DNA of 64,000 bases from an uncultured Pontibacter sp. (lineage in GTDB: Bacteria > Bacteroidota > Bacteroidia > Cytophagales > Hymenobacteraceae), in assembly GCA_947499125.1 (NCBI GenBank), contig CANMMP010000005.1, positions 124,001 through 188,000 on the forward strand. The letters are read 5' to 3'. Shown piece after piece: positions 1 to 64,000 of the stretch. The notes beneath the pieces are model-generated. The model was given only the letters and a program-made list of their open reading frames with translations, was not told the DNA's origin and did not search any database. The first letter of the stretch is position 1. Each line of letters starts with the position of its first letter. Made by a program: the position numbers and the translations under genes.

Positions 1-518
1 TATTGGTGCCAGGGTTTGGATATGGCAGAAATGCACAATTGTTCCGTGAGAATGGGATGCATGTAACCGGCATCGAAATCTCCAAAACAGCCATTGACCT
101 GGCCAGGCAGCATTACGGAACGCATCTGAAAGTCTACCACGGTTCTGTAACGGATATGCCTTTTGATGATGTGCTGTATGATGGCATTTTCTGTTATGCA
201 CTTATCCATTTGCTGGACCAAAAAGAAAGACAAAAGCTAGTTAAAGACTGTTATAATCAATTAAAGCCGGGAGGATATATGGTTTTTGTAGCCGTCTCAA
301 CAGAGTCTCCCAACTATGGCACAGGCAGGCAACTCAGCGAAAACCGTTTCGAGATCTTTGATGGCGTGCAAATGTACTTTTATGATGAAGACGCAGTGAA
401 GCAGGAATTCAGCGAATTTGGATTGGTTGACTTTACAGAGATTGATGAGCCAATGAAAAATATGCCTGGTAAACCCGCACTCAAGTTCTACTTTATAACC
501 TGCAGGAAACAAGCCTGA
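1..518 (+). CDS. SAM-dependent class I methyltransferase, 5' end outside window
   Basis: This is the C-terminal 171 residues of a class I methyltransferase; the frame is open to the left edge, so the true start lies upstream. A glycine-rich SAM-binding motif I (GFGYGRNAQLF) is at the very beginning. It is followed by the acidic end of strand 2 (VTGIEIS, E binding the ribose hydroxyls), a motif II-like segment near IFCYALIHLL, and the typical LKPGGYMVFVAVS strand. It resembles small Methyltransf_11/25 or TehB-like proteins, whose substrate cannot be told from sequence. A bidirectional hairpin terminator follows about 170 bp downstream. Confidence 0.85.
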   Translation, partial: LVPGFGYGRNAQLFRENGMHVTGIEISKTAIDLARQHYGTHLKVYHGSVTDMPFDDVLYDGIFCYALIHLLDQKERQKLVKDCYNQLKPGGYMVFVAVSTESPNYGTGRQLSENRFEIFDGVQMYFYDEDAVKQEFSEFGLVDFTEIDEPMKNMPGKPALKFYFITCRKQA

Positions 519-527
519 TTGCCCCAG

Positions 528-651
528 CTCGCGTCCCGCGAGTGTACGTTACCTGCGGACTCTGGCCGCTTTAAACTATCGTTTACCTATCACCTGTTTG
601 AAGAACTATGTGGCGGGACGCCACCTGTATCTCACACTCGCGAGACGCGAG
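528..651. repeat. Inverted-repeat element between converging genes
   Basis: Two 18-base arms, 528-545 and 634-651, are inverted copies differing at one position. Each arm is itself palindromic around CTCGCG...CGCGAG. About 88 bp lie between them. No convincing gene overlaps the element: a 69-codon open frame at 519-728 starts directly on the stop of the previous gene and has no recognisable features. The design (palindromic arms in inverted orientation) resembles REP/REPIN-type elements. Only one copy is visible in this window. Confidence 0.6.
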
Positions 652-688
652 CGAGGGCAGTTGATTTACAAACTATAAAAACACAAAA

Positions 689-713
689 GCCGCTCCTATA
701 CTTTAAGAGCGGC
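689..713. terminator. Bidirectional intrinsic terminator
   Basis: A GCCGCTC/GAGCGGC stem with an 11-nt loop has a T-rich run on the right (TTCTGCTTTTT) and an A-rich run on the left. It sits between a plus-strand methyltransferase gene and a minus-strand redoxin gene, so it can end both transcripts. Confidence 0.75.
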
Positions 714-740
714 TTCTGCTTTTTATAGTTAAACTATAGT

Positions 741-1331
741 TTAGTACTTCTTGATCAAGCAACCAGTAGCACGTTTACCAGCTACGGTTACGGCACGGTT
801 GGCTAATACTTCGTCTATCACGCTTTTCAGGTAAGGGTTTTTTACACCACTTTCTACCTGCGGATTATCGTCTATGGCACCTTTATACTTTAATACAAAG
901 CTGTCGCCGGTGTTGTGCAGCACAAAAACTTCCGGGGTTTTAGTCGCACCAAAACGTGAGCTAACTTTCTGACCTTCGTCGGCCAGGTACGGGAATCTAT
1001 AGTTTTTGGTAGCCATGTCTTCCAGGGTTTCGCTGCCTTCGCCGAGGCCTACACCCGGGTTAACGAAAACGAACTGTACACCTTTACTGGCATAGCTACT
1101 TGATAGTGTTACCAGTCGGTTCTCGTATAGTTTGGCGTAAGGGCAAGTGTTGTTGGTAAATACCAGCACTACGGTTTTGCTATCGGTAAAGTCGCTCAGC
1201 GATACAGTTGTATTGCCCACCCCTTGAAGCGTAAAATCCGAGATCTTATCGCCAAGCTGGTAGCTGCTGCTTTGTGCAAATGCGCTTACCGTAAGCAAAA
1301 GCACAGCGGCAAGAGTTGCTAAAATTTTCAT
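741..1331 (-). CDS. Secreted thioredoxin-like (AhpC/TSA family) redoxin
   Basis: The 196-residue protein has a clear signal peptide (about residues 1-20, ending SAFAQ) and an AhpC/TSA-type thioredoxin fold: GDKISDFTLQGVG at the start, VLVFTNNTCPYA at the active site, then the TPEVFVLHNTG and YKGAIDDNP strands. The active site reads C-P-Y-A, so the second cysteine of a classical CxxC is absent. The only other obvious cysteine is in the C-terminal ATGCLIKKY, which could act as a resolving cysteine. It probably acts in the periplasm as a thiol redox or peroxide-handling protein. Its start lies 3 bp past the stop of the phosphopantetheinyl transferase gene upstream, so the two are probably cotranscribed. 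Confidence 0.85.
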   Translation of the reverse strand: MKILATLAAVLLLTVSAFAQSSSYQLGDKISDFTLQGVGNTTVSLSDFTDSKTVVLVFTNNTCPYAKLYENRLVTLSSSYASKGVQFVFVNPGVGLGEGSETLEDMATKNYRFPYLADEGQKVSSRFGATKTPEVFVLHNTGDSFVLKYKGAIDDNPQVESGVKNPYLKSVIDEVLANRAVTVAGKRATGCLIKKY

Positions 1332-1334
1332 GTT

Positions 1335-1985
1335 TTATAGTTCGTTAGTAGAAATATCAATACAATAAGTAAGTACGTGTTGTTGGATGCGTTCGTGGTG
1401 TACCTGATACAATTTAGAAAAATTATCCGTCTGCACACGGCCTAAAAGCAAATTTTCTGATTCCGGGTCGGGTTGCAGCAGCAGGTTCTCTTTAAAGATC
1501 AGTTGCCGTTGGCTATACATTTTATACAATGTTTCTTTGGCGCTCCAGTACAAACAGGTTTTATCCGCTTCGCCGCACGTATAGTGCTTCTCGTCTTCGC
1601 TTAAAAACTTGTGAGCCACACGCAGCGCCTTCGGGCTAAGTAATTCAACATCTATGCCAACTTCATATTTACTTGAAACTATAACCGCTGCTAGCTCCGG
1701 CGCATGGCTGATAGAAACGTGAAAAGGCGCCTGCTCAAATACCGGTCTGCCATGTGCATTACGCTGAAGCACAGGTGTATCTGGAGTAAACTGCTGCAGC
1801 AAACTATAAACCAGCACCCTGCTGGCCAGCCACTCTTTCTGCCGGCGCGGGTGAGCCTGTTCCAGCATCAGTTCCGGAGAAATTCCGGCGGGCAGGGCAA
1901 GCAAAAGCACATCGGTGCGTTCTGTAATAGACCATGCACCAAGTATAGTATGCTCGTTTAGCTGGCGTGAAAAGAGTAGGGGCAT
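1335..1985 (-). CDS. 4'-phosphopantetheinyl transferase superfamily protein
   Basis: This 216-residue protein would transfer the 4'-phosphopantetheine arm from CoA to an acyl or peptidyl carrier protein. The Sfp/AcpS-type signature is visible: VGIDVELL (Mg-binding aspartate) about residue 115, and YWSAKETLYK (catalytic W-x-x-K-E) about residue 145. The length fits Sfp-type single-chain enzymes rather than short AcpS. No biosynthetic cluster is nearby, so its carrier protein may be the fatty acid ACP or something encoded elsewhere. It lies 3 bp upstream of the redoxin gene and is divergent from the WD40 gene at 2070. Confidence 0.88.
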   Translation of the reverse strand: MPLLFSRQLNEHTILGAWSITERTDVLLLALPAGISPELMLEQAHPRRQKEWLASRVLVYSLLQQFTPDTPVLQRNAHGRPVFEQAPFHVSISHAPELAAVIVSSKYEVGIDVELLSPKALRVAHKFLSEDEKHYTCGEADKTCLYWSAKETLYKMYSQRQLIFKENLLLQPDPESENLLLGRVQTDNFSKLYQVHHERIQQHVLTYCIDISTNEL

Positions 1986-2069
1986 AAGTAAAGTATAACC
2001 GGTGCTTCTTTGATGGGCAACCGGGGATTTGTAAATTTAGCTAAAATTTAACTTACGCTGATTTTACAT

Positions 2070-2999
2070 ATGGCGAGCAAGGTACAAGTACAGAAAATAG
2101 CCACCTTAACCGGTCACCGCGACTGTGTTTATAGTTTGGAACGGTCGGGGAGCGACACACATTTTTATTCGGCTGCCGGCGATGGCATGATCGTGCGTTG
2201 GGACTTTAACAACCCGGAGCAAGGCGAATTGATTGCGCGTACCGAAAGCTCTGTTTACGCCATCAAGTACATTTCGGATCGCGACCTGCTGCTGGTTGGC
2301 CAGAACAACGAAGGCCTGCATGTGATCGATGTAAAACAGAAAGCTATAGTTAAGTCGGTGCTGTTGCCGAAGGTGCCTATTTTTGATATTGCTTATGTAG
2401 CGGAGCTGAACAAAGTTTATGTAGGATTAAAAAACGGCGGAATTGCTATAGTTGCTGCCGATACTTTTGAGCTGGAAACTATAGTTCGGAAGTCGGAGAA
2501 AAGTGTGCGCAGCCTGGCTTATAACGCTAAAACCAATGAACTGGCTGCCGGCTACAGCGACCATACCGTGCGTATTTTTGATGCTGCTACGATGGACCTG
2601 AAACATGAACTGCAGAACCATACGAATTCGGTGTTCACTGTGGTTTACTCTCCGGATGGGGAGCTGCTGTTGACAGGTGGCCGCGATGCTCATCTCAGGG
2701 TTTGGGAAGCAACGAACAACTATAAAGAGCGTGGCTATGTTATCGCGCACATGTATACAATAAACAACATTACCTACAGCCCTGATGGTCGTTATTTTGC
2801 CACCTGCAGCATGGATAAATCGGTGAAACTTTGGGATGCGGAAACCTTTAAGTTGCTGAAAGTGATTGATAAAGTACGGAATGCCAGCCACGGCACATCG
2901 GTTAATAAATTATTTTGGTCGGCTCACAAGAATCAGTTAGTTTCGTGTAGCGATGACCGTACCATTTCGGTTTGGAATATAAATTTTGATGCATTATGA
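2070..2999 (+). CDS. WD40 repeat protein
   Basis: The 309-residue protein is built almost wholly of WD40 repeats forming a predicted seven-bladed propeller. Recurrent features include GHRDCVYSL, GDGMIVRWDF, HTNSVFTVVYSPDGELL, GGRDAHLRVWE, CSMDKSVKLWD and CSDDRTISVWN. There is no signal peptide, so it is probably a cytoplasmic scaffold. Its stop codon overlaps the start of the DivIVA-like gene by 4 bp (ATGA), which implies translational coupling and perhaps a joint role. The exact partner is unknown. Confidence 0.9.
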   Translation: MASKVQVQKIATLTGHRDCVYSLERSGSDTHFYSAAGDGMIVRWDFNNPEQGELIARTESSVYAIKYISDRDLLLVGQNNEGLHVIDVKQKAIVKSVLLPKVPIFDIAYVAELNKVYVGLKNGGIAIVAADTFELETIVRKSEKSVRSLAYNAKTNELAAGYSDHTVRIFDAATMDLKHELQNHTNSVFTVVYSPDGELLLTGGRDAHLRVWEATNNYKERGYVIAHMYTINNITYSPDGRYFATCSMDKSVKLWDAETFKLLKVIDKVRNASHGTSVNKLFWSAHKNQLVSCSDDRTISVWNINFDAL

Positions 3000-3973
3000 A
3001 GATTACACCGTTAGACATCAGACAAAAAACGTTTGAGAAGGCTTTTAGAGGATTAGACAAGGATGAAGTAAACGCGTTTTTGCTGACACTGTCGCAGCAG
3101 TGGGAGAAGATGCTGGATGAAAATAAAGACCTGCGCATGAAGCTGGACGCCGCTAACCGCGAAACCCAGAAACTGCGCGAAGTGGAATCATCGCTTTATA
3201 AAACACTTAAAACTGCTGAAGATACCGGCAACAACATACTGGAGCAGGCTACTAAATCGGCTGAGCTGCGTGGTCGTGAAGCTGAACTTCAGGCAAACGA
3301 GCTTCTGAACAAAGCCCGTACGCAAGCGCGCCAAACTTTAGAAGATGCTGCCCGCCAGACTGAGAAAATGCTTGCCGAAATGCAGGAAGAAGTAAGAAGC
3401 CTGGAGCAGGAATACCAGCGCATGGAAGGTTACCTGGATACTATGGTACGTGACCTGAAGAACCTTGCTAACGAGGCACTTGAGAAAGTGGAGCGCACAA
3501 AAGCTAAACCAAAGGGTGGCGTAAACAGTATGCTTTCAAGAGCAGCGAATGTAACGATTGACAACACCGCGCTGCAGCAAACCTTGAAAGAAATGAACAT
3601 AACTACTGAAAACAACACACCGCAAATACAAGCCTCTACAGCTGCCAACGCACCAATTGCTGTGCAGAATAACGGCAGAGAGTATAACCCGCTTGGCGAT
3701 CCGGCACCAGATGTAACACAGCCGCACCCGGAAATTCCAAACCCGGTAACGCCTGTGCCAAACCCGCCATCGCCAGAGATTGAGCCTATAGCGCCGGATT
3801 ATCCTGGCCGTGTGCCTGCTCCGGACATTGAGCAACCAGTACCAGAAATAAAGCCAGTGCAGCCAGAAAAGCCAGAAATTCAGCCACCAATGACAGAGCC
3901 ATCGCGCAATGCGTATGCTACGAACGGTGCAACTGTAAAAAGTGGCGGTTCTTTCTTCGACGAGATAGGCTAA
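2996..3973 (+). CDS. DivIVA domain-containing protein with proline-rich tail
   Basis: Residues 1-60 match the DivIVA/GpsB lipid-binding start (MKITPLDIRQKTFEKAFRG, then DEVNAFL). A long coiled coil runs to about residue 165, rich in E, Q, K and A. After a short linker comes a Pro-rich low-complexity stretch (about residues 230-300, repeated P-x-P-E-I type units), and the protein ends in a short conserved-looking tail (GGSFFDEIG). DivIVA proteins bind curved membranes and recruit cell-pole or septum factors; Bacteroidota versions are poorly studied. It is coupled to the WD40 gene by a 4-bp overlap, and folB starts 7 bp downstream. Confidence 0.85.
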   Translation: MKITPLDIRQKTFEKAFRGLDKDEVNAFLLTLSQQWEKMLDENKDLRMKLDAANRETQKLREVESSLYKTLKTAEDTGNNILEQATKSAELRGREAELQANELLNKARTQARQTLEDAARQTEKMLAEMQEEVRSLEQEYQRMEGYLDTMVRDLKNLANEALEKVERTKAKPKGGVNSMLSRAANVTIDNTALQQTLKEMNITTENNTPQIQASTAANAPIAVQNNGREYNPLGDPAPDVTQPHPEIPNPVTPVPNPPSPEIEPIAPDYPGRVPAPDIEQPVPEIKPVQPEKPEIQPPMTEPSRNAYATNGATVKSGGSFFDEIG

Positions 3974-3979
3974 GCTGAA

Positions 3980-4336
3980 ATGGGGCAGATAGCGCTGGAG
4001 GGCATGGAGTTCTTTGCCTTCCATGGTTTTTACGACGAAGAGCAAAAGATCGGGAACAAGTACGGCATCGACCTGACAATAAACGCCGACCTGCGCCGCG
4101 CCGCCGAATCTGACGACCTGCATGAAACGGTAAACTACGAAGTGTTATACGCACTGGTGCTGGAAGAAATGAAAACTCCGGCTCGTTTACTGGAACATCT
4201 CGGTCACCGCATCATTGACAAAGTTTACGAGCGTTTCCCGTTTGTAGCTTCGGTTAAGGTAAGTGTTTACAAGTATAACCCGCCGCTTGGTGGCATTTGT
4301 AGATGGGCTAAGGTTACGTTAGAAGAATCGAGATAA
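3980..4336 (+). CDS. folB: Dihydroneopterin aldolase
   Basis: The 118-residue protein has the usual FolB length and motifs: IALEGMEFFAFHGFYDEEQ at the N terminus (catalytic region), the glutamate-containing ESDDLHETVNYEVLY segment, LLEHLGHRIIDKV, and VSVYKYNPPLGG near the end. It converts 7,8-dihydroneopterin to 6-hydroxymethyl-dihydropterin in cytoplasmic folate synthesis. It is the last gene of the WD40-DivIVA-folB run. No other folate gene is in the window. Confidence 0.93.
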   Translation: MGQIALEGMEFFAFHGFYDEEQKIGNKYGIDLTINADLRRAAESDDLHETVNYEVLYALVLEEMKTPARLLEHLGHRIIDKVYERFPFVASVKVSVYKYNPPLGGICRWAKVTLEESR

Positions 4337-4379
4337 AAATACTTATTGATACGGAGACAGCTGGTTGAGAAATGGGCTG

Positions 4380-4880
4380 GCTGTTTTTGTTTTCACCTCC
4401 CCCTGCCCCCTCCTAAAAACAGGAGGGGGTGCTTTAGTCTGAATCAGGATTTACAGGATTTTCGGATTTGCAGGATTGGACCTCACAGTGTCTTTGAGAC
4501 CTGTGAGTGTCTGACTTTATAGTTTTATAGTTGCTGTGGTCAAACCACTCCTAACCCCTCTCCCGAAGCAAGTTCGGGATCTGCGACTTGTCTAAGGCAG
4601 GGGATTTGAAGGTTGCTATAGTTGGCTTTATAGTTCTATAGGATCTGTTTCTACACCCCTGTAGTCCCCTCAAGGGGACAGTTGTTCTAATGGAATAGTT
4701 GAATTTGTAGTTTCATAGTTTACGATAATGGGCGCACAGGTCGCGACCTGCCCCTACAGAAGAAGATCGTAGAGACGCAATACTTTGCGTCTTGTTTCCA
4801 GTTGCTATAAACCTCAACTATAGGACAATTAAGATCCCTCGGCTTTGCTCGGGATGACAACAACAGAGTAAAAATTTCTT
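4380..4880. repeat. Composite interspersed repeat block (locus A)
   Basis: No gene is visible in this 567-bp gap. It holds a chain of short modules, several palindromic: a C-rich/G-rich hairpin at 4406-4429, a GGATTTACAGGATT-type stretch at 4441-4478, a nested hairpin at 4482-4507, the palindrome CCCCTCAAGGGG near 4667-4678, CAGGTCGCGACCTG at 4737-4750, an AGACGCAA/TTGCGTCT hairpin at 4773-4792, and a CTCGG...CTCGGGATGACAAC stretch near 4836-4862. Most modules recur in the same order near 31.9-32.5 kb and 53.7-53.9 kb. Confidence 0.8.
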
Positions 4881-4903
4881 GATTAGGGGATGACAAATTA
4901 CAA

Positions 4904-5884
4904 CTACACCAGTTTCAACAACTCATGCGCAGCGGCAAATGCTGATTTTTGGCCTAACTTAACTTGTTCGGTTATAGTTGGTAACTGCTCTTTTACTTGT
5001 TGATGGGCATAAAAATTATCTTCCAGACCCTGGCGTATCGCTTCGTACATCCATTGCAAGTTCTGGTCACGGCGCTTTTTCTCGAAGTAACCGTTTGCCT
5101 GGGTTAGCTTTAGGTACTCGGTTATGGTTTGCCAGATGGTATCTAAACCACTTTGTTGCAGGGCAGAGCAGGTTGATACTTTGGGTAACCAGCCGGATGC
5201 GCTCATCGGGTAGAGGTGGAGGGCATTCTGGTATTCGGCCCGGGCAAGTTTAGCCTTGTCGGAATTGGAGCCGTCGGCTTTGGTGATGGCGATAGCGTCA
5301 GCCATTTCCATGATGCCGCGTTTGATGCCTTGTAGTTCGTCGCCGGCACCAGCCAGCATCAGCAGCAGAAAAAAATCAACCATAGCATGTACCGCAGTTT
5401 CCGATTGGCCAACACCAACGGTCTCTACTATAATCGCATCAAATCCGGCAGCTTCGCATAAAATTATAGTTTCGCGAGTGCTTTTGGTTACACCACCAAG
5501 TGACTTGCCTGCAGGCGAAGGACGAATAAACGCTTGTGGGTTTACAGACAGTAGTTCCATACGCGTCTTGTCGCCTAAAATACTGCCGCCGGTGCGTTGG
5601 CTGGTGGGGTCAATGGCTAATACAGCTAATTTCTTATTCTCGTGCTCTATCAGGTATGTTCCGAAAGCTTCTATAAAAGTACTTTTGCCTACGCCAGGCA
5701 CCCCAGTTATACCTATCCGAACTGCATTACCGGAGTGCGGCAACACCTTTGCAATTACTTCCTGGGCCAATTCGTGGTCCTGTGGCAATTTACTTTCTAC
5801 TAAGGTTATGGCACGACTCAGCAACACGCGGTCTCCGTTCAGGATGCCGTTCACATAAGTATCTGCTGAAAATCGTTTTGCCAT
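4904..5884 (-). CDS. meaB: Methylmalonyl-CoA mutase-associated GTPase MeaB
   Basis: This 326-residue G3E-family P-loop GTPase protects and reloads the AdoCbl cofactor of methylmalonyl-CoA mutase. Visible motifs are Walker A GVPGVGKSTFIEAFG (about residues 61-75), AIDPTSQRTGGSILGDKTRM, the FDAIIVETVGVGQSE switch/Walker B region, and ITKADGSN as the base-recognition motif (N/TKxD type). Its client mutase is encoded about 8-13 kb away (13.7-18.2 kb) rather than next to it. The length is normal. A small membrane protein gene lies 36 bp upstream on the same strand. Confidence 0.93.
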   Translation of the reverse strand: MAKRFSADTYVNGILNGDRVLLSRAITLVESKLPQDHELAQEVIAKVLPHSGNAVRIGITGVPGVGKSTFIEAFGTYLIEHENKKLAVLAIDPTSQRTGGSILGDKTRMELLSVNPQAFIRPSPAGKSLGGVTKSTRETIILCEAAGFDAIIVETVGVGQSETAVHAMVDFFLLLMLAGAGDELQGIKRGIMEMADAIAITKADGSNSDKAKLARAEYQNALHLYPMSASGWLPKVSTCSALQQSGLDTIWQTITEYLKLTQANGYFEKKRRDQNLQWMYEAIRQGLEDNFYAHQQVKEQLPTITEQVKLGQKSAFAAAHELLKLV

Positions 5885-5920
5885 AGTTTATAGTTTTAGG
5901 CAGAGTAATCGCATTAATAG

Positions 5921-6277
5921 TTAGTCCTGCAATTTTTTGAAAGTATAAAGCAATACTTCTCCTCTCTTTATCAATATCAATGTATCGGATTTTTGCGCTT
6001 TGATAATTGAATCACCAGGAACAGCTACTCTGCTAAAAATAGTATTACTGTTAATATCTGCAGTATAAGGTAGAAAGTTATACTCGGTGCCTGCAACCTG
6101 AAAATATGTTCCGGAAACAGAAGCACGTACTTCCTCTTCAACTACCCCATTTATTTCTGCATTATAAAAATTATCAAAAGCCTGGCTGCCTTTGCGCTTT
6201 GCATTGACATAACTTAGAATATTTACTGCTGCAAATACTATCAGAGCACCGGTAATAAGTTTTGTTTTTTTAGACAT
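5921..6277 (-). CDS. Small hypothetical protein with N-terminal membrane anchor
   Basis: I chose the ATG at 6277, giving 118 residues, because the protein then begins MSKKTKLITGALIVFAAVN, a normal start for a membrane anchor; a longer frame to 6313 adds a poor leader. After the single TM segment come a basic KRKGS region and about 85 polar, beta-rich residues that presumably face the periplasm. No family is recognised. It ends 36 bp before meaB and may be cotranscribed with it, without any clear functional link. Confidence 0.65.
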   Translation of the reverse strand: MSKKTKLITGALIVFAAVNILSYVNAKRKGSQAFDNFYNAEINGVVEEEVRASVSGTYFQVAGTEYNFLPYTADINSNTIFSRVAVPGDSIIKAQKSDTLILIKRGEVLLYTFKKLQD

Positions 6278-6540
6278 AGATGGTAGTCTGATAGGTAATG
6301 CCGCCTCCTGCAAAGTTAGCAGAATGTGCCATACATCATAAGTAAACTATAAATCTGCTGATTATCTATATTTTAGACCGGCTACATTCTGATATTTAGC
6401 AAAAAAAGCAGAACTTGCATCATTATTTATACTTTAAACCTGGCTTACAGGGCGTTTACTACCTCACTCAAGAGCAGCTGAATCGCAATAAAAGTATAGG
6501 TGATGCTTCTAACAAAAATCAACTTTTAGCTCATTATTTT

Positions 6541-7944
6541 ATGAAAAAGGCACTTTTGGCGGCCTCCATTCTGCTTGCAGGGCATTTTACTGCGCTGGCC
6601 CAAACCGAAAGCAACAGCTACTCTATTGTATCGAGGGGTGGCGTAATGAATACCTTTGTGCACGACTACCAGGCCATTGGCGTAAACCCGGCAAACCTTG
6701 GCCGCAGCACCTCGCTAGTGTCGTTTACCGTGGCCGAATTTGGCGGATACTATAGCTCGCAGGCCTTTACCCGCAAAACGTTGCGTAGCGCAGTTAAGTT
6801 TGCTACCGAAAACACCATTACCGATACCGACCGTGCCGACCTGGCCCGTGCTTTTACAAGCGACAACGTTTTGAACCTGGGTGCAGACATGAATACTCTG
6901 GCTATTTCGGTGAGCCTGCCTAAAATTGGCGGATTTGCCCTGAGTAACCGCCAGCGTATGCTGGGCCACGTTGGGTTTAACAAGAACTTTGCTGAACTCA
7001 TCTTCTTAGGCCAGGATGCTTCTATGTTTAATGAGATTGCTCCCGACGAGACTGTATTTGTTTCAGAGCTTTTCGACGGTACTGAGATGAAGATGTCGTG
7101 GGTGAACGAGTGGAACTTTGCCTATGGCCGCAAAATTATGGAGCTGCCGCTGGTAAATATTTATGGTGGTTTCGGCTACAAGTACCTGCAGGGTTTAGGT
7201 ATGTATGAGTTCAGCGCTACTGATGGCAAAGTAAAAGCTTACCAGGCGCTATCGCCAGTGCTCGATGCCAACTACGATAAGTTTATCGACGATCCGAGCT
7301 TCAATTTTAAAGATACCGACGGTTTGCTGAGCCCGGTTGGTCGTGGCCATGGTGTAGATCTGGGTCTTTCTGCTGAGATCATTAAAATAGTAAAAGTAAG
7401 CGCTTCGGTTACTGATATTGGTAACATAAAGTGGACTGAAAACCTGCTGGAAGGTCAGGATGTAGGCTTTAAACTGGCTGACGTAATGGAAGAGAACCAG
7501 GATAACTCAAACTTTTGGGAAGATGCCGGCGAAATGGCTAAAACTATAGCTGACAGTGCGCTGGTGTTTAGCCCGGTTAACGAAATGAAAGTAAAGCTGC
7601 CGACGCGTTTCCGTTTCGGTGCAGGTGTTAAAATTGGCCAGCGCGTTGAAGTGGGAGTAGATTATGTGGCTCCACTAAACAAGGCCCCGGGTAACCTTTC
7701 CGGCGATTTCGTTGGCCTTGGCGTTGATTTTTCGCCGATACCGGTATTCCGTTTAAGCTCAGGCGTATCGTCTGGTGCTGGCGATAAAATTAACGTGCCG
7801 TTTGGCTTTGCTATTATATCACCGGTTTACGAGTTTGGCTTAGGTATGCGTGATGTAACTGCTCCTTTCACTAAAAACAACCCGGGTGCCTCTGTAGCGA
7901 TGGGCTTTTTAAGATTTAAGATCGGTAAGTCGCAGATCATCTAA
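6541..7944 (+). CDS. DUF5723-like outer-membrane beta-barrel protein
   Basis: The start was placed at the ATG at 6541, which gives a classic signal peptide (MKKALLAASILLAGHFTALAQ); the frame is open 126 bp further upstream but without a credible leader. The mature part (about 445 residues) is rich in alternating hydrophobic/polar strands. It begins with a YQAIGVNPANLGR segment typical of Bacteroidota FadL/PorV-like barrels and ends with a strand-type C terminus (SVAMGFLRFKIGKSQII). It is probably an outer-membrane protein of unknown cargo. A hairpin terminator follows. Confidence 0.75.
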   Translation: MKKALLAASILLAGHFTALAQTESNSYSIVSRGGVMNTFVHDYQAIGVNPANLGRSTSLVSFTVAEFGGYYSSQAFTRKTLRSAVKFATENTITDTDRADLARAFTSDNVLNLGADMNTLAISVSLPKIGGFALSNRQRMLGHVGFNKNFAELIFLGQDASMFNEIAPDETVFVSELFDGTEMKMSWVNEWNFAYGRKIMELPLVNIYGGFGYKYLQGLGMYEFSATDGKVKAYQALSPVLDANYDKFIDDPSFNFKDTDGLLSPVGRGHGVDLGLSAEIIKIVKVSASVTDIGNIKWTENLLEGQDVGFKLADVMEENQDNSNFWEDAGEMAKTIADSALVFSPVNEMKVKLPTRFRFGAGVKIGQRVEVGVDYVAPLNKAPGNLSGDFVGLGVDFSPIPVFRLSSGVSSGAGDKINVPFGFAIISPVYEFGLGMRDVTAPFTKNNPGASVAMGFLRFKIGKSQII

Positions 7945-7960
7945 TAAGATTATACTTTAA

Positions 7961-7995
7961 CAGAAAAGCCAACCCCGATAAGGTTGGCTTTTCTG
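7961..7995. terminator. Bidirectional intrinsic terminator
   Basis: A perfect 14-bp stem (CAGAAAAGCCAACC and its complement, 7961-7974 and 7982-7995) is followed by GTTTTTAT. It lies between converging genes and serves both. Confidence 0.85.
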
Positions 7996-8016
7996 TTTTT
8001 ATACTATAGCTAAAGT

Positions 8017-9141
8017 TTATTTTACATCCAGCGGGAAGTTTGGTAGGCCGAGGTCGCTGCGGCGGCTAGCCAGTTTAATGCCATTATCAGTATAAACAAT
8101 GTCTGCGGCTTTGGCATTCGGGTTCTCTACTATCCCAAGGTACATATTGTCTTTCCTGGCAACATAAATGCGGCCGTCTGGTCCGGTTTGCAGGGCGCCA
8201 ATTACGGGACTGCCGGAGGTTGCCACAACCGTTCCGGATTTTACGATCTTATCAGGGCTGCCGGCTTTCAGGTCGAATTGCACTACCTGGCCTTTGCCTG
8301 TTTTGTTGTTTTTGGTGGTGCCGTATAGTTTGCTGCCATCCGGTGAGAAAGCGATACCATAAGCCTCAATAAATCCTTTAAAAAGTATAGGACTCGACAC
8401 TTCACCTGTACTGCGGTCGAAGTCTAAAAGCTCGAAGTTGCTGTCGTCGTTCCAGAGAGCTGCTGCCAGTTTAGTGCCGTCCGGAGATGGTTTTAAATAG
8501 CCGATCGCTTTTCGGTTTGGCCCGCCGTGCACGGTGCCTACATTACTCATAACAGGCTGCGTAGCTACTCCCTCATCCGACACCAGGAAGCTCATGTAAG
8601 CGTTGCTATTCCAGCGATGCGCTATTACCCACCAGTCTTTTCCGTTTTTATGTTTTACAGCTGTTAGCTTTTCGGTAGCAGGCGCTATCATAAAGGTGTT
8701 CTTAAACACCAGGTCGCCGTTGCCATTGTCTTTACTCATATCGAGTATACTATAGCGCAAGCCATCAGACTGGGCCTGTATATCAGTTGTAAAAATGTAG
8801 TAAATGGTTTCGGAGCCGGGCTTTGGAACTATAAGAGCTGACTGTGTGGAGGAGTTGCCACCCAGCAGGCCGCTGCCGTTTGGCATAATGCGATGGTTCT
8901 TGTTCCAGATGTTGATGCCGTTAGTATAAAAAAGCAGGTTGCCTTCTTTATCCGAAACAGATGCGCTGCCTTCTTCGGTGTTCAGCCTGCCGTTGGTTAC
9001 AGCTACTGCCGAATCGCCGTTTATAAATTTAATGCCAGCGCCTTTTCCAAAATACCAGTTGTTCTGCTCGCCCTGCGCTTGAACTGCCAGGGTAGTTATG
9101 CCAAGTATAAATGCTGTCGCCAGGTGTCTAAGTCTGATCAT
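8017..9141 (-). CDS. Secreted beta-propeller protein
   Basis: The 374-residue protein has a signal peptide (about residues 1-22, ending LAVQAQG) followed by a propeller. NNWYFGKGAGIKF, GSASVSDKEGNLLFYTNG and ALIVPKPGS are the start seen in many Bacteroidota gliding or T9SS-exported proteins. Later repeats carry LKPSPDGTKLAA, GIAFSPDGSKLYG and LQTGPDGRIYVAR (PD40/WD40-like). It stops after the propeller, with no PKD repeats or T9SS sorting tail, so it probably stays in the periplasm or cell envelope. No catalytic motif is seen; a lactonase-like fold is possible. Confidence 0.75.
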   Translation of the reverse strand: MIRLRHLATAFILGITTLAVQAQGEQNNWYFGKGAGIKFINGDSAVAVTNGRLNTEEGSASVSDKEGNLLFYTNGINIWNKNHRIMPNGSGLLGGNSSTQSALIVPKPGSETIYYIFTTDIQAQSDGLRYSILDMSKDNGNGDLVFKNTFMIAPATEKLTAVKHKNGKDWWVIAHRWNSNAYMSFLVSDEGVATQPVMSNVGTVHGGPNRKAIGYLKPSPDGTKLAAALWNDDSNFELLDFDRSTGEVSSPILFKGFIEAYGIAFSPDGSKLYGTTKNNKTGKGQVVQFDLKAGSPDKIVKSGTVVATSGSPVIGALQTGPDGRIYVARKDNMYLGIVENPNAKAADIVYTDNGIKLASRRSDLGLPNFPLDVK

Positions 9142-9201
9142 GTGTATTTGCTTTTTTGCTATAACGGTAGCTTTGCAAACGTAGTGCCAGACTGGTAAAC
9201 T

Positions 9202-9234
9202 AAAAAAGGACCAACAGAAAGTCAGTCCTTTTTT
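9202..9234 (-). terminator. Intrinsic terminator
   Basis: A 10-bp perfect stem (AAAAAAGGAC at 9202-9211, complement at 9225-9234) with a 13-nt loop provides a T run on the minus strand, just after the small lipoprotein gene at 9253-9492. Confidence 0.65.
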
Positions 9235-9252
9235 GTATAAAGTATATAGTTA

Positions 9253-9492
9253 TTACAAACTATCCGCTTCAGCTGCATTATCATCGCCGATCACCTCATT
9301 AACATAGGTACTGGTATCATCGGCAGCGGTGCCGGGCTGGTCGCCGGTAAGGTCAGAGCCGGTTTCCTGCGTCTGGTCTTCGTAGTTTCCTGTATTCGAT
9401 TCGGCATTCTCGCCATATTCACCTCCGCACGATACCAGTATCATAGACGAAGTGATAAGTGCAGCTGCCAACATATTTATTTTCTTTTTCAT
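9253..9492 (-). CDS. Small acidic lipoprotein
   Basis: The 79-residue protein has a lipoprotein signal: a basic MKKK start, a hydrophobic run, then the lipobox LVSC at about residues 19-22. The mature part is about 57 residues, almost all acidic or polar (repeated E, D, T, G, Q), without predicted structure. A second protein of the same design (9556-9759) lies directly upstream on the same strand, so the two may be paralogues of a small surface lipoprotein type. Function unknown. Confidence 0.7.
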   Translation of the reverse strand: MKKKINMLAAALITSSMILVSCGGEYGENAESNTGNYEDQTQETGSDLTGDQPGTAADDTSTYVNEVIGDDNAAEADSL

Positions 9493-9555
9493 AGTTATCT
9501 CAGTTAGGTTTATCTCTTTATACTTAATACAAAAAGTATAAGTTGATGAATATGC

Positions 9556-9759
9556 TTACATGATAGTTGTTGTATCGCCTACCATGGTAGTGTCTTCCAT
9601 CATATCATCATCCTCCGTCATGGTTTCGTCGGTATCTATAGTTTCGTTCTGAGTGGCGTGGTCGTCGCCTTTTCCGTCTCTGCCTTCGCCGCACGAAGTT
9701 ATAAACATAGTAGCACCACAAAAGATAAGTCCTGTTAGTATAATTCTGCTCTTTTTCAT
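9556..9759 (-). CDS. Small acidic lipoprotein
   Basis: The 67-residue protein begins at the ATG at 9759 (MKKSRIILTGLIFCGATMF) and carries the lipobox ITSC. The mature peptide is acidic and low in complexity, with D, T, E and M repeated towards the end (DETMTEDDDMMEDTT). It shares layout and composition with the neighbour at 9253-9492. No family recognised. Confidence 0.65.
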   Translation of the reverse strand: MKKSRIILTGLIFCGATMFITSCGEGRDGKGDDHATQNETIDTDETMTEDDDMMEDTTMVGDTTTIM

Positions 9760-9866
9760 AGCCAGATGTTGTTTATAGTTTAACAATCTATACTTGTACG
9801 GCAGGAGCTAATTAACAGGTTTGTTTGATGGCAGCGTTGTTTTATAGGTTAAACCTAATACTATAG

Positions 9867-11486
9867 CTAATCCTGAAGTGCTTCTTGCTGCAAAATTATC
9901 TTCTGAAGTTCGGGGTAAGTAGCAACTAGCTTCAGCAGTACGCCATTTGTCCAGCCAAAACCATCCTGGTTCGGGTATTCGCCGCCGCCAGCTTCCAGTT
10001 CTAAATTCTGCACGTTATACTTTTCCATTAGCTTGCCGGTGGCCAGGTATACTTCGTTGTTCAGGTTAACCCAGCGCGAAGCGATCGTATCGGCTTGTTG
10101 GGTGTAGCCATAGTTGCGCAGCGCTTCAATTGTCATCCAATGCAGCGGAGCCCAGCCATTTGGAGCGTCCCATTGCTGTCCGCTCTCGTTTAAGGTAGTT
10201 ACAACGCCGCCCGCCTGCATAAAGTCTGTTTCGAGCATAGCAGCAACACCAGCGGCTTTCTTGCGTTTCACCATCCGGAAGTATAAAGGGTACACAGCTG
10301 CCAGTGTCGGTATGTTGGTCGTAGTGTGGGTATGGAAGTTATAGTCGTAAAAGAATTTGTCTTTTTTGCTCCAGGTATACTTTAACAGGGCATCACGACG
10401 GTTTTCAGCCAGTTCTTTATAGTGCTTTGCTGTTTTATGGTCGCCGGCAAGTATAGCCATTTCCTGTAGCGTCAGCTCCATGTGGTAAAGCAGCGCGTTT
10501 AGGTCTATAGGTACAAGTTTAGTAGTTTGTATGGTGCTGATATTCTGGCCGTCGGCAAACCAGCGTGTGCTAAAATCCCAGCCCGATTCGGCGGCGGCTC
10601 TTATATCGCGGTAAATTTCTTCGGGTATTCTTCCGGAGTGTTTTGCCAGTTCAACATCTTCCAGGTACGATTCGGGGCGGGGAGAAGGATTGTCGTCCCA
10701 GTAGCGGTTTAGTATAGCGCCGTTGGGCATGCGCACTACCCGGCGGTAAGCAGGGTTCGTTTCCGATAAATTTTCAGTGCCATCCATCCAGAAATCATAT
10801 TCCTTTTTGAGGGCATCGGTATAGTTTGCCAGCACGGCACGACCTTTTTGCTGGGCCAGCACATGCAGCATAAGCGAGTAAAAAGGCGGCTGCGACCTGC
10901 TGAGGTAATACGTGCGGTTACCGTTTGGCACATGCCCGACCGTGTGGATGAGGTAAGTAAAATTATCAACCATGCTCTGGATGAGCTCGGTCTTGTTACT
11001 TACCTGCAAACCAAGCATCGTAAAATAACTGTCCCAGTAATATATTTCGCGGAAACGGCCCCCAGGCACAATGTACTGGTGCGGCAATGCTATAAGCGAA
11101 CCTCCATTATCGCCGGGCTGGCGTTGCAGGGTTGTCCAGAGGCGTTCGATGTGTTGTGTTACGTTCTGGCTGGTATCTGTGCTAAAAGTAGTGGCTGGCG
11201 CTGAGGGCAGTTTAAAATGCTCCAGTACAAATTCCTTCAGGTCGAAGTCCGGTTTGTTCTTCTGCTGTTCGTACGCTTTTAAGATCCGCTCAGTAGGAGA
11301 GAGGGGCACACAATCAGGAAAAGTTTTGGAATCGGGGAAAATGCGCTGAAGCTGTACTTGCTCAAACAGTTCGCCAAGTTGCTGGCCAGGGCGATAATAA
11401 TGCTGCGCTTGTGTAGCAGCCTGGGGGAGGGTTAAAAGCAAAATAAGTAAAAGGTAATAGCTGAAAAATCTAAAAGTATACTTCAT
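9867..11486 (-). CDS. treA: Periplasmic alpha,alpha-trehalase (GH37)
   Basis: The 539-residue enzyme hydrolyses trehalose to two glucose. Both trehalase signatures are visible: PGGRFREIYYWDSYFTMLGL (about residues 141-160) and QWDAPNGWAPLHW (about residues 436-448). It also has RWFADG, with the conserved trehalase tryptophan region, and a Gly-rich ELEAGGGEYPNQDGFGWTNG close to the end. A signal peptide (residues 1-27, ending ATQAQ) places it in the periplasm. The length fits the family. No trehalose transporter or regulator is adjacent. Confidence 0.93.
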   Translation of the reverse strand: MKYTFRFFSYYLLLILLLTLPQAATQAQHYYRPGQQLGELFEQVQLQRIFPDSKTFPDCVPLSPTERILKAYEQQKNKPDFDLKEFVLEHFKLPSAPATTFSTDTSQNVTQHIERLWTTLQRQPGDNGGSLIALPHQYIVPGGRFREIYYWDSYFTMLGLQVSNKTELIQSMVDNFTYLIHTVGHVPNGNRTYYLSRSQPPFYSLMLHVLAQQKGRAVLANYTDALKKEYDFWMDGTENLSETNPAYRRVVRMPNGAILNRYWDDNPSPRPESYLEDVELAKHSGRIPEEIYRDIRAAAESGWDFSTRWFADGQNISTIQTTKLVPIDLNALLYHMELTLQEMAILAGDHKTAKHYKELAENRRDALLKYTWSKKDKFFYDYNFHTHTTTNIPTLAAVYPLYFRMVKRKKAAGVAAMLETDFMQAGGVVTTLNESGQQWDAPNGWAPLHWMTIEALRNYGYTQQADTIASRWVNLNNEVYLATGKLMEKYNVQNLELEAGGGEYPNQDGFGWTNGVLLKLVATYPELQKIILQQEALQD

Positions 11487-11559
11487 CTTCTGCCCTGATT
11501 AAGTAAGCAAATAATGTTAGTTATGGCTTACGCAAACTACCAGCAAAGCGACAAGTATA

Positions 11560-11955
11560 CTAACGGTATGGGTATGGTACAAATGTAATCTGGCCCATGG
11601 CATCTTTTTCATATCTGGCTACAGCAAATTCTTGAAATCGTGCTGCAAAGTTCTCATTTCCAGGTTCTAAAACATCTGGCGCCGGACTGCCTTCCAAAAA
11701 GAAATATACTTTGGTGTTACCGTATTTAGTGTGCGGCATAAAATTACCGTAGTCCTGCATCTGCTGCCAAAGCGTGTCGTTAACAGTTACGGCATACACC
11801 CTGATCACCGGGCCGGTGTTATTCTCATTCCTGTAAAAAGCCACTTCCTTAAAATCGCCTTCCAGGTCGTTAACGCCAGGCTGGGAGAACGAGTCGTAAA
11901 TAAACCACACGATAAGTGCGACGGCAAGAGCTATAAAAATGTGCTTTGGTTTCAA
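11560..11955 (-). CDS. Hypothetical protein with N-terminal membrane segment
   Basis: The 131-residue frame starts with TTG at 11955; no in-frame ATG offers a better start. Residues 5-23 (IFIALAVALIVWFIYDSF) form a TM anchor or uncleaved signal. The rest (DFKEVAFYRNENNTGPVIRVYAV and following) looks like a small soluble periplasmic domain. No family is recognised. It stands alone between the trehalase gene and an AT-rich spacer. Confidence 0.6.
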   Translation of the reverse strand: MKPKHIFIALAVALIVWFIYDSFSQPGVNDLEGDFKEVAFYRNENNTGPVIRVYAVTVNDTLWQQMQDYGNFMPHTKYGNTKVYFFLEGSPAPDVLEPGNENFAARFQEFAVARYEKDAMGQITFVPYPYR

Positions 11956-12241
11956 AGTATAAAAGGTTTGTGCCAGGGCAAGTTACAGACTTTATAGTAA
12001 TTAGGGCAGGCAGCGCGGTAAAACTTTAGCTTGTTACTTTGCTGTTGCCTAAACTGTAACAGGTTACTTTAAGGTTAGTTTTGCATGATTATACTTTATG
12101 GCGCTCAGCTGGTTAAATACTTACTTATGAGTATTGTGCGATCTGAAAATTTAGCTGACTTTTGAGTTGGGGAATGGTATAACATTATACTGTAAGCCTT
12201 TACCATAGACTAACAACAACCCTTTATAAACCCTAGTACAT
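11956..12241. other. Spacer without visible gene
   Basis: This AT-rich non-coding stretch lies upstream of 11560-11955 and beyond the end of 12297-12842. Apart from several TATACTT/AAGTATA-type heptamers and the terminator at 12242-12271, I see no gene, repeat or RNA motif in it. Confidence 0.5.
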
Positions 12242-12271
12242 GAAAACGGACCACTTTGCTGGTCCGTTTTC
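12242..12271. terminator. Intrinsic terminator
   Basis: A perfect 12-bp stem (GAAAACGGACCA at 12242-12253, complement at 12260-12271) with a 6-nt loop. The run of A on its left gives a T run for minus-strand transcripts ending the membrane hydrolase gene at 12297; CTGTTTTTAT on the right fits plus-strand use. Confidence 0.75.
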
Positions 12272-12296
12272 TGTTTTTATAGGCTATACAATGCTT

Positions 12297-12842
12297 TTAT
12301 ACTTTTGAAGGGCTACGTTTAAAAAGCGCTACTATTGTTAAATACAGTAGTGCCGGAACACCAACCCAAACTGCTTCGCTTTTTATAACCCGCCATCCCC
12401 ACTCGCTAAAGAAGCTTTCTATACCTATAGGAGAAACCTGTATCGGGCGCCAGGGCAGGAAGTAGCGGGTGTTATCGAAAGGGGCAAATACGGCAACTCC
12501 TAGGCCGCCATTCGTGAGTGCATCAAGCAGAATATGCGAGGCAGTGCACAGGGTAAAGTAAAGTATAAAAAGCAATCCCTGCTTACTGGTCAGTTTTATA
12601 CTTCTGTAGAAAATGGCTGTAACGATGACCCCAAGTATAACTGCAAACACCAGCGAGTGCGAGAAGCCACGATGGCCCAGCACATGTTCGTAAGGCACCC
12701 CAAATTTAAACATCACTATATCCGCATCCGGAAGTATAGTGCACAGCATGCCCAGTATCCAGAATTTAAGAGAAGTGTACTTGCTTTTGTAGGTCTTGCC
12801 GATAGCTACTGCCGCAACCGCGTGCGCAAATGCTGATGCCAT
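12297..12842 (-). CDS. YdjM/DUF457-type membrane-bound metal-dependent hydrolase
   Basis: I placed the start at the ATG at 12842 (MASAFAHAVAAVAIGK, 181 residues). An open frame continues to 12959, but that part lies in the repeat element upstream and has no credible start. Family features are AHAVAAVAIG, ILPDADIVMFKFGV, LGHRGFSHSLVFAV (HRGxxHS metal motif) and ASHILLDALTNGG. Four to five hydrophobic helices make it an inner-membrane protein. These proteins are named hydrolases from their metal motif; the substrate is unknown. Confidence 0.82.
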   Translation of the reverse strand: MASAFAHAVAAVAIGKTYKSKYTSLKFWILGMLCTILPDADIVMFKFGVPYEHVLGHRGFSHSLVFAVILGVIVTAIFYRSIKLTSKQGLLFILYFTLCTASHILLDALTNGGLGVAVFAPFDNTRYFLPWRPIQVSPIGIESFFSEWGWRVIKSEAVWVGVPALLYLTIVALFKRSPSKV

Positions 12843-12890
12843 AGTTTGTGTTGGTGATTGAGAAATGAAGTTAAAGAAAATTAACGATTC

Positions 12891-12978
12891 TAGCGCGGAG
12901 CTTAGATCCGTGACTAAAGTATAATAGCGAATCTGAGATTCGCATCTATAGCTTAGCACGGAAATAACTTCCGCGCCA
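12891..12978 (-). repeat. Three-hairpin REP-like array, left copy
   Basis: An 88-bp block that, read on the minus strand, closely matches the block at 13576-13662. It contains a CGGAA/TTCCG hairpin (12959-12973), a central hairpin GCGAATCTGAGATTCGC (12927-12943) and a damaged third hairpin near 12896-12910. It lies between the membrane hydrolase and the RAYT gene, 43 bp before the RAYT start. Confidence 0.85.
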
Positions 12979-13020
12979 GAAAAATGTAACTATAAATTTA
13001 TCCCTCCCGTGCTATACAGC

Positions 13021-13563
13021 ATGAGTGAGAAGTATAAAGCAAAAGAACCGGACAGAATTTATTTTATTACTACAACTGTGATTCAATGGGCAGATGTATT
13101 TACACGCCGTGAATATTGTGAAATTATCTGTGACAGCATTACTTACTGCCAGCAGCAAAAGAATCTAACCGTCTATGCCTGGTGTATCATGACAAACCAT
13201 GTGCACCTGATCTGCTCATCTCCTAACCTTGCATACATCATCAGAGACTTTAAAAAGTATACTGCCAAAGAAATCTATAGATCTATACAACAGAACCCGC
13301 AGGAAAGCAGAAAAGGATGGCTTTTATGGTTAATCAATTCTGCAGGGGAATTAAGCAGCAAGCACGAAGAATATAAGTTCTGGCAACCAGGCTATCATCC
13401 TGTTCTACTTGATAGTAAAGCCCTGATGGAGCAGAAACTTGACTATCTTCATCGTAATCCGGTTACTGCAGGTTTTGTAGAAGAACCAGAACATTGGTAT
13501 TACAGTAGTGCCCGGGATTATGCAGGAGATAATGGAAGGCTCCCTATAGTTCTTCTACAATAA
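13021..13563 (+). CDS. REP-associated tyrosine transposase (RAYT, IS200-like Y1 fold)
   Basis: The 180-residue protein belongs to the IS200/IS605 TnpA-like group. RIYFITTTVIQWADVF forms the first strand, MTNHVHLICSS holds the HUH metal-binding pair, and DYLHRNPVTAGFVEEPEHW is the family's C-terminal signature and probably contains the catalytic tyrosine. RAYTs nick and join single-stranded REP hairpins and are usually single-copy residents rather than active insertion sequences. ATG 13021 is preferred to an in-frame GTG 12 bp upstream. The gene is bracketed by inverted copies of a three-hairpin element, the expected RAYT substrate type. There is no TnpB, and it is more AT-rich than its neighbours. 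Confidence 0.88.
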   Translation: MSEKYKAKEPDRIYFITTTVIQWADVFTRREYCEIICDSITYCQQQKNLTVYAWCIMTNHVHLICSSPNLAYIIRDFKKYTAKEIYRSIQQNPQESRKGWLLWLINSAGELSSKHEEYKFWQPGYHPVLLDSKALMEQKLDYLHRNPVTAGFVEEPEHWYYSSARDYAGDNGRLPIVLLQ

Positions 13564-13575
13564 TTCTACATTTTT

Positions 13576-13662
13576 TAGCGCGGAAGTTACTTCCGTGCTT
13601 AACTATAGATGCGAATCTCAGATTCGCTTTTATAATATGTCACGGAGCTAAGCTCCGCGGCA
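13576..13662 (+). repeat. Three-hairpin REP-like array, right copy
   Basis: An 87-bp block with three perfect palindromes: CGGAAGTTACTTCCG (13581-13595), GCGAATCTCAGATTCGC (13611-13627) and CGGAGCTAAGCTCCG (13643-13657). It is the inverted counterpart of 12891-12978, with only scattered mismatches. It starts 12 bp after the RAYT stop codon. Confidence 0.88.
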
Positions 13663-13672
13663 GAAGCATAAA

Positions 13673-13706
13673 AAAGCCGCAACTGAACTAAATCAACTGC
13701 GGCTTT
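13673..13706. terminator. Bidirectional intrinsic terminator
   Basis: A 9-bp stem AAAGCCGCA/TGCGGCTTT (13673-13681, 13698-13706), extendable with mismatches, has an A run on its left and a TATACTTTT tail on its right. It sits between the RAYT unit and the 3' end of the mutase large subunit gene. Confidence 0.7.
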
Positions 13707-13726
13707 ATACTTTTAACTATAAGCTC

Positions 13727-15868
13727 TTAACTTTTCACTGTAGTTATGAGCTTCTCCAGGATATTCTGGGCGGCTACTGAGATGATCGTGCCTGGACCAA
13801 ACACACCTGCTGCTCCGGCTTTGAACAGGTAGTCGTAATCCTGCGCCGGAATAACACCGCCAACTATAACCATGATATCGTCACGGTCGAGTTTGCGGAG
13901 CTCTTCTATTAATTGCGGAACCAGCGTTTTATGGCCGGCTGCCAGGCTACTTACACCAACCACGTGCACGTCGTTTTCGGCGGCTTGCATGGCTACTTCG
14001 GCTGGGGTCTGGAACAATGGACCTATGTCCACGTCAAAGCCAAGGTCGGCGAAGGAAGTGGCAATTACTTTAGAACCGCGGTCGTGCCCGTCCTGGCCCA
14101 TTTTAGCGACCATGATACGTGGCCGGCGGCCTTCTAAACTTTCAAACTCGTCTGCCATGTTCTTGGCACGTTCAAAGTTCTCGTCGTCGGTTATCTCTGC
14201 TGAATACACTCCTGATATAGCTCTTATTACTGCTTTATGTCTGCCGTATACTTTCTCTAATGCGTCTGAGATCTCGCCTAAAGTAGCGCGGTGGCGTGCG
14301 GCTTCCACTGCCAGGTCCAATAAGTTGTTTTCACCGGTTTCGGCGGCGCTGGTAAGTGCCTGTAAAGCTTTCGCTACCGCATCATTATTACGGTTCTCTT
14401 TTACACTTGCCAATCTGCGCAACTGCGATTCCCGTACGGCTGTGTTGTCAATGTCCAGGATGTCAATTTCCTGTATCTGGCTTGGTTGATACTTGTTTAC
14501 ACCAACTATAATGTCTTTACCGGAGTCGATGCGGGCTTGTTTGCGGGCAGCAGCTTCCTCGATGCGCATTTTTGGTAAACCAGTTTCTATAGCTTTGGCC
14601 ATACCTCCCAGTTCTTCTACTTCTTCTATCAGCGCCCAGGCTTTTTGTGCCAGTTCATGCGTCAGGGCCTCCACGTAATACGATCCACCCCATGGGTCTA
14701 CTACTTTGGTAATGTTAGTTTCCTGTTGCAGGTAGATCTGGGTATTACGTGCTATGCGGGCCGAGAAATCTGTTGGCAGCGCAATGGCTTCGTCGAGTGC
14801 ATTGGTGTGCAAACTCTGCGTACCGCCTAGGGCAGCAGCTAAGGCTTCCACGCAAGTACGGGTCACGTTATTGAATGGGTCCTGCTCGGTCAAACTCCAG
14901 CCCGATGTCTGGCAGTGCGTTCTTAAAGCTAATGATTTAGGGTTCTTCGGGTTGAACTGCTTGATGATCTTTGCCCACAACATACGCGCGGCACGCATCT
15001 TGGCAATCTCCATAAAGTGGTTCATGCCAATAGCCCAGAAGAAAGATAATCTAGGAGCAAAGTCATCGATATCCATTCCTGCTTTTAAGCCTGTGCGCAC
15101 ATATTCCAGGCCATCAGCTAAAGTATAAGCCAGCTCAATATCAGCGGTGGCGCCGGCTTCCTGCATGTGGTAGCCCGAAATAGAAATAGAGTTAAAGCGC
15201 GGCATTTTTTTAGAACTGTACTCAAAAATGTCGGCGATGATGCGCATACTTGGCTCCGGCGGGTAAATGTAGGTGTTGCGCACCATAAATTCCTTCAGGA
15301 TGTCGTTCTGAATCGTTCCGCTCAACTGCTCAGGTTTTACGCCCTGCTCTTCGGCGGCAACTATATAAAAAGCCATGATCGGCAACACAGCACCGTTCAT
15401 CGTCATCGAAACCGACATCTCGTTCAGCGGGATCTGATCGAAAAGGATCTTCATGTCTTCCACCGAATCGATGGCCACACCAGCTTTACCCACATCTCCT
15501 ACCACACGCGGGTGGTCGGAGTCGTAGCCGCGGTGCGTAGCTAAGTCGAATGCTACCGAAAGGCCTTTTTGCCCACCTGCCAGGTTACGACGGTAAAAGG
15601 CATTGCTTTCCTCAGCAGTAGAGAAACCGGCATACTGACGGATGGTCCAGGGCTTTTGCACATACATGGTGCTGTATGGGCCGCGCAAATAAGGCGGCAG
15701 TCCGGCAGCAAAATCGGTGTGCTCAAAGTGTGCGGCATCTTCCGAAGTATAAAAGGTCTTCACTTTTATCTGCTCCGGTGTTTTCCATACTTTAGCATCA
15801 GCCGGCGCATTAGTGTTACCGGCTGCAGCAATCTTATTTATATCTATATTCGAAAAATCAGGCTTCAT
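13727..15868 (-). CDS. mutB: Methylmalonyl-CoA mutase large (catalytic) subunit
   Basis: The 713-residue subunit interconverts (R)-methylmalonyl-CoA and succinyl-CoA using adenosylcobalamin. Residues about 1-560 form the substrate-binding barrel ([57 protein letters not shown]). Residues about 580-713 form the B12-binding domain, with the base-off histidine motif [12 protein letters not shown], then [11 protein letters not shown] and VIVGGVIP. The length is normal. It lies downstream of the small-subunit gene, separated from it by a small NTF2-like gene. MeaB (4904-5884) and a cobalamin adenosyltransferase (58940-59491) in the window complete the module. Confidence 0.96.
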
Positions 15869-15889
15869 CTAACTTGTGGTCAAATTGCT

Positions 15890-15967
15890 TATTTGTTAAA
15901 CTGTTAAGAATTGAATGGCTAAACTGGAGAATAACAATTTAGCCATTCAACCATACAGCAATTCAAA
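15890..15967. repeat. TTGTTAAATTG-type inverted repeat
   Basis: A perfect 11-bp stem GAATGGCTAAA/TTTAGCCATTC (15913-15923 and 15938-15948) is embedded in AT-rich text of the kind ATTTGTTAAACTG...CAGCAATTCAAAT. A similar arrangement occurs at 41264-41381. It fills most of the short gap between the mutase large-subunit gene and the NTF2-like gene and could form a stable RNA hairpin. Confidence 0.55.
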
Positions 15968-15968
15968 T

Positions 15969-16430
15969 CTAACTTGCGTGCTCGGAGGTTGCTACCCAAC
16001 GGCCGTCCAGCTTTTTCCAGAGCTGCGACGAAATACCACCCATCAGTTGCTTGCCATCCAGCTCTATCTTCCAACGGAAAACAAAGTATACGGCTTCGTT
16101 GCTAAGTTGCTCTAAGTGTAGTGGCTCGTAACTATAAACGCCCATTTTGCTGCGGTCGGGGTACTGTTCCAGAAACATATCCAGCACTTCCTGGTAGCCT
16201 TTTTCGGTACCGTTCTTACTTACCCAAAGCATCTCCGGCGAGTTCCAGTAAAAGCTCATAGCAGTTTCCAGGTCACCTTTGTTCCAGGCAGCTATCTGGC
16301 TTTCCAGGGCTTGCTTTACTTCTTTTGCAGCATTTCCTTCGGGCATTTTAAACGACGTAAGTACAGTTGTTGCGGCCATAAATAGTAGCGTCAGGTATAG
16401 TAGTTTATAGTTACTGGTGGTTGTTGCCAT
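15969..16430 (-). CDS. Secreted DUF4440/SnoaL-like (NTF2 fold) protein
   Basis: The 153-residue protein has an N-terminal hydrophobic signal segment (about residues 9-27) followed by an NTF2-like domain: VKQALESQIAAWNKGDLETAMSFYW, then VYFVFRWKIELDGKQ and LWKKLDGRWVATSEH. Members of this fold include enzymes and binding proteins; no catalytic residues can be assigned. The start overlaps the end of the mutase small-subunit gene by 20 bp, so it lies inside the mutA-mutB transcription unit. The export signal makes a direct role in the cytoplasmic mutase reaction unlikely. Confidence 0.78.
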   Translation of the reverse strand: MATTTSNYKLLYLTLLFMAATTVLTSFKMPEGNAAKEVKQALESQIAAWNKGDLETAMSFYWNSPEMLWVSKNGTEKGYQEVLDMFLEQYPDRSKMGVYSYEPLHLEQLSNEAVYFVFRWKIELDGKQLMGGISSQLWKKLDGRWVATSEHAS

Positions 16431-18243
16431 GCAGTTTTTTGTGTACCAGGTCCAGGATGGTCTTCATGTCGCAGTCCTCAAAAATAAAGTCTTCGTAACC
16501 ATTCGCGAGCATTTCTTCCTTCATGTTTTCCGGGTTATCGGCCAGTATTATAGTTGGTTTTGCGTGGTTGTTGCGTAGCCTTGGGCCAAACTCCTGCACA
16601 TAAGCCTTTTCCGACGCGGCCACGATCAACACTTCCGCCGACGTGCTATCGATCTGGTCTGATGCCTGCTCGATGTTGCTAAACTGCTGCACATCTATCT
16701 CGAAACCGGCACAGCTAAAGAACTCCTGCGCAAAAGCAGCATTTACATGGCGATCCGCTTTTTCCCCTATCATGGCAATTATAGCCAATGGGCGACGTTT
16801 TCGCTTACGCAAATGCAGTTCGGTAGCCATGCGCATTACCTCAGTCGGGTAAGCAGCGCGGGTAGTATCAAAATGCGAACTCTGTATCAGGGCTTCCGGG
16901 TCAAAATCGATCGTCTCGTTAGGAGATGGGTATTTATTTGTACCCACCAATATCATACGGCCGGTCGCAATATCACGGAACTTGCGTCGGCTTACTTCCG
17001 TGATAGAGCTAAGTATAAAACCGCTTTCGTAAGCAGCCTCAAATCCGCCTTTGGCTTCTACTTCCTTAAACAGGTCCCATGCCTTTGTTGCCAGCTCGTT
17101 TGTAAGCGTTTCCAGATAGTACGATCCGGCAGCCGGGTCTATGGCTTTATCTAAATAAGCTTCTTCTTTTAAAATGATCGATACGTTTCGGGCAATTCTT
17201 TCCGAAAACTCATCGGACTTGCGGTAGGTGCTATCGAATGGCGAAACCGTTAATGAATCGGTGCCTGCTATAACTGCCGACATGGCCTCGGTGGTTACGC
17301 GCAGCATGTTGGTATAAGAGTCGAGGGTTGTCTGGTACCAGCTTGATGTAGAGGTATGGATGCGTAGTTTCCCGGCAATCGATTTGTCTACTCCGTAGGC
17401 CTCCACTATAGCCGACCATAGCAGGCGCAGCGCACGCAGTTTGGCAATCTCGAAAAAGTAGTTCGTACCAGCCGACAGGTGGAATTGGATATCCTGCAAC
17501 ACCGCTTCTATAGGTTGGCCGGCATTGGTAAGTCGGTTAATATAATCGGTGGCTGCATTTAAAGTATAAGCGATTTCCTGGGTAATAGATGCGCCAATGC
17601 TGCTGAAATTAGTGCCGCTAATGGTTATCCCATAAAAGTCAGGGCTTTCTTTGGCCAGGTCCATTATCTCGGCTAAGGCTTTATTCTCTTCGCGGGTAAG
17701 CTCGCCTTTGGCCGTCATGGGGTCGTACTTTATAAACCCTTTCAGACTGGCGGAGGCTACCTGGTTTGCAGGTAACTTGCCATGCAGGCGGCTCGGAAAA
17801 TGGTCTAACTTATTAGGAAAAGTAAACCCGATAAAGCATTCGTTCAGGTCTATTTTGCTTAACAGGTATACAATATCGAAAAGCTCCGGCTGCGGAATTA
17901 TAAAATGAATACCATCGGCACCACGGCTCAGGGCATCGGCTGCTTTATCTATAGCCGGTTGGGCATTCCCTTCCACTTTAATTTCCTGCAGGTTAAGCCA
18001 GATATTGGTGTTAGTGCCGCGCAGGTATGGGTAAGTGCCGGGCTCCTGGTTAGTTGTTTGCAGCTGGGCAATGTCTTCTTTGGTATAATAAGGCTTAATA
18101 CTGATGCCTTCGTAAGTATGCCATGTAAGTTGCTCCAGGGGTGTGTCGCGCAGGTCTTTTTTGGCGCGTTCCTGCCATTCTGTTGCCGTGGCCGGGTTAA
18201 ACTCCGAGAATAATTTTTTTGTTTGTGGGTTCTCGTCCGTCAT
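16411..18243 (-). CDS. mutA: Methylmalonyl-CoA mutase small subunit
   Basis: The ATG at 18243 (MTDENPQTKKLFSEFNP) gives 610 residues; a TTG six codons upstream is less likely. It is homologous to the large subunit across the barrel (YPYLRGTNTNIWLNLQEI, ISGTNFSSIGASITQE, AAGSYYLETLTNELA) and acts as the non-catalytic partner of the alpha/beta heterodimer. In the C-terminal cobalamin-like domain the DxHxxG motif is replaced by GEKADRHVNAAF, so B12 is not bound by a base-off histidine, as expected for this subunit. It is the first gene of the mutA-(NTF2-like)-mutB run. Confidence 0.94.
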   Translation of the reverse strand: MTDENPQTKKLFSEFNPATATEWQERAKKDLRDTPLEQLTWHTYEGISIKPYYTKEDIAQLQTTNQEPGTYPYLRGTNTNIWLNLQEIKVEGNAQPAIDKAADALSRGADGIHFIIPQPELFDIVYLLSKIDLNECFIGFTFPNKLDHFPSRLHGKLPANQVASASLKGFIKYDPMTAKGELTREENKALAEIMDLAKESPDFYGITISGTNFSSIGASITQEIAYTLNAATDYINRLTNAGQPIEAVLQDIQFHLSAGTNYFFEIAKLRALRLLWSAIVEAYGVDKSIAGKLRIHTSTSSWYQTTLDSYTNMLRVTTEAMSAVIAGTDSLTVSPFDSTYRKSDEFSERIARNVSIILKEEAYLDKAIDPAAGSYYLETLTNELATKAWDLFKEVEAKGGFEAAYESGFILSSITEVSRRKFRDIATGRMILVGTNKYPSPNETIDFDPEALIQSSHFDTTRAAYPTEVMRMATELHLRKRKRRPLAIIAMIGEKADRHVNAAFAQEFFSCAGFEIDVQQFSNIEQASDQIDSTSAEVLIVAASEKAYVQEFGPRLRNNHAKPTIILADNPENMKEEMLANGYEDFIFEDCDMKTILDLVHKKLHGNNHQ

Positions 18244-18316
18244 CTCAGGTATATAGGTCAAATTTGATGTAAAGATATACTTTATACTTTACGAATTAAA
18301 CAGTCGTTTTGGCGCT

Positions 18317-18700
18317 TTACTGGTTATCAGGGGCTATAGCCCGGTAAGCCAGGTATGCAATTAGCAGCCAGATAACAAGTATAACGGCAGCCATGGTATA
18401 GTTGGTTTTGCCGGGGCGCTGCAGCTGCGCTTTTGCCTTCTCCCGATACTCCTGTATAACCCCATCCGGCATTAACTTTATAGTTAGCCAGATGCCAAGC
18501 GGAAGCAGCACCAGGTCGTCGAGGTAGCCCAGCACAGGTATAAAGTCAGGTATCAGGTCGATGGGGCTGAAAGCATAGGCTATAGTAAGCACCAATGTAA
18601 CTTTAGCTAAAAACGGAATACGTGGATCGTGGCGGGCTAGGTATAAGGCATAAATATCCTGTTTCAGTTTACTTACTGTTTGTTTCCAGTGGCGCAGCAT
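18317..18700 (-). CDS. YkvA/DUF1232 membrane protein
   Basis: The 127-residue protein has the DUF1232 core: LYLARHDPRIPFLAKVTLVL, then YAFSPIDLIPDFIPVLGYLDDLVLLPLGI. A C-terminal TM helix (about residues 102-120) follows, and the core holds one or two further hydrophobic helices. The family is widespread and its function is not established. It stands alone, 73 bp after the end of the mutase small-subunit gene start region. Confidence 0.85.
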   Translation of the reverse strand: MLRHWKQTVSKLKQDIYALYLARHDPRIPFLAKVTLVLTIAYAFSPIDLIPDFIPVLGYLDDLVLLPLGIWLTIKLMPDGVIQEYREKAKAQLQRPGKTNYTMAAVILVIWLLIAYLAYRAIAPDNQ

Positions 18701-18989
18701 GGTTTATAGTACGGACAATTGCGGTGCAGGATTAGTATTGGCTTCTACGATTGAGTCCGTTTTGAGGCTGGTGAGTAGTTTATAGTTTGAGGGCAAGTAT
18801 AACCACAAGTAGCATTCAGACTAAACCAGCGGCATGAATTGTTATTTAAAATCTTTGCTTAACTTGTTGTATAGTTATACTCCTATACTTGTGTGAAATA
18901 TGGGTGTATGTTTATTTAAACCACCTTTGAATATTGTGCATACAAAGTTATGTTTTCGCTTTCGAGGTAGTTAGTTTAAATAGTAAGCA

Positions 18990-19469
18990 ATGAAGAAAAA
19001 CCTCTTTATTATAGGTATCATACTGTTTGTTACTTCATGCACTCCGAAGGAGAATCCTGAGAGCTTACGCTTATTAAATCAAGTTAATACCTTAAAATTA
19101 ATTTACCAGAATGATAAATGTGGAGAATGGGGTGGTGATATTGAAACACTTACCATCTATCGTGACAACTATGAAGGACCGCTTCTTGCTGATTACTTAA
19201 AACAAATAAAAGACTGTCAATTTCCAGTTGGAAAATTCATTGAAGCCAAAAAAATGAATCGAATACAAGTATCTGTAGAAGGTCAGCAGTTAATAATCGA
19301 AAGTATAAATCAATTAACAGCTAATAAGCTTTCAAGAGAAAATATCATAGCTCATAGTGGGTTATTCAGCCAAGTAGTATTTAGTGACTCTTCTTTAATC
19401 CTGAATGATTTTCCGTCAGCGAAATGGACAAAATTTGAGGAGTTAACTGAAGAGCTTTTAATTAAATAA
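18990..19469 (+). CDS. Hypothetical lipoprotein
   Basis: The 159-residue protein has a lipoprotein signal (MKKNLFIIGIILF with lipobox VTSC at about residues 14-17). The mature part is rich in L, N, E and K, with no known domain. Base composition and codon use (many AAA, AAT, ATT, TTA) are clearly more AT-rich than in flanking genes. This is shared with the next two genes and suggests recent acquisition. Confidence 0.65.
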   Translation: MKKNLFIIGIILFVTSCTPKENPESLRLLNQVNTLKLIYQNDKCGEWGGDIETLTIYRDNYEGPLLADYLKQIKDCQFPVGKFIEAKKMNRIQVSVEGQQLIIESINQLTANKLSRENIIAHSGLFSQVVFSDSSLILNDFPSAKWTKFEELTEELLIK

Positions 19470-19543
19470 CATTGGCTGACAAGAACTATAGTGCATGAAC
19501 CCACCATTGTCTAAACGTTGTACGCCAGTTTAAAAAAATCAAC

Positions 19544-20101
19544 ATGAAACTTTACATAACCTGTCTTCTGACTGCTTTGACCTTTTCTGCTTTTGGACAA
19601 GACAAATACGATTACATTCAATTTAATAAGCTGACAGAAGTTAAAGGAACGGACTATGTTATTGCCTCAGTTGACAACAGAAGTAAAATGGCGGAATCCA
19701 AAAACAAATACCTTCTGTTTATCGACACAAAAAATGGTTCTTCTACTCAAGTAGATTTTCCTGGAGACGGATACATAGGACAAGTTGAGCAAGTCAAAAT
19801 TGACACCCTTGAAATTAACAAAATAATCGTTGCAGCTAAGACCCTTGACTTAGACGGGAAAAGCGGAATCGACTGGTCAGACCCACAACAAATCTTTGTT
19901 CTCTCAGCAGACGGCAAGACCAAAAAGCAATTGACTGAGAATAGGTTTTTTACCCAAACATGGGCGGTCAACCATCAAACTGGTACAATAGTAATTACTG
20001 GTCACAAAGACTCAAATGAAAATGGAAAGTACGACAAGACGGATAAGAATGAAATTTTGATTTTCGACTTGAAAACACTTGAGTTAAAAAGGAAAATATA
20101 A
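19544..20101 (+). CDS. Hypothetical secreted protein, partial propeller-like
   Basis: The 185-residue protein has a signal peptide (MKLYITCLLTALTFSAFGQ) and strand-rich text: NKYLLFIDTKNGSSTQVDF, QQIFVLSADGKTKKQLTENRF and TGTIVITGHKDSNENGKYD. These resemble TolB/PD40-type propeller blades, but too few for a whole propeller. The GHKDSNENGKYDKTDKNEI part looks like a calcium-binding DxDxNG-type loop. It is AT-rich like its neighbours; both flanking spacers carry GTTGT/ACAAC-type short segments. Confidence 0.65.
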   Translation: MKLYITCLLTALTFSAFGQDKYDYIQFNKLTEVKGTDYVIASVDNRSKMAESKNKYLLFIDTKNGSSTQVDFPGDGYIGQVEQVKIDTLEINKIIVAAKTLDLDGKSGIDWSDPQQIFVLSADGKTKKQLTENRFFTQTWAVNHQTGTIVITGHKDSNENGKYDKTDKNEILIFDLKTLELKRKI

Positions 20102-20182
20102 AACTGACAGCACAACAACGGATATAGAGTTGTCTTGCTGGATACGCTCCCAATTGTTTGGGTATAACTGTAAGATAGAAAA

Positions 20183-20638
20183 ATGACCTTTGATAAAATC
20201 TTCTCTGATTCATTAGACACTTTTAAAGTGTTTGACGACATGGATGTGTCCAAAGCCAGTTTTCAGGCTGTAAATACGCCAAAAAGCATTTGGCAAATCT
20301 TAAATCATCTAGTAGTCTGGCAAGAATACCAATTGAAAAAATTGAGAGGATTAGACGCCACGGATATTCAAGAATTGGATACCTGGAGAACTGCCCCTGT
20401 AGTTCGTGACCAAAGATTATTACAGCAAATTATTAATACTTTCAATGATCAGATTGAACAGATAAAAAATGAAATTCAAGCACTATCTACTGAAAGCTGC
20501 GATATAGAGAAAAAGTTAAAGATAGTTCAAGACATATCAGTTCATCTATCATTTCATTTGGGTGAAATGATTTTGCAAATGCGGCAAAACGGACATTACC
20601 CGATGCCAAGTGAAATGAAAGAATTTTTAGCCAGCTAA
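20183..20638 (+). CDS. DinB family protein
   Basis: The 151-residue protein matches the DinB/YfiT four-helix fold: SIWQILNHLVVWQEYQLKKLRG with the first metal-site histidine in helix 2, and VHLSFHLGEMILQMRQNG with the second histidine pair near the C terminus. DinB-like proteins bind divalent metal and many are thiol-dependent S-transferases; the substrate here is unknown. It is the third of three AT-rich genes. Confidence 0.8.
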   Translation: MTFDKIFSDSLDTFKVFDDMDVSKASFQAVNTPKSIWQILNHLVVWQEYQLKKLRGLDATDIQELDTWRTAPVVRDQRLLQQIINTFNDQIEQIKNEIQALSTESCDIEKKLKIVQDISVHLSFHLGEMILQMRQNGHYPMPSEMKEFLAS

Positions 20639-20751
20639 AAATGGCTGTACCTTTCCATACATATACTCCACCTTCGATCTGTAGCCTTACAAGAAGTATA
20701 GCCAAGCATTTTAGATATAAATAACTCCTACCACCCTATATATTAACTAAA

Positions 20752-21378
20752 TTGAAGAAAGCATTCATCCTATTCATTGTCCTGTTTGCCACTTTAACTT
20801 CTACTTACGGGCAGACAAAGAAAGTAAAACCAAAGGGAGCTTATAAAGAGATCGAAGTTGCCAAACATAACCACGCAATTGAAGTTTTGCATGGCCGTGA
20901 ATCAAAGGCTAAAAAGGAGCTCATGGCTAACATTGTAATGCACCCTAATAACTATAATCCACCAGTATTGTATGCCCTTTCGAAGGAGCTTTTCATGCAA
21001 GACAAGAAAGAGGAGGCAGCTTTTTGGTTCTATGTCGCTCAGTTAAGGGCCAGGTATGATGCGAACATATGCGCAGACAGGTCAGCTGCCCAGGGCGTAG
21101 CGATCCTTAATAATACGTATGGCCCTGATATAAATCAGTTTGCTTTTTCAGACATCGCGTTTCTGGAAACTACGGTGGAGAAGGTTGTAGCATTTGTAAG
21201 AGAGAACGAAGAGAATTATGACCACCGCTGGCTGAACCTGCACGGAATGGGAGCCTTCATAAATGATGGAGACGCAGAACTGAGCAAGCCAAAAGAGATG
21301 TGGCCCGAGATCAAAGCCAAAACCATTAACGATTACCACGAAGGGTTTAAAAAGTATATGCAGTCTTTACAGAAGTAA
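20752..21378 (+). CDS. Secreted hypothetical protein with TPR-like helices
   Basis: The 208-residue frame starts with TTG at 20752, which gives a good signal peptide (MKKAFILFIVLFATLTSTYGQ). The mature part is helical: PVLYALSKELFMQDKKEEAAFWFYVAQLRARYD reads like a Sel1/TPR-type helix pair, followed by a region that does not resemble a known family. It may be a periplasmic protein. It is followed by AT-rich spacer and the M20 peptidase gene in the same direction. Confidence 0.65.
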   Translation: MKKAFILFIVLFATLTSTYGQTKKVKPKGAYKEIEVAKHNHAIEVLHGRESKAKKELMANIVMHPNNYNPPVLYALSKELFMQDKKEEAAFWFYVAQLRARYDANICADRSAAQGVAILNNTYGPDINQFAFSDIAFLETTVEKVVAFVRENEENYDHRWLNLHGMGAFINDGDAELSKPKEMWPEIKAKTINDYHEGFKKYMQSLQK

Positions 21379-21546
21379 TACGCTCTCAGCTTTATACTTC
21401 ATCTGCTATTCGGGTTTACAGTAAAGACCTTTTAAACTATAAGCCACAAACGGAACGATCCCAGCCTGAGCAAAATAGCTGTATGGTTTTAAAGTATAAG
21501 TCGCTATATTTCTACATTGATCTTTAAGAAGTATAAGCTAACCTAT

Positions 21547-22857
21547 ATGCGATCTACAAAAACCTTACTAACTATACTTGGCGCTGGCCTGCTTGCCATA
21601 CCTGCTACTGCCCAGGATGCCAAACTACTCGCCAAAGCCACCGCCATGGCCGACAAAGTAGAGCCTAAAGTAATTGAGTGGCGCCGCGACTTCCATGAGC
21701 ACCCGGAGCTGGGCAACCGCGAAGTAAAGACAGCCGAAAAAATAGCTGCCCAGCTTAAAAAGTTAGGTATAGAAGTAGAGACTGGTGTGGCACATACCGG
21801 CGTGGTTGGTATACTTAAAGGTGGTAAGCCTGGCCCTGTTGTCGCGCTTCGCGCCGACATGGATGGTTTGCCGGTAACAGAGCGTGCCAATGTACCTTTT
21901 GCCTCGAAAGCGCGGAGTACCTATAACGGGCAGGAAGTAGGCGTGATGCATGCCTGCGGCCACGATACGCACGTTGCCATGCTGCTGGGCGCTGCCGAAG
22001 TACTGGCCGGTATGAAAAAGGACTTGCCAGGAACAGTAAAGTTTATTTTTCAGCCGGCCGAAGAAGGTGCGCCAGCCGGCGAGAAAGGCGGTGCCTCGCT
22101 GATGGTGGAAGAAGGCGTACTGAGCAAAGGCCCAAAACCAGAAGTAATATTTGGCTTGCACATTAATTCCCAGACCGAAGTAGGCACTCTGAAGTATAGG
22201 CCAGCCGGCATAATGGCTGCCGCCGACCTGCTGAAGATAAAAGTTAAAGGCCAGCAGGTGCATGGTGCCAGTCCGTGGGGTGGGGTAGACCCGATCGTGG
22301 TATCGTCGCAGATCATAAACGCTTTGCAAACTATAGTTAGCCGCCAGGTAGATCTTACCCAGGATGCTGCTGTCATTACCATCGGAAGTATACATGGTGG
22401 CGTACGCAACAACATTATTCCGGAAGAAGTTGTGCTGGAAGGAACGATCCGTACCCTGGATGCAGGTATGCAGAAGCAGATACACGAAAAGATAAAACTG
22501 ACCGCTACCAAAATAGCCGAAAGCGCCGGCGCCACTGCCGAAGTAACTATAGCTGAAATGGCCCCGGTAACTTATAACGACCCGGCCCTTACCCAAAAAA
22601 TGCTGCCAACCCTGCAAACAATAGCCGGAAAAGACAAAGTGGTTTTGATGAACGCCATGACCGGAGCAGAAGACTTTGCTTATTATCAGCAGAAAATTCC
22701 GGGCATGTTCGTATTTGTAGGCGGCATGAAAAAAGGCCAGCTCCCGGCTTTGGCACCAGCCCACCACACCCCCGACTTTTATATTGATGAAAGCGGCATG
22801 AGCTTAGGCGTTAAAACCCTGCTTGGGCTAACGCTAAACTATATGACCGGGAAGTAA
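21547..22857 (+). CDS. Secreted M20-family amidohydrolase
   Basis: I set the start at ATG 21547 (436 residues), where the signal peptide ends PATAQ. It has the IAA-amino-acid hydrolase / N-acyl-amino-acid amidohydrolase pattern: WRRDFHEHPELGNREVKTA, VALRADMDGLPV, GVMHACGHDTHVAMLLGAA (zinc site), FIFQPAEEGAPAGEKGG (catalytic and zinc glutamates), a central dimerisation domain (GASPWGGVDPIVVSSQ), and MTGAEDFAYYQQKIPG near the C terminus. It probably releases amino acids from N-acyl or peptide conjugates in the periplasm. Confidence 0.92.
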   Translation: MRSTKTLLTILGAGLLAIPATAQDAKLLAKATAMADKVEPKVIEWRRDFHEHPELGNREVKTAEKIAAQLKKLGIEVETGVAHTGVVGILKGGKPGPVVALRADMDGLPVTERANVPFASKARSTYNGQEVGVMHACGHDTHVAMLLGAAEVLAGMKKDLPGTVKFIFQPAEEGAPAGEKGGASLMVEEGVLSKGPKPEVIFGLHINSQTEVGTLKYRPAGIMAAADLLKIKVKGQQVHGASPWGGVDPIVVSSQIINALQTIVSRQVDLTQDAAVITIGSIHGGVRNNIIPEEVVLEGTIRTLDAGMQKQIHEKIKLTATKIAESAGATAEVTIAEMAPVTYNDPALTQKMLPTLQTIAGKDKVVLMNAMTGAEDFAYYQQKIPGMFVFVGGMKKGQLPALAPAHHTPDFYIDESGMSLGVKTLLGLTLNYMTGK

Positions 22858-22883
22858 AAGCTATAAACAGGAAGGAATTAATA

Positions 22884-23435
22884 GTGACACGACATGAAAA
22901 ACTGGTAAATAGTCTTTTTGAGTTATTTGCAGAAAATGGGGCAGCCAAAAACATCGTTCTTACTTCTACCGGATTTAAACTTTTAAATGGTTCTAAGCCC
23001 TGGATAATTTATTTATTATTCACCGTTCTGGTTGCATTGCCTCTTATAAGCTTCCTTCTTGATGGAGAGGCTTCTTTTGCTGTACTAATTACTTGGGTCG
23101 GACTGATATTTATAGTTATTAATCTGCTACCAGACGAGAATATATTAGAAGTGAATATTAGAGATAAACTAATAGTTTATACTCCTTCAAATATTTTGTT
23201 CAGGTATAGTCATAAACCAATAACGTTTCCTTTCTCTGAATTAAGCTCTGTAAAGATTGTGAAGCGTAAACCTGTTAATGTGTCATCTGCTTCCTTTCAG
23301 CTTTCTCTAATCCTGAAGAATGAGAACAATCTTATAATAAATGACTACGGTATTGAGAAACTGGCCTTAAAGCTTAAGCTTGCATTAAATACCTTGACGA
23401 AAGAAGAAAGAGAAAAAGCGTTGCTATCAGTTTAA
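22884..23435 (+). CDS. Hypothetical membrane protein with two TM helices
   Basis: The 183-residue frame begins with GTG at 22884, preceded by a purine-rich AGGAAGGAATT that may act as ribosome binding site. Two adjacent TM helices (about residues 40-58 and 65-83) are followed by a cytoplasmic beta-rich part (NILFRYSHKPITFPFSELSS) that resembles bacterial PH-like domains only vaguely. No family assigned. It converges on the T9SS-exported protein gene. Confidence 0.6.
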   Translation: MTRHEKLVNSLFELFAENGAAKNIVLTSTGFKLLNGSKPWIIYLLFTVLVALPLISFLLDGEASFAVLITWVGLIFIVINLLPDENILEVNIRDKLIVYTPSNILFRYSHKPITFPFSELSSVKIVKRKPVNVSSASFQLSLILKNENNLIINDYGIEKLALKLKLALNTLTKEEREKALLSV

Positions 23436-23451
23436 GAAGTAATGATTTTAT

Positions 23452-23492
23452 AACCGGAAAACCCATGCTATTGCAGCACGAGTTTTCCGGTT
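23452..23492. terminator. Bidirectional terminator overlapping a coding end
   Basis: An 11-bp perfect stem AACCGGAAAAC/GTTTTCCGGTT (23452-23462 and 23482-23492) is followed by TTTTTG. The minus-strand gene's stop codon (23468-23470) lies in the loop, and its last codons form the right arm, so the hairpin is partly coding. Confidence 0.75.
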
Positions 23493-25273
23493 TTTTTGTG
23501 GCCATGCGCCGTAGTTAAAGTATAAAAGTATAAACCAGCTTTTGCTGTATATGGTCTTTTAACACTGGTAGCACCTGGTTGTAACTGCTGTGTAAGTATA
23601 AGCTTGCCCTGCAAACTATAAATATGGAGTTCGGCAGGTGCTTCTGCCTGAACGGTAAACTTGTCCTGTATCTGGTTCGGGTAAATAAGGTAAGTGGCAG
23701 CGGCTAGTTCTTCGGGAGTGGCAGTAGGCTCTTGTTGGGCAACTATAACCTGTAGCTGCATTTCTTTAACTATAGGCTCATCGGCAGCAGAAGCTCTTCC
23801 TTCGGCAATTTGGCTTGGGTTGTAGATGGCTTTAAATGTTATAGATTTTGGAGTATAGCTTGTTTGGTATGTACTTGGCTTGAACAACAATTCTCCAACT
23901 TTGCCATCTGTAGAATCCCGAACGGTAAAATCGAATTTTTCAGCTTCAGCAGCGAGTTCACTTTCTACACTTAGAACCTGAGTATAGCCATCCAGGTTTT
24001 CTGCAAACATGTCCAGCTTTACCGTGTTAGCTGTTAAGAATAGGTAATAGCCTTCATCTGTTTTAGAGTACTTATTCTGTCCTTGTAATTTTACAATAGG
24101 TTGATCATCCCGGATAATAATACCGATAGACCTGGAATAAGCCTTTCCTGAACTATAACCATAAAAGTTTACAAAATAAGGACGGTTTCTAATTAAGTTT
24201 CTGTCTGGTGTAAACGAGAATGTTCCTTTTGCTCCCTCATAATAATTAATGATATCGTATGCTACAGGCACATTTAGTACATGTGATAACTCGCTTGTGA
24301 AATAATTGCTTTCTCCGGATGCAGCTTGTGATACAATATATTCGTCTGGTTTCACATAGTTATAGTCTATCTGAAACTCAACTTTATCAGTTGCCTTAAC
24401 TATTAGATAACCTTCTGCGCTATACTTCTGATTCTCAATTTGTATCATGTCCAACGACGTGCCCGGTTTATCAAATACCAGGATTTGCATTTCATAGGTT
24501 ATCTCGCTCATCTTTATCCCATTTCTCCATTCTTCTACTACTGCTGTATAAATGTATTCTCCTTGTCTGCAAGGGGCATCCCAGATAAGCTGACCATCAC
24601 TTTCAGAGAATTTAAATTCTCCATCAGCAGTATCCGTCGAGTTTCTGCACTTAAAGATTTGGTCTGGCAGGTTATAACCAGGTACTGAAATAATACTGCC
24701 CGATGAACTGATAACTTGTGGTGTAATCAGTCTGAAGGACAGGCTGTCACTATCAGGGTCGTAAGCTGAGAAATTGAAGTGAACAGCTTTCCCGATATTG
24801 GCAAATATAGGTTTGGGAGATAAGAATTGCGGACTATTGTTAAAGCCTACGGCAGAGTTTAAGTTAACAGTTGTCTGTATATAAACAGGTGATTGGTCGC
24901 TGGGCGGCGTCATATTAAGAATTCCTGGATTACGATTTATAATAACATGGGAAACTGAGTAAGTCCCGTCGCTAGCATAAGTGTATTCCCATTTATAAGT
25001 TTCCCTATCTACCATAGTTGAAAGGTTTCCAATAGGAGTAATCGAAATTCGTGGTACAGTTACGCTATTCCCATCTCCCATTTTAACGTCAACTTCAGGT
25101 GAGTCAGCAACGGAGGCTCCATCAGTAAATATCGTTAAAGTAAAAAATAGCTTGCGAGGATTCGGGTTTTGAGTGGTGTCTCTCTCGAAGGTTATATAAC
25201 TGCCTCTGTAGTGCGAAGCCGAAGCGCTAACAAAACAAAAGGCCAACAGGAAGAAAAGTATAAGTTGTTTCAT
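23468..25273 (-). CDS. Secreted protein with T9SS type A sorting domain
   Basis: The 601-residue protein has a signal peptide (about residues 1-19) and a strand-rich ectodomain starting SHYRGSYITFERD. It carries PDSDSLSFRLITPQ-like cadherin/PKD-type segments and a C-terminal sorting domain of about 75 residues (YLIYPNQIQDKFTVQA ... LHIYSLQGKLILTQQLQ ... GLYFYTLTTA). The tail directs export through the type IX system and attachment to the surface. Many gliding-related proteins start similarly, but a precise role is not visible. PorQ and a PorE-like protein are in the same window. Confidence 0.82.
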   Translation of the reverse strand: MKQLILFFLLAFCFVSASASHYRGSYITFERDTTQNPNPRKLFFTLTIFTDGASVADSPEVDVKMGDGNSVTVPRISITPIGNLSTMVDRETYKWEYTYASDGTYSVSHVIINRNPGILNMTPPSDQSPVYIQTTVNLNSAVGFNNSPQFLSPKPIFANIGKAVHFNFSAYDPDSDSLSFRLITPQVISSSGSIISVPGYNLPDQIFKCRNSTDTADGEFKFSESDGQLIWDAPCRQGEYIYTAVVEEWRNGIKMSEITYEMQILVFDKPGTSLDMIQIENQKYSAEGYLIVKATDKVEFQIDYNYVKPDEYIVSQAASGESNYFTSELSHVLNVPVAYDIINYYEGAKGTFSFTPDRNLIRNRPYFVNFYGYSSGKAYSRSIGIIIRDDQPIVKLQGQNKYSKTDEGYYLFLTANTVKLDMFAENLDGYTQVLSVESELAAEAEKFDFTVRDSTDGKVGELLFKPSTYQTSYTPKSITFKAIYNPSQIAEGRASAADEPIVKEMQLQVIVAQQEPTATPEELAAATYLIYPNQIQDKFTVQAEAPAELHIYSLQGKLILTQQLQPGATSVKRPYTAKAGLYFYTLTTAHGHKKTGKLVLQ

Positions 25274-25379
25274 TACTTGTGTTTAGTAAAATAAAGATAG
25301 CAGATAAGTGAGAAAGTATAGCAAGTTGGCAATATAAATATTAACTTAAGCAACGAAACCCCTGGCTTCGCATTTGTTG

Positions 25380-25410
25380 TTGTGCCACAAGCGGTGTATC
25401 TGTACCTTTG
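25380..25410 (+). promoter_or_regulatory. Candidate Bacteroidota sigma-A promoter
   Basis: TTG at 25380-25382 is followed after 20 bp by TACCTTTG at 25403-25410, matching the TTG-N17-23-TAnnTTTG pattern of this phylum. The start codon of the nucleotidase C-terminal-domain gene lies 24 bp downstream. A consensus DnaA box overlaps the last two bases. Confidence 0.6.
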
Positions 25411-25417
25411 TGGATAA
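25409..25417. promoter_or_regulatory. DnaA-box match
   Basis: TGTGGATAA, the exact complement of TTATCCACA, lies immediately after the candidate promoter element of the nucleotidase operon, about 1.8 kb upstream of dnaA. It could be part of an origin region, a DnaA-controlled operator, or chance. Confidence 0.4.
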
Positions 25418-25434
25418 TCCGCACCTTATACTTT

Positions 25435-26193
25435 ATGAAGCATTCATTTTATACTTACATAACTGCCATTTTACTGGCGGCATCGGCTGCCGGCTGCCAG
25501 CAAAAGGTATGGCAACCTGCTGCCAGCCAGGAGCAGGACAATGTACCTGTAGATAGCACCCTGATCGCCGACCCCGAAACAGAAGCCCTGATAGCACCTT
25601 ACCGCACCCAGGTAACATCTAAAATGAGTGAAGTGATCGGAACAGCTACCACTGAACTGACAAAAGCACCGCACCAGTCGCCGCTTGGCAATTTTGTAGC
25701 CGACCTGCTTTTAGAGCAAACCCGGAAAATAATGGACCAACCAGTAGATATGGGGCAGGTTACCAATGGTGGTCTGCGCGTTCCGCTTCCGGCCGGGCCC
25801 ATTACTGTAGGGCATATTTTTGAGCTGATGCCTTTCGAGAACGAAACAGTAGTGCTTACCCTGGATGGCCCAACCACTAAAGAACTGTTCGATTTTGCTG
25901 CAAAAACCGGCATTTCGCCTATTGCCAATGCTACCTATACTGTAAAAGATGGTGAGGCAACCGATATTAAAATTGGCGGACAGCCACTCGACCTTAACCG
26001 AACTTATACTATTGTAACATCCGATTACCTGGCCAGCGGCGGCGATAATATGGCCATGTTCAAAAAAGCGCTGAAAACCGAAAAAGTAGGCATGATGATG
26101 CGCGACATGATCCTGAAACATATAAAAGAGCTTACTGCAGCCGGCAAACCTATAACTGCCAGCACAAGCGAGCGCGTTTCCGGAGTAAAGTAA
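25435..26193 (+). CDS. Lipoprotein form of the 5'-nucleotidase C-terminal domain
   Basis: I placed the start at ATG 25435 (252 residues), giving a lipoprotein signal with lipobox SAAGC. The mature protein is the 5_nucleotid_C domain: HQSPLGNFVADLLLEQTRK, GQVTNGGLRVPLPAGPITVG, FELMPFENETVVLTLDG and TIVTSDYLASGGDNM. In UshA-type enzymes this domain binds the nucleoside base. Here it is encoded apart from, and before, the metallophosphatase domain gene, which starts 17 bp after its stop. The two products probably work together in the periplasm. Confidence 0.9.
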   Translation: MKHSFYTYITAILLAASAAGCQQKVWQPAASQEQDNVPVDSTLIADPETEALIAPYRTQVTSKMSEVIGTATTELTKAPHQSPLGNFVADLLLEQTRKIMDQPVDMGQVTNGGLRVPLPAGPITVGHIFELMPFENETVVLTLDGPTTKELFDFAAKTGISPIANATYTVKDGEATDIKIGGQPLDLNRTYTIVTSDYLASGGDNMAMFKKALKTEKVGMMMRDMILKHIKELTAAGKPITASTSERVSGVK

Positions 26194-26210
26194 CCTTATA
26201 GTTAGCCAAC

Positions 26211-27146
26211 ATGAGAAGAAGAGACTTTTTAAGATACAGTGCCGTTGGAGCCGCCGGTTTAACTTTAGTGGGGTTTCCGTTCAGTTCCGAAGCTGCCAGC
26301 AAAAGCATAAAACTTACCATTCTGCACACCAACGATCAGCACTCGCGTATCGATCCGTTTCCGAACGATGGCCGGAAGTATGCCGGTATGGGTGGCATGG
26401 CCCGCCGCGCCAGCTTAATAGAAAAGATAAGAAGGCAGGAAGAGAACGTGTTGCTGTTTGATGCCGGCGATATTTGGCAGGGTACTCCTTATTTCAATTT
26501 TTTTAACGGGGAACTGGAGTATAAACTGATGAGCGACATGAAATATGATGCCGCTACCTTAGGTAACCACGATTTCGACCTTGGGCTGGAAGGGCTGGAA
26601 AAACAGCTGCCTGTGGCCGGTTTCGATTTCGTAAGTGCCAACTACGATTTCTCTAAAACTATCCTGAAAGATAAGTTTAAGCCATATAAAGTTTTTGAAA
26701 AAGAAGGGCTGCGCATTGGCGTGTTTGGGTTAGGTATACAATTGGAGGGTTTGGTAGGTAAAAAGCAGTTCGGCGAGACCATATACTTAGATCCTGTTGC
26801 CAAAGCCCGGGAAATGGTAGCCGAGTTGCGCGAAAACCAGAAATGCCATATGGTGATCTGCTTGTCGCATTTAGGCTATAGTTACCAGACCGATAAAATT
26901 GACGACCGCAAGCTGGCCCAGCAGGTGTCCGGCATCGACCTTATAATTGGTGGCCATACCCATACTTTTATGGATGAGCCGGAAGTACTGCGCCATGAAT
27001 CCGGCCACGAGACGCTGATAAACCAGGTAGGTTACGCTGGTATAAATTTAGGCCGTCTCGACTTTGAATTCAACAAAAAAACGAAGGAAAAAACAAGTAT
27101 AAAAACGGCAGCGCTGCCTGTGGATAACCCTGTATTAACTTCGTGA
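26211..27146 (+). CDS. TAT-exported metallophosphatase (5'-nucleotidase N-terminal domain)
   Basis: The 311-residue protein starts with a twin-arginine signal (MRRRDFLRYSAVGAAGLTLVG). It holds all calcineurin-like metal motifs of UshA-type nucleotidases: ILHTNDQHSRIDPF, LFDAGDIWQGTPY, TLGNHDFDLGLEG, VICLSHLGYSY and IIGGHTHTFMDEP. The substrate-binding C-terminal domain is supplied by the gene 17 bp upstream. TAT export suggests that metal is loaded in the cytoplasm before secretion. Its last codons contain a consensus DnaA box, and dnaA follows about 100 bp downstream. Confidence 0.92.
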   Translation: MRRRDFLRYSAVGAAGLTLVGFPFSSEAASKSIKLTILHTNDQHSRIDPFPNDGRKYAGMGGMARRASLIEKIRRQEENVLLFDAGDIWQGTPYFNFFNGELEYKLMSDMKYDAATLGNHDFDLGLEGLEKQLPVAGFDFVSANYDFSKTILKDKFKPYKVFEKEGLRIGVFGLGIQLEGLVGKKQFGETIYLDPVAKAREMVAELRENQKCHMVICLSHLGYSYQTDKIDDRKLAQQVSGIDLIIGGHTHTFMDEPEVLRHESGHETLINQVGYAGINLGRLDFEFNKKTKEKTSIKTAALPVDNPVLTS

Positions 27147-27251
27147 AAAAATAATTTTTTGTTTACATATATTTAAGCAAATTTGTAACCCCCTGATGAC
27201 GAAGGAACTGTTTGCGTCATCAAAATAATCTTGTGTGCTTTGGAAAACTGG
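27119..27251. other. Possible origin region / dnaA leader
   Basis: A consensus DnaA box (TGTGGATAA, 27119-27127) is followed by a strongly AT-rich stretch (about 27144-27186) and a perfect 8-bp hairpin TGATGACG/CGTCATCA (27194-27201 and 27215-27222) before dnaA. The combination could be a small unwinding region or simply the autoregulated dnaA promoter and leader. Box number and spacing are fewer than in a typical oriC. Confidence 0.35.
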
Positions 27252-28676
27252 ATGATAAAAGATTGTACTACTGTATGGAGTAATTGCCTGCAGGTGATAA
27301 AGGAAAATATTGGCGATCAGAGCTTTAAGACCTGGTTTGAGCCGATTAAACCCATAAGCCTGCGTGATAGCGTGCTAACCATACAAGTGCCGAGCCAGTT
27401 CTTTTACGAGTGGCTGGAGGAGCATTATGTACAGTTGCTAAAGAAGGTGATATACCAGGAACTGGGCGCTGACGGCAGACTGGAGTACTCTATTATTGTT
27501 GACCGTGGAAACGAGTCGAACAAACCGCAAACCGTAAACATCCCGACCAAAAAAATTCCGGCTGCTGTAGTTAACTCATATCGCCCGGAGCAGAACTTCA
27601 TCAAGAGCCCGTTCGAGTCTAAAACGATAGACCGCAACTTCCTGAACTCGCAGCTTAACCCGACCTATACTTTTGAGAACTATATTGAGGGTGACTGCAA
27701 CCGTTTAGCGCGCTCTGCTGGTTACGCTGTAGCAAATAAGCCAGGCACTACCTCGTTTAACCCGCTAATGGTTTATGGTGGTGTGGGTCTTGGTAAAACG
27801 CACCTGGTGCAGGCCATCGGTAATCACATCAAAAACAGCAACCCCGATAAGTTTGTACTATACGTTTCGTCAGAGAAGTTCGTGAACCAGTTCATTGAGT
27901 CTTTGAAAACCAATAACGTGCAGGATTTTGCCAACTTCTATTTATTGGTAGATATCCTGATCATTGACGACGTGCAGTTCCTGAGCGGAAAAGAGAAGAC
28001 CCAGGAAATGTTCTTCCACATCTTTAATCACCTGCACCAGTCCGGCAAACAGATCGTGATGACCTCGGATTGCCCGCCACGCGACCTGAAAGGCCTGGAA
28101 GAGCGACTACTTTCCCGCTTTAAGTGGGGTTTAACAGCCGATTTGCAGAGCCCGGACTTTGAAACGCGTATGGCTATCATCCAGAAAAAGATGCAGAGCG
28201 ATGGCATTGATATTCCGGATAACGTGATCGAGTACCTGGCTTACAGCGTGGATACCAACGTGCGTGAACTGGAAGGTGTTTTGATCTCTTTGATCGCGCA
28301 GTCGTCGCTAAACCGTAAAGAAATTGACCTGGAACTTGCTAAGCAGGCCCTGAAACATATTATCGAGGATGTTGAGACAGAAGTAAACCTTGACTTCATC
28401 CAGAAAACAGTAGCCGAGTACTTCCAGGTTAGCCTGGACTCATTGAAAGCCAAAACGCGTAAGAAAGAGATCGTAACGGCGCGCCAGGTGGCTATGTATT
28501 TTGCGAAAGAGTTTACAAGCCACTCGCTGAAGTCAATTGGTTACCATTTCGGTGGCCGCGATCACAGTACCGTTATCCACTCCGTACAAACCGTTTCCGA
28601 CCTGATCGATACGGACAAGAAATTCAAAGCGAGCATACAGGAATTACAGAAAAAATTTAAATCGAAAGCTGGATAG
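27252..28676 (+). CDS. dnaA: Chromosomal replication initiator DnaA
   Basis: I prefer ATG 27252 (474 residues, MIKDCTTVWSNCLQVIKENIG); a TTG seven codons upstream is possible. Domain I covers about residues 1-85 (QSFKTWFEPIKPISL). A linker follows, then the AAA+ domain from about residue 135 (PLMVYGGVGLGKTHLVQAIG Walker A; DILIIDDVQFLSGKEKTQE Walker B; LLSRFKWGLTADLQSPDFETR). Domain IV is at the end with the DNA-binding signature FGGRDHSTVIHSVQ. DnaA opens oriC and loads helicase. A strong terminator lies 20 bp after the stop. Confidence 0.97.
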   Translation: MIKDCTTVWSNCLQVIKENIGDQSFKTWFEPIKPISLRDSVLTIQVPSQFFYEWLEEHYVQLLKKVIYQELGADGRLEYSIIVDRGNESNKPQTVNIPTKKIPAAVVNSYRPEQNFIKSPFESKTIDRNFLNSQLNPTYTFENYIEGDCNRLARSAGYAVANKPGTTSFNPLMVYGGVGLGKTHLVQAIGNHIKNSNPDKFVLYVSSEKFVNQFIESLKTNNVQDFANFYLLVDILIIDDVQFLSGKEKTQEMFFHIFNHLHQSGKQIVMTSDCPPRDLKGLEERLLSRFKWGLTADLQSPDFETRMAIIQKKMQSDGIDIPDNVIEYLAYSVDTNVRELEGVLISLIAQSSLNRKEIDLELAKQALKHIIEDVETEVNLDFIQKTVAEYFQVSLDSLKAKTRKKEIVTARQVAMYFAKEFTSHSLKSIGYHFGGRDHSTVIHSVQTVSDLIDTDKKFKASIQELQKKFKSKAG

Positions 28677-28697
28677 AAAAACTCTACTTTATAAATA

Positions 28698-28731
28698 ACC
28701 GGGGCTATACTTACCAAAGTATAGCCCCGGT
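28698..28731. terminator. Strong intrinsic terminator after dnaA
   Basis: A perfect 15-bp stem (ACCGGGGCTATACTT and complement, 28698-28712 and 28717-28731) with a 4-nt loop is followed by TTTATTTTA. The stem contains TATACTT/AAGTATA, one of the heptamers that is overabundant in this window. Confidence 0.9.
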
Positions 28732-28840
28732 TTTATTTTAGGCAGTAATGCATGGCGCGAGCCTTCTTGGTCGTGCCTAATTATAGTTAGGCCTACGGCC
28801 CGGTTATCTTGTGAATAATTAGGCAAGAGCTTCAAAACTG

Positions 28841-28974
28841 CTCTTTCGGATTTGCAATCCGAAAGCAGATAAGGTGCGGATTTGCAATCCGCATTTCATC
28901 CATAGCTACTGACTTGGCAAGGCGGATTACAAATCCGCGGTTATTATACTTCTGGATTACAAATCCGAAAGAGC
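28841..28974. repeat. Four-hairpin palindromic array (REPIN-like)
   Basis: There are four short palindromes in mirror order. An outer pair is at 28843-28865 (CTTTCGGATTTGCAATCCGAAAG type) and 28954-28966 with its flanks. An inner pair is at 28875-28893 and 28922-28938 (GCGGATTACAAATCCGC). The left two are near-exact inverted copies of the right two. No gene is present. The remainder of the gap from 28677 to 29189 holds two terminators and the element at 29001-29106. Confidence 0.8.
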
Positions 28975-29000
28975 GGATTTGGGTTTTATAGTTGCTTTAC

Positions 29001-29106
29001 GTCATCCCCCTGCCCTCTTCAAAGGGGGACAATCTGCAATGCGTAATTCAAACTATAGTTTTACGATATCTGAGAAGTCCCCCTTTGAAGGGGGTAGGGG
29101 GATGAC
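29001..29106. repeat. 106-bp element with 30-bp inverted ends
   Basis: Arms at 29001-29030 and 29077-29106 are inverted copies with three mismatches (GTCATCCCCCTGCCC... and its complement), each with an inner C-run/G-run palindrome. The 46-bp centre includes the perfect palindrome AAACTATAGTTT. The size and terminal inverted repeats are MITE-like, but no target-site duplication could be confirmed. Confidence 0.7.
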
Positions 29107-29133
29107 AAAGGTTTGAAAGAAATACTTAAACAC

Positions 29134-29176
29134 AAAAAAGCCGGCTATACTTTCAATAAGTATAGCCAGCTTTTTT
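29134..29176. terminator. Bidirectional intrinsic terminator
   Basis: A 19-nt stem with one mismatch (AAAAAAGCCGGCTATACTT at 29134-29152, partner at 29158-29176) with a 5-nt loop follows the end of the PH-domain gene on the minus strand. A/T runs on both sides fit use in both directions. Confidence 0.8.
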
Positions 29177-29189
29177 ATAGTTAAAAACC

Positions 29190-29696
29190 TTATCGGCTTC
29201 TTTCCGCTTCTGTCAACTCGAAACTGTATTCGGATGCCAGGTCGCGTACTTTGCTTTTTATCTTTTCCTTATCGCGGCGTTTACGTATCTGCTTCAGATC
29301 GAAATAGGTTTGAGTATCGTCTTTTTCGGTAACACGCAGGGCCAGCGGGGTAATATGCACAGCCTGTATATTAGGTATAGCCACTATATGCTTTGGCCGG
29401 AAAATACCGTGCTTGCGCACCAGGTACTCAGGAGTAACCTCGATGTAAGACTGAAACCCGAAAACCGACGTGTTCTGAAGTATAACATAGATCAGAAAGG
29501 CAACGGCCAGGCCGAAAAATGCATAGAACAGGAACGAATCGCCACCAGTTTTATCAGAGAAAGCGAGCATTGCAGCCCATATCACCCACAAAAGTGTAAG
29601 TAAAAGCTGAATGGTAAACGACAGCTTGGCGCTGCGCGAAGGACTTAGTTGAATAAATAACGACGATCGTGCACTGCTACTGCCAGATGCTGCCAT
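29190..29696 (-). CDS. Membrane protein with PH-like (bPH) domain
   Basis: The 168-residue protein has two TM helices (about residues 27-45 and 54-74) followed by a bacterial PH-type domain. YIEVTPEYLVRKHGIFRPKHIVAIPNIQAV gives the strand pattern typical of YdbT-like or bPH2 proteins, then a basic helical tail (RKRRDKEKIKSKVRD). Function unknown; probably an inner-membrane protein with the PH part in the cytoplasm. It lies 59 bp downstream of the osmC-like gene on the same strand. Confidence 0.7.
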   Translation of the reverse strand: MAASGSSSARSSLFIQLSPSRSAKLSFTIQLLLTLLWVIWAAMLAFSDKTGGDSFLFYAFFGLAVAFLIYVILQNTSVFGFQSYIEVTPEYLVRKHGIFRPKHIVAIPNIQAVHITPLALRVTEKDDTQTYFDLKQIRKRRDKEKIKSKVRDLASEYSFELTEAERSR

Positions 29697-29755
29697 GCTT
29701 TATAGTTTTGGTGAAACAAAATGCCGATTAAACGAGCTTAGTGCAAGATAATAAA

Positions 29756-30190
29756 TTATTCGTTAAGTGTGGCATTTACGGTTATTTCGGGCACGGCGCC
29801 GAGCGCTTTTGATACCGGGCAATTCTCTTTTGCTTCCTTCACCAGTTGCTGAAACACATCGTTTTGCAGATCCGGAACCTTCGCTTCGGTGGTCAGTTCT
29901 ATTTTTTGTATAGTTGGTGCCCCATCCGTCTCGCCAAGCGTTACGTTGGCTTCTGTTCTTACATAATCGGCTTTCAGGTCTTTCTTGTCTATCAGGGCGC
30001 TCAAAAACATAGAGAAGCAACCGGCATGTGCAGCCCCTATAAGTTCTTCCGGCGATGTAGCTTTGGTGTCGTCGCCGAAACGGGAGGCAAAAGAATAGCC
30101 TGTTTTTACGTTTCCGCGTCCTGTTTCAAATTCTCCGGAGCCTTCTTTCAGGCTGCCATTCCATTGGGCTTTTGCTTTATGCTGCTTCAT
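29756..30190 (-). CDS. OsmC family peroxiredoxin
   Basis: The 144-residue protein matches OsmC/Ohr proteins, which reduce organic or inorganic hydroperoxides with two cysteines. TSPEELIGAAHAGCFSMFLSALI holds the first cysteine (about residue 58) and VKEAKENCPVSKAL the second (about residue 123). The N-terminal WNGSLKEGSGEFETGRG part is typical of the OsmC subgroup (YhfA/OsmC) rather than Ohr. It is cytoplasmic. The next gene upstream (GH3 protein) is divergent. Confidence 0.92.
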   Translation of the reverse strand: MKQHKAKAQWNGSLKEGSGEFETGRGNVKTGYSFASRFGDDTKATSPEELIGAAHAGCFSMFLSALIDKKDLKADYVRTEANVTLGETDGAPTIQKIELTTEAKVPDLQNDVFQQLVKEAKENCPVSKALGAVPEITVNATLNE

Positions 30191-30346
30191 AGTTTTATAG
30201 TTTGTTTAGATAAAGTATAAACTTAAATTACAGGTATAAGTTACTTTGCCCACCTCTTATTTTTTGTGATGTACGCATAATGTAGCGTCACCTTATGGGT
30301 TTAAAAGTAGAACTGTTATATTTACCAACTATAAAAACAGCAATGT

Positions 30347-31846
30347 ATGGGTGTAAAAGCGTGGTTGAGTAAATACCTGGCAGCGTACGTGCATAAAAAG
30401 CAACAGCACTGGATCAATAATCCGGAGCAGGCACAACAAGCCATTTTTCAGAAGATAATTTCCAAAGCAAAGGACACTGTTTTCGGCCGCGATCATCACT
30501 TTGAAAGTATAACTACCCACGCCGATTTTAAAAAAGCCGTACCAGTACGCGATTACGAAGCCCTGAGCAGCTATTTTAACCGCATTAAGCAAGGCGAACG
30601 TGATGTTACCTGGCCAGGCAAACCAATCTACCTGGCAAAAACGAGTGGTACTACATCAGGCACCAAGTATATCCCCATCACCAAAGACTCTATCCCGAAC
30701 CATATAAACGGGGCCAAGAACGCCCTTTTAGCCTACATTCACGAAACCGGTAATTCTAAATTCCTGAATGGGAAGCTGATATTTTTGTCTGGGAGCCCGG
30801 TGCTGGACCAGGTAGGAGGTATTAATACCGGGCGCTTATCGGGTATAGTGAACCACCACGTGCCGGGCTATTTGCGCACGAACCAACTGCCAAGTTACGA
30901 AACCAATTGCATCGAAGACTGGGAAACAAAGCTCGACCAGATAATAGAAGAAACGATTGAGCAGGACATGACACTCATTTCGGGGATTCCGCCGTGGGTG
31001 CAAATGTATTTCGATAAGCTGATGCGGCAGACGGGCAAGCAGATAAAAGATATCTTCCCGAACTTCTCGCTGTTTGTGTACGGAGGCGTAAACTTTGAGC
31101 CTTACCGCAAAAAAATGTTCGAGTCGATTGGCCGCCACGTTGATAGCATCGAAACATTTCCGGCTTCGGAGGGTTTTCTGGCTTACCAGAACGAGCAGAA
31201 CGACAAAGGTTTATTGTTGCTGCTGGATGCTGGCATTTTTTATGAGTTTATACCTGTAGAAGAATATTTTAATGACAACCCGACGCGCTTAACGATAGGC
31301 GAAGTAGAACTGAATAAGAATTATGCGCTCGTTTTAAGCAGCAATGCCGGCTTGTGGGGCTACTCTATCGGTGACACGGTAAAGTTTACCAACCTGAAAC
31401 CTTATAAGCTTATAGTTAGCGGCCGGATCAAGCACTTTATTTCAGCGTTTGGCGAGCATGTTATCGGCGAAGAGGTGGAAAAAGCCATGCAGCAGACTAT
31501 GCTTAAGTTCCCGACAGCAGAGTTAGTGGAGTTTACTGTGGCGCCTTATGTAAGCAACGGGGAAGGGGAATCGTATCATGAGTGGTTGGTAGAATTCTCG
31601 AAGGTGCCGAATAATCTGTCGGATTTTGAGAAAGACCTGAACGAGCAACTACAAAAGCTGAATAGTTATTACGACGACCTGATATCAGGAAATATTTTAA
31701 CGAACCTGAAAGTACGCGTTTTGCCACTTGGTACGTTCCGTAACTACATGAAGTCGCAGGGCAAGTTAGGAGGACAAAACAAAGTACCACGACTGAGCAA
31801 CGACCGGAATTTAGCTGATGGCTTGTTGAAAGTAGCGAAACTGTAA
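30347..31846 (+). CDS. GH3-family acyl-adenylate-forming protein
   Basis: This 499-residue protein belongs to the GH3 auxin-responsive family, plant members of which conjugate amino acids to jasmonate or auxin through an acyl-adenylate. ATP-binding and family motifs are visible: YLAKTSGTTSGTKYIPIT, LIFLSGSPVLDQVGGINTGRLSG, LFVYGGVNFEPYRKKM, FPASEGFLAYQNE and YSIGDTVKFTNLKPYKLIVSGR. GH3-like genes are common in Bacteroidota, with substrates unknown. It stands alone, bounded downstream by a 760-bp repeat-filled gap. Confidence 0.9.
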   Translation: MGVKAWLSKYLAAYVHKKQQHWINNPEQAQQAIFQKIISKAKDTVFGRDHHFESITTHADFKKAVPVRDYEALSSYFNRIKQGERDVTWPGKPIYLAKTSGTTSGTKYIPITKDSIPNHINGAKNALLAYIHETGNSKFLNGKLIFLSGSPVLDQVGGINTGRLSGIVNHHVPGYLRTNQLPSYETNCIEDWETKLDQIIEETIEQDMTLISGIPPWVQMYFDKLMRQTGKQIKDIFPNFSLFVYGGVNFEPYRKKMFESIGRHVDSIETFPASEGFLAYQNEQNDKGLLLLLDAGIFYEFIPVEEYFNDNPTRLTIGEVELNKNYALVLSSNAGLWGYSIGDTVKFTNLKPYKLIVSGRIKHFISAFGEHVIGEEVEKAMQQTMLKFPTAELVEFTVAPYVSNGEGESYHEWLVEFSKVPNNLSDFEKDLNEQLQKLNSYYDDLISGNILTNLKVRVLPLGTFRNYMKSQGKLGGQNKVPRLSNDRNLADGLLKVAKL

Positions 31847-31907
31847 TTGTTTTTCTGAGATTGGATTAGGCATGTTTAGGGGGTTTGGGCTGTTGCTGTA
31901 GTTTTGG

Positions 31908-32140
31908 CTATAGTTTTATAGTTGCTGTGGTCCAACCACCCCTGACCCCTCCTTATCTAAGGCGGGGAATTTGGACGTTGCTTTTGATGGTTTTATAGTT
32001 TTATAGTTAAGGTTTTAACACCCCTATAGTCCCCTCAAGGGGACAGTTTCTGCTACTGCTAATATTTAGCTTAGAGTTTTATAGTTTACGATATTGAGAG
32101 GACAGGTCGCGACCTGTCCCTACGGAAGTATAACCATGGA
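31908..32140. repeat. Composite interspersed repeat block (locus B)
   Basis: This carries modules of locus A in the same order: a GCTGTGGTC(C/A)AACCAC...TCTAAGGC(G/A)GGGAATTTG stretch (31923-31974), ACACCCCTATAGTCCCCTCA with its CCCCTCAAGGGG palindrome (about 32020-32046), and a perfect 20-bp palindrome centred on AGGTCGCGACCT (32100-32119). No gene is visible in the 31847-32610 gap. Confidence 0.75.
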
Positions 32141-32194
32141 AAAGCAATGCAACTATAGCTTCTCCAATTAACTATAAAAGCTACTATCGAAAGA

Positions 32195-32340
32195 TATCAG
32201 TCTTTGGGTTGAGCGCCTCGAGAGGTTCCGGTGCCGAAGGCATTGCGACATTAGGAGCAAAGGAAGCGAAAGCAGCGCGATGCCCGAAGACGGGGCCTCG
32301 CGGCCGTGAGCGCATAAAGCGAACTATAAGACTATAGGTG
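32195..32340. other. GC-rich non-coding island
   Basis: About 145 bp that are markedly richer in G and C than the surrounding spacer, without a plausible open frame. GGCATTGCG (near 32239) can pair with CGCGATGCC (near 32277), and GGCCTCGCGGCC forms a short inner hairpin. It could be a structured RNA, a decayed element or another repeat family; no known RNA family is recognised. Confidence 0.35.
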
Positions 32341-32404
32341 AGTAGAGCTCCCAGGATAAGTGGTAGCTATGAAAGGACAGCTTGGTTGAAGTTTAAGATT
32401 GACT

Positions 32405-32535
32405 CACCAATAAGACAAAAGATGTCTCGGCTAATGCTCGTTATGACAACAGAGTAAAGTATAGGACATATAAGATATCTTACAGCTACGCTGGCTCTTT
32501 TCGACTCTCGTCTCAAGAATGCTCGAAATGACAGT
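32405..32535. repeat. CTCG...ATGACAAC repeat module, two tandem variants
   Basis: GTCTCGGCTAATGCTCGTTATGACAAC-type text (32421-32450) is followed by a second variant ending TGCTCGAAATGACAG (near 32533). The same module ends loci A (about 4836-4870) and C (about 53880-53915). It carries no gene. Confidence 0.6.
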
Positions 32536-32580
32536 GGAAAAGCTAAATAACTTAAAACCGGAAATAACATCAAAAGGCGT

Positions 32581-32588
32581 TAAATTTG
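32581..32588 (+). promoter_or_regulatory. Candidate -7 element for dxr
   Basis: TAAATTTG fits the TAnnTTTG element of Bacteroidota promoters and ends 22 bp before the dxr start codon. No good TTG is found 17-23 bp further upstream, so this is only a partial match. Confidence 0.35.
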
Positions 32589-32610
32589 TCTTCTGATCTA
32601 TAAACAGATA

Positions 32611-33771
32611 ATGAAAAGAATTGCCATACTTGGTTCGACAGGCTCTATCGGTACGCAGGCGCTGGATGTAATTGCGGCTAACCCCGACAGCTTTGAACTG
32701 GAAGTAATAACAGCTTTCAATAACGCCGACCTGCTGATAGAACAGGCTTTGCAGTTTAAGCCAAATGCCGTTGTTATTGCCCGCGACGACCTGTACGAGA
32801 AAGTAAAAGACGCCCTGCAGCACGAAGACATTAAAGTATACGCTGGTGCCAACGCCCTCAACTCGGTAGTAGAAATGGGTACCGTGGATATGGTGCTTAC
32901 GGCTATGGTGGGCTATGCCGGTCTGCAGCCAACTATACGTGCCATAGAGGCAGGTAAAGAAATTGCGCTGGCCAACAAAGAGACCCTGGTAGTAGCCGGT
33001 AAACTGATCACAGACCTTGCCCGCGCCAAAGGTGTAAATATTTATCCTGTCGATTCGGAGCATAGCGCGATATTTCAGTGCCTGGCAGGTGAGTTTCATA
33101 ACCCGATCGAAAAAATTATACTTACTGCCTCCGGTGGGCCTTTCAGAGGGAAGACAGCTGAGGAACTGGCATTTGTAACAAAAGCACAGGCACTCAAACA
33201 CCCGAACTGGGAGATGGGCGCCAAAATAACGATAGACTCAGCCAGCCTGATGAATAAAGGTCTGGAAGTGATCGAGGCAAAATGGCTTTTTGGCCTGCGC
33301 AACGACCAGGTTGAAGTGGTAGTGCATCCGCAATCAATTATACATTCGCTGGTGCAGTTCGAGGATGGCTCTATTAAAGCGCAACTGGGCCTGCCCGACA
33401 TGAAGTTACCCATACAATACGCCATGGGCTACCCAAACCGCCTGAAGTCAGATTACCCGAGGTTTAACTTTATGGATTACCCGCAGCTAACTTTTGAGCA
33501 GCCTGACCTGAAAACTTTCCGAAACCTGCAGCTGGCTTTTGACGCGATGGCAAAAGGCGGAAATATGCCTTGTATCCTGAATGCAGCTAACGAAGTAGCC
33601 GTAAGCGCTTTTCTAAAAGATGAGGTAGGATTTCTGGAGATGTCGGATCTGATAGAAAGCTGTATGGCAAAAGTTGCGTATATTGCAAACCCTTCTTACT
33701 CCGACTATGTTGAAACAGACAGGGAAACCCGCTTATTAGCCACCGATTTTGTTCAGAATAAAACAATTTAA
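32611..33771 (+). CDS. dxr: 1-deoxy-D-xylulose 5-phosphate reductoisomerase
   Basis: This 386-residue enzyme makes 2-C-methyl-D-erythritol 4-phosphate with NADPH in the non-mevalonate isoprenoid pathway. Motifs: AILGSTGSIGTQALDVI (NADPH), ALANKETLVVAGKLI, YPVDSEHSAIFQCL (metal aspartate and glutamate), TASGGPFRGK, and WEMGAKITIDSASLMNKGLE. The length is normal. rseP follows 49 bp downstream in the same direction, a common pairing in bacteria. Confidence 0.97.
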   Translation: MKRIAILGSTGSIGTQALDVIAANPDSFELEVITAFNNADLLIEQALQFKPNAVVIARDDLYEKVKDALQHEDIKVYAGANALNSVVEMGTVDMVLTAMVGYAGLQPTIRAIEAGKEIALANKETLVVAGKLITDLARAKGVNIYPVDSEHSAIFQCLAGEFHNPIEKIILTASGGPFRGKTAEELAFVTKAQALKHPNWEMGAKITIDSASLMNKGLEVIEAKWLFGLRNDQVEVVVHPQSIIHSLVQFEDGSIKAQLGLPDMKLPIQYAMGYPNRLKSDYPRFNFMDYPQLTFEQPDLKTFRNLQLAFDAMAKGGNMPCILNAANEVAVSAFLKDEVGFLEMSDLIESCMAKVAYIANPSYSDYVETDRETRLLATDFVQNKTI

Positions 33772-33796
33772 GGGGCTGCTGGCCTGGAACACGATT

Positions 33797-33804
33797 TATA
33801 TTTG
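33797..33804 (+). promoter_or_regulatory. Candidate -7 element for rseP
   Basis: TATATTTG matches TAnnTTTG and ends 16 bp before the rseP ATG. No clear TTG -33 element precedes it. It may give rseP expression independent of dxr. Confidence 0.4.
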
Positions 33805-33820
33805 CATATTTTTTTCTTAG

Positions 33821-35134
33821 ATGGACATAGTAATAATGGTTGCCCAGTTAATTCTGGGTCTAACAATTTTAGTAGGATTACACGAACTCGGTCACATGCT
33901 TACCGCCAAATGGTTTGGTATGCGCGTCGAGAAATACGCTATCGGCTTTCCGCCAAAAGTGCTTAGCAAAAAAATTGGTGAAACGGAGTACATGCTGGGC
34001 CTTATCCCGCTAGGCGGCTTCGTAAAGATATCGGGCATGGTAGATGAATCAATGGACACTGAAGCCCTGAAAGAAGAGCCGAAACCATGGGAATTCCGTG
34101 CTAAACCAGCCTGGCAGCGCCTTATTGTAATGATGGGCGGTATCATCGTGAACGTGATCACGGGTATCGTTATCTACATTGCGCTTACCTATAACTATGG
34201 CGAAAATTATCTGCCTGCAAAAGAAGTAAAGTATGGCATTGCCCCGAACGAGATCGGTAAAGAGATCGGTTTCCAGACCGGAGATAAGGTAGTAGCTATT
34301 AATGGCCGACCGATAGATAAGTTCGAGGATGTATACTCTATAAACGACCTGTTGGAAACAGGCGCATACTATACTATAGAGCGTGAAGGACAGCAGGTAA
34401 AACTACCTGTGCCGGTTGACCTGATGGACAAATTGGCTGATAAAGAAGAGCGTATGCTTTTTGTGCAGCCTCGTACCGTATTTACAGTTGGACAGGTAAT
34501 GGCAGGCAGCAATGCCGCAGATGCCGGTTTACAGGCAGGCGATTATATACTATCGGTTAATGGCCAGCCAACGCGCTTCTTCGATGAAGTGGTACAGACT
34601 TTAGGTGAAAACTCAGGTAAAAAAGTAAGTATGCAGGTAGAGCGCGGCGAAAAAGTGCTTGACCTGAACGTGCAGGTTGATGAAGACGGAACCATTGGTT
34701 TTATTGCCAACAGGCTCCTGAACTACGCTACCAGAGATTATAGTTTAACCGAGGCTATACCTGCCGGAACAGAGCAGGCATTTGGTGTAATTACAGCTAA
34801 CTTAAAAGGCTTCGGCAAGATCTTCCGTGGCGAAGTATCTGCTTCTAAATCGGTGAGTGGCCCTATAGGTATAGCACAGGTTTTCGGCGATACGTTTAGC
34901 TGGTACAAGTTCTGGTCTATTACCGCGATGCTGTCGATGGTGCTGGCATTTATGAACTTCCTGCCTATTCCGGCGCTGGATGGCGGCCACGTACTGTTCC
35001 TTACTTATGAGATGATCAGCGGCCGTAAGCCATCAGACAATTTCCTGGAGAACGCACAGAAAGTTGGTATGGTGTTACTGTTCGGTTTAATGGCCTTCGC
35101 TATCTTCAACGACGTTTTCAAACTGATCTTCTAA
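33821..35134 (+). CDS. rseP: RIP metalloprotease RseP (site-2 protease)
   Basis: The 437-residue inner-membrane zinc protease cleaves anti-sigma factors or other membrane substrates. The HELGH zinc motif lies in the first TM helix (residues 21-25). A second TM follows KPAWQRLIVMMGGIIVNVITG, there are two PDZ-type regions in the periplasm (about residues 135-190 and 210-280, with GFQTGDKVVAINGRPI and AGLQAGDYILSVNGQPT), and the FLPIPALDGGH motif supplies the third zinc ligand. The C-terminal TM helix is intact. A terminator follows at 35161. Confidence 0.95.
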   Translation: MDIVIMVAQLILGLTILVGLHELGHMLTAKWFGMRVEKYAIGFPPKVLSKKIGETEYMLGLIPLGGFVKISGMVDESMDTEALKEEPKPWEFRAKPAWQRLIVMMGGIIVNVITGIVIYIALTYNYGENYLPAKEVKYGIAPNEIGKEIGFQTGDKVVAINGRPIDKFEDVYSINDLLETGAYYTIEREGQQVKLPVPVDLMDKLADKEERMLFVQPRTVFTVGQVMAGSNAADAGLQAGDYILSVNGQPTRFFDEVVQTLGENSGKKVSMQVERGEKVLDLNVQVDEDGTIGFIANRLLNYATRDYSLTEAIPAGTEQAFGVITANLKGFGKIFRGEVSASKSVSGPIGIAQVFGDTFSWYKFWSITAMLSMVLAFMNFLPIPALDGGHVLFLTYEMISGRKPSDNFLENAQKVGMVLLFGLMAFAIFNDVFKLIF

Positions 35135-35160
35135 AGACGCAGTTAACTATAAACAACAAG

Positions 35161-35187
35161 AACGCCAGCGGTAAATCTGCTGGCGTT
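35161..35187 (+). terminator. Intrinsic terminator after rseP
   Basis: A perfect 9-bp stem AACGCCAGC/GCTGGCGTT (35161-35169, 35179-35187) with a 9-nt loop, followed by TTTGTTT. Confidence 0.8.
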
Positions 35188-35307
35188 TTTGTTTATAAGC
35201 CCCGCTAATCCTACATTTACAGCGCCTGAACTATGTACCCGTATTTATGGTTCGGTAATTGCGATGTTCTGCGCACAAGTGTTTTTATACCTGCATACCT
35301 ATAGCCT

Positions 35308-35808
35308 ATGTACCTAAGATCTCTTATAGTTGCAATCGTTTGCCTTTTAAGCAGCTTTACAGCCAGCGCCCACGATTACCACGCCAGCATCACAGACATC
35401 CAGTTCAACCCGAAAACCCAAAGCCTGCAGGTTGCCATTAAGGTATTTACTGATGATCTGGAAAATGCGCTTTCGGTAAGAAATAAAAGTAAAGTAAGCT
35501 ATAGTGCTTCTTCGGATAAGGTAAAACAACTACTGGCAGGTTATATGGCAAGTACGTTCAGGTTCGAGCTTACCAAAGGCAAACCGTTAAAGCAGCAGTT
35601 TATAGGCTCTGAAGAAGAGGCTGATGTGGTTTGGATATACTTTGAAGTGCCCGTTAAGCAGGCTTCGCTGAAAGAACTATACATTGAGAATGGCGTATTC
35701 ACTGAGCTTTTTGACGACCAGATGAACATCGTAAACCTGGACTATAAAGGGGATATGCACAGCATGTTGCTCCAGAAATCGGATAAAGGCAAAAAGCTTA
35801 ACTTCTGA
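35308..35808 (+). CDS. DUF6702-like secreted protein
   Basis: The 166-residue protein starts at ATG 35308 with a signal peptide (MYLRSLIVAIVCLLSSFTASA). HDYHASITDIQFNPKTQSLQ at the mature start and KVFTDDLENAL are typical of a small Bacteroidota family of periplasmic proteins often found near metallopeptidase genes. The rest is beta-rich, with FRFELTKGKPLKQQFIG. Function unknown. Its 3' end overlaps the convergent DUF4184 gene by 11 bp. Confidence 0.7.
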   Translation: MYLRSLIVAIVCLLSSFTASAHDYHASITDIQFNPKTQSLQVAIKVFTDDLENALSVRNKSKVSYSASSDKVKQLLAGYMASTFRFELTKGKPLKQQFIGSEEEADVVWIYFEVPVKQASLKELYIENGVFTELFDDQMNIVNLDYKGDMHSMLLQKSDKGKKLNF

Positions 35809-36550
35809 GTTTTTTGATGACCCGCTGCAAACTATAAAGTATACCCAGCAAAAGTATAGCCAGCAGGCAACCCGCCAGGAAAGGCACTACCAAATACTCC
35901 AGGTTGTTTAACCTAAACCTGCCCGGCAGGTTCAGCAGCATCACGACTGCACCTATAAAACCAACCAGAACCCAGTAAGGGAGCCAGGCAAACATAGTCC
36001 GTGGCTTAACTTCGGCTGACGGGAGGGTACTTATATGCCAGGCCAAAAGCGCAAACCCAACCAAGGTACTGGTGTGCTGCACCACACGCGCCAGTGGCAA
36101 CTCCATAAATCCGATCGATACAAATTGCTGTAAGAACTGACCGTTACGCACAAAATAACCAGTCTGGTGTGTAAAGCTGTCCCAGAACAGGTGGCTGAAC
36201 GAACCAATAAGCGCTGAAACTATAAATACAGGTGCATTACGCAACAGGTAGCTTCCTATACTTACAGGCTTCACGGCCACAGCCCTTTTCCTTAAATATT
36301 CCGGTAATTGCTGCTTTATCTGTTCGCGGAGCAGCACATGAAACACAATGGCCAGCGCAAAGGCCATGGGCAGATTAAAGTATAGCAGGCCTTTTAGCGA
36401 ATGGCTTAACTTACTGAAGTTATAGTAAGGTATAAAGTAGGCAAAATCGGGGGCAATGCTGCCTACCACCAGGCCCGTAACCGAAACCCAGCGACTTTTG
36501 AGGCGCATAAAAGGCAAAACTATAGCGGGGTGTGCGGCCGTAAAGGGCAT
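35798..36550 (-). CDS. DUF4184 membrane protein
   Basis: The 250-residue protein shows the family start MPFTAAHPAIVLPF and VGSIAPDFAYFIPY, a SHLFWDSFTHQTGYFV motif with histidines and aspartate resembling the metal site of YdjM-like membrane hydrolases, and about six TM helices. Function is unknown. It is convergent with the DUF6702-like gene and lies 15 bp after the stop of the OmpA/PorE-like gene on the same strand, so it is probably cotranscribed with it. Confidence 0.85.
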   Translation of the reverse strand: MPFTAAHPAIVLPFMRLKSRWVSVTGLVVGSIAPDFAYFIPYYNFSKLSHSLKGLLYFNLPMAFALAIVFHVLLREQIKQQLPEYLRKRAVAVKPVSIGSYLLRNAPVFIVSALIGSFSHLFWDSFTHQTGYFVRNGQFLQQFVSIGFMELPLARVVQHTSTLVGFALLAWHISTLPSAEVKPRTMFAWLPYWVLVGFIGAVVMLLNLPGRFRLNNLEYLVVPFLAGCLLAILLLGILYSLQRVIKKLRS

Positions 36551-36565
36551 AAAGTATAAAAGAGG

Positions 36566-38548
36566 TTACCGTCTGGCGCCGCGGTCAACTTTTTCAGGTT
36601 TTATTAACCTGAACTCTACGCGGCGGTTTATGCGGCGGTCTTCCTGCGTTTTTTCTTCACGCAAAGGTTTAGAGCTGCCATACCCGATAGATACTATACG
36701 TCCTTCTTTAATGTTGCCTTGTTGCTCAATATAATAACGTATCGCATCGGCCCGGTCCTGCGAAAGGGATTTGTTGAAGTCTGGGTCGCCGGCAGCATCA
36801 GTATGGCCCGATATCTCGAGCTGGTAAGTTGGGTGATCTAACAGGAAAAGTGCTACCTCGTTCAATATCGGCTTCATGTCTTCTTTTATGTCCGACATGT
36901 TCTGGTCAAACTCAATATTCTTAAACACCATCGGCACGCTATAGTCTATCAGCGTGGTCATGATCTTAAATACCGTATCCTGCTGCAGTGCTATCTCTCT
37001 TTCAATCGTGAAAAAGTCAGGGCTTTGTATCAGCATCATGTAGCGGCTGTTGTCTATCAGGTCAAACTCAAACGTACCATCCGGGCGAATGTATTTGGAT
37101 GATATCTCGATGCCATTTTCCAGGTCTATTACCGAAATTATACCCGATAATGGCTTTTGGGTAACGGAATCAAGCAGGGTTCCTTCTACTTTCGTAACGG
37201 CCAGCGGGTGAGCCTCCATCGGCAGCGGAAACGAGAACAGGTCGAGGTTGTGCAGGTCGCTGGCTTCGGAGCGGGCATAGTATAAATTCTTCGATTTAGA
37301 GTCGATGGCAAAGTAGTACTCGCTGCCGCGGCCGTTTACCAATGGGCCAATATTACGTGGTTCCTGCCACTGCCCGCCTACACGGTAGGTTTTGTAAATA
37401 TCGAAATCGCCGAAGTTGTATAGCTGGCCACGCGAGCTAAAGTATAAAACCTGGTAAAGCGGGTGGTAAAAAGGGCTTACTTCACTTTCGCGGGTATTAA
37501 TTACCGGTCCGGCATTTTCGGCAGGCATCCATTCGCCTTTTTTGTTCTTGTAAGTATAGTAGATGTCTGATAAACCGAAGCCTCCTAACCGGTCAGAGGC
37601 AAAGTAAATTGTGTCTTCGCTGGAGGTAAGGGTAGGTTGCGAGTCCCAGGAAGTGGAGTTTACATTAGGGCCCAGGTTCTGTATGTTTCCCCAGGTGCCG
37701 TCATCTGTTTTAGTGGCTACATACAGGTCGCAGTTACCAAAACCATCCGGCGATTCGCAGCGGGCAAAGTATAAAGTTTTGCCATCGCGGCTAAGCGACG
37801 CAGAGCCTTCGTTGTAAATGCTGTTTATAGGTTTGCCAAACGATTGCGCCTCTTCCCAGTAGCCATTTTCCTGGCGCGAGTAAAACAGGTCTTCGTTGGC
37901 GCGGCCGTTCAGGCCCTGTGTATTGCGCTGCGATGTAAAAATAAGGACTTCGTCTTCGGAGTTTATAGTTGGGCCGTAATCCTCAAAAGGGGAATTTATT
38001 TCGTTGCCCATGTTCAGGTAAACACCTTTAGGCGGCTGAAAAGTAGCAATCGATTTACGATACTCTACTAGCTCGTAATAATGCTTAAGCGGTACGTAAT
38101 AGTCTTTGGTGTTTTGCTCCAGCGAATCGTAGTAAGAGTAAACCCGGCGAACATCGGAGCGGTGGTGTTTGAGCACCATGCGGTACAACGACCTGGCTTT
38201 TTCTTCCTGTCCTTGTTTTTCGAGTAGCTGGCCGAGGCGCCATAGCAGGGGAGTGTCTTTGTAAAAGTTTTCTATGCCGAAGTTGTTTACGTATTCTTCC
38301 AGCAGGGGCAGGGCTTCTTTGTAACGGCCTTTTCGTTCCAGCTTTTGTATAGCTGATAGCTTTTTGGGATTCTGGTAATAAGCGATGCGGTTCAGGTTCG
38401 GGAACGAGAGTTGTATCTCCTGCTTCGGGGCTTTTTTATATACCTTTATACCAGACCCCTCGTCCAGAGGAACCTGTTTATAGTCTTGTGCCAGCATATA
38501 GGCCGGCAAAAGTATAAGTAAGAGGCCGAGCAGGTATATTCTGTTCAT
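36566..38548 (-). CDS. TPR-propeller-OmpA envelope protein (PorE-like architecture)
   Basis: The 660-residue protein has a signal peptide (residues 1-20, ending YMLAQ). It continues with TPR-like helices (about 60-150), a PD40/WD40 propeller (about 180-430, with DEVLIFTSQRNTQGLNGR, SRDGKTLYFARC and DTIYFASDRLGGFG), a carboxypeptidase-regulatory-like domain (about 455-530, VEGTLLDSVTQKPLSG), and an OmpA C-terminal peptidoglycan-binding domain (about 545-650, LEISGHTDAAGDPDFNKSLS). This order equals that of T9SS protein PorE, but similar proteins of unknown role are common. There is no lipobox, unlike known PorE. porQ lies nearby. Confidence 0.82.
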   Translation of the reverse strand: MNRIYLLGLLLILLPAYMLAQDYKQVPLDEGSGIKVYKKAPKQEIQLSFPNLNRIAYYQNPKKLSAIQKLERKGRYKEALPLLEEYVNNFGIENFYKDTPLLWRLGQLLEKQGQEEKARSLYRMVLKHHRSDVRRVYSYYDSLEQNTKDYYVPLKHYYELVEYRKSIATFQPPKGVYLNMGNEINSPFEDYGPTINSEDEVLIFTSQRNTQGLNGRANEDLFYSRQENGYWEEAQSFGKPINSIYNEGSASLSRDGKTLYFARCESPDGFGNCDLYVATKTDDGTWGNIQNLGPNVNSTSWDSQPTLTSSEDTIYFASDRLGGFGLSDIYYTYKNKKGEWMPAENAGPVINTRESEVSPFYHPLYQVLYFSSRGQLYNFGDFDIYKTYRVGGQWQEPRNIGPLVNGRGSEYYFAIDSKSKNLYYARSEASDLHNLDLFSFPLPMEAHPLAVTKVEGTLLDSVTQKPLSGIISVIDLENGIEISSKYIRPDGTFEFDLIDNSRYMMLIQSPDFFTIEREIALQQDTVFKIMTTLIDYSVPMVFKNIEFDQNMSDIKEDMKPILNEVALFLLDHPTYQLEISGHTDAAGDPDFNKSLSQDRADAIRYYIEQQGNIKEGRIVSIGYGSSKPLREEKTQEDRRINRRVEFRLIKPEKVDRGARR

Positions 38549-38772
38549 CTTTTAGCTTATGTTACCTGTGAGGCAAAGATATTAATTTAGAACTATAGTA
38601 TTGCAGTTTGCGTGCTTATCTGTTATATTATTTGGGGGATAAAATCTAATTAAGTTAAATTCGACCATTACGTCAGTTATTTATAGTTGGCACAGGTCTT
38701 GACTATTATACTGCAATCTTCAAATTGGCTGCTTATGTGGCTTTTTATGTCATTCTGACATTCATTTAAACT

Positions 38773-41262
38773 ATGAATCATAAATTGAACAACTTTTTGC
38801 ATAACCTACTCCTTAGCAACGCCTCCGATAACGACAGCGATGATCTGATCCCGATCATCACCACAGATCCTGAAGATGAGATCCCGACAGAGGAACTGCC
38901 GCAGGAACTGCCTATACTTGCTGTGCGTAACACGGTGCTGTTCCCTGGGGTGGTATTGCCTATAACAGTAAGTCGTAAAAAATCGGTGCGCCTGGTGCGC
39001 AAAGCCTATAAAGGCGACAAAACCATTGGTGTAGTTGCTCAGAAGAATACAAATGCCGACGACCCAGTTCCGGAAGACCTGTTTGAGGTAGGTACTGTTG
39101 CAAAGATATTGAAGATGCTGGTGCTGCCTGATGGTAATACCACGATCATTATACAGGGCCACAGCCGTTTCAAGATCGAGGAGATCACACAGGAAGACCC
39201 TTACCTGACTGCCAGTGTAAGCTACTGCAAAGAGACCAACCTCAACAAAAAGAACAAGGAAGTGAAGGCCCTGGTACAATCGCTGAAAGATGCGGCTGCC
39301 AAGATACTGAAACTGAATCCGGAGATTCCGCAGGAAGCCCAGGTTGCCCTTGATAACATTGATAGCCCAAGCTTTTTAACGCACTTCCTGTCGAGCAACC
39401 TGAACGTGGAAGTGGCTCAGAAACAGGCGTTACTGGAAGTGAACGACGGAACCGAGCGAGGCACCCAATTGCTACAGTTAATGCTGCGCGAGATACAGGT
39501 GCTTGAGCTGAAGCAGGAGATCCATACAAAAGTACACACCGACATAGACCAGCAGCAGCGCGATTACTTTTTGCGCCAGCAGATAAAAGTGTTGCAGGAT
39601 GAGCTGGGCCAGGAGAGCCCGGACCAGGAGATTGAACGCTTCCGCGATCGTGCATCCAAGAAAAAGTGGCCTGAAGCAGTTGCCAAACACTTTAAGAAAG
39701 AGGTAGATAAGCTGGCTCGCCTTAACCCGCAGGCTGCTGAGTACCCGGTGGCGGTAAACTATATCGAGTTTCTGCTGGACCTGCCGTGGGAAAGCTATAC
39801 CAAGGATAACTTTAACCTGAAGCGCACTAAAAAGATACTGGATGCCGACCACTATGGCCTGGAGAAAGTAAAAGAACGCGTTTTAGAGTACCTGGCTGTG
39901 CTAAAGCTGAAAAACGACATGAAGGCGCCAATCCTTTGCCTTTATGGACCTCCGGGTGTTGGTAAAACTTCGCTTGGCCGTTCTATTGCTACAGCGCTGG
40001 GTCGTAACTATGTCAGAATGTCACTGGGTGGGGTGCGCGACGAAGCAGAGATCCGCGGTCACCGCAGAACTTATGTGGGCGCTATGCCAGGCAAGATCAT
40101 CAGCCAGATAAAGAAAGTAGGCTCAGGTAACCCGGTTATTATACTCGACGAGATCGATAAGCTGGCATCTGATTTCCGTGGCGACCCATCTTCAGCGCTA
40201 CTGGAAGTGCTGGACCCGGAGCAGAACCATACCTTTATGGATAACTACCTGGATGTGGAGTACGATCTGTCTAAAGTTCTTTTCATAGCTACTGCCAACT
40301 CACTGGATACGATACAGCCTGCCCTGCGCGACCGTATGGAGATTATTGAGCTGACCGGCTATACGATGGAAGAGAAGCTGGAAATAGCGAAGCGCCACCT
40401 GGTACCAAAACAGATAAAAGATCATGGCCTGGCTGAAGACGATGTAAAGATCACAAAAGCTGCTTTGCAACGGGTAATTGAAGATTATACCCGCGAGTCG
40501 GGAGTGCGTAGCCTGGAGCGTAAAATAGGGCAGTTGGTGCGGCACATTGCCAAACTGAAAGCCATGGAAGAAGAATTCCCGGGCACGCTTAAGCCAGAAG
40601 AAGTTGAAAAGATCATGGGGCCTCAGATCTTCGACAAAGAGATTTACCAGGATTTTGAAACGGCCGGTGTAGTTACAGGTCTGGCCTGGACCTCGGTTGG
40701 TGGCGACATACTGTTCGTGGAATCTATACTTAGCAAAGGCAAAGGCAAACTTACTTTGTCGGGCCAGCTGGGCGATGTGATGAAGGAATCGGCGGTAACG
40801 GCGCTTTCTTACTTAAAGGCCCATGCCAACCTGCTGGATATCGACTACAGGATATTTGAACAATACGACCTGCATATCCACTTCCCGGAGGGTGCGGTTC
40901 CGAAAGACGGTCCATCGGCTGGTATTGCCATTTTTACATCCATTGCTTCAGTATTTACGCAGCGCAAAGTACGCTCTAAACTGGCCATGACCGGCGAAAT
41001 TACCTTACGTGGCAGAGTGTTGCCTGTGGGCGGTATTAAAGAGAAGATACTGGCAGCTAAGCGTGCCGGCATTACTGATATTATACTTTGCAGCAAAAAC
41101 CGCAAGGATATTAACGAGATCCCGGACCAATACATAAAAGGCGTTACGATCCATTACGTGGACAGAGTGGACGAAGTAGTGAAGATCGCGCTGCTGGATG
41201 TGAAGGTGAAGAACCCGCTCGACCTGACCGTGACGGAAGACAGAAAAGTGGAAGTTGAGTAG
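38773..41262 (+). CDS. lon: ATP-dependent protease Lon
   Basis: The 829-residue cytoplasmic protease degrades misfolded and regulatory proteins. The N-terminal substrate domain spans about residues 45-250 (LPILAVRNTVLFPGVVLPI), and a helical linker follows. The AAA+ domain has Walker A LYGPPGVGKTSLGRSIA at about residue 390 and Walker B VIILDEIDKLASDF. The protease domain has the catalytic serine in PKDGPSAGIAI (about residue 715) and the lysine in KEKILAAKRAGITD. A short acidic N-terminal extension precedes the LON domain. porQ and hslU follow in the same direction. Confidence 0.97.
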   Translation: MNHKLNNFLHNLLLSNASDNDSDDLIPIITTDPEDEIPTEELPQELPILAVRNTVLFPGVVLPITVSRKKSVRLVRKAYKGDKTIGVVAQKNTNADDPVPEDLFEVGTVAKILKMLVLPDGNTTIIIQGHSRFKIEEITQEDPYLTASVSYCKETNLNKKNKEVKALVQSLKDAAAKILKLNPEIPQEAQVALDNIDSPSFLTHFLSSNLNVEVAQKQALLEVNDGTERGTQLLQLMLREIQVLELKQEIHTKVHTDIDQQQRDYFLRQQIKVLQDELGQESPDQEIERFRDRASKKKWPEAVAKHFKKEVDKLARLNPQAAEYPVAVNYIEFLLDLPWESYTKDNFNLKRTKKILDADHYGLEKVKERVLEYLAVLKLKNDMKAPILCLYGPPGVGKTSLGRSIATALGRNYVRMSLGGVRDEAEIRGHRRTYVGAMPGKIISQIKKVGSGNPVIILDEIDKLASDFRGDPSSALLEVLDPEQNHTFMDNYLDVEYDLSKVLFIATANSLDTIQPALRDRMEIIELTGYTMEEKLEIAKRHLVPKQIKDHGLAEDDVKITKAALQRVIEDYTRESGVRSLERKIGQLVRHIAKLKAMEEEFPGTLKPEEVEKIMGPQIFDKEIYQDFETAGVVTGLAWTSVGGDILFVESILSKGKGKLTLSGQLGDVMKESAVTALSYLKAHANLLDIDYRIFEQYDLHIHFPEGAVPKDGPSAGIAIFTSIASVFTQRKVRSKLAMTGEITLRGRVLPVGGIKEKILAAKRAGITDIILCSKNRKDINEIPDQYIKGVTIHYVDRVDEVVKIALLDVKVKNPLDLTVTEDRKVEVE

Positions 41263-41263
41263 T

Positions 41264-41381
41264 TATTAATTGTTAAATTGTGGGGCGGTTAAATTGTTAT
41301 TGAGCTGTAGCGGTGTAAAAGCTGTCAGACCTTATAGTTTGAACAAAGATCAACAATTTAATAATTCAGCCATTTAACAAG
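41264..41381. repeat. TTGTTAAATTG-type inverted repeat
   Basis: AT-rich arms (about 41266-41302: ATTGTTAAATTG...TTAAATTGTTATTG; and 41351-41380: CAACAATTTAATAATTCAGC and following) face each other over a 48-bp centre. It is the same style of element as 15890-15967. It fills the lon-porQ gap and ends 11 bp before the porQ start. Confidence 0.55.
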
Positions 41382-41391
41382 TAAGCGTTAT

Positions 41392-42435
41392 ATGAAATAC
41401 ATTGCTGCCCTTTTACTTAGCATGCTGTTTAGCTTTCCGCTTGCAGCGCAGGTAGGAGGGCAGCGTGCTTTTACGTTCCTGGAGTTGCCGGTAAGTGCCA
41501 AACAGGCTGCTTTAGGAGGTATAAATGTAAGCGCTTTCGGGCACGATGTGAACATGGTAGCAGCCAACCCGGCGCTGCTAAACTCTGAAATGGAGCGCCA
41601 GCTAAGTTTAGGTTATATCGGTTATTTAGCCGATATCAAACAAAGTAACCTGGCGTATGCTTTTAACCATAAGAAGCTGGGGCGTTGGGCCGCAAGTATA
41701 AATTACCTGAACTATGGCAATTTTGTGCAGCGCGATGCCACCGGCATGGAAGAAGGCAGTTTTACCGTTAACGATTATACTTTTAACCTGAGCCATGCCC
41801 GGCAGGCCGAAGCCTTTACCATTGGAGCCACTGCAAGGTTAGCTGTGTCAAGTATAGCCGGTAATAAAGCCGTAGGTATTTTAGCTGATGTAGGCGGCTT
41901 ATTTAAACATCCGGAGCGTGACCTTACCGTTGGCCTTGCTTTTAAAAATATCGGTTACCAGCTGAAGCCTTTTGATGATGGCGAACACCAGTCGATGCCT
42001 TTTGATGCACAGTTGGGCGCCAGCTACAAACCCGAACACATGCCTGTACGGCTATCGCTTACAGCACACCACCTTTACCAATTAGACGTTGTATACCTGG
42101 ACCCGAACTCAAAAGGGCAACTGGATGCGAATGGAAACGAAATAAAGGAAGAGAAAACGGTAGGAGACAAGATTGCACGCCATTTTGTGATCGGTACGGA
42201 GTTTATTTTAAGCAAAAACTTTCAGGTGCGCGCAGGGTATAACCATTTACGCCGCAAAGAGCTGCGCCTCGATAATGCATCGGGTGGAGCTGGTTTCTCG
42301 GCAGGTGCCATGTTGCGGGTCAGGGCATTTGAGCTGAACTATAGCAGTGCATTTTACCACCCCGCCGGCGCAAGCCATTATATAACCGTAAGCACCGACA
42401 CAGGCACACTGCTAAAGCGGAATAACAAAGAATAA
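41392..42435 (+). CDS. porQ: Type IX secretion system protein PorQ
   Basis: The 347-residue protein has a signal peptide (MKYIAALLLSMLFSFPLAAQ) and the PorQ start GGQRAFTFLELPVSAKQAAL, then VNMVAANPALLNSEM and a predicted outer-membrane barrel throughout. PorQ forms part of the T9SS attachment complex (with PorU, PorV and PorZ), which removes the sorting tail and links cargo to the surface. The T9SS-tailed protein at 23468-25273 is a likely client. It stands between lon and hslU, 43 bp upstream of hslU. Confidence 0.9.
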   Translation: MKYIAALLLSMLFSFPLAAQVGGQRAFTFLELPVSAKQAALGGINVSAFGHDVNMVAANPALLNSEMERQLSLGYIGYLADIKQSNLAYAFNHKKLGRWAASINYLNYGNFVQRDATGMEEGSFTVNDYTFNLSHARQAEAFTIGATARLAVSSIAGNKAVGILADVGGLFKHPERDLTVGLAFKNIGYQLKPFDDGEHQSMPFDAQLGASYKPEHMPVRLSLTAHHLYQLDVVYLDPNSKGQLDANGNEIKEEKTVGDKIARHFVIGTEFILSKNFQVRAGYNHLRRKELRLDNASGGAGFSAGAMLRVRAFELNYSSAFYHPAGASHYITVSTDTGTLLKRNNKE

Positions 42436-42478
42436 GAATAGCTGTTTAGTCAGCTGTACATTTTAATAAAGTATAAAG

Positions 42479-43870
42479 ATGTTAGAATCCTTAGAACATT
42501 TAACACCGGCTCAGATAGTAACCGAGCTGGATAAATATATAATAGGGCAGAAGGATGCCAAGCGGAATGTAGCCATTGCGTTACGTAACCGCTGGCGCCG
42601 CATGAATGCCGATAAAAGTATACAGGCCGACATCGTGCCGAACAATATCCTGATGATAGGAGCGACCGGTGTAGGTAAAACAGAGATCGCCCGCCGGCTG
42701 GCCAAGATTGCCGATGCACCTTTTACAAAAGTAGAGGCTTCAAAATTTACCGAAGTAGGTTACGTGGGCCGCGACGTGGAAAGTATGGTGCGCGACCTCG
42801 TAGAACAGTCGGTAAATATGGTGAAGACCCAGAAAAAGGAGGAAGTAAAGCAGCGTGCCGCCGAGATTGTAGAAGATATTATACTTGATGCGCTTATACC
42901 ACCTATTCAGGGACGTAATGCTTCGCCGGTTAGCCTGAGTTCCAACCCGAACACTATGCCAGATAACGATTTTGAACTGAACGAACGTACCCGCGAAAAA
43001 TTCAGAGAGAAGATACGTAATGGTGAACTGGAAGAACGTAAGATCGAGATCCGGATTCAGCAGAGTGCTATGCCTGGTATGGGTGTAATGGGCCCGGGAA
43101 TGGATGAAGCATCGATGATGAACATCCAGGAGATGATAAGTGGCATGATGCCGAAGAAGACCAAAAAGCGCAAAGTAAGTATAGCCGAAGCCCGCAAAAT
43201 ATTGCTTGAAGAAGAAGCATCCAAACTGATAGATATGGATGAAGTAAAGGAAGAAGCGATATTTAAAGCAGAGAACGCCGGTGTTATTTTTATAGATGAG
43301 ATTGACAAAGTAGCCAGTTCCAGCAAAAAAGGCAGCGGCCCCGACGTAAGCCGCGAAGGCGTGCAGCGCGACCTGTTGCCTATTGTAGAAGGCTCATCGG
43401 TTAACACCAAGTATGGCATCATCAACACCGACCACATCCTTTTCATTGCAGCAGGTGCGTTCCATGTGGCCAAGCCATCCGACCTTATACCTGAGTTGCA
43501 GGGGCGTTTCCCGATCAGGGTTGAGTTGGATAGCCTGACTAAAGATGATTTCTACCAGATACTGAAGTTCCCGAAAAACGCGCTTACGAAACAGTACGAA
43601 GCCTTGCTGGCAGCAGAAAGCGTATCGCTTACGTTTAACGACGAAGCCCTGGACGAAATAGCGACCATGGCTTACGAAGTGAATGCAGAAGTTGAAAACA
43701 TTGGCGCACGCCGTCTGCAAACTATTATGAGCCGCCTGCTGAACGATATCCTGTTCGATGTGCCTGATAAGATAGGAGCCAATGCCCAGATACTGGTAAC
43801 CCGCGAAATGGTGAAGGAAAAACTGGCTGATATGGTGAAGAACCGTGACCTGAGCGAGTATATACTATAG
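42479..43870 (+). CDS. hslU: ATP-dependent protease ATPase subunit HslU
   Basis: The 463-residue AAA+ unfoldase partners HslV peptidase. It begins LTPAQIVTELDKYIIGQKDAK, with Walker A LMIGATGVGKTEIARRLAK (about residues 59-77). The long I domain (about 110-245) includes a Met/Gly-rich stretch (MPGMGVMGPGMDEASMMN). Walker B is GVIFIDEIDKVASSS, and the sensor 2 region AEVENIGARRLQTIMSRLL and C-terminal LSEYIL complete the protein (the C terminus docks into HslV). hslV is not in the window. A terminator follows. Confidence 0.96.
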   Translation: MLESLEHLTPAQIVTELDKYIIGQKDAKRNVAIALRNRWRRMNADKSIQADIVPNNILMIGATGVGKTEIARRLAKIADAPFTKVEASKFTEVGYVGRDVESMVRDLVEQSVNMVKTQKKEEVKQRAAEIVEDIILDALIPPIQGRNASPVSLSSNPNTMPDNDFELNERTREKFREKIRNGELEERKIEIRIQQSAMPGMGVMGPGMDEASMMNIQEMISGMMPKKTKKRKVSIAEARKILLEEEASKLIDMDEVKEEAIFKAENAGVIFIDEIDKVASSSKKGSGPDVSREGVQRDLLPIVEGSSVNTKYGIINTDHILFIAAGAFHVAKPSDLIPELQGRFPIRVELDSLTKDDFYQILKFPKNALTKQYEALLAAESVSLTFNDEALDEIATMAYEVNAEVENIGARRLQTIMSRLLNDILFDVPDKIGANAQILVTREMVKEKLADMVKNRDLSEYIL

Positions 43871-43910
43871 TTGGAAAGTTAAACTATAAACCTTCGAAAC
43901 CTCTATACAA

Positions 43911-43940
43911 AAAGAGCGGACAACATCATGTCCGCTCTTT
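43911..43940. terminator. Bidirectional intrinsic terminator
   Basis: A perfect 12-bp stem AAAGAGCGGACA/TGTCCGCTCTTT (43911-43922, 43929-43940) with a 6-nt loop and T run lies between converging hslU and lipoprotein genes. Confidence 0.88.
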
Positions 43941-43964
43941 TTTGCTTTAAACTATAGTTGATGG

Positions 43965-44744
43965 TTATTTACATTCATAGGTCAGGTTTGTTATTGACTG
44001 CCACCATCCGTTCTCCCTGTTCTCAATGATACGCTTTGGCAAACCGAGACTGTTATAATCTAGAAAAGAGCCAGATTCTATAAGAACAACCTCTTCCCCA
44101 TTAACTACCTGGTATGTCTTTCTATATTTGGGGTTATTTACGCTGTAAGCAGTTGGGTGCAGGTATCCTTTTACTGCTGTGTAAGGTGTTTTCATTTTAT
44201 CGTATTCATCATAAACGGTTAGGTATATTTCGGCTCCCTCTGTCCGGCGTATTTCGGTAATGTTGCCGTCACTGTTATAGGTAAATTCGGTAACGTTGCC
44301 ATCGCTATCCGTAACTTTTACTACACGGTCATCGAGGTCATAAATAAAGTTCTCGGTACTGACCAGTGCATCATCTCTATAGTTTTCGCTTTTGCTTACT
44401 AAGCCACCTTCATAAGTATAAATTGTGTAGCCGGCATCTTCATCATCCTCTCTGTATTCCTGTTTTATTACCCTGTTGTTACTGTCGTAGATGTAAGTGA
44501 CTGTTCGGCTACTATAGTCGAAGTCAGAAGTAACTTCGTTCGTAATTGTAGTTACATAGCCCTGCGCGTTGTAAGTGAAGTTAGTTTGGTTTCCATCATC
44601 ATCTTTTATCTGGGTTAATACGCAGTCCGTAAATGTCGGGTCAATAGCTGGGTCTCCCTCATCGTCGCTATCTCCACAGGCAGTTAGCGAAAATGCAGCT
44701 ATGGCGAACAGGCCAAATGCTGCTTTGGTTAAGTTTGGTTTCAT
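43965..44744 (-). CDS. Lipoprotein with YD-repeat-like strands (DUF4595-type)
   Basis: The 259-residue protein has a lipoprotein signal (MKPNLTKAAFGLFAIAAFSL, lipobox LTAC). The mature part contains repeated strand pairs like those of RHS/YD proteins: DDDGNQTNFTYNAQGYVTTI, YIYDSNNRVIKQEYRED and DSDGNVTEFTYNSDGNITEI. Similar lipoproteins are frequent in Bacteroidota and of unknown function; they are probably surface or periplasmic binding proteins. The C-terminal part (YRKTYQVVNGEEVVLIESG) is not repeat-like. Confidence 0.72.
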   Translation of the reverse strand: MKPNLTKAAFGLFAIAAFSLTACGDSDDEGDPAIDPTFTDCVLTQIKDDDGNQTNFTYNAQGYVTTITNEVTSDFDYSSRTVTYIYDSNNRVIKQEYREDDEDAGYTIYTYEGGLVSKSENYRDDALVSTENFIYDLDDRVVKVTDSDGNVTEFTYNSDGNITEIRRTEGAEIYLTVYDEYDKMKTPYTAVKGYLHPTAYSVNNPKYRKTYQVVNGEEVVLIESGSFLDYNSLGLPKRIIENRENGWWQSITNLTYECK

Positions 44745-44939
44745 AGGTACAGAACAAATAATTGGTAAGTGGGAGAGGGTACTTATTATACGTAATATAA
44801 GAGTAGGTGTGGCCTTTAAAAAGCACCTATATCGGACAAGTATGGTATAAACTAAGTGTTATAAATAAAGGTCTGGAGCTGGTGACGTAAAATGGATTCG
44901 AACTCGCATGTTCGTTGGGGGTTACAACTATAAACTATA
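44745..44939. other. Divergent intergenic region with tRNA-like fragment
   Basis: This region lies between two divergently transcribed genes. It holds promoter-sized spacer and a fragment around 44884-44910 that on the minus strand reads GCGAGTTCGAATCCATTTTACG and then CACCA, similar to a tRNA T-loop and 3' end. The T stem does not pair, so no functional tRNA is called. A strong terminator follows at 44940-44977. Confidence 0.3.
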
Positions 44940-44977
44940 AAAGCGGGTAATTCTGCAGTAGCAGAGTTGCCCGCTTT
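44940..44977 (+). terminator. Strong terminator between divergent genes
   Basis: A 17-bp stem with two mismatches (44940-44956 and 44961-44977; core AAAGCGGG/CCCGCTTT) is followed by TTTTTAA. It lies 75 bp upstream of the DUF3857 gene and does not follow any recognised plus-strand gene. Confidence 0.8.
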
Positions 44978-45051
44978 TTTTTAATTTAAAAATATTCTGA
45001 AAAGCTTATATTTACAGGTGATATCACCACAATTCAAAACACGCTTTACCT

Positions 45052-47001
45052 GTGAAAACAAATCTTATCTATCTCCTCTCTTTAATATTCCTATCCTTTT
45101 TCAGCAGTTTTTCGGCTAATGCCCAGGCTCCAAAGTTTGGCAAAATAGACCTGACTGACCTCAGTATGACAACCTATGCGCATGATACATCTGCTGCAGC
45201 GGTTATACTTTCGGACTATGGTAGCCTGGAATATGTGGAAGATTATTATGCCTCGTTTGTGTATAAGCGCCATGTGCGCATTAAGGTGCTCGGCAAAGCA
45301 GGCCTGAATTATGCAAATGTGGAGATACCGTATGGCAACGGCGAAGAGATAGATGATATAAAGGGAGTTACCTACAACCTGGCTGATGGTAAAATATCCG
45401 AAGATAAACTGAAGCAGGAAGATATTTATGAAGAGAAGTATAACAGAAGAACTCAGCTAAAGAAGTTTGCTATGCCCAATGTAAAAGTTGGTTCTGTTAT
45501 AGAGTATACTTATGCTATCGATTCGAGGTACTTTCAAAATCTTAAGAGCTGGAATTTCCAGGCTGAGATCCCGGTTGTGTGGAGCGAGTTTAGTGTAAGA
45601 ATACCGAAGCGGTTTGAGTTTAAACTGGTAAAGCAAGGCGATCAGCCATTATATACACCCGAAGAGTTGGGATTGCCGCATAATTTCAGGCGCGAAGGCA
45701 ACCGCTGGATTGCGAAGAATGTACCTGCATTGCCTGTCGAGAACTACATCACCACCCTTTCAGACTATGTAACCAGGATCGGGTTCGAGCTATACAAGAT
45801 CAACTATTCGCCTACAAACACAAAAGTAGTGTCGGGTAACTGGCAGGAGTTTGTAGATATACTGGAGAAAGATGAGAATTTTGGGGTGCCGCTTGTTCCT
45901 GCCAAACGATTTGAACTAACCTTAGGCGAAATAAAAGAGAAGTATAAAACACCGGCTGAGCAGATAATAGCCATCTACGACCTCGTGCGAAATAAAGTAA
46001 CCTGGGATGAGTATACAAGTTGGGAGGTTGTAAAACCCTTGCCGGAAATACTGAATGGTGGCACCGGCGATGTTGGCGATATAAACCTGCTATTGGTAGC
46101 CATGCTGCGCGAAGCTGGCTTCGATGCTAATCCGGTGCTGATAAGTACCCGCTCATATGGCAAGCCTTATAAAAGAACGCCACTCCATATAAAATTCAAC
46201 TATGTTATAGCACAGGTAAGATCCGGCGACGAGGAGTTGTTACTGGATGCTACCGAGCGCAGATTAGAGCCCGGTATGTTGCCGGAGCGCTGCCTGAATG
46301 GCGAAGGCTACCTGGTAAATGGCGCCGACTCCAAATGGATATCCCTGAAATCGTCTGCTGCGCATAGTACTTATTTTGTTGGCAACTTAACTATAGATAA
46401 ATCCGGGAAGCTACATGGCACCGGAGAGGAGTTGCTGGATGGTTATACTGCTTTTAACATCAGGAATAAAGTGCATAAAGAGGGAGTAAGCGATTACCTT
46501 AAAACCTACAATACTGTTTCGGGTAATTTTAAGAAGAGCGATGCTACTATAAGCAACCTCGATAGCCTGAGTAAACCTGTAGCCGTTAAGTATAATATTG
46601 CTACGCATGGTAATGATGAGCAGCAGCCTAATATTTCAGTGTTGTATTTAAGCCCCGACCTTGGGCACGGCATAAAGGAGAACCCGTTTAAAGTGCCTGC
46701 CCGCTCTTATCCTGTAGACTTCCCTGCCCAGGTAAAGGAAACCGTTGTTTGTAACTATAAGCTGGCGGCAGGCTGGAAGGTAGCGGAAGTGCCGCAAAGT
46801 ATAAGTTTGTCGTTGCCCGATAGAGGAGCTACGTTTACATACATGGTGCAGCAAACCGGCGATATGTTGCAAGTAGTTAGCAGGTTTAATATAAACAAGA
46901 CCATTTTTGCCCCGGAAGAATACCCGCAACTACGTGAGCTTTATAACCAGGCCATAGCCAAGCATGCCGAAAAGATCGTGCTGAAAAAGGAGTCGTTGTA
47001 A
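45052..47001 (+). CDS. DUF3857/transglutaminase-like periplasmic protein
   Basis: The 649-residue frame begins with GTG 45052 and has a signal peptide ending FSANAQ (about residue 25). A DUF3857 domain (about residues 50-225, YKRHVRIKVLGKAGLNYANVE, then VIEYTYAIDSRYFQN) is followed by a transglutaminase-like core (about 290-370): DINLLLVAMLREAGFDANPVLIS and the HIKFNYVIAQV region. In this core the nucleophile position NGGTGDVGDINLL has glycine/aspartate where active enzymes have cysteine, so it may be catalytically inactive. A C-terminal strand domain completes it. Role unknown; typical of Bacteroidota. Confidence 0.82.
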   Translation: MKTNLIYLLSLIFLSFFSSFSANAQAPKFGKIDLTDLSMTTYAHDTSAAAVILSDYGSLEYVEDYYASFVYKRHVRIKVLGKAGLNYANVEIPYGNGEEIDDIKGVTYNLADGKISEDKLKQEDIYEEKYNRRTQLKKFAMPNVKVGSVIEYTYAIDSRYFQNLKSWNFQAEIPVVWSEFSVRIPKRFEFKLVKQGDQPLYTPEELGLPHNFRREGNRWIAKNVPALPVENYITTLSDYVTRIGFELYKINYSPTNTKVVSGNWQEFVDILEKDENFGVPLVPAKRFELTLGEIKEKYKTPAEQIIAIYDLVRNKVTWDEYTSWEVVKPLPEILNGGTGDVGDINLLLVAMLREAGFDANPVLISTRSYGKPYKRTPLHIKFNYVIAQVRSGDEELLLDATERRLEPGMLPERCLNGEGYLVNGADSKWISLKSSAAHSTYFVGNLTIDKSGKLHGTGEELLDGYTAFNIRNKVHKEGVSDYLKTYNTVSGNFKKSDATISNLDSLSKPVAVKYNIATHGNDEQQPNISVLYLSPDLGHGIKENPFKVPARSYPVDFPAQVKETVVCNYKLAAGWKVAEVPQSISLSLPDRGATFTYMVQQTGDMLQVVSRFNINKTIFAPEEYPQLRELYNQAIAKHAEKIVLKKESL

Positions 47002-47221
47002 CATACTGGCGCCGGTATCTAACCGGTGCCGCACAGTGCGTGCGAGTTTCCAGACTCACTTAAACGACAGGATGACAGTTTTGTAGTAGCGGATTTTAAA
47101 ACTGCTTGAGGGTTATAGTTCTCAAGCTCCTTATACTTGCTGGTGAAAACACGCAGCAAGGGCGTAAGATATAGGCAGTTCAACCACAAAAAAGTATAAA
47201 TAATAATATAGCTAATAAAGA

Positions 47222-47662
47222 GTGGCTGACAGAAGTATAAAACAAGGCTATTTGGCAATTTTAGCGGTGACTATTCTGCTGTTGCTGTTCACTTTTACTT
47301 TAGCATTTATACTTATTGTGGATGCATCTTATTCTTATGACTGGAAGGAAGCAAGGAATTTCAATCTCACTATAAAAAGTTGTGGGGAGGCAGAAGCAAA
47401 AGCCAGATCAGATTTTGAAAAAGGAATGCATCGTTTATACTTTAGTAGTTGGTTTGATGAGGACACAACTCAATTTCCCTACAACTTTTATAAACAGATT
47501 GAAGAAAATTATAAGGTTGAGGTAATTCTGACAGGTGATGTGTTCAACTCTTATTTTCATTGCTATAATTATAAAATGGACAGCCTATTGTCTGAAAAGT
47601 ACCGAGATCAAAAATTAAAGAAGTTGTATGAAAAATTACACGGGCAAAAGTATAGGAAATAA
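47222..47662 (+). CDS. Hypothetical single-pass membrane protein
   Basis: The 146-residue frame starts with GTG 47222. A TM helix spans about residues 11-33 (AILAVTILLLLFTFTLAFIL). The remainder is a polar, probably extracytoplasmic domain with many aromatic residues (FYKQIEENYKVEVILTGDVF) and a basic C terminus. No family recognised. The spacer upstream (47002-47221) contains a short hairpin GGCGCCGG/CCGGTGCC near 47008-47030. Confidence 0.55.
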   Translation: MADRSIKQGYLAILAVTILLLLFTFTLAFILIVDASYSYDWKEARNFNLTIKSCGEAEAKARSDFEKGMHRLYFSSWFDEDTTQFPYNFYKQIEENYKVEVILTGDVFNSYFHCYNYKMDSLLSEKYRDQKLKKLYEKLHGQKYRK

Positions 47663-47724
47663 CCAAACCAGGCCTCTGCTTCGTACCTCTCTACTATAAA
47701 TTATCAAACTAAACGAAGCGAACC

Positions 47725-48453
47725 GTGAACTACTATATCATAACCGGGACAAGCAAAGGAATTGGTAAAGCCCTGGCCGAAGAACTACTGCAAGACGATA
47801 ACAATCAGGTGATAGGTGTTTGCCGAAACAGCACGATCAACCATAAGAACTACCGCCACCAGCCGCTCGATTTTTCGGATATACCTGCCGTGGAGCATAA
47901 CCTGCAAAAGGTATTTCTGCCTTATAAAGATGCTGAGAAACTTGTGCTAATAAATAATGCCGGTGTGCTGGGCGATATTGGTTATGTGGGAGAGGGCATG
48001 CCTAACGAGCGCTTCGAGTTTGTGTTTGATGTGAACGTGATCGTGCCAGCCATGCTGATGAATACATTTCTGCAAGTATACAACCAACACCCGGCAAGCA
48101 AAGTAGTTGTGAACATCAGCTCCGGAGCCGGTAAATACCCTATAGATGGCTGGGCAAGTTACTGTGCGTCTAAAGCTGCCCTGGATATGCTGTCGCTGAC
48201 AATACAGAAAGAACAGGACATGCGGGGCTCAGGTGTAAAAGTATTTAGCCTGGCACCGGGAGTAGTGGATACTGCCATGCAGGAAAATATCCGGGAAGCC
48301 GATGCCGAGCGCTTTAGCACAGTAGATAAATTCCGCGAATACAAAGCAAACAACCAACTGGCATCGCCTGAAGAAGTGGGCCGTAAGATCAGCAGTTTCC
48401 TGGGGAACACCGACAAGTATAACGATGTGATCGTGGATGTCCGGGACATGTAA
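47725..48453 (+). CDS. SDR-family short-chain dehydrogenase
   Basis: The 242-residue protein starts with GTG 47725 and carries all classical SDR motifs: TGTSKGIGKALAEEL (nucleotide binding), VLINNAGVLGD (NNAG), NISSGAGKYPIDGWASYCASKAAL (Ser, Tyr-x-x-x-Lys catalytic residues) and LAPGVVDTAMQ. It resembles the sepiapterin reductase / benzil reductase subgroup, which reduces small ketones with NADPH. Its substrate is not visible from context. A terminator-like hairpin follows. Confidence 0.9.
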   Translation: MNYYIITGTSKGIGKALAEELLQDDNNQVIGVCRNSTINHKNYRHQPLDFSDIPAVEHNLQKVFLPYKDAEKLVLINNAGVLGDIGYVGEGMPNERFEFVFDVNVIVPAMLMNTFLQVYNQHPASKVVVNISSGAGKYPIDGWASYCASKAALDMLSLTIQKEQDMRGSGVKVFSLAPGVVDTAMQENIREADAERFSTVDKFREYKANNQLASPEEVGRKISSFLGNTDKYNDVIVDVRDM

Positions 48454-48483
48454 GCTACCCTAAAGCTATAGTTTAAAGTATAA

Positions 48484-48509
48484 AAAGCCTGGCCACAAAG
48501 CCGGGCTTT
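48484..48509 (+). terminator. Intrinsic terminator after SDR gene
   Basis: A 10-bp stem AAAGCCTGGC/GCCGGGCTTT with one G-U type mismatch (48484-48493, 48500-48509), followed by CCTGTTTTATAG. Confidence 0.65.
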
Positions 48510-48691
48510 CCTGTTTTATAGTTTACCTTAAAGGTAAGTCATGTTGCCGATGCCTGCAGGATTATGCCTCGTTTTAGTTTGCTACTTTATAGTATAAATC
48601 CTACCTTACATAACCGCTAAAAGGCTGATTCCGTTAACATTTCAGCAGTATGCGAGCGCTTTCCTCTAACTTAACCCAACAATTGCAACCT

Positions 48692-50590
48692 ATGGAAAAT
48701 CTTCAGTTAAAGTCTTTCGAAGAATATCAGCAAGCCTATAAGCGCAGTGTAGAAGACCCGGAAGGTTTCTGGGCCGACATTGCCGATAAATTTACCTGGC
48801 GCAAAAAATGGAACACCACCCTGGAGTGGAATTTCGAAGAGCCGGATATAAAATGGTTTAAGGGCGGAAAGCTGAATATAACCGAAAACTGCCTGGACCG
48901 GCACCTGAAGACGCGCGGCAATAAGCTGGCTCTTATATGGGAGCCCAACGACCCGAAGGAACGCTTTATACGCTATACTTACCGCGAACTGCACGAGCGC
49001 GTTTGCCAGTTTGCCAACGTGCTTAAAAAGAACGGGGCTAAAAAAGGCGATCGCATTTGTATTTACATGCCCATGATACCGGAACTGGCAATTGCGGTAC
49101 TGGCCTGTGCCCGCATAGGAGCCATACATTCCGTTATTTTTGCTGGCTTCTCGGCTGTAGCTATGTCCGACCGCATTAACGATGCACAGGCAACCATGGT
49201 GCTCACATCTGATGGCCTTAACCGCGGCGCCAAACAGATCCCGGTAAAACGTGTGGTTGATGAAGCCCTGGAAGACTGCCCGTCGGTGCAGAAGGTAATT
49301 GTAGTGGAGCGCTTGGGCTGGGCAGTGAATATGGTGGAAGGCCGCGATGTTTGGTACCATGACGAGGTGCAGGGTGTAAGCAAAGACTGCCCTGCCGAGG
49401 AGATGGATTCCGAAGACATGCTGTTCATACTTTATACCTCGGGCTCGACCGGTAAACCGAAAGGAGTGGTGCATACCTGTGGCGGCTATATGGTGTATGC
49501 CCAGTATAGTTTCATGAATGTGTTCCAGACCCAGGAAAGCGATGTTTACTGGTGCACAGCCGACATTGGCTGGATAACAGGACATACCTATTTGCTATAT
49601 GGCCCATTGCTAAGCGGAGCAACTACGCTAATGTTTGAGGGTGTACCGTCTTACCCGGATAATGGCCGCTTCTGGCAGGTATGTGATAAGTTTGGGGTTA
49701 CTATTTTTTATACGGCTCCTACGGCAATACGCGCCCTTATGGCCGGCGATATAGATGACGTGCTCTCCTATAGTTTAGACTCGTTGCGGGTATTAGGCTC
49801 GGTTGGTGAACCTATAAACGAGGAGGCCTGGCACTGGTATTACACGCACGTTGGTAAGGAGGATTGCCCTTTGGTAGATACCTGGTGGCAGACCGAAACA
49901 GGCGGCATCATGATCTCAACTATAGCTGGCGTAACCCCCATGAAACCAAGCCATGCCGCACTGCCACTACCCGGCATACAACCTATACTGGTAGATAGCG
50001 ATGGCAACGAAATAAAAGAGAACGGCGTGGAAGGCTACCTGTGTATGAAATTTCCGTGGCCAAGCATTATCCGGACCACTTATGGCGACCATGAGCGTGC
50101 CCGACTGAGTTACTTCTCTACTTACAAGAACTTATACTTTACCGGTGATGGCGCAAAGCGCGACGAGAATGGCTTGTACCGTATTATTGGCCGCGTGGAT
50201 GATGTGATAAACGTATCGGGTCACCGTTTTGGCACCGCCGAAATAGAGGAAGCCATTAACCATAACGAACATGTGGTAGAGTCGGCAGTGGTGGGTTACC
50301 CGCACGATGTAAAAGGGCAGGGGATCTATGCTTTTGTCATCATAAAAGATATGCCCGAGAAAGAAGAGTACCTGCGCGCTGAAATTATAGAAACGGTTGT
50401 AGAAAAGATCGGTAAAATTGCCCGGCCAGATAAGATACAGATCGTAAGTGGTCTGCCTAAAACCCGCTCCGGCAAGATCATGCGCCGCATCCTGCGCAAA
50501 GTAGCAGAAGGCGACACTTCTAATCTGGGCGATACCTCCACGCTGCTCGATCCGGATGTAGTGGATGAGATCAAGGCCGGGGCTTTGTAA
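48692..50590 (+). CDS. acs: Acetyl-CoA synthetase (AMP-forming)
   Basis: The preferred start at ATG 48692 (MENLQLKSFEEYQQAYKRS, 632 residues) aligns with family starts; an ATG 14 codons upstream is possible. It activates acetate to acetyl-CoA through acetyl-AMP. Motifs: LFILYTSGSTGKPKGVVHT (P-loop-like), DTWWQTETGGIMIS, YFTGDGAKRDENGLYRIIGRVDDVINVSGHR (hinge region, quoted in part), and the acetylation-controlled lysine in TRSGKIMRRILR. The W in DTWWQTE restricts the pocket to acetate. It has AMP-binding and C-terminal domains of normal length. Confidence 0.95.
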   Translation: MENLQLKSFEEYQQAYKRSVEDPEGFWADIADKFTWRKKWNTTLEWNFEEPDIKWFKGGKLNITENCLDRHLKTRGNKLALIWEPNDPKERFIRYTYRELHERVCQFANVLKKNGAKKGDRICIYMPMIPELAIAVLACARIGAIHSVIFAGFSAVAMSDRINDAQATMVLTSDGLNRGAKQIPVKRVVDEALEDCPSVQKVIVVERLGWAVNMVEGRDVWYHDEVQGVSKDCPAEEMDSEDMLFILYTSGSTGKPKGVVHTCGGYMVYAQYSFMNVFQTQESDVYWCTADIGWITGHTYLLYGPLLSGATTLMFEGVPSYPDNGRFWQVCDKFGVTIFYTAPTAIRALMAGDIDDVLSYSLDSLRVLGSVGEPINEEAWHWYYTHVGKEDCPLVDTWWQTETGGIMISTIAGVTPMKPSHAALPLPGIQPILVDSDGNEIKENGVEGYLCMKFPWPSIIRTTYGDHERARLSYFSTYKNLYFTGDGAKRDENGLYRIIGRVDDVINVSGHRFGTAEIEEAINHNEHVVESAVVGYPHDVKGQGIYAFVIIKDMPEKEEYLRAEIIETVVEKIGKIARPDKIQIVSGLPKTRSGKIMRRILRKVAEGDTSNLGDTSTLLDPDVVDEIKAGAL

Positions 50591-50638
50591 GGGTAAATCT
50601 AACTATAAAATCAGGGCAATTCCTGCAAACAAAAATAG

Positions 50639-51496
50639 ATGGGACTTCGATTTAAGCTTACCTTATTGATCTTGGGGTTATGTTTTAATGCTGTGGCTCA
50701 GCGTACTAAGACGGAGATTCTGATACTTGGCTCTGACCACCTAAGCCAAGTTTATAAAAAAGATAATCCTAACACAGATGTCTTAACACCCAAGCGGCAA
50801 AAGGAAATAAAAGAATTTGCTTCGCTCATTTATAAGTTTAAGCCAGACATGGTAATGGTTGAGAAGTTGCCTGAGCAACAGGCTGAGACCGATAGCTTGT
50901 ATACTCTCTACTCGCAAGGAAAGCTGAAACTCGAGAATATAGAATATGGGAGAAGTGAAGTTTACCAATTGGCCTTTCGTATAGGGAAACAGCTTGATTT
51001 GCCCAAAGTCTATTGTGTTAACGCACCGGGAGGTACATCGCAGAGCATCTTAGATAATGGAGAGAACATAGCGCTTTACAAGAACGAAACTCTGGAATTA
51101 AGAAAAGTTGTAGGGGAGAAGTATACTGCACTTCAAAATGGGACACTCTCATTTAAGGATTACCTGATCTTTCTTAATCAGCCTGAAAGCTATAATATTA
51201 TCTACCGCTTAAGGTACATCACACCTGCCAGAGTCACGAACGGTACTTTTAAAAATCCGGATGAAATGGTTGATACAGCTTTTGTAAATCCTAAATACAT
51301 CGGAGCAGAGCTTATATCTGTATTTAAAAACAGAGATTATAAGATTTACTCCAACATAGTTACCAATCAGCTGCGGGAACAGCCTGAAAAGATCTTGCTG
51401 ATAATTGGAGTAGCGCATGTCGGGTCGCTTAAGAATATATTGAATGATGACCCTGCATATGCAGTCATTGATGCCAATAAATATCTAAAAGAATAA
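50639..51496 (+). CDS. DUF5694/TraB-like secreted protein
   Basis: The 285-residue protein has a signal peptide (about residues 1-20, ending FNAVAQ). ILILGSDHLSQVY near the start, FKPDMVMVEKLPEQQAETDS and the late ILLIIGVAHVGSLKNIL follow the TraB/GumN-like pattern, whose GxH and E-x-x residues are suspected to be catalytic in related proteins. Function unproven. It starts 48 bp downstream of acs in the same direction. Confidence 0.75.
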   Translation: MGLRFKLTLLILGLCFNAVAQRTKTEILILGSDHLSQVYKKDNPNTDVLTPKRQKEIKEFASLIYKFKPDMVMVEKLPEQQAETDSLYTLYSQGKLKLENIEYGRSEVYQLAFRIGKQLDLPKVYCVNAPGGTSQSILDNGENIALYKNETLELRKVVGEKYTALQNGTLSFKDYLIFLNQPESYNIIYRLRYITPARVTNGTFKNPDEMVDTAFVNPKYIGAELISVFKNRDYKIYSNIVTNQLREQPEKILLIIGVAHVGSLKNILNDDPAYAVIDANKYLKE

Positions 51497-51568
51497 AATG
51501 GTAAGGTCTGAGACAATAGTGTCTAGCTATCTTATCACTACTTTAAAAGTTTTCTAACTATAAGAATT

Positions 51569-51949
51569 ATGCCCAGAAAAGCTTTTACCGCCGAAGGTGC
51601 CGTTTCAGTAGGACCTTATTCCCATGCCGTGCAGTCCGGCGACCTTTTATACTTGTCAGGGCAAACACCTATAGATGCTACAACTGGCAAATTAGTGGAA
51701 GGAGATATTGCTGCACAAACCAGGCAGTGCTTTAAGAACCTTTTTGCAGTGTTAAAGGCAGCAGACCTCAGCCCGGATGACGTGGTAAAAGTAAATGTGT
51801 TCCTGACGGATATGGACAACTTTGCAGCTATGAATGAGGTGTATAAAACACAGTTTTCGGGGCCCTATCCGGCACGTACGACTATAGGCGTGGCATCATT
51901 GCCCCTGGGTGCGCAGGTAGAGATTGAGATGATCGCAGCCAGAAAGTAA
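51569..51949 (+). CDS. ridA: RidA-family enamine/imine deaminase
   Basis: The 126-residue protein has the usual RidA length and features: GAVSVGPYSHAVQSGDLLYLSGQ, then ARTTIGVASLPLGAQVEIEMIA, with the conserved arginine (about residue 107) that binds the carboxylate of 2-aminoacrylate. RidA hydrolyses reactive enamines released by PLP enzymes in the cytoplasm. It forms trimers. The branched-chain aminotransferase in this window is a PLP enzyme whose pathway is a typical RidA target. Confidence 0.93.
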   Translation: MPRKAFTAEGAVSVGPYSHAVQSGDLLYLSGQTPIDATTGKLVEGDIAAQTRQCFKNLFAVLKAADLSPDDVVKVNVFLTDMDNFAAMNEVYKTQFSGPYPARTTIGVASLPLGAQVEIEMIAARK

Positions 51950-52198
51950 AATTCAGCATTTTAGCCTGGTTTGTGTACTCTCTATAACTATAGGCGTAGC
52001 TAACGGCAGCGGATTTCCTGTTCCTCTATTTCAGTCTGTGAAGCTTACCAAAGCCCATATCTTAAGATCAATCGGTTATCTCTCGGAAATCAACTATAGC
52101 TCCGAACTAAAAGTACAAGGATAGATGTCGTATCTTCGCTGCCACAATATGGCTATACTTATAGTATATCCCGGGCGCTTACTTTATAAACAGTACTT

Positions 52199-52999
52199 TT
52201 GGCCGATTCGACTTTACCAGCTACGTTTTTCATTCCTTTTAATGAAACGGTAGCAGATCATACAATTCCTGAGAAATTTACCTACCCTTTTAAGTATAAG
52301 CCACATCCACTTGCCTTGCTGGCCTCCCGTGAACTGCAACATCGCTTAAGTTGTAAAAAAGACTGGGACCATAATTTTGGCCTGGGCGATGAGAAAGAAG
52401 GAGCAGTAATAGGTAAAATGTTCGGGGTGCTGGTTGTAAAAAACGAAAAAAGTGAGTTGGGCTACCTGGCTGCTTTTTCGGGTAAACTGGCTGGTACTTA
52501 CCACCACACAGGTTTTGTGCCACCTGTTTACGACGCGCTCACGGCAGGTAGTTTTCTGAATGTGGGGATGACAGAGCTTTCGCGCATTAACCAGGAAATA
52601 CTTGCGCTGACAGAACTGAATGCCACCCAAAACAAACAGCAAATTGATTTACTGCTGGAACGTAGAAAGTCTAATTCTATAGCGTTGCAGGCAAAATTGT
52701 TCGATCAGTTTTATTTCCTGAACCAGGCTGGCAAGACCAGGAATCTGCGTGAGCTATTCCGGGGCAATGCAAATAATAACCCGCCAGCGGGAGCCGGCGA
52801 ATGTGCTGCGCCTAAACTTCTGCAGTACGCTTTTCAGCATAAACTAAAGCCATTGGCTCTGGCCGAGTTCTGGTGGGGACAATCTCCAAAATCTGCTTAC
52901 TGGAAACATGGTCATTTTTACCCAGCCTGCCGCGAAAAGTGCGCACCTATACTTTCTCATATGCTCGAAAACATTGTAATGGATGCAATTCCAGCGTAA
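52199..52999 (+). CDS. RluA-family-like protein lacking the catalytic domain
   Basis: The 266-residue frame starts with TTG 52199. Its sequence follows the long N-terminal region of Bacteroidota RNA pseudouridine synthases: FGVLVVKNEKSELGYLAAFSGKL, GAGECAAPKLLQYAFQHKLK, ALAEFWWGQSPKSAYWKHGH and FYPACREKCAPILSHML with a likely metal-binding cysteine set. It then ends (ENIVMDAIPA) exactly where the pseudouridine synthase domain normally begins. No catalytic HRLDxxTSG motif is present, and none is found in the 70 bp before the next gene. It could be a true single-domain protein or a truncation product. Confidence 0.72.
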   Translation: MADSTLPATFFIPFNETVADHTIPEKFTYPFKYKPHPLALLASRELQHRLSCKKDWDHNFGLGDEKEGAVIGKMFGVLVVKNEKSELGYLAAFSGKLAGTYHHTGFVPPVYDALTAGSFLNVGMTELSRINQEILALTELNATQNKQQIDLLLERRKSNSIALQAKLFDQFYFLNQAGKTRNLRELFRGNANNNPPAGAGECAAPKLLQYAFQHKLKPLALAEFWWGQSPKSAYWKHGHFYPACREKCAPILSHMLENIVMDAIPA

Positions 53000-53040
53000 C
53001 AACCTAACTTAAGATCTGAGTTTTAAGGTAGCAATCTCCT

Positions 53041-53048
53041 TATCTTTG
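53041..53048 (+). promoter_or_regulatory. Candidate -7 element for Nudix gene
   Basis: TATCTTTG matches TAnnTTTG exactly and ends 20 bp before the Nudix ATG. No clear TTG lies 17-23 bp further upstream. Confidence 0.4.
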
Positions 53049-53068
53049 CACCATTACAAAGTATAGTT

Positions 53069-53623
53069 ATGATCGACGAGACCCACAACCCCTGGACAAC
53101 CCTTTCCAGTGAAGATATTTACCAGAACCCCTGGATAAAATTGCGTGAAGACAAAGTGCTGAACCCGAAAGGCGGGAAAGGTATTTACGGTGTGGTCAGC
53201 TTTAAAAATAAGGCAATCGGAATTATACCCATAGATGATGAAGGCTATACTTACCTGATCGGGCAGTATCGCTATGCACTTAACGAGTATAGCTGGGAAA
53301 TACCAATGGGTGGCGGCCTAATCGAAAATGATATTCTGGAGTCGGCGAAACGCGAGTTGCAGGAAGAAACAGGTTTTACTGCGGCCAAATGGACCAACAT
53401 CTGTCGCCTGCACACATCCAATTCTGTAACCGACGAAGAAGGTTTTGTTTTCCTGGCCCAGGAGCTAACCCCAGGCGAAACCGCGTTTGAGGAAACAGAA
53501 GAACTGCACATAAAAAGAGTGCCTTTCCGGGAGGCTGTGCGCATGGCCATGAACAACGAAATAACAGACGCCATCAGTGTAGCCGGGATTCTGAAAGTTG
53601 CCTTTATACTTGGAGAGAAATAA
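53069..53623 (+). CDS. Nudix hydrolase (ADP-ribose pyrophosphatase-like)
   Basis: The 184-residue protein starts DETHNPWTTLSSEDIYQNPW, like Bacteroidota ADP-ribose/NUDIX pyrophosphatases. The Nudix box is GGGLIENDILESAKRELQEE followed by TGF (about residues 80-102). The usual pattern has Glu at the seventh position of the box; here the glutamate is at position six and asparagine at seven, while the catalytic R-E-x-x-E-E part is intact. Activity on ADP-ribose is likely but unproven. A repeat-filled gap follows. Confidence 0.88.
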   Translation: MIDETHNPWTTLSSEDIYQNPWIKLREDKVLNPKGGKGIYGVVSFKNKAIGIIPIDDEGYTYLIGQYRYALNEYSWEIPMGGGLIENDILESAKRELQEETGFTAAKWTNICRLHTSNSVTDEEGFVFLAQELTPGETAFEETEELHIKRVPFREAVRMAMNNEITDAISVAGILKVAFILGEK

Positions 53624-53689
53624 TTGGTAGCTGGTTAGCAATTTCTGCTGTAGGTATGTTATAAGGTTATGGTTTTATAGTTTGCGTTT

Positions 53690-53925
53690 TAACCTCTCCC
53701 CAGCCCTCTCCTAAGAACAGGAGAGGGAGCTATTTTTTCACTATAACATTTACATAGTTTCATAGTTACAGACCATGAACGTACAGGTCACGACCTCTCT
53801 CTACAAATTAGGATTGTAGAGACGCAATACTTTGCGTCTTTTTTCCAGTTGCAAAATGCCGCAACTATAAAACACATAAGATTCCTCGTCTATCGCTCGG
53901 GATGACAACAGAAATAACTGAGCAT
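53690..53925. repeat. Composite interspersed repeat block (locus C)
   Basis: No gene is seen between 53624 and 54104. Modules shared with locus A appear in the same order: a CCCTCTCCT/AGGAGAGGG hairpin (53704-53727), CATAGTTTCATAGTT followed by ACAGGTCACGACCT (53753-53796, a degenerate copy of the AGGTCGCGACCT palindrome), the AGACGCAA/TTGCGTCT hairpin (53820-53839) with CCAGTTGC after it, and CTCGTCTATCGCTCGGGATGACAACAG-type text (53884-53912). Confidence 0.78.
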
Positions 53926-54091
53926 TTGACTTCGCTCAGTATATCAAAACCCACTCTAAATATCTAAACTATAAAAACAGTATAGAGCAACAGATATTAA
54001 CTCAATATATACCAGCAACCAAACCACCACGTTATTGAATTATTCTGAACAGCTTGCCGTTTTGGTGAAGTATATAATACCGGAATATTCT

Positions 54092-54099
54092 TACATTTG
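54092..54099 (+). promoter_or_regulatory. Candidate -7 element directly before plsC
   Basis: TACATTTG matches TAnnTTTG and ends only 5 bp before the plsC ATG. If used, transcription would begin at or next to the start codon, giving a leaderless mRNA. A TTG lies 27 bp upstream, slightly farther than usual. Confidence 0.35.
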
Positions 54100-54104
54100 A
54101 CCTT

Positions 54105-54917
54105 ATGAAAGTGCTGAAATACCTGTCGCAACGAATCTATACTACCTGGTGCTGCACCTGGTTTATAGTTCCGTTTGTGGTTACCTACCCGGTACAGGTG
54201 TTGCTTATTCGTAAACAGCAATGGCACAGGCATGTACATAACATAAACCGGCTGTGGTCTACTATATTTCTGCGTATGTTTCTTACTCCGCTGCAGGTAG
54301 AGTGGCGCACTAAACCAGACCCTAATCAACGTTATATTTTTACGCCAAACCATAGTTCCTACCTCGATATTCCGATGATGCTGCGCGCTATCCCCGGTTT
54401 TCTTAACTTTGTAGGGAAAAGTTCGCTGGCAAAAGTGCCGTTATGGGGTAAAGTATACGGCGCGTTGTATATTTGCGTAGACCGCCGAAGTGCTATGAGC
54501 AGCGCCAAAAGTTACATTCAGTCTAAAAAAACATTGGATGAAGGGCGTAGTCTTGTTATTTTTCCGGAAGGAACGATACCGCTTACGGCAGGGCATAAAA
54601 TGGAAGAGTTTAAAGACGGCCCTTTTAAGATAGCTATCGAAAAACAAGTGGCGGTTGTGCCCGTTACCATGCCTTATAACCAGTACTTTATGCCCGATGT
54701 GGAAGAGGTGGGGCTTAAAATTCGCCGTCATCCGCTTAAAATGATCGTGCACGAGCCAATAGAGACCACAGGCATGACCCTGGAAGATCTGCCGGCATTA
54801 AAAGAGCGTGTATTTAAGATCATACAACAGGAATTAACAAAACACAACTATAGTAAAGATGTCAACAGATATACAGACCATCAGAAAATTAGCGCACCTG
54901 GCCAGGCTGGAGTTTAA
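54105..54917 (+). CDS. plsC: 1-acyl-sn-glycerol-3-phosphate acyltransferase
   Basis: The 270-residue inner-membrane enzyme acylates lysophosphatidic acid to phosphatidic acid. The N-terminal TM region (about residues 16-35) is followed by the acyltransferase motifs: TPNHSSYLDIPMM (HxxxxD), KSSLAKVPLWGKVYGALYI, LVIFPEGTIPLTAGHKM (PEGT) and VPVTMPYNQYF. Its last 20 codons overlap the first part of gatC by 59 bp, reading GYTDHQ-type text in another frame, so the C-terminal tail may be non-essential. gatC is probably translationally coupled. Confidence 0.92.
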   Translation: MKVLKYLSQRIYTTWCCTWFIVPFVVTYPVQVLLIRKQQWHRHVHNINRLWSTIFLRMFLTPLQVEWRTKPDPNQRYIFTPNHSSYLDIPMMLRAIPGFLNFVGKSSLAKVPLWGKVYGALYICVDRRSAMSSAKSYIQSKKTLDEGRSLVIFPEGTIPLTAGHKMEEFKDGPFKIAIEKQVAVVPVTMPYNQYFMPDVEEVGLKIRRHPLKMIVHEPIETTGMTLEDLPALKERVFKIIQQELTKHNYSKDVNRYTDHQKISAPGQAGV

Positions 54918-55146
54918 CGAAGAGAAGGAGCAGGAAGTACTGGGCGATCTGAACAAGATACTGAACTGGGTAGATAAACTGAGCGAGCTGGATACTGATA
55001 ATATTGAGCCCCTGACGCACATGACTGCCGAAGTGAACGTGATGCGCGAAGATGTGGCCGAAAATACTGTTACCCACGAAGAAGCATTGTTAAACGCTCC
55101 TAAAAAAGACTCCGATTACTTTAGAGTGCCGAAGGTACTGGAGTAA
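54859..55146 (+). CDS. gatC: Asp-tRNA(Asn)/Glu-tRNA(Gln) amidotransferase subunit C
   Basis: The 95-residue protein has the GatC pattern: IRKLAHLARLEFNEEKEQEV at the start, LNKILNWVDKLSELDT, and the C-terminal ALLNAPKKDSDYFRVPKVLE. It stabilises GatA in the complex that amidates misacylated Asp-tRNA(Asn) or Glu-tRNA(Gln). gatA and gatB are not adjacent. It begins inside the plsC gene (59-bp overlap), and a large TPR membrane protein gene starts 15 bp downstream. Confidence 0.94.
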   Translation: MSTDIQTIRKLAHLARLEFNEEKEQEVLGDLNKILNWVDKLSELDTDNIEPLTHMTAEVNVMREDVAENTVTHEEALLNAPKKDSDYFRVPKVLE

Positions 55147-55161
55147 GCGGCAAGCCTGTAT

Positions 55162-58100
55162 ATGCCTAAAACCAACTTCTGGAAAAACTGGGATACTAAC
55201 CTGAAGTATCCCTATCTTTTTTTATTGGTACTGGCTGCCGCAGCTTTGCTGCTGGGTGGTTACTACTACCTGGCAGGCACTTCAGCGGCCTATTCCTGGG
55301 ATAAGCTCCCTGATCTTAAAGTAGTTTCGTTGCCTGTCGGCGAAGTTACCGGCCTGCTGCAACCCTTCACATTATACGCCGATGGTTACCTGCTTTTTGA
55401 GCAGTACGATACCGGCCCTGCCAAAGTACACACCTGGCCTGCAGTTGTTTTCCTGGTTATACTTGGTTTTTGTATCGCCTTTTACACGGCAGCCATCAGC
55501 ACCATGCGCCAGATACCTTACTTTATAGGTGTTTTGCTGCTTATGCTGTTCCTGGCCACATTTTATATTGATGAGCTCCAGATTTTAGGTACCGAACAAA
55601 GCCAGACCACGCTGTTGATCGTGATCGTGCTGCTGGCCGGCCTGAGTTATGGTTTTCAGGCGTTCTGGAAACATATCGCTTTCGGGTGGCGAGTGCTGGC
55701 CATGGTAGCCATACTTTTAGTAATTGGTGCCGCTATTTTTGCTGAGTCGGAATTTACGCCGGCGCTTACGGCCATGCACCTGGTAAACTATAGTTCGCTG
55801 GCTACGCTGCTTATCTCCGTGCTTTTTATGATCTGGGTATCTTACGAAAATGTAAATGCCCTGCTCTGGTTTAATACCCAGGGAAGCACACCGGAGCGCC
55901 GCTATAGTTTATTGCAGTTTGTGCTGATAGCAGGTTTATACCTGGCAAACATGCTGTTGTTATACCTGCGTCATATCGGCTACCTCAAAACGGATCTCAT
56001 CTTTGCCAATGGCTTTATTATACTGCTGCTCTCGGTAATTGCCGGTTTCTGGGGAATGAGTCAGCGCGAAGTGTTTTATGGTAAATATTTCCCGTTCAGG
56101 CCAACCGGTGCGGTTTTGTACCTTGTATTCGCCACTATATTGTTTCTAAGTATAGGCTATGCGTTTGCCACTGCCAACGACCCGCTTACAGTTACCTTCC
56201 ACGACCTGATCATTTATACCCATCTGGTGTATGGATCCGTGTTTTTCATGTATATTCTTATAAACTTCAGCAGGCTGTTAAAAGAGCGGAAGGCAGTTTA
56301 CAAAGTGGTGTATGAGCCGCACATGTTCACGCTATTCTCTTTTTTCCTGATGAGCACCGTAATACTTGCTATCCTGGTTATCAGGGTACAGTACCGGCCT
56401 TATTACAACACAAAAGCGGGTTATTATAACTATCTCGGTGATCTGTACCTGGCAACAGGTAACATTGAACTGGCAAGGCGCTACTACGAAGAAAGTGATG
56501 TGTTCGACATCAACAACGTAAAAGCAAACTATAGCCTGGCAACTATGGCCCGGCAAAACTCCCAGCGAAACGAAGAGATATTATTCTTAAAAGGAGCCGT
56601 ATCCAAGCGCCCTAACCCGAAGCTGTATGTGCGCATGGCCAACCTTTACGACCAGAAGGAATACTTTTTTGAGAAGCTGTATGTGTTGCACGAAGGTATA
56701 AACCGGTTCCCGGAAAGCGGGGAGTTATACAACAATCTGGCCCTGCTATACATGCAAACCAGCGTAACCGACTCTACGGAATATTACTTTAACCTGGCCG
56801 AGAAGTATAGCGACAACAAAGAAGCAGTACAGAGTAACCGGTTGGCATTTTATACCCAGCATGGTTTTATAGAACCCGCACAACAACTACTATCCGAAAC
56901 AAAAGACGCCCGTTATACTTCGCTAAAAAGCAACAGAACGGCGCTTGAGCAACTGCTGGGCATCAAACAAAAAAATAAAGAACCGTTTGCCCCCGATTCG
57001 CTGGAGCAGGTAGAGGATTTTACCTTATTCTATAACCGGGTTCTGAGCAATTTACATTCCGGCGATACCTCACGTCTAAAAGACATTGACCGCTACCTGA
57101 GCGTGAGTGGCAACCGTATTTTTTACGAAGACCTGTTGTATGGCAAAGCTCTGTTGCATCATTATGGCGGCCTGCCAAAAGTGGCCCGAAGCGTAATAGA
57201 GAACCTGGCTTTAACAGCGTCGGGTAGAAGTGGCTATTACTATTATGCCCTGGGTATCTGGATGCTGGAAGAAGAAAATCCGCTCGCAGCAGCACAATAC
57301 TTTAAGCAGTCGAAAGATCTGGGGTATGCCCCGGGTTACCTGGCGCATGGGTACGCGCTTGCCATAGCCAACAGGCCACAGGAAGCTGCAAATGCCCTGC
57401 AGGAAGTAAATTACACAGACCTTAAAGCAGAAGGCGAATCAGCGGGGGAACTATACGAATTGCTACAGCAAAATGTAGCCCAGGTAATAGCAAACGGCAC
57501 CGATGCCGATAAGATAAAGTACCTGCAGGCGAACCTGCCACATTTTAAACCCCAGCAGGTTGATGCCCTGGTGCAAAGTATAAAAGAGAAAGACTTGCAC
57601 CGCATGGCACTGCTTGCCCGCATCGATTACCTGGTGCAAAAGAAACAATTGCGGCAGGCAAATAAAGCTATTAAAGCAGCTGCCAGCCAGTTGCCACCGG
57701 AAGGGGAATTGCGCAGCCGCCTTAACATGCAGCAGCTAAAACTCTGGAACGCCACGCAAAACTATGATATCCTGCTCGATAGGATGGAGAACGTGCACTT
57801 GACAGACCGGCACAAGCGCTATAAGGTGTTTTTTAAGGCGGAGATCGCCGCTGCTAAAGGTCGCGACCGCGAAGCTGCCGAAAGGTATAAGCAGGCTGTA
57901 AAAGTGTTGTTGTATGATGCTGATGTAGTAACAGCCGCTGCGCGTTTCTTCAGTAAGCATAACCCCGACGAGATGACAGCTTACGAGATGCTGCTGGATG
58001 GTATCATCTATAACCCGTATTCTGTGGAGCTGCAAAAAGCTTATGCGCTGCAGAGCCTGGATAACGGACTATTTAATTACGCACAGGAGGCACTTGGCAG

Positions 58101-58203
58101 GTTAGAGAATTTGCTTCCTGCTTCAGAATACAGTATATTTATAAAGCAATTTGAGCGCCAGCGCGAAGCTGCCGAGCAGAATGCTAACGCATGGCAACAA
58201 TAA
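55162..58203 (+). CDS. Large polytopic membrane protein with TPR region
   Basis: The 1013-residue protein has about ten to eleven TM helices in its first 415 residues (for example about 15-35, 90-112, 120-135, 175-192, 205-225, 320-340, 350-370, 392-412). A long region of TPR-type helix pairs extends to the end (YNYLGDLYLATGNIELARRYYEE, then NNVKANYSLATMARQNSQRNE and later ASQLPPEGELRSRLNMQQLK). No enzymatic motif is seen; it may act as an assembly scaffold. The start follows gatC by 15 bp, and the ABC ATPase starts 9 bp after the stop, suggesting one operon. Confidence 0.75.
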   Translation: MPKTNFWKNWDTNLKYPYLFLLVLAAAALLLGGYYYLAGTSAAYSWDKLPDLKVVSLPVGEVTGLLQPFTLYADGYLLFEQYDTGPAKVHTWPAVVFLVILGFCIAFYTAAISTMRQIPYFIGVLLLMLFLATFYIDELQILGTEQSQTTLLIVIVLLAGLSYGFQAFWKHIAFGWRVLAMVAILLVIGAAIFAESEFTPALTAMHLVNYSSLATLLISVLFMIWVSYENVNALLWFNTQGSTPERRYSLLQFVLIAGLYLANMLLLYLRHIGYLKTDLIFANGFIILLLSVIAGFWGMSQREVFYGKYFPFRPTGAVLYLVFATILFLSIGYAFATANDPLTVTFHDLIIYTHLVYGSVFFMYILINFSRLLKERKAVYKVVYEPHMFTLFSFFLMSTVILAILVIRVQYRPYYNTKAGYYNYLGDLYLATGNIELARRYYEESDVFDINNVKANYSLATMARQNSQRNEEILFLKGAVSKRPNPKLYVRMANLYDQKEYFFEKLYVLHEGINRFPESGELYNNLALLYMQTSVTDSTEYYFNLAEKYSDNKEAVQSNRLAFYTQHGFIEPAQQLLSETKDARYTSLKSNRTALEQLLGIKQKNKEPFAPDSLEQVEDFTLFYNRVLSNLHSGDTSRLKDIDRYLSVSGNRIFYEDLLYGKALLHHYGGLPKVARSVIENLALTASGRSGYYYYALGIWMLEEENPLAAAQYFKQSKDLGYAPGYLAHGYALAIANRPQEAANALQEVNYTDLKAEGESAGELYELLQQNVAQVIANGTDADKIKYLQANLPHFKPQQVDALVQSIKEKDLHRMALLARIDYLVQKKQLRQANKAIKAAASQLPPEGELRSRLNMQQLKLWNATQNYDILLDRMENVHLTDRHKRYKVFFKAEIAAAKGRDREAAERYKQAVKVLLYDADVVTAAARFFSKHNPDEMTAYEMLLDGIIYNPYSVELQKAYALQSLDNGLFNYAQEALGRLENLLPASEYSIFIKQFERQREAAEQNANAWQQ

Positions 58204-58212
58204 AAATTCTGT

Positions 58213-58956
58213 ATGAGCATCATCATCGAAACACACAATATCTCTAAAGTTTACCGCATGGGTTCAGAGGTTATCAATGCCCTGCAGGATGTTTCCATAA
58301 CTATAAACAGAGGAGAATACGTGGCATTTATGGGGCCGTCAGGTTCTGGTAAATCTACGCTCATGAACATTATAGGCTGCCTCGATACGCCAACCGGCGG
58401 GCAGTACATCCTGAACGGGAACGATGTGAGCAACATGACGGATAACGAACTGGCAGAAGTGCGAAACAAAGAGATCGGCTTCGTTTTCCAGACGTTTAAC
58501 CTGTTGCCGCGCCAGAGCTCGCTCGATAACGTGGCGCTACCCTTGATCTATGCTGGTTTCAACAAATCGCAGCGCGAAGACAGGGCACAGAAAGCACTCG
58601 AAAGTGTAGGTCTTGGCAACCGTGGCAAGCACAAACCAAACGAGCTTTCGGGTGGTCAGCGACAGCGTGTGGCCATTGCCCGCGCCCTGATAAACGACCC
58701 AAGTATAATTCTGGCCGATGAGCCTACCGGTAACCTCGATACCAAAACATCTTACGAGATAATGGAGCTTTTCGAGAACCTGCACGCCAAAGGCAATACG
58801 ATTATTATGGTAACGCACGAAGAAGACATTGCCCGCTATGCACACCGCATTGTGCGCCTGCGCGATGGCTTGGTAGAGTCGGATACTGTAAACGAAAACA
58901 TAGTTACAGCTTCCGGTTTTCAGGAAGCGCACAACCTCGATGAAAATATACACTAA
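58213..58956 (+). CDS. ABC transporter ATP-binding protein (LolD/MacB-like)
   Basis: The 247-residue ATPase has Walker [20 protein letters not shown]-loop [12 protein letters not shown], signature [15 protein letters not shown], Walker [14 protein letters not shown] and the H-loop [14 protein letters not shown]. Its sequence places it in the LolD/MacB/FtsE type, which drives lipoprotein release or efflux through FtsX-like permeases. No permease is next to it. It is set tightly after the TPR membrane protein and overlaps the adenosyltransferase gene by 17 bp. The C-terminal 20 residues are variable. Confidence 0.93.
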
Positions 58957-59491
58957 GACCGGCGATAAAGGTACTACTGCATTAATTGGCGGCACCCGCG
59001 TCGCCAAATCACACCTTCGTATAGAAGCCTACGGCACCGTAGACGAACTAAACTCTTACATCGGGCTGGTACGCGACCAGGAAGTAAACAAGTCGAGAGC
59101 TGACATCTTAAAAGAGATACAGGACAGGCTGTTTACCATTGGCTCTATGCTGGCCACCGACCCGGGTAAAGACGTAAAAATGGTTACCCCTGACCTGCAC
59201 CCCGAAGACGTAGAACTACTTGAAAAAGAAATTGATGCCATGAGCGAAGAAGTACCGCCTTTGCGCGCTTTTATACTTCCGGGTGGGCATCAGTCAGTGT
59301 CGTTCGGGCATGTGGCGCGCTGTGTTTGCCGCCGTGCCGAGCGGTTGGCCATCAGGTTGCAGGAAGAGTCCCCGGTCGAAGATTTAGTCATTATTTATTT
59401 AAACCGTTTATCGGATTATCTGTTTGCCCTTTGCCGCCGTATGACCTATGAACTTCAGACAGAAGAAGTGGTCTGGAAGGCGAGAGTATAA
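58940..59491 (+). CDS. Cob(I)alamin adenosyltransferase (PduO type)
   Basis: The 183-residue protein has the ATR signature: [20 protein letters not shown] at the start (ATP site), [45 protein letters not shown] (quoted in part; corrin-contacting region) and [16 protein letters not shown]. It adenosylates cob(I)alamin to form AdoCbl, the cofactor of the methylmalonyl-CoA mutase encoded at 13.7-18.2 kb. It is translationally coupled to the ABC ATPase gene (17-bp overlap), and ilvE starts 27 bp downstream. Confidence 0.93.
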
Positions 59492-59518
59492 GAACCCTTT
59501 ACAATTTAATACAGTCCT

Positions 59519-60592
59519 ATGTCCACAGATACCCTAACTATAAACATACAACCTGTAGCAAAGTCGCGCATCTCTGAACTCGATTTCAATAACATAGAGT
59601 TTGGTAAGATATTTTCGGACCACATGTTGGTATCCGACTATAAAAATGGCGCCTGGCAAGCCCCCGAAATCGTACCTTACGGCAATATGTCGCTTAGCCC
59701 GGCTACTTCGGCTATACATTATGGGCAATCGGTATTTGAGGGAATGAAAGCATACCGCGCTGAAAATGGCGATATCCTGCTTTTCAGACCATACGACAAC
59801 TACAAGCGCCTTAACATTTCAGGTGACCGCATGTGCATTCCGGAGCTTCCGGAAGAGATATTTATGCAGGGACTGGAGCAATTGCTGCGCCTTGATGCTG
59901 CCTGGGTGCCGCCAACCAAAGGCAGTGCCTTATACATCCGTCCTTTTACCTTTGCTACCGACGATTTTATAGGTGTAAGGCCATCATCAAACTATAAATT
60001 CACTATTTTCTCGTGCCCGGTGGGTGCCTATTATAATGCGCCGCTTCGTGTGGCTATCGAGACAAAATATGTGCGTTCAGCTGAAGGAGGCGCTGGTTAT
60101 GCCAAAGCAGCCGGTAACTATGGCGCCGCGCTTTACCCGGCCCGCCAGATGCAGGAAAAAGGCTATCACCAGCTTATCTGGACCGACCATAAAGAGCACA
60201 AGTATATTGAAGAATCCGGCACTATGAACGTAATGTTCGTGATCGACGGAGTATTAGTGACGCCTACAACCAGCACAACTATACTTTCGGGCATTACCCG
60301 CGACAGCGTACTTACTTTAGCCCGTGACCTGGGTTATACCGTGGAGGAGCGCCGCGTAAGTATAGATGAGATCGTAGCAGCCCACAAAGCCGGAAAACTG
60401 CAGGAAGCATTTGGTACCGGTACGGCCGCAACTATAGCACAGATTGCTACCATACATTGTAACGGCGAAGACCTGGATCTGCCAGAAATTGAAAACCGCG
60501 AGATCAGTAACAGAATTGCGGACGAACTCGATAAGATTAAGACCGGCCAGGCTCCGGACACGCACAACTGGGTATACAGGATAAGCCTTTAA
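59519..60592 (+). CDS. ilvE: Branched-chain amino acid aminotransferase
   Basis: The 357-residue PLP enzyme (fold type IV) interconverts Leu, Ile, Val and their keto acids. Motifs: SLSPATSAIHYGQSVFEGMK, YKRLNISGDRMCIP, YIRPFTFATDDFIGV, AEGGAGYAKAAGNYGAALY (with the PLP lysine), EESGTMNVMFV and LSGITRDSVLTLARDLGY. The length fits the larger IlvE group (about 355 residues), common in Bacteroidota. It is the last gene of the plsC-ilvE run and is followed by a hairpin terminator. Confidence 0.95.
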   Translation: MSTDTLTINIQPVAKSRISELDFNNIEFGKIFSDHMLVSDYKNGAWQAPEIVPYGNMSLSPATSAIHYGQSVFEGMKAYRAENGDILLFRPYDNYKRLNISGDRMCIPELPEEIFMQGLEQLLRLDAAWVPPTKGSALYIRPFTFATDDFIGVRPSSNYKFTIFSCPVGAYYNAPLRVAIETKYVRSAEGGAGYAKAAGNYGAALYPARQMQEKGYHQLIWTDHKEHKYIEESGTMNVMFVIDGVLVTPTTSTTILSGITRDSVLTLARDLGYTVEERRVSIDEIVAAHKAGKLQEAFGTGTAATIAQIATIHCNGEDLDLPEIENREISNRIADELDKIKTGQAPDTHNWVYRISL

Positions 60593-60611
60593 AAGTATAA
60601 CCTTAGTATAA

Positions 60612-60650
60612 GATGCTGAAGTATAGCTTATTGAGTTACACTTCAGCATC
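60612..60650 (+). terminator. Intrinsic terminator after ilvE
   Basis: A perfect 11-bp stem GATGCTGAAGT/ACTTCAGCATC (60612-60622, 60640-60650) with a 17-nt loop is followed by TTCTTGTTTT. It separates ilvE from prfB. Confidence 0.8.
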
Positions 60651-60696
60651 TTCTTGTTTTAAATAAAGTATAGCTACAAAGCATAAAACCATAACC

Positions 60697-61774
60697 ATGA
60701 CCGCAGAGCAGGTAAAAGATTTAAAGGCGCGCGTAGAAGCCTTGAGGAGGTACCTTTGACTACGATAGCAAGAAAGAAGAAGTAGCCACCATAGAAGCTC
60801 AGACCACAGCCCCGGATTTCTGGGATAACCCGAAAGAAGCCGAGAAGGTGCTGAAAGAAGTGAAGAGCATAAAAGTATGGACCGACCATTACGACGAAGT
60901 TGAAAAGAAGTATAACGACTTCGAAACGCTGTATGATTTCTACAAAGAAGGCGACGTAAGCGAGGAAGAGATAGTACAGGAATTTAATGCCGCCCAGGAG
61001 GCAGTGGAAGGCCTTGAGTTTAAGCGGATGTTGAGCTCCGAAGAAGACCAGCTTAGCGCTATACTTGAAATTAACCCGGGAGCAGGCGGAACCGAAAGCC
61101 AGGACTGGGCCGAAATGCTGATGCGCATGTATATTATGTGGGCCGAGTCGCAGAATTTCAGTGTAAAGCAGCTGAACTACCAGGCCGGTGAAGGCGCAGG
61201 TATAAAATCAGCTACTCTGGAAATTACCGGCGACTTTGCCTATGGTTATATGAAGTCTGAAATAGGTGTACATCGCCTGGTGCGTATCTCACCGTTCGAT
61301 TCGGGTGGACGTCGCCATACTTCGTTTGCCTCGGTGTATGCGTACCCGGTAGTAGACGATACGATCAATATTGAAGTGAACATGGGCGACATTGAGTGGG
61401 ATACTTACCGTGCAGGTGGTGCTGGTGGCCAGAACGTAAATAAGGTAGAGACCGCAGTTCGTTTAAAGCACAAGCCAACCGGTATCGTTATAGAATGCCA
61501 GATAGAACGCTCGCAACTCATGAACAAAGAGCACGCCATCCGGATGCTGAAATCGAGGTTATACCAGATAGAGGTAGAAAAGCAGAACGAAGAGCGTGAC
61601 CGCATCGAGAGCACCAAAAAGAAAATAGACTTTGGCTCACAGATACGCAACTATGTACTGCACCCTTACAAACTGGTAAAAGACGTTAGAACAGGAGTGG
61701 AGAGAACCGATGTGCAGAACGTACTCGACGGCGACCTCGACGAATACATAAAAGCCTACCTGATGCAACAGTAA
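60697..61774 (+). CDS. prfB: Peptide chain release factor 2 (programmed +1 frameshift)
   Basis: Translation starts at ATG 60697, reads 20 codons and meets TGA at 60757-60759. The classic site is present: an AGGAGG stretch, a spacer, then CTT TGA C, so ribosomes slip +1 and continue as GAC from 60758 to the stop at 61772-61774 (about 358 residues). RF2 features are [15 protein letters not shown] (SPF tripeptide recognising UGA/UAA) and the catalytic GGQ in [18 protein letters not shown]. Low RF2 increases slippage, so the protein controls its own level. A caller without frameshift handling would report only a fragment from about 60848. Confidence 0.96.
60745..60760 (+). promoter_or_regulatory. 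RF2 recoding site (internal SD plus CTTTGAC)
   Basis: AGGAGG at 60745-60750 lies 3 bp before the slippery CTT TGA C (60754-60760). This layout matches the bacterial prfB frameshift signal. Confidence 0.95.
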
Positions 61775-61795
61775 AAGCTTCGTTATACTTACCAG

Positions 61796-61842
61796 GCCGG
61801 TTCCTGACTGAATCTCTATAAAAGGTGCAGTCAGGAACCGGC
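61796..61842 (+). terminator. Intrinsic terminator after prfB
   Basis: A perfect 15-bp stem GCCGGTTCCTGACTG/CAGTCAGGAACCGGC (61796-61810, 61828-61842) is followed by TTTTTTAT. Confidence 0.9.
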
Positions 61843-61849
61843 TTTTTTA

Positions 61850-62316
61850 TTTAGGTTGCCTCAATTTCTAAATATTCATACCTCAACACAGGCTGAACAA
61901 TAATATATCTACCACATACTTAAAGATGTTATAACTATAACTAAATAAGTGTTTAAACACCGTTTAGGCTTAGCTCTATATTCTTAATTGTGATTTTTAA
62001 TGAAGCAATTCTTAGCAGTTTATCTTCGCTAACCTGAATTTCGTCGATTATAGCTTATAAAATAAGGTTTTAATAAGATTAAATTTAATTCCGGTCGTAT
62101 AAGGATATTAAATATCGAATTGCTCTCCCTCTACATGCCGAGCAGCTAAACCAGTTCACCGGAAAGATCATACTTGTTTTCCCCTGAGCCTGGCGAGTTG
62201 TTGCATCAGCAAATTACTCTACTGGTAACATTACCCCGCCTCCCTCTGCCTGTGGTAAGTGTTTGACTCATGTTTTCTGTTTAGCACCCTATTAATCATC
62301 TTATTTATGAGAGCAA
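61850..62316. other. Long AT-rich leader upstream of susC
   Basis: About 465 bp without a gene. I see no clear TAnnTTTG promoter and no recognised repeat or riboswitch. Such long leaders are common before SusC-type genes and can hold anti-sigma-dependent promoters, but nothing specific can be assigned here. Confidence 0.4.
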
Positions 62317-64000
62317 ATGAAGAAACTATTACTTCTCAGTTTTGTCTTAATGTTTACCCTCTTTCAGCAGGCGTTGGCACAAGGCAGGACGGTGTCTGGT
62401 ACAGTAACTGACCAGGCAACAGGACAAAGCTTACCCGGTGTAGCTATTATAGTACAAGGCACTACTGTTGGTACATCCACTAACGTTGATGGTGCTTATA
62501 CTATTAATGTGCCCGCAGGTAGCAACACACTTGAGTTCCGATACATCGGTTATCAAACGGTAACCCGAAACGTTGGAAATGCTACTACAATTAACGTAGC
62601 CTTAGCGGCAGATGCGCAACAACTTAGCGAAGTTGTTGTAACAGCATTTGGTATAGAGAAAGAAGAAAAAGCACTTAGTTATTCGGTGCAGCAACTCGAA
62701 GGCGAAACAGTTTCGAAGGCCGGACAGCCAAATGTTACCAATGCCATACAAGGTAAAGTAGCAGGGGTTGTCGTACGCCAGTCCAGCGGTATGCCCGGTT
62801 CATCTTCTACTATTACTGTTCGTGGTAACCGTTCTTTTACAGGTAATAACCAACCGCTTTATGTAGTGGATGGAATGCCTATAGAAAGTAACGCCCCTGC
62901 GCAGTTGGGTGGTGCCGGGCCAGGTACCGGTGGTGTAAGTGGTGCAGATGCATCTGCCCGCGCGCTTGATATCAACCCAAATGATATAGAGTCCATTTCA
63001 GTGCTGAAAGGTGGAGCAGCTGCCGCTCTGTATGGTTTGCGTGCCTCTAACGGTGTAGTAATCATCACTACAAAAAAAGGCCGGGGCGCAGGTGCCAAAA
63101 AAGGAGCCACGGTTACTTTTAATACTGATTATACACTGGATGAGGTATCAAAACTGCCGGATCTGCAAAGTACTTATTCGCAGGGTAGCGGGGGTGCGTA
63201 TTCCGGGGTTACTTCACTTTCGTGGGGGCCTACCATTTCTTCGCTGGGCACTATTACAGACCCGCTTGGCAATGAGCGGCCGGGTAACCGTATTTTTGAT
63301 AACGTTGACCCATTCTTCGAAACAGGCCATACCTGGAACAATGCTATAAATATAGCTAATAGTGGTGAGCTGGGTAACTATGCAGTTGGCTTCAGTTTTA
63401 CGGACCAGAAAGGGGTGGTGCCAACAACTGGTATGGAGCGTTATACTGGTAAGGTAGCAGGCGATTATAAGCTGAACGAAAAAGTAACGCTGGGTATATC
63501 TGCCAACTACTCCGACATAGATATACAAAAGATACCGGGCGGAAGTAACCTGTCTAACCCACTGTTCACACTTTATGCAGCACCAAGAACCTTCGACTTA
63601 TGGGGCTTGCCTTTTGCACAACCCGACGACCCTTACAGACAGGTAAACTATAGAAGTGCAATAGATAACCCACGCTGGTCGCTGGCCAATAACGAGTTTA
63701 CAGAACAGACCCGACGCATTATTGGTAGCTCCAATATTACCTATAAGCCACTCGACTGGATAGGTATAAACTATAGGTTTGGGGTAGATTATTTTATAAC
63801 AAATGGTAAGGAAGTATACGAGCTGGGTTCCGGTTTTACAGGTGGCAGAACAAACCCACCTTCAGGCGGACAAATAACCGATTATGCCTTAGACCAGAAC
63901 CAGGTAAACTCAAACATATCGGTAAACTTTAACCGCGATATAACTGAAGGGATCAACCTGAACTTATTGATAGGTAACGAAGCGTACGACATCAGAAGCC
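62317..64000 (+). CDS. susC: SusC/RagA family TonB-linked outer-membrane protein, 3' end outside window
   Basis: The first 561 codons are open to the right edge. The signal peptide (MKKLLLLSFVLMFTLFQQ, ending ALAQ) is followed by a carboxypeptidase-like domain (about residues 24-100, VSGTVTDQATGQSLPGVAI), the SusC motif QLSEVVVTAFGI, and a TonB plug (NAIQGKVAGVVVRQSSG, QPLYVVDGMPIES, ISVLKGGAAAALYGLRASNG, VVIITTKKG). Barrel strands follow. SusC proteins import oligosaccharides or other polymers with a SusD lipoprotein, whose gene is expected just beyond the window. The cargo cannot be predicted from this part. Confidence 0.95.
   Translation, partial: MKKLLLLSFVLMFTLFQQALAQGRTVSGTVTDQATGQSLPGVAIIVQGTTVGTSTNVDGAYTINVPAGSNTLEFRYIGYQTVTRNVGNATTINVALAADAQQLSEVVVTAFGIEKEEKALSYSVQQLEGETVSKAGQPNVTNAIQGKVAGVVVRQSSGMPGSSSTITVRGNRSFTGNNQPLYVVDGMPIESNAPAQLGGAGPGTGGVSGADASARALDINPNDIESISVLKGGAAAALYGLRASNGVVIITTKKGRGAGAKKGATVTFNTDYTLDEVSKLPDLQSTYSQGSGGAYSGVTSLSWGPTISSLGTITDPLGNERPGNRIFDNVDPFFETGHTWNNAINIANSGELGNYAVGFSFTDQKGVVPTTGMERYTGKVAGDYKLNEKVTLGISANYSDIDIQKIPGGSNLSNPLFTLYAAPRTFDLWGLPFAQPDDPYRQVNYRSAIDNPRWSLANNEFTEQTRRIIGSSNITYKPLDWIGINYRFGVDYFITNGKEVYELGSGFTGGRTNPPSGGQITDYALDQNQVNSNISVNFNRDITEGINLNLLIGNEAYDIRS

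Follow-up and report, generated by a model that had tools for sequence, protein, structure and literature searches.

Is a small transposase-like gene between two mirrored hairpin arrays part of a mobile element, or is it a resident gene beside the repeats on which it acts? This question is raised by a locus in a 64,000-nucleotide stretch of a contig from an uncultured Pontibacter species, which we refer to as the window. RAYTs have been proposed to be domesticated transposases, and the literature has yet to settle how REPs and REPINs spread (PMC8266576). Our preferred reading, to which we assign a probability of roughly 80%, is that a single-copy RAYT is held at one locus beside its cognate REPINs (a REPtron), that its REP is a composite of two hairpins, and that it reads, cleaves and moves the REPIN.

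A RAYT gene between two REPINs

The ORF at 13009-13563 opens at a GTG (position 13009), and the ATG at 13021 is its likely start codon. The NCBIfam profile NF047646 recognizes this ORF with 111.9 bits (cut-off 80). The predicted protein has both the HuH/Tyr core and the REP_Tyr_transpos profile, its residues H60, H62 and Y142 are invariant in an alignment of 37 proteins, and its fold matches the TnpA-REP structure 4er8 at 17-18% identity. Judging from its sequence, the ORF is a RAYT, a HuH/Tyr relative of single-strand DNA transposases, as the initial annotation of this locus had also proposed. The NHVH and WQ motifs are present, and the HuH-to-Tyr distance is 80. The Tyr motif reads YLHRNP, compared with YIHNNP or YIHQNP in the three paralogues from the same genome.

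The blocks at 12888-12983 and 13573-13665 are inverted near-copies on either side of the gene (Table 1). Their complementary arms extend over 64 nucleotides (12920-12983 and 13571-13634, 91% complementary) and 34 nucleotides (12881-12914 and 13639-13672, 82%). Both blocks carry three palindromes in the order previously described, and the third hairpin of the left copy is indeed damaged. The three stems had been regarded as unlike each other, but within each block the first and third stems are the same REP hairpin (CGCGGA...TCCGTG) in opposite orientations. The order is therefore REP, hairpin 2, inverted REP, which makes both arrays inverted REP doublets, or REPINs. The mirror symmetry around the gene, once thought unusual, is also not new: inverted REPs flanking the gene on both sides, as found in the window, have already been reported as a hallmark of RAYTs (Nunvar et al. 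2010, PMC2817692).

Folded as single-stranded DNA, the two blocks have z-scores of -5.66 and -5.72, and none of 200 dinucleotide shuffles folds as well. The right block folds into three hairpins. In the best fold of the left block, its two arms pair with each other and form a single long hairpin.

Table 1. Features of the RAYT locus, and a further repeat copy within the window
Feature	Position	Strand	Basis or extent
RAYT / TnpA-REP gene	13021..13563	+	profile match and invariant H60, H62, Y142
Left array, three-hairpin REPIN in which two half-units have a common middle hairpin	12888..12983	.	
Left array, outer hairpin 1, damaged (one G/A mismatch)	12893..12914	+	half-unit 12889-12943
Left array, hairpin 2 (GCGAATC...GATTCGC), common to both half-units	12927..12943	.	
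Left array, gene-proximal hairpin 1	12956..12976	-	half-unit 12927-12980, minus strand
Right array, REPIN of three hairpins	13573..13665	.	
Right array, gene-proximal hairpin 1	13578..13598	+	half-unit 13574-13627
Right array, hairpin 2 (GCGAATC...GATTCGC)	13611..13627	.	
Right array, outer hairpin 1	13639..13659	-	half-unit 13611-13664, minus strand
Terminator-like site 3' of mutase gene, outside array	13673..13706	-	consensus scan
Dispersed CCGG-type half-unit (L284)	47005..47059	+	covariance model

A composite REP with two covarying hairpins

We aligned 49 half-units, hand-picked from 94 rows that included duplicates and spurious matches. Of these, 36 derive from RAYT loci, one from a remnant and 12 from standalone sites. 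The REP unit is a composite, in which a CTGG foot is followed by hairpin 1, about 11 nucleotides and then hairpin 2. The plan of hairpin 1 is GCGC, 5 bp, a 3-nucleotide loop, 5 bp and GTGC, with a fixed G.T. Hairpin 2 has GANTC in both arms, in the alignment as in the two window copies, and the N covaries (A or G against T or C). The spacer between the hairpins is 11 nucleotides in 40 half-units, 10 in five and 12 in four, so that all 49 fall within 10-12 nucleotides, where the search patterns allowed 6-14. The foot is CTGG in 36 of the 49 and TGG in 41; the GT[AG]G foot of REPs is absent from the half-unit. A CT lies directly before the hairpin 1 stem in 40 of the 49. Since the TnpA-REP of Stenotrophomonas cleaves at a CT (PMC8266576), this dinucleotide is a lead for a candidate cleavage site.

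The stems are supported by covariation. Both sides of a pair changed in 95 cells of the alignment, versus 25.7 +/- 3.9 in shuffles, and none of 500 shuffles reached as many. When the partners were slid by 1-3 columns, only 0-15 double-changed cells were counted. Double changes affect six of the 10 pairs of hairpin 1 and three of the seven pairs of hairpin 2. Within hairpin 1, the bases at columns 5 and 25 are unpaired in 23 of the 49 half-units, and G7.T23 is invariant in all 49.

The locus neighbours a methylmalonyl-CoA mutase gene. Among the 19 genomes with a near-complete gene for this kind of RAYT, the array on the mutase side contains two copies of hairpin 2 in 16, at distances of 13 to 84 nucleotides. 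A single, common hairpin 2 occurs in the other three (the window's genome G000, G027 and G045). As in REPINs, two REPs occur in inverted order with a spacer between them.

The gene stays at one locus

The initial annotation suggested a transposable RAYT unit of about 770 bp. According to this explanation, array, RAYT and second array together constitute an insertion sequence and transpose as one block, and the inverted ends around a relative of transposases do resemble an IS layout. However, the 19 places with at least 58% identity to the RAYT in 50 Pontibacter genomes belong to 19 different genomes. Together with a fragment in G036, all 20 carriers have the gene at one locus, between the mutase and YdjM/DUF genes (spanning two contigs in G014), and a covariance model built from the 49 half-units matches there in all 20. 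The window's own genome has one copy of the focal RAYT, and its three other RAYTs are 44-51% identical. This genome is grouped with the 49 others in a single genus, and the 11 named loci nearest to the focal one are from Pontibacter. IS200/IS605 elements, by contrast, transpose as a unit and have copies at several sites.

At least three carriers look damaged (G007 with an internal stop, G028 split and G036 truncated). Among the non-carriers, the model detects remnants at the locus in G018, G029, G030, G035 and G044, weakly in G029 and G035, and remnants were judged by eye in G022 and G049. The other non-carrier loci examined have no remnant (the mutase was not found in G017, and the far side was out of reach in G034 and G049). 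The single locus and the remnants argue against a 770-bp transposon, which we consider highly improbable, and fit a domesticated gene that is sometimes lost. It is the hairpin units that are dispersed.

Counting against our preferred reading, eight carriers have an array on only one side of the gene (G004, G007, G010, G023, G025, G028, G032 and G039), in addition to the contig-split G014 and the fragmentary G036. The RAYTs at the locus fall into two deeply separated clades, with 11 and eight members. In the focal clade, a far-side REP, or at least a half-unit, is present in 10 of 11 genomes, with G032 as the exception. In the sister clade (n=8), the array occurs only on the mutase side, G014 being split over contigs.

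The type of array matches the RAYT clade in 19 of 19 genomes. In a tree of the neighbouring mutase gene, many of whose forks are weak, genomes of the two RAYT clades are intermingled, with at least five changes, and a single clade is rejected (AU p 6e-11). Given this mixing and the fact that array type follows RAYT clade, gene and array, which switch type together, seem to be replaced together. The RAYT points toward the mutase in 14 of the 20 genomes and away from it in six. The mutase tree rejects a grouping of all "away" genes in one clade (AU p 0.0005), and the RAYT tree does so only marginally (p 0.039). In view of the poor support within the clade and possible cassette exchange, the trees suggest that two or more inversions of the cassette at its fixed locus are likely, though not certain. 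Recombination between the arrays may have caused them.

We also considered that the hairpins act in RNA, as bidirectional terminators, mRNA stabilizers or attenuators of the mutase gene and the RAYT gene convergent with it, with the dispersal of the hairpins being incidental. The units we saw are mostly intergenic, a consensus scan finds both middle hairpins (hairpin 2) terminator-like on one strand, and stem covariation would be expected for RNA too. However, the mutase has its own terminator-like site (Table 1), and the only two Rfam matches score far below the gathering thresholds. Moreover, the invariant G.T could presumably become G-C if pairing alone mattered, and the array type tracks the RAYT type. 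An RNA function as the main explanation is therefore unlikely in our view, but a secondary role in RNA, alongside the one with the RAYT, is compatible with these data. PADLOC gave no match.

Dispersed copies and sites with and without the unit

In a BLAST-level search of the window's own genome with a 102-base block, 16 matches have an E-value of at most 10, and only the two known arrays are below 0.3. This search suggested that the array is a unique structure, an idea overturned by the covariance model, which finds 51 half-units in the same genome at an E-value of 0.01 or less. As expected of REPs, copies are dispersed in the genome, and one lies elsewhere in the window (Table 1).

Two further repeat types occur in 20 stretches of this genome. 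One is the CCGG type (L276-L286); the other, gamma (L287-L295), has GAGTC stems. GGCGC...GTG and a nearly equal spacer are retained in both types. The gamma copies, and many CCGG copies, are single half-units. These 20 stretches also covary, with 48 cells versus 17.7 +/- 3.5, in an alignment that had been fitted to the covariance model.

Some properties of individual repeats are also noted. The CCGG-type half-units L280-L283, L285 and L286 are followed, about 50-70 nucleotides further on, by a third hairpin with a GACGCAA..TTGCGTC core. The gamma repeats consist of hairpin 1 with the GAGTC stems, hairpin 2 and TGGCCCG..AGGGACA. They are conserved beyond the part covered by the covariance model and have BLAST matches in 24 of the 50 genomes. 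In G011, G016 and G026, model matches lie within dispersed repeats of several hundred to about 1000 bases (L243-L275).

The hisF-hisI intergenic region could be compared in 40 of the 50 genomes. It contains the unit in 12 and has no model match in 28. The CGGAA type is present in G015, G018, G039 and partly G023, the CCGG type in G000, G004, G007, G011, G013, G025 and G026, and both types in tandem in G009. These units start and end at or near CTGG and CCAG. Such presence and absence at orthologous sites is a property of REPINs, and indicates that the unit was gained, lost or replaced at orthologous positions. Base-exact empty sites were not found in 651 kb compared between G011, G016 and G026. 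The best pair differs in length by about 100 nucleotides, with other repeats on both sides and a possible remnant in the shorter sequence; the second case has unrelated sequence at the site. With 51 half-units in its own genome and 12 of 40 hisF-hisI sites filled, the unit is not confined to the window locus.

The model has matches in 39 of the 50 Pontibacter genomes and, at the family level, in 87 of 150 genomes from five of six genera (E 0.001, Pontibacter included). Copy counts from the 50-genome scan, the family scan and the gamma BLAST search are lower bounds, since 115, 38 and 17 candidates, respectively, were scored. The median copy number is 42 (4-84) in the 19 genomes carrying a RAYT of this clade, versus 1 (0-83) in the 30 genomes without it (p 4e-6, G036 fragment excluded). 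The association is not strict, since nine of the 30 have at least 11 copies: G018 (83), G029 (65), G020 (57), G009 (40), G013 (20), G022 (20), G017 (15), G002 (11) and G005 (11). Of these nine, only G018, G022 and G029 have a remnant at the locus, which was not found in G017. The gamma repeat, with at least 17 copies in the window's genome, also speaks against our preferred reading, in that it flanks none of the four RAYTs there; each of the 17 places is more than 15 kb from all four. According to the initial annotation, wide occurrence in genomes lacking any RAYT would break the link between gene and array; this is partly borne out by the nine genomes without this RAYT.

Another enzyme, i.e. 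another RAYT or a host recombinase, could move the units, with the focal RAYT merely among them. The gamma copies and the copies in genomes without the focal RAYT would fit this idea. By contrast, the three other RAYTs of the window's genome are flanked by hairpins of different sequence, although the layouts are related: L017 and L018 each have four hairpins upstream, and L020 has a mirror of two hairpins. The covariance model has no match at any of these three loci. Also, copies are more numerous in genomes with the focal RAYT, and array type varies with that of the RAYT. We regard another mover as quite unlikely.

Hairpins beside other RAYTs

Our comparison across the phylum comprised 52 of 74 loci, mostly from Bacteroidota, after setting aside 11 Pontibacter orthologues and 11 others that are mostly short or partial. 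Hairpins are present at 5.4 per kb in RAYT flanks, versus 1.0 in control blocks and 0.73 in shuffles. Adjacent hairpins are 4-15 nucleotides apart in 29 of 81 pairs in the flanks, in none of 20 in the controls and in one of 12 in five rounds of shuffling. The control blocks were unmatched for intergenic position, and the spacer outside Pontibacter is not sharply 11; therefore, a fixed spacer as a general feature beyond Pontibacter is only suggested. A hairpin of the G.T form occurs at 10 of the 52 RAYT loci versus four of 368 control blocks (21-31 nucleotides were allowed, and those found have 21). The Tannerellaceae locus L035 has a clean mirrored hairpin pair. At the threshold used, no hairpin was found on either side of L033, L036, L049, L071 and L083.

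In the arrays that flank the Cyclobacterium RAYTs L057 and L058, several kinds of hairpin recur in a repeating order, with up to six hairpins per array. A Rufibacter RAYT (L032, about 54% identical) has hairpin 1 (GCGCGGAAGTTACTTCCGTGC) once on each side, and we saw no hairpin 2 there.

Relation to known systems

The arrangement is mostly of a known kind. Like the RAYTs of PMC2817692, the gene encodes a HuH/Tyr protein, lies between two inverted REPs with REP copies elsewhere, co-evolves with its REP and keeps its genomic position among orthologues. Unlike these RAYTs, whose REPs have a GT(A/G)G foot, it is associated with a CTGG foot and a two-hairpin REP, and some relatives have one-sided arrays. 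That study reported no homologues from other major lineages of bacteria. The inverted doublet as the replicative unit, and its compensatory changes, are shared with the REPINs described by Bertels and Rainey (2011, PMC3116915). In Pontibacter, however, both halves include an additional autonomous hairpin at a set spacing, which the two sometimes have in common.

Another close description concerns TnpA-Y1 subclass 2.6, or Bertels group 5, of Bacteroidetes (PMC6006769). Shared properties are NHVH, WQ, the phylum, "atypical" structures and genomic copies, and the HuH-Tyr distance (80) is near the subclass median of 82. The subclass motifs are NH[LIV]H, WQ and YIH[QN]NP, from which the focal Tyr motif differs. 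According to the same source, the region of 4er8 that recognizes GTAG is not conserved in subclass 2.6. The initial annotation suspected a new REP architecture in Bacteroidota. The composite of two hairpins at fixed spacing partly bears this out, but Bacteroidetes RAYTs with atypical flanking secondary structures lacking GT[AG]G had already been noted (PMC6006769). Our analysis details such structures; in that paper's text on subclass 2.6 we came across no description of the two-hairpin unit, its spacing, the G.T or the REPIN order.

TIRtrons and double palindromic TIRs (PMC3733652) also combine RAYT-like genes with long inverted repeats, and in some of these TIRs an unrelated stem-loop adjoins a degenerate REP. 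The composites described there are from Pseudomonas and GTAG-derived, whereas the Pontibacter module covaries in both stems. A 2025 survey of REPs (PMC12306157) has three Bacteroidota genomes in a table, with RAYTs unmentioned in that part of the paper. This comparison covers the open-access literature on RAYTs, REPINs and Bacteroidetes, apart from the supplementary tables in which PMC6006769 reportedly lists such sequences; in it we came across no account of a REP built from two hairpins in this way. As far as could be seen, the two-hairpin module with its invariant G.T, a genome-wide repeat population missed by plain BLAST, and a cassette apparently swapped and flipped at a fixed locus are new.

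A model for the REPtron, and its significance

Under our preferred reading, the mobile REPIN would consist of two half-units in inverted order, with four hairpins in total, reduced to three if the two in the middle are fused. The RAYT would recognize the half-unit in its folded, single-stranded form, probably on the template of the lagging strand, and would cleave at the foot of hairpin 1, at the CT just outside the stem. It could then move or copy the REPIN into intergenic sites. The RAYT gene itself would stay in place, its flanking arrays would permit its inversion, and gene and arrays could be replaced by related cassettes at the fixed locus.

A more speculative extension, which we consider doubtful at present, is that the substrate of Bacteroidota RAYTs is a bipartite single-strand module. 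The hairpin with the obligatory G.T would serve recognition and cleavage, and the second hairpin, at its fixed distance, would be read by the other subunit or by a subclass-specific insertion. REPIN formation, spread, and flipping or swapping of cassettes would then be outcomes of one two-hairpin reaction.

Regardless, one of the "atypical" structures of Bacteroidetes is now explicit, with two covarying hairpins, an 11-nucleotide spacer, a fixed G.T and a CTGG foot, and a single covariance model makes the repeat searchable where plain BLAST fails. The locus offers two types of protein-array pairs, filled and unfilled sites, and genomes that keep the repeats without the gene. With an explicit module, cognate pairs and variation among sites, substrate recognition by a non-GTAG RAYT becomes directly testable.
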